Assembly: GCA_026989015.1 (NCBI GenBank)
Contig: JALSKD010000010.1
Location: 1-33,540 of the forward strand
Reading direction: 5' to 3'
DNA from: Gammaproteobacteria bacterium
GTDB taxonomy: Bacteria; Pseudomonadota; Gammaproteobacteria; GCA-001735895
Length of the DNA: 33,540 bases
Part shown: piece by piece, positions 1 to 33,540 of the stretch
How the letters are laid out: each line of letters begins with the position of its first letter
How positions within the stretch are numbered: the first letter of the stretch is position 1
The notes under the pieces: model-generated
Told to the model about the DNA's origin: nothing
Database searches by the model: none
The model's input: the letters and a program-made list of their open reading frames with translations, nothing else
Program-made: the position numbers and the translations under genes

Positions 1-1
1 C

Positions 2-583
2 GAGAAGGCCCACCCGGATGTCTTCAATCTGCTGCTGCAGGTGATGGACAATGGCACCCTGACCGACAACAACGGCCGCAAGGCCGACTTCCGCAATGTC
101 ATTCTGGTGATGACTACCAATGCTGGGGCCGAACTGATCAGCCGCAACAGCATCGGCTTCACCGAGCAGGACAACAGCCTCGACGCCGGCGACGCGATCA
201 AGAAGCTGTTCACCCCCGAGTTCCGCAACCGGCTCGATGCGGTGATCCACTTCAAACCGCTGGACGAACAGGTCATCCTCAATGTGGTGGACAAGTTCCT
301 GATCGAGCTGGAGGCGCAACTGGAGGCCAAGAAGGTTTCGCTCAACATCGATGACGATGCACGCCGTTACCTGGCAAGAAAGGGCTACGACCCGAAGATG
401 GGTGCCCGCCCGATGGCGCGGGTGATCCAGGACGAGATCAAGCAGGTTCTGGCCAACGAATTGCTGTTCGGCGCCCTGGCCAATGGCGGCGAAGTGCGGC
501 TCAAGGTCCGCGACGGCAAGCTGGTCTGCCACAGCCGGCCGCTGAAGGCGCCCAAGAAAAAGGCGGAACAGGCCAGCGCCTGA
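2..583 (+). CDS. clpA: ATP-dependent Clp protease ATP-binding subunit ClpA, 3' end only
   Basis: ClpA is the AAA+ unfoldase that feeds substrates into the ClpP protease in the cytoplasm. Only the last 193 codons are in the window; the frame is open from base 2, so the start lies outside. The visible part opens just after the second Walker B region (EKAHPDVFN), continues through the sensor-1 stretch (VILVMTTNAGA) and the FRNRLDAVIHF segment, and ends in the C-terminal small domain with a sensor-2 motif (GARPMARVIQ). The tail is lysine-rich. The neighbouring infA gene faces it with a 31-bp gap, an arrangement known from other gammaproteobacteria. ClpB is the main alternative, but the clpA-infA context and the short C-terminal tail favour ClpA. 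Confidence 0.93.
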   Translation, partial: EKAHPDVFNLLLQVMDNGTLTDNNGRKADFRNVILVMTTNAGAELISRNSIGFTEQDNSLDAGDAIKKLFTPEFRNRLDAVIHFKPLDEQVILNVVDKFLIELEAQLEAKKVSLNIDDDARRYLARKGYDPKMGARPMARVIQDEIKQVLANELLFGALANGGEVRLKVRDGKLVCHSRPLKAPKKKAEQASA

Positions 584-614
584 TCCGCCTCGGAGAGTGC
601 GTTCCGCGGCTCGG

Positions 615-833
615 TCAGCGTTCGCGGAAGGTGATGCGGCCCTTGGTCAGGTCATAGGGCGTCAGTTCCACGGTGACCTTGTCGCCCTTGAGGATGCGGA
701 TGTAGTGCTTGCGCATCTTGCCGGAGATATGGGCCGTCACCACATGACCGTTCTCCAGTTCGACGCGGAACATGGTATTGGGCAGGGTCTCGATGACCGT
801 GCCCTGCATTTCGATGTGATCGCCTTTCGACAT
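615..833 (-). CDS. infA: Translation initiation factor IF-1
   Basis: IF-1 binds the A site of the 30S subunit during translation initiation. The 72-residue product has the full length of the family and is a single S1-like OB fold. The diagnostic stretches are [39 protein letters not shown] and [18 protein letters not shown]. It is transcribed away from fabD and towards clpA. A promoter with a good -10 box lies in the divergent spacer. The identification is essentially certain because the family is so conserved. Confidence 0.98.
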
Positions 834-869
834 ATTCCGTGTTGATATCCGGTTCTTGAAAAACGCGCC

Positions 870-897
870 ATTATCCAGCTTTGACCGGGAATCACAA
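870..897 (-). promoter_or_regulatory. Candidate sigma-70 promoter of infA
   Basis: On the minus strand a TTGTGA -35-like box (892-897) and a GATAAT -10 box (870-875, 5 of 6 matches to consensus) are separated by 16 bp, 37 bp upstream of the infA start. The boxes fall in the divergent infA/fabD spacer. This is a consensus match by eye only. Confidence 0.45.
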
Positions 898-961
898 GCC
901 TATGACGCGGCTTTTTCTGTGCTAACATCGCGTTTTTTTACAGCACGGCACCCACCGAACG

Positions 962-1900
962 ATGACCCAACTCGCATTCGTATTTCCCGGCCAGGGCTCC
1001 CAGTCCGTCGGCATGATGAACGACTGGGGCGATTACCAGCCGCTGGTCAAGAAAACCCTCGAGCAGGCCTCCGACGCGCTGGGCGAAAACCTCGAACGCA
1101 TCGTCCGAGAAGGTCCGGCCGACCTGCTCAACCGTACCGAAATCACCCAGCCCGCGATGCTCGCCGCGGGGATCGCCGCCTGGCGTGTATGGCGCACCGC
1201 CAAACAACCGAATGCGGTGGCGCTGGCCGGGCACAGCCTCGGCGAGTACACCGCGCTGGTGGCCGCCGGTGCCATGGACTTCGGTGATGCCCTGTTGCTG
1301 GTTGCCGAACGGGGCCGTCTGATGCAGCAGGCGGTGGCCGAGGGCGAGGGCGCGATGGCCGCCATCATCGGACTCGACGACGACCGGGTGGCCGAAGCCT
1401 GTGCAGCGGTCGGTCAGGGCGTGGTTGCGCCGGTCAACTACAATTCACCGGGCCAGGTGGTCATCGCCGGCGACCGCAGTGCGGTGGAGCAGGCGATGGA
1501 GCAGGCCAAGGCGATGGGTGCCAAACGGGCCCTTCTGCTGCCCGTGTCCGTGCCTTCCCATTGCAGCCTGATGAAGCCGGCTGCCGATGCCCTTTACGAG
1601 CGTCTCAAGGCGATGGACATCTATATGCCCAAGGTGCCGGTTATCCACAACCAGAATGCAGCGCCTTCGACCGGCGCCGATGAGATTCGTGAGCGCCTGC
1701 GTGACCAGCTCTTCCAGCCGGTGCGCTGGGTCGAATGCGTGCAGGCGCTGAAGGAGCAGGGCGCCGATACCCTGGTCGAACTCGGCCCCGGCAAGGTACT
1801 GACAGGCCTGACGCGGCGCATCGACAAGACCCTGGCCGCCCTGCCGGTCCACAACGCGGCCAGCCTTGAGGCGGCCCGCCAACAGCTATCCGGAGAATAA
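962..1900 (+). CDS. fabD: Malonyl-CoA:ACP transacylase FabD
   Basis: FabD transfers malonyl from CoA to acyl carrier protein to supply type II fatty acid synthesis. The 312-residue length matches the family (about 309 in E. coli). It opens with the typical FVFPGQGSQ motif, carries the nucleophile elbow GHSLGEYTA with Ser92, and has the partner histidine in VPSHCS at His200. It is followed after 4 bp by fabG. Upstream one normally expects plsX and fabH, but here the gene faces infA directly across a 128-bp spacer. The ribosome binding site before this ATG is weak, but the family N-terminus fits the chosen start exactly. Confidence 0.97.
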   Translation: MTQLAFVFPGQGSQSVGMMNDWGDYQPLVKKTLEQASDALGENLERIVREGPADLLNRTEITQPAMLAAGIAAWRVWRTAKQPNAVALAGHSLGEYTALVAAGAMDFGDALLLVAERGRLMQQAVAEGEGAMAAIIGLDDDRVAEACAAVGQGVVAPVNYNSPGQVVIAGDRSAVEQAMEQAKAMGAKRALLLPVSVPSHCSLMKPAADALYERLKAMDIYMPKVPVIHNQNAAPSTGADEIRERLRDQLFQPVRWVECVQALKEQGADTLVELGPGKVLTGLTRRIDKTLAALPVHNAASLEAARQQLSGE

Positions 1901-1904
1901 CAGC

Positions 1905-2651
1905 ATGTCCGAACTCAAGGATCAGATTGCACTGGTCACCGGCGCCAGCCGTGGCATCGGCCAGGCCATTGCCCGCGCTCTCGGCAGCGCCGGCGCTACC
2001 GTCATCGGCACCGCCACCAGTGACGGCGGTGCTCAGGCCATCAGCGATTACCTGGCCGACGCCGGCATATCCGGGCGCGGCCTGCGCCTCGATGTGTCCG
2101 ACCCCGACTCGGTAGCCGCCTGCGTCAAGCAGGTCAACACGGACTTCGGCGCGCCCGATATCCTGGTCAACAATGCCGGCATCACCCGGGACGGCCTGCT
2201 GATGGCGATGAAGGAAGAACAGTGGGAGGCGGTGATCAACACCAACCTGACATCCATCTACCGCATGTCCAAGGCCGTCATCCGCGGCATGATGAAGAAG
2301 CGTAACGGCCGTATCATCAGCATTTCGTCCGTGGTCGGCGCTTCAGGCAATCCGGGGCAGACCAACTATGCCGCGGCCAAGGCCGGTCTGGTGGGTTTCA
2401 GCAAGGCGCTGGCCCGCGAGGTGGGTTCGCGCAACATCACCGTCAATGCAGTGGCGCCCGGTTTCATCGACACCGACATGACCCGCGAACTGGACGACAA
2501 GCAGAAGGACGCATTGCTGGCGCAGATACCGCTCGGGCGCCTCGGCGCTGCCGAAGAGATCGCCGCAACGGTGCTGTTTCTGGCCTCTCCCGGAGCCGCC
2601 TACATCACCGGCGAGACGATCCATGTCAATGGCGGCATGTACATGTCTTGA
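1905..2651 (+). CDS. fabG: 3-oxoacyl-ACP reductase FabG
   Basis: FabG reduces 3-oxoacyl-ACP with NADPH in the fatty acid elongation cycle. It is a 248-residue short-chain dehydrogenase with the cofactor motif TGASRGIGQA near residues 12-21, NNAG in the middle, and a complete catalytic triad at Ser142, Tyr155 and Lys159. An upstream in-frame ATG exists at 1866, inside fabD. The start at 1905 is preferred because MSELKDQIALVTG matches the family N-terminus and GGAG lies at 1892-1895. It sits 4 bp after fabD and before acpP. Confidence 0.97.
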   Translation: MSELKDQIALVTGASRGIGQAIARALGSAGATVIGTATSDGGAQAISDYLADAGISGRGLRLDVSDPDSVAACVKQVNTDFGAPDILVNNAGITRDGLLMAMKEEQWEAVINTNLTSIYRMSKAVIRGMMKKRNGRIISISSVVGASGNPGQTNYAAAKAGLVGFSKALAREVGSRNITVNAVAPGFIDTDMTRELDDKQKDALLAQIPLGRLGAAEEIAATVLFLASPGAAYITGETIHVNGGMYMS

Positions 2652-2689
2652 AGTAAAACTTTAACTTTTATTCATAACATTTTGTATTT

Positions 2690-2747
2690 TAAGCGCTTTA
2701 AAGGTCAAGCATTTTAGCTGGCATGGGGAAGGGCTTTTCAATACAAT
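2690..2747 (+). promoter_or_regulatory. AT-rich leader with candidate acpP promoter
   Basis: The 148-bp gap between fabG and acpP is markedly AT-rich in its first 65 bases. It holds an imperfect palindrome centred on AAGCGCTT (about 2690-2702). A CTGGCA box (2718-2723) and a TACAAT box (2742-2747) are 18 bp apart and resemble a sigma-70 promoter. A separate promoter would fit the high level of acyl carrier protein cells need. The assignment is by eye; the palindrome has no known regulator that I can name. Confidence 0.4.
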
Positions 2748-2799
2748 AGCGCGGCATCACAAGCCGTATCGATCTACCCACTTAGGAGAAACTCAAGCA

Positions 2800-3033
2800 A
2801 TGAGCTCTGTTGAAGAACGTGTAAAGAAGATTGTCGCCGAGCAGCTGGGCGCCAAGGAAGAGGATGTGACCAACAACGCCTCTTTCGTCGATGACCTCGG
2901 CGCAGACTCGCTGGATACCGTTGAACTGGTCATGGCTCTGGAAGAAGAGTTCGAAACCGAGATTCCCGACGAGGAAGCCGAAAAGATCACCACCGTTCAA
3001 CTGGCCATCGATTACATCAACGAACACCTGTAA
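2800..3033 (+). CDS. acpP: Acyl carrier protein
   Basis: This is the 77-residue, very acidic carrier protein that holds growing acyl chains on a phosphopantetheine arm. The attachment motif DSLDTVEL is intact, with the modified serine at Ser37. A strong AGGAG ribosome binding site (2784-2788) precedes the ATG by 11 bases. The gene has its own AT-rich leader upstream and a strong intrinsic terminator just downstream, so much of its mRNA is probably a short monocistronic transcript. It acts with FabD, FabG and FabF encoded beside it. Confidence 0.98.
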
Positions 3034-3054
3034 TCACCCCGGTTCGAATTCCTC

Positions 3055-3091
3055 AAATGCCGCTGGACTGTTCAGGTCGAGCGGCATTTTT
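3055..3091 (+). terminator. Intrinsic terminator after acpP
   Basis: A perfect 10-bp stem (AAATGCCGCT at 3055-3064, AGCGGCATTT at 3080-3089) encloses a 15-base loop and runs into a T-tract ending at 3091. It lies 21 bp after the acpP stop. It probably separates abundant acpP transcripts from the fabF-led genes, with partial read-through possible. Confidence 0.8.
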
Positions 3092-3196
3092 GGTACATGA
3101 AGCCGCGAAAATGGGCGGAAACCCGTTCACCCCGGTCGTCGGGTGATCTAGAATGCAGCCGTCCGGAAACTGAACTCATCGTTCGAGGTTATTCCC

Positions 3197-4435
3197 TTGC
3201 TTAATCGTCGCATCGTCATCACCGGCCTGGGCATGCTGTCTCCGGTCGGCAATACCGTCGAAGAATCCTGGAAGAACATCGTGGCCGGTGTCAGCGGCGT
3301 CGCGCCGATCACCGCCTTCGATGCTTCCGAATTCCCGGTACGCATCTCCGCGTCCGTGAAGAACTTCGATCCCACCGACTACATACCGAAGAAGGACATC
3401 AAGAAGATGGACCCCTTCATCCATTTCGGTATCGCCGCCGGCATTCAGGCACTGGAAGACTCCGGTCTCGAAGTGACCGAGGAAAACGCCGAGCGCATTG
3501 GCGTTGCCATCGGTTCAGGCATCGGTGGGCTGCCCGGCATCGAGCGCAACCGAGACCTGTTTGTCGCCGGCGGCGCACGCAAGATATCCCCGTTCTTCGT
3601 GCCCAGCTCGATCATCAACATGGTCTCCGGCAACCTGTCGATCATGAAAGGCCTCAAGGGACCCAACATTTCCATCGTCAGTGCCTGCACCACCGGCGCC
3701 CACAACATCGGCGACGCGGCACGAATGATCGCCTATGGCGATGCCGATGTGATGATCGCCGGCGGTGCCGAAATGGCCACCTGCCCGCTCGGAGTGGGCG
3801 GTTTCGCCGCCGCACGGGCACTCTCTACACGCAATGACGAACCGGAGAAGGCGAGCCGGCCCTGGGATGTCGACCGGGACGGTTTCGTGCTGGGCGACGG
3901 CGCCGGTGTAGTGGTGCTCGAGGACTACGAGCACGCCAGGGCACGCGGCGCAAACATCTACTGCGAACTGGCCGGCTACGGCATGAGCAGTGACGCCCAC
4001 CACATGACCCAGCCCTCACCCAGCGGCGAAGGCCCGGCCCGTTGCATGCTCAATGCATTGAAGGATGCAGGTATCGACAAGGAGCAGGTGGGCTACATCA
4101 ATGCCCACGGCACCTCCACCCCGGCCGGCGACAAGGCCGAGACCGAAGCGGTCAAGCGCGCCATGGGTGAACACGCCTACAAGCTGGTGGTCAGCTCCAC
4201 CAAGTCGATGACCGGGCATCTGCTCGGTGCCGCGGGTGGCATCGAAGCCATTTTCGCGATCCTTGCGCTGCGCGACCAGGTGATTCCGCCGACCATCAAC
4301 CTGGAGAACCAGGACCCCGAGTGCGATCTGGACTACTGTGCCAATGAGGCGCGAGACGCCAAACTGGATGTCACCCTGTCCAACTCCTTCGGCTTCGGCG
4401 GCACCAACGGAACCCTGCTGTTCAAGAAGATCTGA
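3197..4435 (+). CDS. fabF: 3-oxoacyl-ACP synthase II FabF (TTG start)
   Basis: FabF condenses malonyl-ACP with acyl-ACP to elongate fatty acids. The 412-residue length matches the family (413 in E. coli). The Cys-His-His active site is complete: Cys164 in [10 protein letters not shown], His304 in [11 protein letters not shown] and His341 in [11 protein letters not shown]. The N-terminus [17 protein letters not shown] fits the family only if translation starts at the TTG at 3197. There is no in-frame ATG between the upstream stop at 3149 and this codon, and GAGG at 3185-3188 is well placed. It follows the acpP terminator and precedes pabB by 22 bp. Confidence 0.96.
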
Positions 4436-4457
4436 TCCCGTGACCGACGGCTGAGCC

Positions 4458-5768
4458 ATGTTCCATCACCACAGGCTCGGCCGGCCGGTCGATCTGCTGG
4501 CGCTGCACCAGCGCCATCCCGAGCGCTATCCCTACCTGCTGGACTCGAACACCCAGGGAGCGGTCAATACCCGCTGGTCGCTGCTGTTCGCCTTTCCCGA
4601 GGAGATCCAGGTTCAGCGTGCAGGCGACAGCGATTGCCTGCAACGCTTGCCCGACCGACTGGAAACGGACACTTCCGTGGAGCTGCCCTTCATCGGCGGC
4701 TGGTTCCTGTTCCTTTCCTACGAATACGCCTCGGTGATCGAGCCCTCAGTGGCGTTCTTCACCGAAGCATCCGAATGGCCGCTGGCCGTGCTGGCGCGGA
4801 TACCGGCCGCAGTGATCATCGACCATCGGGACGCTTCCACGCATCTGGTGGCGCGGCAGGGACGGGCGGAACTCGTCGATGCCATGCTCGGGGACATCAA
4901 GGCAGGGCCCGTGGTCGAGCATCATCCCCTGCCTCCGATCGACATCGAGGAAGAGGACCCGGAGCGCTACCTCAGGCATCTGCAGCGGATCCACCGCTAC
5001 ATCGTCGATGGCGATATCTTCCAGGCCAATCTGTCCCGGCTTTGGAGCGGCCGTTATCGCGCGTCGGTTGACCCGGTATCCCTCTATGCCCGGCTGCGCG
5101 CTTCCAATCCCGCGCCGTTTGCCGCCCTGTTGCGCTTCGACGCGGACAACTGGCTGCTGAGCTCCTCGCCGGAACGCCTGATCGAGGTGGACGCCGGCCG
5201 GGTCGAAACCCGCCCCATCGCCGGCACCCACCCGCGGGGCGGCAGCGACGAGGAAGACGAGGCCTTGTCCCGCCGCCTGCTGGCGCATCCCAAGGAACGG
5301 GCCGAGCATGTCATGCTGATCGACCTGGAACGCAACGACCTGGGGCGTATCTGTGTGCCGGGCAGTATCCGTCTGGCCGAACGCATGAGCTTGGAAACCT
5401 ACCGCCATGTCCACCACATCGTGTCCAGCATCCGCGGTCGTTTGCGCGATGACTGCGCATCCCGGGAGGTTCTCCACGCGGTATTCCCCGGCGGCACCAT
5501 CACCGGCTGCCCAAAGGTACGCTGCATGGAGATCATCAGTGAGCTGGAGCAGGCGCCGCGCGGACCCTATACCGGGTCGTTGGGCTATATCAGTGACCAC
5601 GGACGCATGGATTTCAATATCCTGATCCGCAGCATCATGCTGCGCGGTCGCCGGGCCGACATCCGCGCAGGCGCCGGCATCGTTCATGATTCCGACAGCC
5701 AACGGGAGTTGCGCGAAACCCGGCACAAGGCACGAGGCATGCTCAATGCACTGGCATCTGATCACTGA
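4458..5768 (+). CDS. pabB: Aminodeoxychorismate synthase component I PabB
   Basis: PabB converts chorismate and ammonia into 4-amino-4-deoxychorismate for folate synthesis, with ammonia supplied by a PabA glutaminase not in this window. The 436-residue protein has the chorismate-binding fold: an N-terminal half with FLSYEYA, then FQANLSRLW, SSSPERLIEV, and the C-terminal signature FPGGTITGCPK with GPYTGSLGYI. At the position where E. coli PabB has the lysine of PIKGT this protein reads PIAGT (Ala255), as anthranilate synthase TrpE does. The 23-bp overlap with pabC argues for PabB rather than TrpE. Confidence 0.88.
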   Translation: MFHHHRLGRPVDLLALHQRHPERYPYLLDSNTQGAVNTRWSLLFAFPEEIQVQRAGDSDCLQRLPDRLETDTSVELPFIGGWFLFLSYEYASVIEPSVAFFTEASEWPLAVLARIPAAVIIDHRDASTHLVARQGRAELVDAMLGDIKAGPVVEHHPLPPIDIEEEDPERYLRHLQRIHRYIVDGDIFQANLSRLWSGRYRASVDPVSLYARLRASNPAPFAALLRFDADNWLLSSSPERLIEVDAGRVETRPIAGTHPRGGSDEEDEALSRRLLAHPKERAEHVMLIDLERNDLGRICVPGSIRLAERMSLETYRHVHHIVSSIRGRLRDDCASREVLHAVFPGGTITGCPKVRCMEIISELEQAPRGPYTGSLGYISDHGRMDFNILIRSIMLRGRRADIRAGAGIVHDSDSQRELRETRHKARGMLNALASDH

Positions 5769-6549
5769 CCGCGACCCGGGAGGCTGCGCCGATCTTGGAG
5801 ACCGGGGCCTGCACTACGGGGATGGCCTGTTCGAAACCATGTTGCAGAGCGGGCAGCATATCCTGTACTGGAACGGCCACTACCGGCGTCTGTCGCGCGA
5901 CGCGGCGCGGCTCGGCATCGCCTGCCCGCCAGAAGGCGCATTGCTCGATGCCCTTCAGCCCAGTCTGGACGAGGGCGGCCAGCGCATCATCAAGCTGATC
6001 CTGACCCGGGGCAGCGATGGCCGAGGGCCTTATTGGCCCCAGCGACAGACAGCCTGTATCTACCTTCTGCATTCGGAATATATTCCTTATAAACACGAGG
6101 TTACAGCTGTTTTCTCGAAACATTCACTGCCCGAGAATCCTCCTCTGGCCGGTATCAAGCACCTCAACCGGCTCGACTATGTCCTCGCCAGCCGGGAACT
6201 GGCCGGGCGCGAGGATTGCGAGCAACTGATCCTCCTCGACGGGGCAGGGCGGGTCATCGAAACCCTGGTGCACAACCTGTTTCTGGTGTGCGACGGCCGG
6301 GTCAGCACCCCCTCCCTGCAGCGTTGCGGGGTGGCCGGGGTGATGCGCGAACAGGTCATAAAAAGTCTGGAGCGGATGGACAAAGCGGTTAGAATTGACG
6401 ACTGCTCCCGCAAAGATCTGCTGACGGCAGACGAACTGTTCGTCTGCAACAGCGTGCAGGGCATACGCGCGCTGACGCGCATCGATGGCCGTGAATTCCC
6501 GGCCGGTCCGCTGACCCAGGAACTGCAACAATTGTTCAATGAACACTGA
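5746..6549 (+). CDS. pabC: Aminodeoxychorismate lyase PabC
   Basis: PabC removes pyruvate from aminodeoxychorismate to give p-aminobenzoate. It is a PLP enzyme of fold type IV, 267 residues, close to the usual length of about 270. Visible motifs are GLHYGDGLFETM near the N-terminus, the PLP lysine Lys138 in AGIKHLNRLDY, and GRVIETLVHNLF. The open frame extends 60 bases further upstream inside pabB. The ATG at 5746 gives the typical N-terminus and a 23-bp overlap, pointing to translational coupling with pabB. mltG follows after 24 bp, as in other gammaproteobacteria. Confidence 0.94.
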   Translation: MHWHLITDRDPGGCADLGDRGLHYGDGLFETMLQSGQHILYWNGHYRRLSRDAARLGIACPPEGALLDALQPSLDEGGQRIIKLILTRGSDGRGPYWPQRQTACIYLLHSEYIPYKHEVTAVFSKHSLPENPPLAGIKHLNRLDYVLASRELAGREDCEQLILLDGAGRVIETLVHNLFLVCDGRVSTPSLQRCGVAGVMREQVIKSLERMDKAVRIDDCSRKDLLTADELFVCNSVQGIRALTRIDGREFPAGPLTQELQQLFNEH

Positions 6550-6573
6550 CTGCCCACACAAGGAGCCGATACG

Positions 6574-7617
6574 GTGAAGCGCTGGATGCTGCGCGCCATC
6601 CTGGTGCTGATCACGGCTGTGCTGCTCGTGGGCGGCTTCATCGGCTGGCGCTTCATCGAATTCCGTGACAAGCCGCTGCCTCCGGTCGATGGAGACGAGG
6701 CGGTGTTCACCATCAACAGCGGCAGTTCGCTGCGTCAGGTGTCGCGCCAGCTCGCCGCGCGCGGCCTCATCGAGGAGGCCTGGCTGTTCGAACTGCTGGC
6801 CCGCAGCCAGAGCGATGCCGGAGCCATCAAGGCCGGCGAATACCGCATCCGGCCGGGAGATACCGCGCAGACCCTGCTGCAGCGATTGCGTGACGGCGAC
6901 TCGGTCTCCCACGCCTTCACGATCATCGAGGGCTGGACCTTCCGCCAGTTGCGGGAACAACTCGCGAAGAATCCGGTACTGCGCCAGACCATCGCCCCTT
7001 CAGACAGCGATGATGCCGTAATGACCCGGCTCGGCCACCCGGGCGAGCACCCCGAAGGGCGTTTCCTGCCGGATACCTACCATTTTCCTCGAGGCACCAG
7101 TGATCTCCAGTTCCTCGAGCGCGCCTACCACGCAATGGAAAAGGCGCTGAACGAAGAATGGCGCGAGCGCGCACCCGGCCTCCCGCTGAATACACCCTAT
7201 GAGGCGCTGATTCTTGCATCCATCATCGAGAAGGAAACCGGCGCGGCCTTCGAACGGCCATTGATCGCGGCGGTGTTCATCCAGCGGCTGAAAAAGGGCA
7301 TGCGCCTGCAGACCGATCCGACCATCATCTATGGACTGGGCGAGGACTACGACGGCAATATCCGCTACCGTGACCTCAAGCGCAAGACGCCCTACAACAC
7401 CTACATCATCAGAGGACTGCCACCCACGCCGATCGCCCTGCCGGGGCGCGATGCCTTGCACGCCGCCCTGCATCCGGCCGACAGCGATGCCCTCTACTTC
7501 GTCTCCAAGGGCGACGGCACCCATTACTTCTCGCGCACGCTCGAGGAACACAACCGTGCGGTCAGCAAGTATCAGCTCAAGGGGCGCAAACCCAAACGCA
7601 AGCCGGAGGCCGGATGA
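6574..7617 (+). CDS. mltG: Endolytic murein transglycosylase MltG (GTG start)
   Basis: MltG (YceG) cleaves nascent glycan strands at the inner membrane and is thought to set their length. The 347-residue product has an N-terminal transmembrane anchor at about residues 6-26, a LysM-like region, and the catalytic domain with Glu219 in ASIIEKETG. LQTDPTIIYGLG and YNTYIIRGLPPTPIALPG follow. Translation starts at a GTG with AGGAG at 6561-6565, 8 bases upstream. Its stop overlaps the tmk start by 4 bp (ATGA). The C-terminal tail is short and basic. Confidence 0.95.
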   Translation: MKRWMLRAILVLITAVLLVGGFIGWRFIEFRDKPLPPVDGDEAVFTINSGSSLRQVSRQLAARGLIEEAWLFELLARSQSDAGAIKAGEYRIRPGDTAQTLLQRLRDGDSVSHAFTIIEGWTFRQLREQLAKNPVLRQTIAPSDSDDAVMTRLGHPGEHPEGRFLPDTYHFPRGTSDLQFLERAYHAMEKALNEEWRERAPGLPLNTPYEALILASIIEKETGAAFERPLIAAVFIQRLKKGMRLQTDPTIIYGLGEDYDGNIRYRDLKRKTPYNTYIIRGLPPTPIALPGRDALHAALHPADSDALYFVSKGDGTHYFSRTLEEHNRAVSKYQLKGRKPKRKPEAG

Positions 7618-8261
7618 AGGCATCAGCCGACATGATCGTCATCGACGGCGTTGACGGGGCCGGCAAGGGCGTGCAGTCCCGCCTGCTGCACCAGGCCTTC
7701 CAGGATGCGGGGCATACCTGCATCCTGACCCGCGAACCCGGTGGTTCGCCGGCCGCCGAGGAGATCCGCGAGCTGCTGGTTTGCGGCGATCCGGACAAGT
7801 GGGACAGCCTCACCGAGCTGCTGCTGATGTATGCCGCACGCCGCGCCCATCTGCGGGATACGGTATGGCCGGCCCTGCAGCGCGGCAGCTGGGTCATCTC
7901 CGACCGCTTCGCCGACTCCAGCCGCGCCTTTCAGGGCATTGCCGGCGATCTCGGCCTGGATACGGTGGAACGCATACACCGCATTACGGTCGGCGATTTC
8001 CGTCCCGGCCTGGTGCTGATTCTCGATATCGACGAATCGGTGGCGCTGGCGAGGGCCGCGGCGCGGGGCGAGGGCGAGGACCGATTCGAGAAAAAGGGCG
8101 CCGAATATCACCGGCGCGTGCGTGAGGCCTTCCGCCAGATCGCCGCCTCCGACCCGGATCAATACCGGCTGATCGACGCCAGCGGTGACATCAAAACGGT
8201 GCGCCGCCAGATCTTCGAAGCCGTCAACCGCCGCTTTGGCCTGCAGCTCGAGCCCCGATGA
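7614..8261 (+). CDS. tmk: Thymidylate kinase
   Basis: Thymidylate kinase phosphorylates dTMP to dTDP. The 215-residue length is normal. Recognisable parts are the N-terminal P-loop (residues 12-19), TREPGGSPAAEEIRELL, SDRFADSSRAFQG, and the lid/helix stretch with EDRFEKKG. The P-loop reads GVDGAGKG followed by Val. The serine or threonine that normally follows the Walker A lysine is replaced by Gly19, and the next residue, Thr in the adenylate-kinase version GAGKGTQ, is Val20. The gene overlaps mltG and holB by 4 bp each. A shorter start at 7632 is possible but less consistent with the overlap. Confidence 0.92.
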   Translation: MKASADMIVIDGVDGAGKGVQSRLLHQAFQDAGHTCILTREPGGSPAAEEIRELLVCGDPDKWDSLTELLLMYAARRAHLRDTVWPALQRGSWVISDRFADSSRAFQGIAGDLGLDTVERIHRITVGDFRPGLVLILDIDESVALARAAARGEGEDRFEKKGAEYHRRVREAFRQIAASDPDQYRLIDASGDIKTVRRQIFEAVNRRFGLQLEPR

Positions 8262-9259
8262 ACGAAGAACGGCAACCCCTGGTCGATCCGGTCACGCCGA
8301 CGGCCCGGCCCTGGCAACAGCCGCTGATCGCGCGTCTGCGGGCGCAGGCTCGCCAGGACCGTCTGCCGCATGCCCTGCTGGTCGAGCCGGGGAGCCGTGC
8401 CGACAGCCGTGACTTCGGCTGGCGGCTGGCACAGGCCCTGATGTGTGCGGCGCAGCCCGGTGACGACGCCTGCGGCAGCTGTGATTCCTGCCGGCTGATG
8501 GCGGCCAACAGCCATCCGGATTTCAGCTTCGTGACCCGGGAGCGCAACCCGAAGCGTGATGGCCGGCTCAACCGTGACATCAGCGTCGACCAGATCCGCC
8601 AGCTGATCCACCGCATGACCCTGACAGGCAGCCAGCAGGCCGGGCGCTGCGCGCTGATCTACCCGGCCGAACGCATGAACCGTGAAGCCGCCAACAGCCT
8701 GCTGAAGACGCTGGAAGAGCCGCCTCCAGGCACACTCATGATTCTGCTCAGCCATCATCCGGCACGCCTGCCGGTCACCATCCGCAGCCGCTGCCAGCAC
8801 TGGCGGGTCGATCTTCCCTCCAGGGATCAGGCTGAAGACTGGCTGCGCGGGCAGGGCGTCGATGAAGCCTCCATCGGGCCGGCCCTCGATCTGGCAGAAG
8901 GTGATCCGCAGCAGGCATTTCAGCTGGTGGACACCGGTTTTCTGCGCATGCAGCAGGATTTCGAGGATCGTCTCCAGGGCTATCTCGAGGGCCGGACGGA
9001 CGCGCCGTCGCTGGTGCAGCAACTCAAGGACTTCGACAGTGACGACTGGCGCCGCCTGCTGGCCAACCGCCTGCAGCGGCAGATCCGCGAACAGGCACTG
9101 GCAGCGGTGGACACCGCGGGCAAACAGCGTTTGCGGCAATTGCTCGATCTGCAGGCGCGCAGCGACCGGCCGCTGCAGGTGGAAGAAACCAACCTCAATC
9201 TGCAACTGCAGCTGGAAGATCTGCTAATATCCTTCAAAACCGCCTTGCACAGAGGATAA
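8258..9259 (+). CDS. holB: DNA polymerase III subunit delta'
   Basis: Delta' is the stator subunit of the clamp loader, which places the beta sliding clamp on DNA. The 333-residue protein has the clamp-loader core. A four-cysteine zinc site spans CAAQPGDDACGSCDSC, followed by SHPDF and LLKTLEEPPPG. The TIRSRCQ segment carries the SRC motif. No Walker A motif is visible, as expected for delta'. The ATGA overlap with tmk and the tmk-holB-pilZ order are conserved, for example in Pseudomonas. Confidence 0.94.
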   Translation: MNEERQPLVDPVTPTARPWQQPLIARLRAQARQDRLPHALLVEPGSRADSRDFGWRLAQALMCAAQPGDDACGSCDSCRLMAANSHPDFSFVTRERNPKRDGRLNRDISVDQIRQLIHRMTLTGSQQAGRCALIYPAERMNREAANSLLKTLEEPPPGTLMILLSHHPARLPVTIRSRCQHWRVDLPSRDQAEDWLRGQGVDEASIGPALDLAEGDPQQAFQLVDTGFLRMQQDFEDRLQGYLEGRTDAPSLVQQLKDFDSDDWRRLLANRLQRQIREQALAAVDTAGKQRLRQLLDLQARSDRPLQVEETNLNLQLQLEDLLISFKTALHRG

Positions 9260-9261
9260 AC

Positions 9262-9606
9262 ATGGCCGCACCGAGTCAGGGAATCTTGTCGCTCAACATC
9301 AAGGACAAACAGGCGCTGTACGCTGCCTACATGCCGTTCGTCAAGAACGGCGGATTGTTCATCCCCACCAACAAGCAATACAAGCTGGGGGACGAGGTCT
9401 TCATGCTGCTGACCCTGATGGAAGACAAGGAGCGCCTGCCGGTGGCCGGCAGGATCATCTGGATTACCCCCCAGGGCGCGCAAAGCAACAAGGCCGCGGG
9501 CATCGGCGTACAGTTCAGCGAGCAGGACAACGGCGCCACCCGCAACAAGATCGAAGGCCTGCTGGCCGGAGCGCTGCAGGCGGACAGACCCACCCATACC
9601 ATGTGA
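9262..9606 (+). CDS. pilZ: PilZ-domain type IV pilus assembly protein
   Basis: This is a 114-residue single PilZ domain. In Pseudomonas the holB-pilZ-tatD order is the same, and PilZ there is needed for type IV pilus biogenesis. The domain shows FVKNGGLFIPTNKQYKLGDEV and RIIWITPQGAQSNKAAGIGVQF. The arginine-rich RxxxR element that binds cyclic di-GMP in other PilZ proteins is not visible near the N-terminus, which fits the non-binding PilZ subtype. AGAGGA overlaps the holB stop and serves as the ribosome binding site, 2 bp separate the genes. No other pilus gene is in the window. Confidence 0.93.
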   Translation: MAAPSQGILSLNIKDKQALYAAYMPFVKNGGLFIPTNKQYKLGDEVFMLLTLMEDKERLPVAGRIIWITPQGAQSNKAAGIGVQFSEQDNGATRNKIEGLLAGALQADRPTHTM

Positions 9607-9620
9607 TTCCGCGCGCGCTT

Positions 9621-9637
9621 GCGGCGTATAATGCCGC
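9621..9637 (+). promoter_or_regulatory. Perfect TATAAT box inside a small hairpin before tatD
   Basis: The 57-bp pilZ-tatD gap contains a consensus TATAAT at 9627-9632, framed by the inverted repeat GCGGC (9621-9625) and GCCGC (9633-9637). No good -35 box is seen 16-18 bp upstream. It may be a weak or factor-dependent promoter of tatD and trhP. Confidence 0.35.
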
Positions 9638-9663
9638 CTTTCCCAACCGCGCGGACCGCTCCC

Positions 9664-10437
9664 ATGTTTTTCGACTCCCATTGCCACCTCGATCGTATCG
9701 ATCTGGCCGATTTCGGCGGTGACTTCGATCGCCTGATGGCCCGCAGCCGCGAGCAGGGCGTCGATGAGCTGGTCTGTATCGCGGTCAACCTTGAGTCCTT
9801 CGAGTCCATGTACGCCCTGGTGGAACCGCTGAAGGGCGTGTACGCGACCGTCGGTGTGCACCCGGACCATGAGCAATCCCGCGAACCCTCGGTCGAGGAA
9901 CTGGTCGAGCTGTCGCGCCGCGACAAGATCGTCGCCATCGGCGAGACCGGCCTCGACTACTTCCACACCGATGGCCCCGAGTGGCAGCGCGAGCGCTTCC
10001 GTGTGCATGTGGAAGCCGCGCTGAAGGCCGACAAGCCATTGGTCATCCACACCCGCCAGGCGCGCGATGACACCCTCGGTATTCTGCGCGAGCAGGGCGC
10101 CGAGCGCGTGGGCGGCGTGCTGCATTGTTTTACCGAAGACTGGGACATGGCCAGGCAGGCCATCGATCTCGGCTTCTACATCTCCATCTCCGGCATCGTC
10201 ACCTTCCATCAGGCGCAGAATGTACGCGACATGGCGATGAAGATTCCTCTCGACCGGCTGCTGATCGAGACCGATTCGCCCTGGCTGTCGCCGGCGCCGT
10301 TCCGCGGCAAGACCAATTACCCCGGCCAGGTGCGGCTAGTGGCGGAGAAACTGGCGGAGATACGGGGCGAAGCGCTGGAAGAACTGGCGGCGGTCACGGC
10401 CGCCAATGCCCGCCGTCTGTTCCGGATCGCCGCATGA
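9664..10437 (+). CDS. TatD-family metal-dependent hydrolase (YcfH-like)
   Basis: TatD-family proteins are TIM-barrel metal hydrolases; several are 3'-5' DNases, and the precise role of the YcfH branch is less certain. The 257-residue protein starts FFDSHCHLD, the metal-binding HxH, and continues with IGETGLDYF, VIHTRQA, LHCFTEDW and ETDSPWLSP, covering all expected metal ligands. The open frame extends to 9619, but the ATG at 9664 places the HxH motif at the usual distance from the N-terminus. Its stop overlaps the trhP start (ATGA). Confidence 0.92.
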   Translation: MFFDSHCHLDRIDLADFGGDFDRLMARSREQGVDELVCIAVNLESFESMYALVEPLKGVYATVGVHPDHEQSREPSVEELVELSRRDKIVAIGETGLDYFHTDGPEWQRERFRVHVEAALKADKPLVIHTRQARDDTLGILREQGAERVGGVLHCFTEDWDMARQAIDLGFYISISGIVTFHQAQNVRDMAMKIPLDRLLIETDSPWLSPAPFRGKTNYPGQVRLVAEKLAEIRGEALEELAAVTAANARRLFRIAA

Positions 10438-11786
10438 ACGGGCGCAGCGTCGAACTGCTGGCCCCGGCCGGCAATTACCGCAACCTCGAATACGCCATCG
10501 CCTACGGCGCCGACGCCGTCTATGCCGGCCAGCCGCGCTATTCGCTGCGCGTACGCAACAACGATTTCAAGCTGGACACCCTGAAACGTGGCATCGACCT
10601 CGCGCACCAGCACGGAGTCAAGTTCTTCGTTGCCAGCAACATCCTGCCCCACAACAGCAAGATCCGCACCTACATGGATGACATGGAGCCGGTGATCGCA
10701 ATGAAGCCGGACGCGCTGATCATGGCCGACCCGGGGCTGATCATGCTGGTGCGTGAGCGCTGGCCGGAGCAGGAGATCCACCTCTCGGTGCAGGCCAACG
10801 CCGTCAACTGGGCGGCGGTGCGCTTCTGGCAGTCGGTGGGCATCAAGCGGGTGATTCTGTCGCGCGAACTGTCGCTTGAAGAGATCGAGGAAATCCGCCA
10901 GCGCTGCCCGGACATCGAGCTTGAAGTCTTCGTCCACGGCGCCCTGTGCATCGCCTATTCCGGGCGCTGCCTGCTGTCCGGCTACGCCAACCACCGCGAC
11001 CCGAATCAGGGCAGCTGCACCAACACCTGCCGCTGGAAATACGACGCCCATCCGGCAATGGAAACCCTCGAAGGCAACTATGTGCCGGTGGTGGAGCCGG
11101 AAGTGCGCCTCGGTGAGCCGACGCTGGGCATAGGCAAGCCCACGGATCAGGTGGTCCTGCTGCAGGAAGAGACCCGTCCCGGCGAATACATGCCGGCCTT
11201 CGAGGACGAACACGGCACCTACATCATGAATTCCAAGGACCTGCGCGCGGTGCAGCATGTGCAGCGTCTGATCGAGATGGGCGTGGATTCACTGAAGATC
11301 GAAGGCCGCACCAAATCCCACTACTATGTGGCGCGCACCACCCAGGTCTATCGCCGCGCCATCGACGCGGCGCTGTCCGGCGAACCCTTCGACATGCGGC
11401 TGATGGACGATCTGGAGAAACTCTCCAACCGGGGTTATACCGAGGGGTTCTACCGCCGTCATGTGCACGACGAATACCAGAGCTACGAGCAAGGCAGTTC
11501 CCAGGGCGTGAAACAGCAGTTCGTCGGTGAGGTGATCGCCGTGGACCGGGAACAGGGGCTGTTGACACTGGAAGCCAAGAACCGCTTCGCGATCGGCGAC
11601 CGGCTGGAACTGATGACACCCGGCGGCAATCTGGAGTTCGAGCTGACCGAGATGTTCGACGAAGGGGGCGCGCCCAAGCCGGTCGCGCCCGGCTCCGGCC
11701 ATGTGGTGCGGATACCGGTGCCCGGCGATGTTCTGGACGAAAAGGCCCTGTTGCTCAAGGCCCTGCAGTCATCGGTCAATTCGTGA
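10434..11786 (+). CDS. trhP: tRNA hydroxylation protein TrhP (YegQ, peptidase U32 family)
   Basis: TrhP belongs to the U32 family and takes part in forming 5-hydroxyuridine at tRNA position 34, using prephenate-derived chemistry. The 450-residue length matches YegQ (about 453). Motifs include ELLAPAGNYRNLEYAIAYG at the N-terminus, SVQANAVNWAAVRFW, and the cysteine-rich segment FVHGALCIAYSGRC followed by GSCTNTCRWKY. The C-terminal part is a small beta-barrel-like domain. The open frame runs back to 10125, but the start at 10434 overlaps the tatD stop and gives the family N-terminus. Its 3' end overlaps the convergent fadJ-like gene by 11 bp, leaving no room for a terminator. Confidence 0.92.
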   Translation: MNGRSVELLAPAGNYRNLEYAIAYGADAVYAGQPRYSLRVRNNDFKLDTLKRGIDLAHQHGVKFFVASNILPHNSKIRTYMDDMEPVIAMKPDALIMADPGLIMLVRERWPEQEIHLSVQANAVNWAAVRFWQSVGIKRVILSRELSLEEIEEIRQRCPDIELEVFVHGALCIAYSGRCLLSGYANHRDPNQGSCTNTCRWKYDAHPAMETLEGNYVPVVEPEVRLGEPTLGIGKPTDQVVLLQEETRPGEYMPAFEDEHGTYIMNSKDLRAVQHVQRLIEMGVDSLKIEGRTKSHYYVARTTQVYRRAIDAALSGEPFDMRLMDDLEKLSNRGYTEGFYRRHVHDEYQSYEQGSSQGVKQQFVGEVIAVDREQGLLTLEAKNRFAIGDRLELMTPGGNLEFELTEMFDEGGAPKPVAPGSGHVVRIPVPGDVLDEKALLLKALQSSVNS

Positions 11787-13824
11787 GCAGATCGTCCCAG
11801 CCCGGGTCCGGCCTGAAACGCTCGCCGTAGCGTTGCTGGAACAACTCCAGTTGCTGTTTCAGCATCACCGGTCCACGGTCGCGGATGTAATGGATCGGGC
11901 CGCCGAGGAACGGCGCAAAGCCGGTGCCGAAGATGACGCCGGCATCCAGCAGGTCCTCGTCTTCCACCAGCCCTTCCCGCAGGCAGGCCACCGATTCGTT
12001 GAGCAGACGCAGGATCAACCGGTCCTGAATGTCATTCTGGTCGCCCATGGCGGCGTCGCGGTCGCGCACCGGCTTGCCCTTGCGGTACCGATAGAAACCG
12101 CGCCCGGACTTCTTGCCCAGATTGCCCTGTTCGACGAGGGTCTTGAGCACATCCGGCGTATCGAAACCAAAGGCGGATGACAGGTTGTCGGCCACCGACA
12201 GGCAGATGTCGAGACCGACCGTGTCGGCCAGCTCCACCGGCCCCATCGGCATGCCGAAATCCACCGCGGCCTTGTCGATGGCTTCGGCGGCCACGCCTTC
12301 CTGGTGCAGGATCACCGCCTCGATCAGGTAGGGCACGAGGATGCGGTTGACCAGAAAACCGGGGGAGCTGCGCACCGGCAATGGCAGCTTTCCGATGTGC
12401 CGGGTAAAGGACGCGGCGCGTGCGATGACATCGGCTGGCGTGCCTTCGCCGTGAACGATTTCCACCAGTGGCATCATCGCCACCGGGTTGAAGAAGTGCA
12501 GCCCCACCAGTCGATCACCGTGCTCCAGCCCTTCGGATAGGCGCTCCAGCGGGATGCTGGAGGTATTGGTGGCCAGCAGCGCATCCGGTTTGAGCCGTGG
12601 CTCCATGTCCCGATACAGCGCATGCTTGGCTTCGGTGTTCTCGTAGATGGCCTCGATGACGACATCGGCGTGGGGCACGCCGTCGCCGTTGCAATCGGGC
12701 ATCAGCCGGTCTGCGGCCGCGGTGCGCAGATGGCGGGGTTTGAGTTTCTTGCGAAACAGGCCGTTTGCGCGCTTGAAGGCATTGCCGAGGAAGGCCGGCT
12801 TGCGGTCCTGCAGGGTCACCCGTTGGCCGCGCAGCGCGCACCAGGCCGCTATGTCGCCACCCATGACTCCAGCGCCGACCACATGCACCCGCCGGGGCTG
12901 GAACAGCCTGCGATCGCCCAGACCCTTGAGGCGGGTCTGCAGGAAGAACACACGGATCAGGTTGCGCACCGTGGGACCGGTGGCCAGACGGGCCACGGAG
13001 CGGGCCTCGGCCTCCATCATGTCCTGCTGTCCGGCGTGTTTCTCCCACAGGTCGATCAGCGCATAGGGTGCAGGATAGTGGGCGCGTGGCGCCTTTTTCG
13101 CTACCTGCTTGCGCAGATAGGCGGCCAGCGCGCTGCGCGCACCGGGCAGAGATTCGAGGCGACCGATCGCAGTCTGGCGACGGGGTTCCGGCGCATTGAG
13201 CAGCATCATCCGTGCGGCACGCTCCAGTTGCCGCCGTGGCTGTGCAAGATCGACCAGACCCAGGCGCGCCGCGGCGCGGGCGCGCAGGGCACGGCCGGAA
13301 AGCATGAGCTCCAGCGCCTGATGGGGCGGAATCAGCGCGGTCAGTCGCACTACGCCGCCGAAACCGGGGTGGATACCCAGCTTGATTTCCGGCAGGCCGA
13401 TACGGGTGGCATCGTCGTCACAGGCGATGCGGTAATCGCAGGCCAGCGCCAGCTCGGTGCCGCCGCCCATGCAGACACCATCGATCAGTGCCAGCGTGGG
13501 GCAGGGCAGCGCCTGCAACTGGCTGAATACGGACTGTCCTCGATGGATCAGTTCCAGCGCTTCTTCTTCGCCGCCGATCTCGAGAAATTCGTGGATATCC
13601 GCGCCGGCAATAAAGCCGGAAGGCTTGCCGGAGCGAATGACGAGACCGGTCGGCAGTTCGCGGTTGATCTGCTCCAGATAGTCGGACAACTGCTCCAGTA
13701 CCTCGCGTGACAGGACATTCTGGCCGCTGTTGCGCTTGTCCAGGGTGGCCCACAACAGGCCTCGGTCATCGCGTTCGAACGACCAGTGCGAACCCTTGAG
13801 CAAGGTGATGCCGTGACTGTTCAT
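11776..13824 (-). CDS. fadJ: FadJ-like enoyl-CoA hydratase/3-hydroxyacyl-CoA dehydrogenase
   Basis: This bifunctional enzyme hydrates enoyl-CoA and oxidises 3-hydroxyacyl-CoA in beta-oxidation. The 682-residue protein has an N-terminal crotonase domain with both catalytic glutamates in view (GGGTELALACDYR and GLPEIKLGIHPGFGG). An NAD-binding domain starts at VVGAGVMGGDIAAW, and the dehydrogenase C-terminal domain has GLHFFNPV with its histidine, then SSPGFLVNRIL and FGMPMGP. It is shorter than FadB (about 729) and near FadJ (about 714). It overlaps the thiolase stop by 4 bp, giving the fadI-fadJ order. FadB from another branch cannot be excluded. Confidence 0.85.
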   Translation of the reverse strand: MNSHGITLLKGSHWSFERDDRGLLWATLDKRNSGQNVLSREVLEQLSDYLEQINRELPTGLVIRSGKPSGFIAGADIHEFLEIGGEEEALELIHRGQSVFSQLQALPCPTLALIDGVCMGGGTELALACDYRIACDDDATRIGLPEIKLGIHPGFGGVVRLTALIPPHQALELMLSGRALRARAAARLGLVDLAQPRRQLERAARMMLLNAPEPRRQTAIGRLESLPGARSALAAYLRKQVAKKAPRAHYPAPYALIDLWEKHAGQQDMMEAEARSVARLATGPTVRNLIRVFFLQTRLKGLGDRRLFQPRRVHVVGAGVMGGDIAAWCALRGQRVTLQDRKPAFLGNAFKRANGLFRKKLKPRHLRTAAADRLMPDCNGDGVPHADVVIEAIYENTEAKHALYRDMEPRLKPDALLATNTSSIPLERLSEGLEHGDRLVGLHFFNPVAMMPLVEIVHGEGTPADVIARAASFTRHIGKLPLPVRSSPGFLVNRILVPYLIEAVILHQEGVAAEAIDKAAVDFGMPMGPVELADTVGLDICLSVADNLSSAFGFDTPDVLKTLVEQGNLGKKSGRGFYRYRKGKPVRDRDAAMGDQNDIQDRLILRLLNESVACLREGLVEDEDLLDAGVIFGTGFAPFLGGPIHYIRDRGPVMLKQQLELFQQRYGERFRPDPGWDDLLTN

Positions 13825-15134
13825 GACTGTTTCTCCCGTTCGATCAATACCGCGCCGCCCTGGCCACCGCCTATGCACAGGGAAGCGATGCCGCGCCGGG
13901 TACCGGTCTGCTGCAGGATGCGCGCCAGGTGCAGCGTGATGCGCGCGCCGCTGGCGCCGACCGGATGGCCGAGGCTGATGCCACCGCCGTGGATGTTGAG
14001 CCGTTCCATCGGAATGCGGCCAAGGGCAGAGCGGGTGCCCAGGTGTTCGCGGCAGTAGTCCTTGTCCTCCAGCGCGCGGAGCACGGCCAGCACCTGGGCG
14101 GCAAAGGCCTCGTTGATCTCCCAATAGTCGATGGATTCCAGCTTCAGTCGCCTCGAACGCAGAATCGGTACGATGGCATGAGCCGGTCCGAGACCCATTT
14201 CATCCGGGCGCAGGGCGGCCCACTGGGTGGTGGTCAGGCGCGCCAGCACGGGCAGATCGTGTTGCTGCACGGCTTTTTCGCTGGCCAGGATCAGGTTGGC
14301 CGCGCCGTCCGTGATCTGCGAGCTGTTGCCCGCCGTCACCTGACCGTAGGGTTTGTCGAAGGCCGGCTTGAGCCGGGCCAGTTTTTCCAGCGAGGAATCG
14401 GGGCGCACGCCTTCGTCGTAATCGTGGAGGGTGCCGCGGCTGTCGAACAGGGGCACGATCTCGCCATCGAACACGCCCGATTGCTGGGCTTCGTGCAGAC
14501 GCCGATGACTCTGTACCGCATAGGCGTCCATCTGCTCGCGGGTGATGCCGAAGCGCCAGGCAATCTGTTCCGCGGTCTGGCCCATGGACAGTCCGACTAC
14601 CGGGTCACGCAGCCCATTCAGCAGGGCGATGACGGGCCGCAGCATGCCGGGTCTCAGCTTGCCGAGCAGTTTGAGCCGGGCCGGCAGGTCGCGTGCCGCC
14701 CACCAGGCACCCAGCCATTCCACCATAGGATCCGACAGCATCACCGGCGCACGGCTCATCGCTTCCACGCCACCGGCCAATATCAGTTCGCTGCGGCCGC
14801 TGGCGATGGACTGGGCGGCACTGTCCAGTGCCTGCATGCCAGAGGCGCAGTTGCGGTGCACGGTGAAGGCCGGAACATCGTCGCCGCAACCCAGCCGCAG
14901 CGCGATGACTCGGGCGATATTCGCTTCATCGGAAGCCGGCATGGTGGAGCCGTAAATGACTTCGTCGATGGCGTCCGGCTCGAACGGCATCCGGTTGAGC
15001 AACTGACTGGCCGAGCGTATGGCCAGATCCGCATGCTTGAAGGGACCGGGCTTGTTGCGGGCCTTGAGGAACGGCGTGCGCGTACCGTCGACGATGTAGA
15101 CGGGGCGCTGGTAATCGTATTTGCGAAAGGCCAT
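13821..15134 (-). CDS. fadI: Acetyl-CoA C-acyltransferase (FadI-like thiolase)
   Basis: Thiolase cleaves 3-ketoacyl-CoA into acetyl-CoA and a shortened acyl-CoA. The 437-residue protein has the nucleophilic cysteine in HRNCASGMQA, the histidine in NIHGGGISLGHPVGASG and the second cysteine in CIGGGQGGA. Its length matches FadI (about 436) more than FadA (about 387). An AAGG element precedes the ATG on the minus strand. It is the first gene of a two-gene operon with the hydratase/dehydrogenase and is followed upstream by a leader carrying two dyads that could bind a fatty-acid-responsive repressor. Confidence 0.88.
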   Translation of the reverse strand: MAFRKYDYQRPVYIVDGTRTPFLKARNKPGPFKHADLAIRSASQLLNRMPFEPDAIDEVIYGSTMPASDEANIARVIALRLGCGDDVPAFTVHRNCASGMQALDSAAQSIASGRSELILAGGVEAMSRAPVMLSDPMVEWLGAWWAARDLPARLKLLGKLRPGMLRPVIALLNGLRDPVVGLSMGQTAEQIAWRFGITREQMDAYAVQSHRRLHEAQQSGVFDGEIVPLFDSRGTLHDYDEGVRPDSSLEKLARLKPAFDKPYGQVTAGNSSQITDGAANLILASEKAVQQHDLPVLARLTTTQWAALRPDEMGLGPAHAIVPILRSRRLKLESIDYWEINEAFAAQVLAVLRALEDKDYCREHLGTRSALGRIPMERLNIHGGGISLGHPVGASGARITLHLARILQQTGTRRGIASLCIGGGQGGAVLIEREKQS

Positions 15135-15221
15135 GGTGGGTTACCTTTTAGCATTAAGGACCGAGTCTGTATCTCAAAACCGGCGCGGCCGGTACGGGTG
15201 CGACAAAGGAATTAAAGCATA

Positions 15222-15238
15222 AGTTTCGAAATGAAACT
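15222..15238 (-). promoter_or_regulatory. Operator-like dyad upstream of the thiolase operon
   Basis: AGTTTC and GAAACT arms of 6 bp flank 5 bases, 88-104 bp upstream of the thiolase start. A TATGCT box follows on the minus strand side and could be a -10. The 6-bp arms suggest a dimeric repressor such as a TetR-family fatty acid regulator. No regulator gene is in the window, so this is inference from symmetry and position. Confidence 0.4.
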
Positions 15239-15296
15239 ATCCATTCTCGAACTTTCTGAAGATACAGGCGGTGCCTTATGCACGGGTTAAATTACG

Positions 15297-15312
15297 CATA
15301 ATGTATATTATG
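15297..15312. promoter_or_regulatory. AT-rich dyad CATAAT-N4-ATTATG
   Basis: A perfect inverted repeat with 6-bp arms and a 4-bp spacer lies in the same 285-bp gap, in its most AT-rich part. It reads as a second possible operator or as overlapping -10-like sequence for the thiolase operon. It could also arise by chance in AT-rich sequence. Confidence 0.3.
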
Positions 15313-15340
15313 TAAAGTTAAGTGCTGCTTCGGGCAGAAA

Positions 15341-15362
15341 GCCTTGATGCTTGTCGAAAGGC
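15341..15362 (-). terminator. Weak hairpin, possible terminator of the GAPDH-like gene
   Basis: GCCTT (15341-15345) and AAGGC (15358-15362) form a 5-bp stem with a 12-base loop. On the minus strand it is followed by TTTC, then by a CTGC/GCAG mini-hairpin with a TTCGG loop (15325-15337). Together these are a poor intrinsic terminator 58 bp beyond the stop at 15420. The rest of 15135-15419 holds no gene. Confidence 0.25.
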
Positions 15363-15419
15363 AATGAGGGTGCAAGACCCGCCAGACCCGCCTGTTCCAG
15401 TGCACTGCTCGGCATGCGC

Positions 15420-17920
<2,501 letters not shown>

Positions 17921-17926
17921 CCCGCC

Positions 17927-19090
17927 GTGTGGCGCCTGCAGCATTTCGATCGTGACGCTTTTCTGGCCGAATACTGGCAGAAGAAGCCGCTGCTGATCCG
18001 CGGAGCCTTTGCGGATTTCGATCCGCTCATCACTCCGGAAGAACTGGCGGGCCTGGCCATGGAGCCGGGGGTGCACAGCCGGCTGGTTATTGAAAAGGAT
18101 GCAGAGACACCCTGGCAGCTCAGCTATGGTCCCTTCGACGAGGAACGTTTCACCGCCCTGCCCCGCAGCCATTACTCCTTGCTGGTATCGGAATGCGAAA
18201 AATGGCTGCCGGAACTGCGCCAGCTGATCGATGAATTCAGTTTCATCCCGCGCTGGCGCATCGACGATGTGATGATCTCCTACGCGCCCGATGGCGGCTC
18301 GGTAGGCCCCCATATCGACGACTATGATGTGTTCCTCATACAAGCCAGCGGCCGCCGTGAATGGATGATCGAGCAACAGGCCCGCCAACGGCCCAAGATC
18401 ATCGAGGGCCTCGATCTGGCCATTCTGCGCGATTTCCATCCGGATCAACAATGGGTTCTGGAGCCGGGCGATCTGCTCTACCTGCCGCCGCGGATACCGC
18501 ATCACGGCGTGGCGCGTGGCGAAGGCTGCATGACCTGGTCCGTCGGTTTCCGCGCCCCGGCCGTCAGTGACCTGATGGACAGCCTGCTGCTGGAAGCCGA
18601 CAGCGCCGGACTGGCCTCGGAGCGCTATGCCGATGGCGATCTGCGCGTCCCAAGGGACCCTGCCGAGCTGCTCGATGAAGACCTTGACGGCTTCCGACGC
18701 CTCGCCCGCGAGTTGCTCGAACGCATCGAGCGAAACGGCCTCTGGCCTCGCATCGTCGGACGCCTGGTCACCGACACCACGCTTGCGGAGGATATCCAGG
18801 GCATTCGCATCGACACGCCCGCCCAGGCCGCAGACCTGCGCTGGCAGCCCCATCCCGACAGTCGTTTCTGTTTCCACCGCCAGGGCGACGCCCTCGACCT
18901 GTTCTGTAACGGCCGGCATTACCGGCTGGCGGCCAGCGCCGTACCCCTGAACGGCTTGTCACGTCTCTGCAATGCGGCCCACATGAACTGGGACGAACTG
19001 CAGGTGGAACATTCCGAAGCCTGGCGCGACTGCCTGCTCGAACTGATCAATGAAGCTGCGCTGATACCGCTCGAAGACGACGATGACTGA
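17927..19090 (+). CDS. roxA: Ribosomal oxygenase RoxA (YcfD), 50S protein L16 arginine hydroxylase
   Basis: RoxA is an Fe(II)/2-oxoglutarate cupin oxygenase that hydroxylates an arginine of ribosomal protein L16. The 387-residue product, slightly longer than E. coli YcfD (373), contains the iron-binding HxD in GPHIDDYDVFLIQ and the distal histidine in PPRIPHHGVARGEG. The N-terminus YWQKKPLLIRGAF is typical of the family. The start is a GTG 6 bp after the purB stop, giving WRLQHFDRDAF. A C-terminal winged-helix-like half follows the cupin. The 3' end overlaps the GNAT gene by 8 bp, suggesting coupled expression. Confidence 0.92.
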   Translation: MWRLQHFDRDAFLAEYWQKKPLLIRGAFADFDPLITPEELAGLAMEPGVHSRLVIEKDAETPWQLSYGPFDEERFTALPRSHYSLLVSECEKWLPELRQLIDEFSFIPRWRIDDVMISYAPDGGSVGPHIDDYDVFLIQASGRREWMIEQQARQRPKIIEGLDLAILRDFHPDQQWVLEPGDLLYLPPRIPHHGVARGEGCMTWSVGFRAPAVSDLMDSLLLEADSAGLASERYADGDLRVPRDPAELLDEDLDGFRRLARELLERIERNGLWPRIVGRLVTDTTLAEDIQGIRIDTPAQAADLRWQPHPDSRFCFHRQGDALDLFCNGRHYRLAASAVPLNGLSRLCNAAHMNWDELQVEHSEAWRDCLLELINEAALIPLEDDDD

Positions 19091-19535
19091 AGTGCGCATA
19101 GAATCCGCTGACTGGGAACGGGACCATGAATGCTTGATCGCGGTCCGTACCCGGGTGTTCGTCGATGAACAGAAGGTGCCGCCGGAACTGGAAATCGACG
19201 GTCTGGATCCGGACTGTCATCATGCCAAGGCACTGCTGGTCGGCCATGACCGCGTGATCGGCACCGGCCGCCTGCTGCCCGATGCCCATGTCGGACGCCT
19301 TTGCGTGCTGCCGGAATACCGCGGCCTGGGCATCGGCAGCCGTCTGTTGCAGTATTTCATCGAACAGGCCCGCAAGCGGGGCATGCCCCGCTTGCGCCTC
19401 AATGCCCAGATCAAGGCCCTGGAATTCTACCGTCGGCACGGCTTCGTCACCGATTCGGATGTGTTCATGGACGCCGGCATACCTCACCGCTCCATGCACC
19501 TTGACCTGGACGGCAAAATCTCAAAGGATCAATAG
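19083..19535 (+). CDS. GNAT-family N-acyltransferase
   Basis: This 150-residue protein is a GCN5-related acyltransferase of the YjcF/ElaA-like type. Visible parts are RTRVFVDEQKVPPELEIDG at the N-terminus, GTGRLLPDAHVGRLCVLPEY, and the acetyl-CoA loop RGLGIGSRLLQYF, followed by LNAQIKALEFYRRHGF. The substrate cannot be told from sequence. It overlaps roxA by 8 bp and precedes the next gene by 3 bp, so the three are very likely co-transcribed. Confidence 0.85.
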   Translation: MTEVRIESADWERDHECLIAVRTRVFVDEQKVPPELEIDGLDPDCHHAKALLVGHDRVIGTGRLLPDAHVGRLCVLPEYRGLGIGSRLLQYFIEQARKRGMPRLRLNAQIKALEFYRRHGFVTDSDVFMDAGIPHRSMHLDLDGKISKDQ

Positions 19536-19538
19536 CTT

Positions 19539-20027
19539 ATGGAACCTTCTTCAGTCGAAGTCCTGAACGGTCGCAGCGATTGCAGTGATGCTGTGAAACG
19601 CCTGCTCGAACGGGCCGAGCGGGAACTTGCACTGTTCACCCAGGAGCTGGAACCCCTGCTCTACAACCACCCCGAAGTCTGCCGCCGGTGTTTCGAAATC
19701 GCCCGTGGCAGCCGTAACGGACGCATCCGCCTGATTGCCCAGTCCACCCGCAGCGCCGCCGCCCAGGGGCACTGCCTGATCGACCTGTCCCAGCGGCTCA
19801 GCTCACGGGTCCGGATTCGCACGCCCGCGACGCCGGAGTTGCAAGCCTTTCGCGAAAGCTGGCTCATCGTCGATGACCACAGCATGCTGCGCATCAACAA
19901 CCCCGAACGCTGGGAAGGCAGCCTGATCCTCCACGATCGGCGCGTGGTGCGCGAGCAACTGGAATTTTTCGACGCCGCCTGGGAAAACAGCGAACCCGAT
20001 CAGCAGACGCGGAGATTGCATATCTGA
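19539..20027 (+). CDS. Uncharacterised protein downstream of the GNAT gene (DUF7931-like)
   Basis: The 162-residue protein is not firmly recognised. It has no signal peptide or membrane segment and is rich in Arg, Glu and Leu. The pattern of ELALFTQELEPLLYN, GRIRLIAQSTRSA and ESWLIVDDHSMLRI recalls half of a phospholipase-D-like fold, but no HKD motif is present, so an enzymatic role is doubtful. I recall a family named DUF7931 with this look and context, but could not check. It starts 3 bp after the GNAT gene and is the last gene before the convergent GIY-YIG gene. A functional link with the GNAT protein is inference from context. Confidence 0.7.
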   Translation: MEPSSVEVLNGRSDCSDAVKRLLERAERELALFTQELEPLLYNHPEVCRRCFEIARGSRNGRIRLIAQSTRSAAAQGHCLIDLSQRLSSRVRIRTPATPELQAFRESWLIVDDHSMLRINNPERWEGSLILHDRRVVREQLEFFDAAWENSEPDQQTRRLHI

Positions 20028-20041
20028 TCCGCCCTGTTTTC

Positions 20042-20063
20042 CATGCGTGAATCAATTCGCATG
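20042..20063. repeat. Small inverted repeat between convergent genes
   Basis: CATGCG (20042-20047) and CGCATG (20058-20063) form a 6-bp stem with a 10-base loop in the 54-bp gap between convergent genes. No T-tract follows on either strand, so it is at best a weak bidirectional terminator. Confidence 0.3.
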
Positions 20064-20081
20064 AAGTGAAGTCAGCACCGA

Positions 20082-21110
20082 TCAGGCTTGCCGGTTACAG
20101 GCCTCTGTCACCCAATCATGTACCGGCTGCAGCAGTGTTATACCTTCCCTGATGGTCTGGTGCGGGTCTCCCTCAGGGTCTATCGGGGTCCATATCGTCA
20201 AATGAGGGGAAACAGGTCGGACGACGGATAAGCCATCCGATACCCTAGTGACAGGTTGCCCCGGGTTTCGTGCTCTGAAGTTCCTTTTACTGTCCAGGCA
20301 GGACAGCGCTTCATTCAGAATGTTTGTCCACAGATCGCGATCCATTTGGCTGAGGGGGAATTCCTTTCCTCCCAGCAGTGCTTCACGAATCTCCAGACGG
20401 GCTGCTGCCTGCCAGGCATCTCGGGCAAAGCGTACGATGACTCGGTCCGGGTCAGCAACACGCTGTTTCAAGACGGTAATATCAGGGGCGTTCAAGATAA
20501 AATCCGAAATCAACCAGCGTCCCGTTTTTTCGCTTCCTTCCAGGTTGACCCCCAAATGCACTTCACCCGTATCGCGTTGAATCGACACATTCCACTGGAC
20601 GCCAAGCCTTCCGTCGCTGACCCCGAAATGGGGCCTGTTCAATTGACCAAAGGGCTTGCCTTTAAGACCAAGGACTTCATTGAAAGCGAACAGCAGATGT
20701 GTATAACGCAAGTCCTTCTTTCTTTCCGAAGGCCGTATGACCGAAGTGCTGTCATCAGGTGCGCGGGATCCGTCATTGTTTTCCTCAATCCAGGATATTT
20801 CTGTCTGGTTGTCCAGAATGGATCGAATGGCAACATAGGCATCCTCAGGGGTAAGATTGAAAAATTCACGCCGCTTTTGACGTAGTGGTGACAATTTCTG
20901 ATGGACCAGCCTTTCCAGGGCTCGGCAGTCATCCACTCGGAAATAGGCGGCAACTTCCCACAGGAAATCACCGGTTGAACTCTGGTTGATTTCTGCACAT
21001 CGTTGATAAGGATCGCGGGTGGTCATTCCAATCTTGCACACCGGAAGCACGATGTCCTTAACCTCGAGGATGTACACATAACCCGCGATTTTCCTGGAAG
21101 AATCATTCAT
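20082..21110 (-). CDS. GIY-YIG (T5orf172/MUG113-type) protein with unrecognised C-terminal domain
   Basis: The 342-residue product begins with a T5orf172-type GIY-YIG nuclease-like domain (residues about 10-100). GYVYILEV, then CKIGMTTRDPYQRCAEIN, ALERLVHQKL and RREFFNL, including the Glu where the family has its catalytic acid, fit this fold. The rest, about residues 125-342, has no domain I recognise; it is soluble, mixed alpha/beta, with no signal peptide. The G+C content is visibly below that of the neighbours, suggesting transfer. Start choice is uncertain: a GTG at 21152 lies one base after the stop of the decarboxylase gene and would add 14 residues; neither start has a clear ribosome binding site. 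It could be a restriction, repair or regulatory protein. Confidence 0.72.
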   Translation of the reverse strand: MNDSSRKIAGYVYILEVKDIVLPVCKIGMTTRDPYQRCAEINQSSTGDFLWEVAAYFRVDDCRALERLVHQKLSPLRQKRREFFNLTPEDAYVAIRSILDNQTEISWIEENNDGSRAPDDSTSVIRPSERKKDLRYTHLLFAFNEVLGLKGKPFGQLNRPHFGVSDGRLGVQWNVSIQRDTGEVHLGVNLEGSEKTGRWLISDFILNAPDITVLKQRVADPDRVIVRFARDAWQAAARLEIREALLGGKEFPLSQMDRDLWTNILNEALSCLDSKRNFRARNPGQPVTRVSDGLSVVRPVSPHLTIWTPIDPEGDPHQTIREGITLLQPVHDWVTEACNRQA

Positions 21111-21153
21111 AGGGCGGAATCGTCTAACTTTGTCTGGCCGGAAAAGTGCCACT

Positions 21154-22614
21154 TTAATCCGGCAGGTTCAAGAGGCGAACGGCCTCGGCCTCCAGGGCTT
21201 CGACCGCTGCATCGATATCGGCTTCCATGGTGCGGTGATTGATGACCGAGGCGCGCAGCACCCGCAGTTCGTCTTCGCGGGTCAGTGAGAAGACGGCCTC
21301 GCCGCGCTGCTGCAGGGCATAGCAGATGGCTTCGATGCGCCGGTTGTGCTCGACCGGATCGGTCGTGTCGCGCAACCGGAAGGTGACGATGGTGGACACC
21401 GGATCACGACACAGCCGATAGTGCGTGCTGAAGCGGATGCGATCGGCCAGGTAGCGCGTGCGTTCGCAGGCGCGGGCCACGCTCTGCCCCAGCCGCTCGA
21501 TGCCGTAATGGCGGAAGGTGAACCAGACCTTGAGCGCGCGGAAGGAGCGGGAGAGTTCCAGGCCGAAATCGCAGAACCAGGGTTCGCCCCCGGCCAGGGC
21601 TTGGCCGTGAGGAGCCAGGTAGTCGGGACGGATCGAATAGACCCGTTGGTGGAAGTCGCCATCGCGCACCAGCAAGCCGCCGCATTCGTAGCTGACCGAC
21701 ATCAGCTTGTGAAAATCGAAGGCCAGCGAATCGGCGGCACCGATACCCTCGGTCAATCGGCTCCAGGGGCTGCCGGCGATGTGCATCCAGGCACCGAACG
21801 CGCCATCCACATGCAGCCAGCAGTCGTGGCGGTCGCAGATCGCACGCAATGCCGCCAGGTCGTCGAAGCTGCCGGTGTTGACGGTACCGGCGTTACCGAT
21901 CACCAGAAACGGACGCAGACCGCGCGCACGGTCGTTGCGGATGGCGTTGTCGAGTGCTTCGGTATCGATGCGGTGTCCTGCGTCGGTGGGGATGGCCACC
22001 AGGTGATCCGAGCCGATGCCACAGGCTTCGACGGCCTTGATGATCGAGCTGTGCCCCTGGGTCGAACAATAGCAGCGCAATGGTGAACCGGCCTGGAAGA
22101 ACCCGTGTTTCTTGCTGTCCAGACCGAGCCGTCTGAAGGCCGCCAGCTGGATTGCCAGGTGGGTGGCCGCCGAGGTGCCGGTGGTGAGGATGCCGGAGCT
22201 GCCCTGCGGGAAACCGAACAGTTCGTGGCACCAGCGGATCACTTCCCGCTCCACATGCACCGCTCCGTGCTCGCGCCCGCCCACATTGGGGTTGAGCAGA
22301 CTGACGGCGAGGTCGGCGAACACCGAAGCCAGGTTGCCCCCGCCCTGAACCCAGCCGAAAAACCGGGGGTGGGTGTTGCCGTTGCGCCAGGGACGGATCT
22401 GCCTGCGGTAGCGGCGAATCACGGTGGCCATGTCCTCGCCCTGACGGGGCAAGGGTTCCTGGCGCAGTTCGGATTGAAGGCTTTCGGGGATTTCGCGCCA
22501 CACAGGTTTGTCGAAACTGCCGCGCAGGGCGGACAGTTCCTCGCGTGCAAAATCGGCAAGCTGCTGCTCGATGGCCTCCCAGTCTGCGGGATCGAGGCCC
22601 TGGGGATCACTCAT
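21154..22614 (-). CDS. PLP-dependent group II amino acid decarboxylase
   Basis: This 486-residue enzyme belongs to the aromatic-amino-acid/glutamate decarboxylase superfamily of fold type I PLP enzymes. The PLP lysine is Lys303 in FDFHKLMSVSYECGG. Upstream are HPRFFGWVQGGGN, GILTTGTSAATHLA, the STQGHSSI segment with the PLP-stacking His, NAGTVNTG and LHVDGAFGAW. The substrate is unknown; aromatic amino acids, aspartate, 2,4-diaminobutyrate and others are handled in this family. The start overlaps the ald stop by 4 bp (ATGA), so it is translated with the alanine dehydrogenase and the Dpp transporter. Confidence 0.88.
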   Translation of the reverse strand: MSDPQGLDPADWEAIEQQLADFAREELSALRGSFDKPVWREIPESLQSELRQEPLPRQGEDMATVIRRYRRQIRPWRNGNTHPRFFGWVQGGGNLASVFADLAVSLLNPNVGGREHGAVHVEREVIRWCHELFGFPQGSSGILTTGTSAATHLAIQLAAFRRLGLDSKKHGFFQAGSPLRCYCSTQGHSSIIKAVEACGIGSDHLVAIPTDAGHRIDTEALDNAIRNDRARGLRPFLVIGNAGTVNTGSFDDLAALRAICDRHDCWLHVDGAFGAWMHIAGSPWSRLTEGIGAADSLAFDFHKLMSVSYECGGLLVRDGDFHQRVYSIRPDYLAPHGQALAGGEPWFCDFGLELSRSFRALKVWFTFRHYGIERLGQSVARACERTRYLADRIRFSTHYRLCRDPVSTIVTFRLRDTTDPVEHNRRIEAICYALQQRGEAVFSLTREDELRVLRASVINHRTMEADIDAAVEALEAEAVRLLNLPD

Positions 22615-23729
22615 GCGATGCCGAGTGCCTGTTCCGGGCTGATCCAGTCCAGCCCCTGCGCTTCGGCAACTTCAGGGATCGTCAGCCGGCCTTCGTGGAC
22701 ATTCAGGCCGTGCCGCAGATGGACATCGTCGCGCAGCGCGTCCAGCCCCTGATCGGCAAGGCGGAGCACGAACGGCAGGGTGGCGTTGTTGAGTGCAAAG
22801 GACGATGTGCGTGGCACCGCACCCGGCATGTTGGCCACACAATAATGCACCACGCCATCGACGATGAAGGTCGGATCGTCATGGGTGGTCGGATGGGAGG
22901 TCTCGAAACAGCCGCCCTGGTCGATGGCGACATCGACCAGTACCGTGCCCGGCTCCATCTGCCGCACCGTATCGGCGGTCACCAGCTTGGGCGCTGCGGC
23001 GCCCGGGATCAGCACGCTGCCGATCACCAGATCCGCGCTCAGCAGCAGATTGCGCAGGGCTTCACGGGTGGAGTGCAGGGTCCTGATGCGGTCACCGAAC
23101 TGGCGGTGTATGGCTTTCAGTGCGTCATTGGAACGGTCGAGGACAGTGACTTCCGCGCCGAGTCCGATGGCCATCTCTGCCGCGTGGCGGCCCACGGTGC
23201 CGCCACCGATGACCACCACCCGGCCCGGCAGCACGCCCGGCACTCCGCCGAGCAGCACGCCCTTGCCGCCCTGGGCCTTTTCCAGCCAGTGAGCGCCGGC
23301 TTGAACCGACAGACGGCCGGCCACCTCGGACATCGGCGCCAGCAGCGGCAGGCCACCGCCGGGGGCGGTGACCGTTTCATAGGCAATGGCGGTCACGCCA
23401 CTGTCGATCAGGTCGCGGGTCTGTTCGGGGTCGGGTGCCAGGTGCAGGTAGGTGAACAGGATCTGTCCGCGTCGCAGGCGCTGGCGTTCCACGGCCTGCG
23501 GCTCCTTGACCTTGACGATCATCTCGGCCCAGTCGAACAGGGCTGCGGCATCCTCGGCGATCTCCGCCCCGGCGGCGCGGTACTCATCGTCGGAAGCGCC
23601 GATGCCTGCACCGGCCCCCTGCTCCACCCGCAGTTGGTGACCGTGGGCAACCAGTTCGTGAACGCTGCCGGGGGTCAGACCCACCCGGTACTCGCGGTTC
23701 TTGATTTCTTTGGGGACGGCAATCCGCAT
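22611..23729 (-). CDS. ald: Alanine dehydrogenase
   Basis: Ald interconverts L-alanine and pyruvate plus ammonia with NAD. The 372-residue length matches the family (about 371). The N-terminus [19 protein letters not shown] is diagnostic. The substrate lysine in IVKVKEP, histidine in FTYLHLAP and aspartate in VDVAIDQGG are present, as is the NAD-binding [23 protein letters not shown] box sits 9 bases before the ATG at 23729, which decides this start over an ATG at 23738 that would abut the box. It lies 5 bp behind dppF, linking it to peptide uptake. Confidence 0.94.
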
Positions 23730-23734
23730 GACGA

Positions 23735-24737
<1,003 letters not shown>

Positions 24738-24748
<11 letters not shown>

Positions 24749-25691
24749 CGTACTGCTCCGGGTGAAAACAGCGCAGCTGCAATTCGGAATTCCACGGCGG
24801 CACTTCCCGCGCACAGCGTTCATCGGCTCGGCGGCAACGCGGGTGGAAACGGCAGCCCTGGATGCGGTCCTGGGCACCGGGGACCATGCCGGGAATGGTC
24901 GGCAGGCGGCGCTTGCCACGCGCCCGTTCCGGCAGGGCTTCCAGCAAGGCGCGGGTATAGGGGTGGGCCGGACGCTCAAACAGGCGCTGAACCGGCTGTT
25001 CCTCGACCTTTTGTCCGGCGTACATTACCGCCACCCGCTGCGCGGTCTCGGCGACCACGCCCATGTCGTGGGTGATCAGCACCAGCGCCATGCCGCGCTC
25101 CTGCTGCAGGCGCAGCAGCAGATCGAGAATCTGCGCCTGTATGGTCACATCCAGCGCCGTGGTCGGTTCGTCGGCGATCAGCAAGCGGGGGTTGCAGGCG
25201 ATGGCCATGGCGATCATCACCCGCTGGTTCATGCCACCGGAAAGCTGATGCGGGAAGGCCTTCATGCGTCGTGCCGGATCGGGGATGCCCACCTGATCGA
25301 GCAAATCGATGGCCTGTTCGCGCAGCTGCCGACGGCTGCCGCCCTGATGCACCTTGATCGCCTCCATGATCTGGTAGCCGGCGGTATAGCAGGGATTGAG
25401 GCTGGTCATGGGTTCCTGGAAGATCATCGCCATGTCCTTGCCGATCAGCGCACGGCGGCGGGCATCGCCAAGGCCCAGCAGGTCATGGCCATCGAAACGC
25501 AGGGCGTTCGCGGTAATCTCTCCCGGCCAGCCGATCAGGCCCATCAGCGCCAGCATCGACACGCTCTTGCCGGAGCCGGATTCACCGACAATACCCAGCA
25601 CCTCACCCTTCTCCAGTGACAGGGAGAGGCCATCGACGGCCATGAAGTCGCCAAATCCCACGCTGAGCCGGTCGATTTCGAGCAGTGGCAT
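24738..25691 (-). CDS. dppD: Dipeptide ABC transporter ATP-binding protein DppD
   Basis: The first ATPase of the importer has 317 residues, with Walker A ([10 protein letters not shown]), signature [16 protein letters not shown], Walker B with [11 protein letters not shown], and the C-terminal CRFHPRC cluster. AGGAGG stands 6 bases before the ATG at 25691 and fixes the start. It lies 10 bp behind dppC and overlaps dppF by 11 bp. DppD and DppF form a heterodimer in this subfamily. Confidence 0.93.
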
Positions 25692-25701
25692 CGGCCTCCT
25701 C

Positions 25702-26613
25702 CTAGCGCTTGAGGCGCGGGTCCAGCGCATCGCGCAACCCGTCGCCCATCAGGTTGAAGGCCAGCACCACGATCAGGATCGCCAGCCCCGGAAAGGTGAC
25801 CACCCACCAGGCCCGCTGGATGAACTGCAGGGCGCTGGACAGCATGGTGCCCCATTCCGGTGTCGGCGGCTGCGCGCCCATGCCGAGAAAGCCCAGTGCC
25901 GCCAGGTCGAGAATGGCGCTGGAAAAGCCCAGTGTCGCCTGCACGATCAGCGGTGCCATGCAGTTGGGCAGCACGGTCAGCCACATCAGCCGCAAGGGTC
26001 CGGCGCCGGCGACCCGCGATGCGGTCACATAGTCCTTGCCCAGTTCGGTCAGTGCCGCGGCACGCGTGAGCCGAACGAAATGGGGCAGCTGTACGATGAT
26101 CACCGCCAGCGCGGCATTGATCAGGCTGGGTCCAAGGATGGCGACGATGACGATCGCCATCAGCAGGCTGGGCAGGGCCAGCATGATGTCCATCAGGCGC
26201 ATGATGAAGATGTCCACCAGACCGCGCGCGAAGGCGGCGATCAGCCCCAGCAGGATGCCGGCCATCAATGCCAGCACCACCACCATTGCGCCGGTGGACA
26301 GGGAAACGCGTGCGCCGTGAATGATGCGCGACAGGATATCGCGGCCGATGTCGTCGGTGCCGAGCAGGAAACGCGTGCTCCCGCCTTCGACCCAGGCCGG
26401 AGGCAACAGAAATGCGTCGCGGTACTGCTCCGCAGGCGGATGGGGAGCCACCGTGTCGGCAAACAGGGCCGCCAGCGCAATCAGCAGGATGATCACCAGG
26501 CCGGCGAAGGCGCCGCGGCTTTCGCGGAAGGCGTTCCATATCTCCACCAGTGGATGCGGCGGCGGGGCGCTGATCAGCCCTTCGGCCTCGAGTTCGGCAT
26601 CCGGTTCGATCAT
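25702..26613 (-). CDS. dppC: Dipeptide ABC transporter permease DppC
   Basis: This 303-residue inner-membrane permease is close to E. coli DppC (300). An N-terminal cytoplasmic leader is followed by several hydrophobic spans, starting at [20 protein letters not shown]. The sequence around [18 protein letters not shown] is typical of the subfamily, and the loop [15 protein letters not shown] contacts the ATPases. It overlaps dppB by 4 bp (ATGA). Confidence 0.93.
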
Positions 26614-27614
26614 CGGCGTATCCTCGGATTGACCAGGCCATAGAGCAGATCGACGATCAGGTTGACCGCCATCACCACCGAAGCCACCAGCAGCACCCCA
26701 CCCTGAAGAACCGGGTAGTCACGCCGCTGCACCGACTCGATCAGCCACTTGCCGACCCCCGGCCAGGCGAAGATGGTTTCGGTGAGAATGGCCCCGGCGA
26801 ACAGCACCCCCACCTGCAGGCCGACCACGGTGATGACCGGAATCAGTGCGTTGCGCAGCGCGTGGACGACGATCACCCGCCAGGGTGCCAGCCCCTTGGC
26901 GCGGGCGGTGCGGATGTAATCCTCGGAAAGCACCTCCAGCATCGACGAGCGGGTCATGCGTGCGATCACCGCCAGCGGAATCGTGCCCAGCGCGATCGAC
27001 GGCAAAATCAGATGGCTGAGCGCGGAGCGGAAGGCTCCGGCCTCGTCGGACAACAGGCTGTCGATGAGCATGAACCCGGTCACCGGCTCCACCCAGTAAA
27101 GTACAGAGATGCGCCCCGACACCGGCGTCCAGCCCAGTTGCACGGAAAAGAACAGGATCAGCAGCAGCGCCCACCAGAAGATGGGCATGGAATACCCCAC
27201 CAGCGACAGGCCCATGGTGCTGTAATCGAACCAGGAACCCCGTTTGACGGCGGCCAGTATGCCGATCGGGAGTCCCACCAGCAGCGCCAGCAGGATGGCG
27301 AACAGCGACAGTTCGACGGTGGCGGGGAACAGGGTCAGAAATTCCTGAAGGACCGGCGTCTTGGTGACGATGGACACGCCCAGATCACCGTGCAAGACCT
27401 TCTGGATGTAGATCCAGTACTGCTCCAGCAGCGGACGGTCCAGGCCCAGTTCGGCACGCAAGGCCGCATGGCGCGCCGGGTCGATGCCGCGTTCGCCGGC
27501 CAGCAGCTCGATGGGGTCGCCGGGGACCAGTCGAATCAGCGCGAAACTCAGCAATGTCACGCCGATGAAGGTCGGAATGACGAGTGAAACGCGGGTCAGC
27601 AGAAACTTCAGCAT
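26610..27614 (-). CDS. dppB: Dipeptide ABC transporter permease DppB
   Basis: This 334-residue permease (339 in E. coli DppB) has the N-terminal LLTRVSLVIPTFIGVTLLSF span, the RLVPGDPI segment typical of the family and several further hydrophobic helices. The ATPase-coupling loop appears as RTARAKGLAPWRVI. It partners DppC to form the pore. It follows dppA by 61 bp, across a strong hairpin that may lower its expression relative to the binding protein. Confidence 0.93.
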   Translation of the reverse strand: MLKFLLTRVSLVIPTFIGVTLLSFALIRLVPGDPIELLAGERGIDPARHAALRAELGLDRPLLEQYWIYIQKVLHGDLGVSIVTKTPVLQEFLTLFPATVELSLFAILLALLVGLPIGILAAVKRGSWFDYSTMGLSLVGYSMPIFWWALLLILFFSVQLGWTPVSGRISVLYWVEPVTGFMLIDSLLSDEAGAFRSALSHLILPSIALGTIPLAVIARMTRSSMLEVLSEDYIRTARAKGLAPWRVIVVHALRNALIPVITVVGLQVGVLFAGAILTETIFAWPGVGKWLIESVQRRDYPVLQGGVLLVASVVMAVNLIVDLLYGLVNPRIRR

Positions 27615-27631
27615 CGAATGACCGCAAAGGG

Positions 27632-27655
27632 GCGCCCGGCCGGACGGCCGGGCGC
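27632..27655 (-). repeat. Strong intercistronic hairpin between dppA and dppB
   Basis: GCGCCCGGCC and GGCCGGGCGC form a perfect 10-bp, all-G/C stem with a 4-base loop. It lies 20 bp after the dppA stop and 17 bp before the dppB start. No T-tract follows, so it is more likely an mRNA-stabilising or attenuating element than a full terminator. Such elements commonly explain why binding proteins outnumber their permeases. Confidence 0.6.
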
Positions 27656-27675
27656 GGGTTGCAGGACGGTGGCGT

Positions 27676-29268
27676 CTACTTCAGATCGACGCCGTAGAAG
27701 ATATGGCCACCGAAGGGGTCGATCTTGTAATCGACCACACGATTGCTCATCGGCATGAAGACCTTGGAATGGGCGATGGTGAACCAGGGCGCCTGTTCCT
27801 TGAAGATCACCTGGGCCTGCTTGTAGAGACGGGTGCGCTCCTTGATGTCGGTGGTGCGCTTGGCCTTGATCAGCAGATCATCGAAGGGTTCGTAGCACCA
27901 GCGGGCGCGGTTGGAACCGTCGGCCGCGGCGCAGGACAGCAGCACATAGAGGAAGTTGTCCGGGTCGCCATTGTCACCGGTCCAGCCCAGCAGGATCGAC
28001 TGGTGCTCACCCTTCTTGGAGCGTTTCAGGTACTCGCCCCACTCGTAGGTGACGATCTTGGCCTTGACCCCGACCTTGGCCAGATCGGCCTGCATCATCT
28101 CCGCCATGCGCCGGGCATTGGGGTTATAGGGACGCTGCACCGGCATCGCCCACAGGTCGATCTCGAAACCGTCCGGATAACCTTCCTGGGCCAGCATCCG
28201 CTTCGACAGCACCGGGTCATAGGGGTCGTCCTTCACCTCGTCGTTGTAGGACCACATGGTCGGCGGGATCGGGTTCTTGGCCGCTACGCCTGCGCCCAGA
28301 TAAATGGCGTCGATGATCGCGTCCTTGTTGATGGCCATGTTCAGCGCCTTGCGCACTTTCGGGTTGTCCAGCGGCTTCTTGGTGGTGTTCCAGGCCAGAT
28401 AGCCCACATTCAGGCCTTCCTGCGACAGCAGCTGGATGTTCGGGTCCTTTTCCATCTCCTTCAGGTCGGCCGGGTTCGGATAAGGCATCACATGGCACTC
28501 GCCGGCCTTCAGCTTGGCATAGCGCACCGCGGCGTCCGGGGTGATGGAGAAGATCAGGCGATCGATCTTGGCCTTGCCGGCCCAGTAGTCGGGGTGGGCC
28601 TTGTAGCGGATCACCGCATCCTTCTGGTAGTTGACCAGCTGGAAGGGGCCGGTGCCCACCGGCTCCAGATCGATTTTCTCCGGGGTGCCGGCCTTGCGCA
28701 TTGTATCGGCATACTCGGCGGAGAGAATCGAGGCGAAATCCATCGCCATGTTGGCGATGAAGGGTGCCTCCGGCTGGTTCAGCTCAAACACCACCGTGTA
28801 GTCATCGGTCTTGTAGATGTTCTTCAGCAGCTTGGGCATGTCCATGCCGTTGAAATACTCGTAGGAACCGCCGGAGAGCTTGTGATCCGGATGGTCCTTC
28901 TTCCACTGCCGGTTGAAACTGTAGAGTACATCGTCGGCATTGAAGTCGCGGCTCGGGGTAAAGTTCCTGGTGGTATGGAATTTCACGCCCTTGCGCAGGT
29001 GGAAGGTGTAGGTCTTGCCGTCGTCGGAGATCTCCCAGGACTCCGCCAGCCCCGGTACCACCTGGGTGGTGCCACGCTCGAAGGCGACCAGGCCGTCGAA
29101 CATCGCTCGTGAACTGGCGTCGAAGGTGGTGCCGGAGGTGTACAGGGACGGGTTGAAGCCTTCCGGGCTCGCCTCGGAGCAGTAGACCAGCGTTTTCGCC
29201 GCCAGTGCATTGCCGGAAAGGCCCAGTGCCGCCGCCATGCAGACGGATGCAAGCAGTGTCTTTTTCAT
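27676..29268 (-). CDS. dppA: Periplasmic dipeptide-binding protein DppA
   Basis: This is the substrate-binding protein (SBP family 5) that captures di- or short peptides in the periplasm for DppBCDF. The 530-residue length matches E. coli DppA (535). The first about 24 residues form a signal peptide (MKKTLLASV start, cleavage after NALA or one residue later). The mature part opens with KTLVYCSEASPEGFNP, characteristic of DppA. GGGAGAG stands before the ATG at 29268, which is preferred to the longer frame starting at 29307. Related family-5 proteins bind haem, peptides or other ligands, so the exact ligand is inferred. Confidence 0.92.
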   Translation of the reverse strand: MKKTLLASVCMAAALGLSGNALAAKTLVYCSEASPEGFNPSLYTSGTTFDASSRAMFDGLVAFERGTTQVVPGLAESWEISDDGKTYTFHLRKGVKFHTTRNFTPSRDFNADDVLYSFNRQWKKDHPDHKLSGGSYEYFNGMDMPKLLKNIYKTDDYTVVFELNQPEAPFIANMAMDFASILSAEYADTMRKAGTPEKIDLEPVGTGPFQLVNYQKDAVIRYKAHPDYWAGKAKIDRLIFSITPDAAVRYAKLKAGECHVMPYPNPADLKEMEKDPNIQLLSQEGLNVGYLAWNTTKKPLDNPKVRKALNMAINKDAIIDAIYLGAGVAAKNPIPPTMWSYNDEVKDDPYDPVLSKRMLAQEGYPDGFEIDLWAMPVQRPYNPNARRMAEMMQADLAKVGVKAKIVTYEWGEYLKRSKKGEHQSILLGWTGDNGDPDNFLYVLLSCAAADGSNRARWCYEPFDDLLIKAKRTTDIKERTRLYKQAQVIFKEQAPWFTIAHSKVFMPMSNRVVDYKIDPFGGHIFYGVDLK

Positions 29269-29298
29269 TGTTCTCTCCCTTGGTGTAGTGGATGCACC

Positions 29299-29317
29299 CG
29301 GTTGCAAACTGCAACCG
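29299..29317 (-). promoter_or_regulatory. Operator-like perfect dyad before dppA
   Basis: CGGTTGCA and TGCAACCG are perfect 8-bp inverted arms separated by AAC, 31-49 bp upstream of the dppA start. On the minus strand it lies just downstream of a TACAAT box, so it would cover the start of transcription. That position suits a repressor. No regulator is encoded nearby. Confidence 0.55.
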
Positions 29318-29331
29318 ATGGTGTTGCCGCG

Positions 29332-29337
29332 ATTGTA
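29332..29337 (-). promoter_or_regulatory. Candidate -10 box of the dpp operon
   Basis: TACAAT on the minus strand (ATTGTA on plus) lies 64-69 bp upstream of the dppA ATG and 15 bp before the dyad. No good -35 box is seen, so activation by a protein is possible. Confidence 0.35.
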
Positions 29338-29373
29338 AGCCCCCGCCCTGATGAGCGGAAGCCCTTTCTGTGA

Positions 29374-30027
29374 TCAGCGGTGGCGGTAGCGCCAGCTGAG
29401 GAAGACGATCAGCACGAAAAAGCTGACCAGGAAGTAGGTGATCATCAGCCGTTCCACATAGGCGGTCGATACCTTGGGGTTGTCCAGCGGATAGACGATT
29501 TCGATCACGCCGGCCACCTGCCCCGGTTCGATGCCCTGGTGACACTGCTGACAGACCGGACGGAACTTCGCCGGGTAGAGGTAACGCACGCGGCCGGATT
29601 TCGGGATGATGCGTTCTTCGCCGCTGTCGAACACCTGAAAGACATCCCGGTCGTTCTGACGGCGCATGGCATCGATGCGGTTGGTTCCGAACTGGCGGTC
29701 CACCGCCTCGCCGCGCACGATCGATGTGATCATCCCCGGCACCGCCTGCTCCATGCGTCGTGCCGCGGCTTCGATGCCCTCACGGCCCTGCCCCGACAGC
29801 ATCGCGGTGAACATCGATTCGAACACCATGCGCGAGATGTGCCGCACCTCTTCCTTCGCCATGTCGCGGTGCGCGTGCTGCACCATCAATGTCGAGAACA
29901 GAAAAAACAGGGCTGCCGAGACAAGGGCATAAGCCAGTCCGATTTTTACCAGAAAACGGCGGAATTGCCGCGTTTCACTGCGGCGAGCGTCTGCGCTGGA
30001 AGTCGTGAAACCGGGCTCTGATGACAT
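29374..30027 (-). CDS. Membrane-anchored c-type haem protein (Tll0287-like, DUF3365-type)
   Basis: The 217-residue protein has a cytoplasmic N-terminus, a transmembrane helix at about residues 29-49, a periplasmic domain, and a second helix at about 194-212. The domain contains a CxxCH haem-binding motif (CQQCH, residues 159-163) within a region like the Tll0287/DUF3365 haem domain. Such domains usually sit in front of kinase, cyclase or HAMP parts, but none is present here. It may sense redox state or gas, or act as an electron carrier. It lies 105 bp upstream of dppA and 103 bp behind purU in the same direction. The start at 30027 was chosen over longer frames because it follows a GAGA element. 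Confidence 0.78.
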   Translation of the reverse strand: MSSEPGFTTSSADARRSETRQFRRFLVKIGLAYALVSAALFFLFSTLMVQHAHRDMAKEEVRHISRMVFESMFTAMLSGQGREGIEAAARRMEQAVPGMITSIVRGEAVDRQFGTNRIDAMRRQNDRDVFQVFDSGEERIIPKSGRVRYLYPAKFRPVCQQCHQGIEPGQVAGVIEIVYPLDNPKVSTAYVERLMITYFLVSFFVLIVFLSWRYRHR

Positions 30028-30088
30028 GGCGTACATTCTCGAGAGGGATCGGCTCCACCATAAACCGTACAGCCCAGCCATCGCCAGC

Positions 30089-30124
30089 AAAAAAAACGGC
30101 TTTTCTGAGCTGGATCAGGTGCCG
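30089..30124 (-). terminator. Intrinsic terminator after purU
   Basis: On the minus strand the hairpin arms CGGC and CTGA pair with TCAG and GCCG around a 6-base loop, with an internal mismatch, and are followed by eight T (30089-30096). It begins 6 bp after the purU stop and separates it from the haem-protein gene. Confidence 0.7.
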
Positions 30125-30130
30125 GGACAC

Positions 30131-30985
30131 TCAGTCGAAAATGATCGTGCGCTTGCCGTGCACCAGCACCCGGTCCTCCAGATGGTAACGCAGGCCACGG
30201 GCGAGCACCCGTTTCTCGATGTCCTTGCCGATGCGCACCAGCTCCTCGATGCGGTCGCTGTGGCTGACCCGCTCGGTGTCCTGCTCGATGATCGGCCCCT
30301 GATCCAGTTCGGCCGTCACGTAGTGGCAGGTGGCGCCAATCAGCTTGACGCCACGCTCATGGGCCTGGTGATAGGGCCGCGCACCGACGAAAGACGGCAG
30401 AAAGCTGTGATGGATATTGAGCACCCGGCCCGCATAGCGGTCACAGAAGGATTCCGGCAGGATCTGCATGTAGCGGGCCAGCACCAGCGTATCCACCCCC
30501 TCGCCATCGATGAGCGAAGCCATCTCATCGAAGGCCTGCGGCTTGTTCTGCGGCGTGACGGGGATGTGGTGGAACGGGATGTCACAGCACTCCACCGGAC
30601 GGCGCAGGGTCTCGTGGTTGGAAATCACACAGACGATATCGCACTGCAAATCGCCGCTACGCCAGCGGTCAAGAAGATCCGACAGGCAGTGGGAGGCCCT
30701 GCTGACGAAAAGCGCCACCCGCGGCATCACACGGCTGTCGACGATGCGCCAGTTCATGCGAGATTTCTCCGCCAGTGGCGCGAAGGCCGTACGCAACTGT
30801 TCCACATCGAAAGGCAGCGAATCGGCGCGGATCTCGATGCGCGAGAAAAAGCGGCTGTCAGCCTCCTCCGAGTGTTGGGCGGATTCGGTGATCCAGCCAC
30901 CGTGGCTGGCGATGAAGGCGGTGACCTCGGCAATCAGCCCGACGCGGTCGGGGCAATCGAAAATCAGGCGGTAGGAATGGGTCAT
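30131..30985 (-). CDS. purU: Formyltetrahydrofolate deformylase
   Basis: PurU hydrolyses 10-formyl-THF to formate and THF, balancing one-carbon pools and supplying formate for purine synthesis. The 284-residue product is normal in length. It has an N-terminal ACT regulatory domain (about residues 5-85, starting YRLIFDCPDRVGLIAEVTAF) and a formyltransferase-like catalytic domain with the NIHHSFLPSFVGARPY motif and DQGPIIEQD. A perfect TATAAT lies 27 bp upstream and an intrinsic terminator follows, so it is likely a single-gene transcript. Confidence 0.95.
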   Translation of the reverse strand: MTHSYRLIFDCPDRVGLIAEVTAFIASHGGWITESAQHSEEADSRFFSRIEIRADSLPFDVEQLRTAFAPLAEKSRMNWRIVDSRVMPRVALFVSRASHCLSDLLDRWRSGDLQCDIVCVISNHETLRRPVECCDIPFHHIPVTPQNKPQAFDEMASLIDGEGVDTLVLARYMQILPESFCDRYAGRVLNIHHSFLPSFVGARPYHQAHERGVKLIGATCHYVTAELDQGPIIEQDTERVSHSDRIEELVRIGKDIEKRVLARGLRYHLEDRVLVHGKRTIIFD

Positions 30986-31011
30986 GGCGTAGGAGTGGTT
31001 GCGGAAGGGCC

Positions 31012-31017
31012 ATTATA
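31012..31017 (-). promoter_or_regulatory. Consensus -10 box of purU
   Basis: TATAAT on the minus strand lies 27-32 bp upstream of the purU ATG. No convincing -35 box is found at 16-18 bp; the upstream sequence is G/C-rich. Confidence 0.45.
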
Positions 31018-31228
31018 CCCGTACTTCGGAGTTGTAGCCCGACGGCCTGCCGTTCATCAGTGCCTTCCAATCCGGATACGAGGCCGCCGCCCTTGCTGCC
31101 GCTGACCGGCGGGTGAATATGACACCGGGGAAACGACGGCCAGGTCACCAAAGCGCTCCGGGAATGAGGCCGGTATCGCGGTGCCAGACGATCCCCCGCG
31201 GCAGTTGTAGCCATGCCGGCGGCAACAC

Positions 31229-31250
31229 ACGGGGCGGAAAACCGCCCCGT
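31229..31250 (-). terminator. Hairpin downstream of the lipoprotein gene
   Basis: ACGGGGCGG and CCGCCCCGT form a perfect 9-bp stem with a 4-base loop, 44 bp past the stop at 31294. On the minus strand the loop is TTTT but no T-tract follows the stem, so termination is likely but not textbook. Confidence 0.45.
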
Positions 31251-31293
31251 CGTATGCCTGCTCAAGCCGCTCTTGACGGACAAGGTACATTTG

Positions 31294-33450
31294 TCAATAC
31301 AGGTACACTGCACCGCTGCCTGAGGCATCGTTGTTGAACTGATCGCCGCCGATGCCGGTGGTGTTGCTGTCCTCGAAATACGCCCCGACCGCCAGCGTGC
31401 TGCCGTCGGCGGACAGTGCTACGGCTTGGCCGAAGCGGTCATCCGTATCGGTATTGGAGGCCTTGACATAGGCCTGCTGTACCCAGGCGCCGGCGCTGCG
31501 GGTGAACACATAGACCGCGCCGGCAGAAGAGGCCAAGTTATCGATTTCATTGCCTCCGATTCCGGTGGCGTTGCTGTCCTCTAAAAACGCCCCGACCGCC
31601 AGCGTGTTGCCGTCGGCGGACAGCGCCACGGCGGTGCCGAAGCGCTCATTTGCATCGGTATTGGAGGCCTTGACATAGGCCTGCTGTACCCAGACACCAG
31701 CGCTGCGGGTGAACACATAGACCGCGCCGGATCCTCTGGCCGAGTTGTCGCTTTCATTGCCGCCGATGCCGGTGGCGTTGCTGGCTTCGCCATGCGCCCC
31801 GACCGCCAGCGTGGTGCCGTCGGCGGACAGCGCCACGGCCCAGCCGAAGTGGTCAAATGCATCACCGGTATTGGAGGCCTTGACATAGGCCTGCTGGGAC
31901 CAGGTGCCGCCGGCGCTGCGGGTGAACACATAGACCGCGCCGGATCCACCGGCCGAGTTGTCGCTTTCATTGCCATCGATGCCGGTGGCGTTGCTGCTCT
32001 CGTCAGCCGCCCCGACCGCCAGCGTGGTGCCGTCGGCGGACAGCGCCAGGGCGTAGCCGAAGCGGTCATCCGCATCGGTATTGGAGGCCTTGACATAGGC
32101 CTGCTGGGACCAGGCACCGCCGGCGCTGCGGGTGAACACATAGACCGCGCCGGCATTGCCGGCCGAGTTGTCGCCTTCATAGCCGCCGATGCCGGTGGCG
32201 TTGCTGCTCTCGTCAGCCGCCCCGACCGCCAGCGTGGTGCCGTCGGCGGACAGCGCCAGGGCGGTGCCGAACTGGTCGCCCGCATCGGTATTGGAGGCCT
32301 TGACATAGGCCTGCTGGGACCAGGCGCCGGCGCTGCGGGTGAACACATAGACCGCGCCGGAACCAGAGGCCGAGTTGTCGCTTTCATTGCCGCCGATGCC
32401 GGTGGCGTTGCTGTCCTCGTAATGCGCCCCGACCGCCAGCGTGCTGCCGTCGGCGGACAGTGTCACGGCGGTGCCGAAGCGGTCATGTGCATCGGTATTG
32501 GAGGCCTTGACATAGGCCTGCTGTACCCAGGCGCCGGCGCTGCGGGTGAACACATAGACCGCGCCGGCAAAGGCGAGCGAGTTGTCGCTTTCATCGCCAT
32601 CGATGCCGGTGGCGTTGCTGGCCTCGAAAATAGCCCCGACCGCCAGCGTGCTGCCGTCGGCGGACAGTGCCACGGCCCAGCCGAACCAGTCACTCGCACC
32701 GGTATTGGAGGCCTTGAAGTAGCCCACCGCACCGGTCAGGGTGCCGCTGACGCTGAGTTCGCTGCTGTCGGTGCAGCCGGTGGGGTTGCAGCTTTGCAGC
32801 AGGTAGCGGGCGTTGACGCGAGCGTACAGCGGTACGCTGTGGTCGTAGTGCTCATCGCCGGCAGGGATATCGCCCCCCACCTGGCTGAAACCGGACACCC
32901 CGTCGGGGTTCTCCAGCAGGCGGTAGAAGGTGGCGTCCGCCACATCGGACCAGGTGAAGCGGAAGGCCTTGAGGGCAAGCCCGAGGGCGGGCGTGGCGGC
33001 CACATCGGGGGCTTCAGCGACATCGGTCACCATTACGGTCACGGCCCGTGTGGTTGTTGTGTTGCCGTCACTGGCGCTGATTTCCACGGTGTAGCCGTTA
33101 TCGCCGTCGCTGTCGGTCGGGGCTTCGAAATTGGGCGCGGTGTTGAAGCTCAATACGCCGCTGCTGGCGTCCAGACTGAAGGCGGCCTGATCCGCGCCTC
33201 CGCTCAGGCTGAAGGTGACCGTGTCGCCATCGGCATCGGTGGCGGTGGCGGTATAGCCGGTGGCGGTGGTGTTTTCCGGCACTGAAATGCTGTCGCCACT
33301 GGTAAACACCGGCCCGGCGTTCGATTGTGACCCCCCGCCGCCGCATGCGGTGAGGAGCAACAGGCTGCCAAGCAGTACCGCGGCGCGCGCGGTGAATGGG
33401 GTGTGTGTCGAGCCGATGCGGCTCTTGCCGTTTTTATTGAATGTGTTCAT
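31294..33450 (-). CDS. Lipoprotein with cadherin-like domain and seven FG-GAP-like repeats
   Basis: The 718-residue protein has a basic N-terminus, a hydrophobic stretch and a lipobox LTAC with the acylated Cys36 followed by GGGG, so it is an envelope lipoprotein. Residues about 47-148 resemble a cadherin-like domain with acidic calcium-type loops (TDADGDTVTF, DSDGDNGYTV). Residues about 150-240 look like a fibronectin-type region. Then come seven FG-GAP-like repeats of 69-70 residues, each with FG.AVALSADG, LAVGA, SNATGIGG and GAVYVFTRSAG; the last is shortened. Seven blades would close one beta-propeller as in integrin alpha chains. Acidic composition suggests calcium binding. The ligand is unknown; adhesion or polymer binding is inference. 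AGGAAG precedes the ATG. It stands alone. Confidence 0.85.
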   Translation of the reverse strand: MNTFNKNGKSRIGSTHTPFTARAAVLLGSLLLLTACGGGGSQSNAGPVFTSGDSISVPENTTATGYTATATDADGDTVTFSLSGGADQAAFSLDASSGVLSFNTAPNFEAPTDSDGDNGYTVEISASDGNTTTTRAVTVMVTDVAEAPDVAATPALGLALKAFRFTWSDVADATFYRLLENPDGVSGFSQVGGDIPAGDEHYDHSVPLYARVNARYLLQSCNPTGCTDSSELSVSGTLTGAVGYFKASNTGASDWFGWAVALSADGSTLAVGAIFEASNATGIDGDESDNSLAFAGAVYVFTRSAGAWVQQAYVKASNTDAHDRFGTAVTLSADGSTLAVGAHYEDSNATGIGGNESDNSASGSGAVYVFTRSAGAWSQQAYVKASNTDAGDQFGTALALSADGTTLAVGAADESSNATGIGGYEGDNSAGNAGAVYVFTRSAGGAWSQQAYVKASNTDADDRFGYALALSADGTTLAVGAADESSNATGIDGNESDNSAGGSGAVYVFTRSAGGTWSQQAYVKASNTGDAFDHFGWAVALSADGTTLAVGAHGEASNATGIGGNESDNSARGSGAVYVFTRSAGVWVQQAYVKASNTDANERFGTAVALSADGNTLAVGAFLEDSNATGIGGNEIDNLASSAGAVYVFTRSAGAWVQQAYVKASNTDTDDRFGQAVALSADGSTLAVGAYFEDSNTTGIGGDQFNNDASGSGAVYLY
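31297..32724 (-). repeat. Seven in-frame tandem DNA repeats in the lipoprotein gene
   Basis: The sequence TTGGAGGCCTTGA (plus strand) recurs at 31454, 31661, 31871, 32081, 32291, 32498 and 32705. The steps are 207, 210, 210, 210, 207 and 207 bp, all multiples of three, so frame is kept. The copies are very alike at DNA level, more than needed to keep the protein fold, which points to recent duplication or gene conversion. Confidence 0.9.
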
Positions 33451-33540
33451 GACTTCCTGACCTGTTTTTGCGGTTTTTCAAGTCACCGCAGGATGCATGA
33501 AGATGCAGCGGGACGATATCCCCTGTTTATGGGATGGCGT
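33451..33540. other. Leader of the lipoprotein gene at the window edge
   Basis: The last 90 bases are upstream of the lipoprotein start. They hold the AGGAAG ribosome binding site and a TTGAAA box that could be part of a promoter; no gene is seen and the region is cut by the window end. Confidence 0.4.

Follow-up and report, generated by a model that had tools for sequence, protein, structure and literature searches.

The window analysed here, a stretch of 33,540 nucleotides, is contig C10 of a Gammaproteobacteria bacterium genome of 2.9 Mb in 198 contigs. On its minus strand lies a GIY-YIG open reading frame (20082-21152; 356 amino acids from a GTG at 21152). The sequence-only reading that we followed up gave these coordinates, which are real, and left the strand unstated; it also noted correctly that the GTG lies one base past the stop codon of the neighbouring decarboxylase gene (21156-21154). 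The likely coding sequence starts at an ATG at 21110 (20082-21110, minus strand; 342 amino acids). Homologues begin at the equivalent methionine, and because their starts cluster near the pattern MxxxxGYVYIL in the homologue alignment, this ATG is likelier than the GTG.

Upstream on the same strand are genes for a PLP-dependent decarboxylase (21154-22614, minus strand; Pyridoxal_deC, E 9e-58), an alanine dehydrogenase and an oligopeptide ABC transporter, and a DUF7931 gene (19539-20027, plus strand; PF25559, E 3.5e-35) converges with the GIY-YIG gene from the other side. The decarboxylase and DUF7931 genes form the two borders of an insertion site, and orthologues were found for both. Position and strand, and these only, suggest that the GIY-YIG gene may have been captured into the operon.

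Domain architecture and conservation

The N-terminal T5orf172/GIY-YIG assignment, first made from motifs, held up in profile searches. The nuclease domain (20781-21083, minus strand; residues 10-110 of the ATG form) gave significant matches to both T5orf172 (PF10544; E 8e-14, 52.4 bits against a cut-off of 20, residues 24-112 of the GTG-start form) and MUG113 (PF13455; E 4.5e-14, 53.2 bits, cut-off 22.3), and GYVYIL, KIGMTT and RREFF are all present in the translation. When the window protein was aligned with 14 homologues, Y13, K26, G28, R37, H70, E82 and N85 were invariant in the 15 sequences. The catalytic Tyr, Arg, Glu and Asn (Y13, R37, E82 and N85) are thus kept, and with these residues intact the domain is probably an active nuclease. 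Aligned with a SNIPE-like DUF4041 plasmid protein (35% identity over 106 residues), E82 pairs with the glutamate of an RKEFF motif. Viral T5orf172 proteins were fold matches of the full-length model, which had no match in the PDB at E ≤ 0.001. PADLOC profiles matched all 15 members, through PD-lambda-1/SNIPE and PDC-S57 (E down to 3e-17, the value for the window protein, whose best match this is); the PADLOC and PHROG matches span the nuclease part only. PDC-S57, itself only a candidate, aligns with residues 8-148 alone (profile positions 4-142 of 212) and leaves the C-terminal domain uncovered. No transmembrane segment was detected in the window protein (maximum 19-residue mean hydropathy 1.24).

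A variable linker (20712-20780, minus strand) with low model confidence (pLDDT 35-42 around residues 111-130 of the predicted structure) leads into a C-terminal domain of ~210 residues and no known family (20085-20711, minus strand; residues 134-342). Mean pairwise identity across the 15 aligned sequences is 76% in the nuclease, 27% in the linker and 52% in the C-terminal domain, where 43 columns are invariant, including the patterns KG..FGQLN.P.FG.SD...GVQWN, G.NLEG, F.RDAWQ and PHL. We take this half to be a genuine conserved domain because of that identity, those invariant columns, the full-length homologues and one stand-alone copy. The stand-alone copy is a 215-residue ORF on one Paraburkholderia plasmid; no nuclease part lies within about 6 kb of it, and it may instead be a relic. 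Everywhere else, truncated records aside, the domain was found fused to the nuclease.

The C-terminal half had been described as matching nothing recognisable, with structure prediction and a remote-homology search proposed as checks. Both were carried out and no known family emerged: the description holds for Pfam and NCBIfam families, PDB sequences and PDB folds. Modelled alone with AlphaFold, the domain reached a pLDDT of 87.8 and a pTM of 0.86, and a Foldseek search of the PDB returned nothing at E ≤ 0.001 (best 0.27). We call the predicted fold new provisionally, since 15 sequences underlie the model and the fold was compared with PDB structures. DUF4268 (PF14088), at which the strand pattern hinted, was rejected as a relative (hhalign probability 0.9%, no Pfam hit).

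Distribution, acquisition and mobility

Single-sequence searches of genome and viral collections yielded no homologue. Searching GTDB genomes with a two-sequence alignment recovered 15 loci with full-length intact homologues (46-54% identity), plus a frameshifted copy and a remnant with an internal deletion (L079, 6661-6891), in which the opening 49 residues are joined in frame to the final 24. The hosts belong to the Gammaproteobacteria (Pseudomonadota), Chlorobiaceae (Chlorobiota) and Balneolaceae (Balneolota). The 15 loci include a near-duplicate pair, L070 and L072, on a Balneolaceae and a Chlorobiaceae MAG contig; the two are 99.8% identical over 3.1 kb, through either a binning error in one or a very recent transfer. 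With tblastn, 39 plasmid records were found, 31 of them matching over at least 80% of the protein. These copies are mostly from Klebsiella and Enterobacter, and most reside on conjugative or mobilizable plasmids. The NCBI "GIY-YIG nuclease family protein" of Klebsiella, Enterobacter and Citrobacter plasmids is of the same full-length family (47% identity over 96%); it is annotated from the nuclease domain alone, and we know of no function for it. No homologue was present in 50,697 phage records and none was found in IMG/VR, so a phage origin was rejected. The window copy, a long branch (0.68), groups with those of Thiohalophilus, Aeromonas and a Piscirickettsiaceae genome (96% SH-aLRT).

The sequence-only reading had proposed that the gene was acquired, citing its base composition and suggesting comparisons of codon usage with the neighbours and of the locus in close relatives. 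Its counts were correct: the 60-base rows starting at 20461, 20641, 20701 and 20821 have 43-48% G+C, the row at 20401 has 63% and that at 21481 has 66.7%. Over its whole length the gene has 52% G+C against a window mean of 63%, and no other non-overlapping 1029-base stretch of the window is as low (minimum 53.7%). Codon usage likewise sets it apart, with a GC3 of 54.8% compared with 65-86% in the neighbours and the most divergent codon use among the 25 ORFs of the window, to which this comparison was confined. The family gene is low in G+C in high-G+C hosts: the Aeromonas and Thiohalophilus copies have 36% G+C in loci of 62% and 58%, respectively.

Comparison with relatives pointed in the same direction. 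None of the 39 other genomes searched has the protein (one is from the same genus; the remainder belong to the same family or class), and its C-terminal domain occurs in only 2 of 369 genomes sampled from the class, the source genome included. In four sister-genus genomes the DUF7931 and decarboxylase genes abut and converge, their stops ranging from a 12-base overlap to a spacing of 17 bases; in the window the gap between them is 1126 bases. The same-genus relative has other genes at this junction, encoding a multihaem cytochrome of 576 residues and a cytochrome b (G001:C86, L055, 2409-4792), a pair identified by eye from CxxCH motifs; the DUF7931/decarboxylase junction has therefore taken different cargo. 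Overall, codon use, absence from relatives, empty orthologous sites and a patchy, cross-phylum distribution argue that the gene is horizontally acquired. Neither conservation of its position with matching codon use nor a known C-terminal family was found.

The enterobacterial copies also indicate how the gene moves. Those of Atlantibacter, E. coli and Klebsiella share ~1.2 kb of DNA with an identical left border, just outside which they have nothing in common, and the gene evidently travels as a solitary unit of roughly this size. The common left border is marked by the hairpin TCCGCTTYGTGCCARAAGCGGAC (L033 near 4108-4130, L074 near 7851-7873 and L060 near 9929-9951), and a weaker version of it lies near the right border. 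The Thiohalophilus copy (L064) sits between inverted repeats of about 180-340 bases (7488-7825 and 9136-9469), whose arms are up to 93% complementary.

Mobility as an integron cassette is a lead only. A GTTAGAC box (GTTRRRY; 21122-21128, minus strand) 18 bases upstream of the ATG resembles the 5' end of an integron cassette, three related copies have GTTRRRY at -18, -19 and -20, and in Thiohalophilus a CTAACAAGGCGTTC box follows the stop. Downstream of the window gene neither an attC nor a matching R'' box was found, and no attC was present in the window or in the other copies examined. The source genome has an integron-type integrase beside lysS (G000:C14:222-1571; TIGR02249, 407 bits), near which no attC was found.

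Genomic neighbours and a candidate defence role

Across the 20 loci compared, no gene accompanies the family; a partner gene was therefore rejected, and the protein probably acts alone. No cognate methyltransferase is common to these loci or present among the scanned window neighbours, whereas in type II GIY-YIG restriction enzymes it adjoins the gene. Several copies, in unrelated places, lie next to defence genes: in L068 McrB/McrC together with two methyltransferases, in L076 Wadjet JetC/JetD as well as an AriA-like ATPase, in L066 an Argonaute-associated nuclease, in L060 type I restriction on an E. coli chromosome and in L033 AbiV on a Klebsiella plasmid. Such adjacency was noted locus by locus, and many copies lie amid housekeeping genes outside defence islands (L064, L065, L069, L074, L075 and L077). 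The restriction or defence role that had been suggested from the sequence is strengthened by these neighbours and by the PADLOC matches, and stays a suggestion.

We consider it rather probable that this horizontally acquired gene encodes a defence nuclease working as a single-gene system, with a C-terminal domain that discriminates foreign DNA, a reading that builds on the two-domain architecture, the intact catalytic residues, the acquisition, the solitary mobility and the defence neighbours in several relatives. The N-terminal GIY-YIG domain would cut DNA, while the C-terminal domain would bind a mark of invading DNA, whether a modified base, a structure in the DNA or a component of the phage, and in this way would bring or license the nuclease. 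Since no partner methyltransferase or antitoxin would be needed, the choice between self and non-self must, on this proposal, lie within the protein itself; by analogy, such discrimination would have to be built in as it is in CMoRE and SNIPE. Both the C-terminal ligand and protection against phages or plasmids are presumed from sequence. As the window copy is a long branch, a relaxed function in its present host is conceivable.

A narrower form of this reading, argued from CMoRE and the type IV restriction systems, strikes us as somewhat unlikely. CMoRE has an N-terminal GIY-YIG domain followed by a C-terminal domain that senses 5hmC (PMC12923530). Cleavage by CMoRE is confined to 5hmC/5ghmC DNA. 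Its domain order and single-gene organisation match those of the window protein: CMoRE/PD-T4-3 too is a single gene with an N-terminal GIY-YIG domain and a C-terminal domain of its own, with a Y-x-Y pattern at the first motif. Type IV restriction systems also include winged-helix fusion endonucleases (PMC11037411), and the lack of a shared cognate methyltransferase and the copy beside McrBC would fit such an enzyme. However, the C-terminal domain is unlike that of CMoRE (hhalign probability 0.1, no detectable similarity) and unlike any Pfam reader domain, and at about 210 residues it is longer than CMoRE's; whole PD-T4-3 proteins compared have 234-285 residues. The YIG position holds Lys in the window protein and Tyr in CMoRE, and nothing in it visibly corresponds to the acidic autoinhibitory loop of CMoRE: the segment that precedes the catalytic Glu is basic (PLRQKRREFF). 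The PD-T4-3 model (PDLC04031) had no hit in the source genome and none among the PADLOC hits of the family. For want of such a match and of profile similarity to the CMoRE C-terminal domain, membership of CMoRE was rejected.

SNIPE, in which a related nuclease domain is accompanied by DUF4041 and by a membrane anchor (PMC13190303), offers a second comparison. SNIPE/PD-lambda-1 is likewise a single-gene system with a related GIY-YIG domain (PADLOC PD-Lambda-1, E 9e-10) and a conserved Glu in the corresponding motif. Its nuclease is C-terminal, whereas that of the window protein is N-terminal, the window protein has no DUF4041 in a Pfam scan, and most SNIPE members have the N-terminal transmembrane segment that it lacks. 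By these comparisons, the window protein belongs to neither CMoRE nor SNIPE. Loss of the membrane anchor makes SNIPE toxic to its host (PMC13190303), and the window protein, which has no transmembrane segment, might accordingly be an abortive-infection type toxin that senses infection, degrades host DNA and kills the cell. We judge this unlikely: no antitoxin or second gene is common to the loci, so the toxic activity would have to be restrained by the protein itself.

Distinctly unlikely, in our assessment, is a selfish, homing-like endonuclease that would spread by cutting empty sites without benefit to the host. The solitary movement of a unit with the same borders in three enterobacterial genera would suit such an element, as would insertion at an intergenic junction, which leaves host genes intact. 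T5orf172 nuclease genes are also reportedly among those covered by a study of nuclease genes located where phage genomes recombine (PMC10448857). The insertion sites, however, resemble one another neither in sequence nor in gene content, whereas homing is directed at a conserved target; the phage collections searched hold no homologue, and of the DNA-binding modules known from homing enzymes none matches the C-terminal domain. DNA binding was the first role described for T5orf172 domains, and GIY-YIG domains have repair functions as well (UvrC), but a repair or regulatory protein with no part in defence is very unlikely for a gene that is so rare and patchy in its class, is carried on plasmids and lies beside defence genes.

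The defence-nuclease reading concerns a gene that was acquired and belongs to a conserved but undescribed family with two domains, for which the evidence of defence is circumstantial. The earlier finding stands overall and is stronger than proposed. More tentatively, the C-terminal domain may be a new recognition fold with an undescribed cue, and the gene a new cross-phylum, cassette-sized single-gene defence system. How CMoRE and SNIPE, both single-gene GIY-YIG defence enzymes, work became clear only in 2026, in each case from the target of the other domain. In the present family the partner domain is a third one, unrelated to those two; it is compact and well conserved, has a confident model and occurs on plasmids. 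If the protein is protective, the family would provide a new means of marking foreign DNA that can be tested directly, and perhaps a reagent of practical use.

Follow-up and report, generated by a model that had tools for sequence, protein, structure and literature searches.

The gene described here encodes a propeller lipoprotein in which blades 1–6 are of recent common origin and were copied from one another within the gene. It lies in the window, the whole 33,540-nucleotide stretch of gammaproteobacterial DNA that was analyzed, and codon tests place a few named codons of its blades under strong diversifying selection. Its fold is predicted to be a closed, seven-bladed integrin-alpha-type propeller. 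We consider it probable that the product is a lipid-anchored seven-bladed propeller with recently recopied blades and diversified loop codons, acting as an adhesin or recognition protein. This is the most likely role, and the putative ligand would be a protein or a glycan.

Gene architecture and predicted fold

The complete gene occupies a single open reading frame on the minus strand (31294..33450) and encodes an FG-GAP_2 propeller lipoprotein of 718 aa, with the stop codon directly after GAVYLY. Membership of the FG-GAP_2 family (PF14312) is supported by seven matching stretches with an E-value of 6.1e-50 and a score of 167.6 bits against the Pfam gathering cut-off of 23; an NCBIfam search of the protein assigned no family name. 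The contig edge lies 90 bases upstream of the start codon, leaving the upstream side without gene context, and the downstream gene, named by eye, is presumably formyltetrahydrofolate-deformylase-like. Promoter and terminator scans around the gene returned matches at chance level. Elsewhere in the window, a 356-aa protein (20082..21152, minus strand) carries what we take, by eye, to be an N-terminal T5orf172/GIY-YIG-type domain. A phage origin of the propeller gene was rejected, as a viral contig scan yielded four pattern matches and zero relatives.

The protein begins with a signal peptide and lipobox (33343..33450, minus strand). Sequence reading and a simple pattern located the lipobox LLLLTAC, with LTAC at residues 33–36, which identifies a bacterial lipoprotein that is probably lipidated at Cys36; the simple pattern also recovered a similar signal in 53 of the 78 relatives with 5'-complete frames. 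A cadherin-like domain follows at residues 54–140 (33031..33291, minus strand), where protocadherin-15 chains matched with an E-value of 6e-6 and Pfam Cadherin with 1e-4, weaker than its cut-off. Both elements had been proposed in a preliminary description of this DNA and are recovered here. Between this domain and the propeller lies a beta-sandwich linker at about residues 146–235 (32746..33015, minus strand; predicted strands 155–228), FnIII-like by eye and common to the paralogues, whose match to the window protein starts at residue 146. N-terminal parts vary across relatives, comprising cadherin-like, PKD, InlB-B-like, collagen/DUF7151, and Ig-like domains in the nine proteins examined.

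The AlphaFold2 model, built from 65 sequences, reached a mean pLDDT of 87.6 and a pTM of 0.79 for the whole protein, with pLDDT mostly 91–99 over the propeller (residues 241–718) and below 50 for residues 1–43. The complete seven-blade propeller anticipated in the preliminary description is reproduced by this structure prediction, in which seven blades close into a ring. Each blade has strands A–D, except that blade 7 stops after strand C. In the secondary structure of the model, a short strand lies ahead of blade 1 (residues 243–245; 32716..32724, minus strand); judging from blade order and integrin topology, it would supply the missing strand of blade 7 in a velcro closure. In integrins, the strand before blade 1 likewise locks the ring (PMC3192720). 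Integrin alpha chains ranked at the top of a Foldseek search with the model, and VIA-align gave a Z score of 34.7 for integrin alpha4 (367 residues, 3.0 Å). However, the WD40 protein Ciao1 scored 32.2; fold likeness alone is therefore not integrin-specific, and kinship rests on the FG-GAP sequence.

Recopying of blades and the number seven

Tandem Repeats Finder (TRF) delineated an array at 31345–32717 with a period of 207. On the minus strand, the blades occupy 32515..32721 (blade 1, residues 244–312), 32308..32514 (blade 2, 313–381), 32098..32307 (blade 3, 382–451), 31888..32097 (blade 4, 452–521), 31678..31887 (blade 5, 522–591), 31471..31677 (blade 6, 592–660), and 31297..31470 (blade 7, 661–718). 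The earlier count of seven repeats of 207–210 bp thus applies to six units, each of 69–70 aa, while the seventh, three-stranded and the most divergent copy (pS 0.26–0.34 to the other blades), spans 174 bp and 58 aa. Exact repeats inside the array reach at most 79 bp, followed by one of 77 bp, making assembly collapse less likely, although the genome is a draft in 198 contigs.

The copies had been regarded as recently related, and synonymous divergence agrees: pS between blades is 0.172 in the window protein versus 0.551 and 0.629 in L002 and L003, paralogues from the own genome in which pN is 0.236 and 0.243, compared with 0.146 in the window. Window blades differ from the paralogue blades by a pS of 0.47–0.52. 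The window protein ranks fourth by mean between-blade identity among the measured frames, and across 86 compared proteins the best amino-acid match of each of its seven blades is another blade of the same protein. In the DNA tree, blades 1–6 form a clade with a support of 0.82 (15 proteins) or 0.83 (own genome only), with blade 7 outside. Of the other 14 proteins, nine likewise have monophyletic blade sets, as would be expected if each had been recopied separately, and five do not.

Position-wise orthology between blades of the window protein and those of relatives was sought and rejected, as the difference between same-position and different-position identity ranged from −0.01 to 0.03 across the 25 listed pairs. 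Since fast columns lose the position signal in any case, its absence alone argues weakly for recopying. Nor is the process constant across the family: same-position identity is retained at 0.945 versus 0.489 in the orthologue pair from Acidovorax radicis and A. facilis (L076/L077), and at 0.861 versus 0.451 in a Nannocystis pair (L068/L079). The blades of both pairs match position by position; some lineages have stopped recopying.

The own genome (2.9 Mb) carries further relatives on four contigs (C16, C178, C46, and C99). The copy on C99 breaks off at the contig end before any blade is reached and shares 94.8% identity with the copy at the start of C178 across 498 bases; with these two near-identical copies, one of them truncated, the number of such FG-GAP_2 genes in the genome is probably at least five. 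The window protein was matched in 13 of the 41 genomes of its GTDB family; of the two genomes of the genus searched, only its own gave a match, and the second held no copy. A contig scan over other genomes found 240 relatives, and 79 loci were kept, many of them from Gammaproteobacteria, Burkholderiales, and Myxococcota according to record titles. Relatives in other genomes are frequently arranged in tandem, and ten loci (L011, L018, L019, L027, L035, L047, L054, L071, L076, and L077) carry two or three FG-GAP_2 genes each; together with the further copies in the own genome, this points to a repertoire.

Given DNA copies similar enough for recombination, the preliminary description had proposed that blades could be gained and lost, so that blade number would vary between strains and with it a surface protein. 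Such variation is not supported by the count across the family: 97 of the 98 complete propellers, from many taxa and including the sets with the most alike blades, have seven blades. The count derives from 104 frames after the duplicate L005 was dropped, of which 86 gave seven clean matches; inspection of the other 18 identified eleven seven-bladed propellers (one frameshifted, on L012, and one with unknown residues, L033), six fragments, and one six-bladed protein. As relatives were ranked by their match to a seven-blade query, shorter propellers were disfavored and possibly hidden from this count, whereas longer ones were not. Five additional loci, drawn from three genomes in the GTDB family of the window, gave 14 blades for L109 and, by eye, seven for each of L110–L113, with one of these four weak. 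The six-bladed relative (L063, frame 1–1530) speaks for variation between strains; against the seven blades of nearly all complete propellers, the same-family seven-bladed loci, and L109 read as 7+7, we regard that explanation as very improbable. L063 itself lies on a short MAG contig, and its missing blade may reflect either a real loss or an assembly collapse. The L109 protein (G035:C44:48000-56000, frame 16–6084) has 2023 aa, and its 14 blades would correspond to two rings.

Diversifying codons in or beside the blade loops

The description of the repeats as near-identical holds for the framework codons, which are almost constant, but overstates the likeness of whole blades, whose mean identity is 84% for DNA (0.844) and 77% for protein. 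Among blades 1–6, 190 of the 403 nucleotide differences (47%) fall at seven of the 69 codon columns. The suggested comparison of synonymous with non-synonymous differences gave an unforeseen result, a within-window dN/dS of 0.84 versus 0.28 and 0.21 in two paralogues, concentrated at 6–7 codons of each blade. In blade 1 (minus strand), these codons lie in the D-A loop and where strand A begins (residues 253, 255, and 258; 32677..32694), at the start of the B-C loop (residues 274 and 275; 32626..32631), and at its end (residues 293 and 294; 32569..32574), and the same columns recur in blades 2–7. According to the model, strand A of blade 1 spans columns 13–19, B 25–30, and C 53–61, with D beginning at 64. 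Columns 10 and 12 flank the conserved D11 in the D-A loop, column 15 lies near the start of strand A, columns 31–32 open the B-C loop ahead of the conserved E33, and columns 50–51 close it. The D-A and B-C loops of a propeller lie on the same face, and from the strand order the diversifying codons would share that one face.

Selection was evaluated at 12 hypervariable columns, classed by the identity between blades after the tested protein had been set aside. Under a shared synonymous rate, the window reached an omega of 3.39 (LRT 22.3), and it was one of five proteins, among the seven with the most alike blades, in which omega significantly exceeded 1. When the local rate was left free in fits to 14 proteins, four (L017, L082, L024, and L056) remained above an LRT of 3.84; the first copy on L018 (3.54) and L007 (2.78) fell short of this value; and six (L012, L081, L011, the second copy on L018, L010, and L002) showed no excess, with an LRT below 1 in the first three. 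L003 pointed to an omega below 1. For the window alone, omega was 1.9 and rho 2.0 (LRT 2.5), and omega = 1 was not rejected. Pooling ten proteins with leave-one-out columns placed the best grid point at an omega of 2.2 and a rho of 1.2, rejecting omega = 1 (2ΔlnL 22.3) and not rho = 1 (2.66).

A column scan over the same ten proteins with the synonymous rate fixed located strong excess at columns 10, 12, 15, 31, 32, 50, and 51 (LRT 18–82), weak excess at column 9 (LRT 5.8), and purifying selection at the majority of the remaining loop columns in these blades. Once the synonymous rate was freed, columns 10, 15, 31, and 51 were still significant; columns 12, 32, and 50 no longer were. The cleanest selection test made was an out-of-sample fit. 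When columns were picked from nine other proteins with the window omitted, six of the seven passed, all except 50, so that of the pair at the B-C loop end column 51 alone was selected. In the window, these six columns gave a beta of 8.68 and an alpha of 0.62 (LRT 12.5, or 13.1 on a star tree). Like the other selection fits, this test assumes a tree without exchange between blades, for which the star tree is a partial control only.

The variable codons might instead be older than the framework, if short-tract gene conversion homogenized the framework and spared blade-specific loop codons. The higher local rate preferred by the window at the 12 columns, which was not significant, and the synonymous estimates likewise raised at columns 12, 32, and 50 fit such a history. 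However, the pooled data are compatible with an unchanged local rate, the six out-of-sample columns need no raised synonymous rate in the window (LRT 0.34), and conversion tracts would need to be short enough to lie between codons a few bases apart, so we consider this explanation unlikely. Still less likely is that loop positions free of constraint drifted neutrally once the blades had been recopied, with no role in recognition: L012, L081, and L011 singly agree with it, yet rates at the named codons exceed the synonymous rate, and most other loop columns are conserved by selection. Targeted mutagenesis by a diversity-generating retroelement, as the source of the NNT/NNC codon patterns, would suit the third base retained by some variable codons (column 31); with zero matches to the reverse transcriptase family PF00078 in the own draft genome, it was rejected as extremely improbable.

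We return to recopying followed by diversification. An extracytoplasmic, lipid-anchored protein would present a closed integrin-alpha-type (FG-GAP_2) propeller whose blades 1–6 were recently recopied inside the gene, with the old frame of N-terminal closing strand, blade-7 end, and total of seven retained. On a scaffold that stayed fixed, 6–7 codons of each blade, located within or next to the D-A and B-C loops, would afterwards have changed faster than neutral. Since loop codons diverge while the scaffold stays fixed, the face by which integrins and many propellers bind partners may have been made irregular. The retention of seven blades, together with positive selection at the same few positions of each blade, suggests a surface shaped for recognition of some partner, and the protein is probably surface-exposed and ligand-binding. 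The earlier proposal of a binding platform is plausible, and its adhesin role remains a best guess. The named residues offer mutation targets in a search for the ligand. More tentatively, FG-GAP_2 lipoproteins could form a self-renewing recognition repertoire, in which blades are recopied, ring closure holds their number at seven, and the same loop codons are driven apart.

Comparison with known systems

Blade recopying is already known from highly repetitive beta-propellers, 2% of which are FG-GAP/alpha-integrin members (PMC9218822). As in the window, their blades are closer within one propeller, reflecting recent amplification. The identity above 60% by which that set is defined, taken there as a median, is exceeded by the window mean of 77%, and the window blades are closest to each other in seven of seven cases by amino acid, whereas the DNA tree groups blades 1–6 without blade 7. 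In that set, however, a spread of blade numbers is both expected and reported, as nothing counts the copies, whereas 97 of 98 FG-GAP_2 propellers have seven. The excerpts of PMC9218822 contain no codon-level selection test for FG-GAP, and the literature searched, which excludes most subscription journals, held no study of blade-to-blade selection in FG-GAP propellers. The combination of fixed number and codon diversification in FG-GAP_2 looks new, the recopying itself being known.

Bacterial integrin-type propellers (Chouhan 2011, PMC3192720) share with the window protein seven repeats, the FG and GA(P) positions, and a closing strand ahead of blade 1, and the prediction closes the seven repeats with integrin topology. 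However, they carry the DxDxDG calcium motif in every repeat, whereas loop AB is LSADGNT-like here and the motif was found in 3 of 602 blades. Coral tachylectin-2 is also a beta-propeller recognition protein under positive selection, but it is a eukaryotic lectin with selection between alleles rather than between blades (PMC2880987). Bap1 and RbmC, two proteins of the biofilm matrix, contain FG-GAP repeats and provide a loose analogy only (PMC3161981).

How a closed ring survives recopying though nothing counts its copies, and what comes after recopying, is a question of propeller biology. The FG-GAP_2 family supplies many cases with seven blades kept and the same D-A and B-C loop codons selected, making both parts testable in bacteria. 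The closest parallel in selection is found in the WD40 repeats of Podospora HET-D and HET-E, which are similarly alike and have positively selected D-A and B-C codons (PMC1805685; PMC2873952), those of HET-E forming one pair in the D-A loop and another in the B-C turn, with a conserved residue inside each pair (PMC1805685); positive selection was found at the corresponding positions in the window. Those intracellular STAND proteins swap repeats between loci and have an unstable repeat number (PMC1805685; PMC2873952), in contrast to the extracytoplasmic FG-GAP_2 protein with its seven blades kept, and the divergence between window and paralogue blades gave no sign of exchange between loci. If such a self-renewing FG-GAP_2 repertoire exists, it would give bacteria an extracytoplasmic equivalent of the fungal HET-E system, built on a fixed ring.
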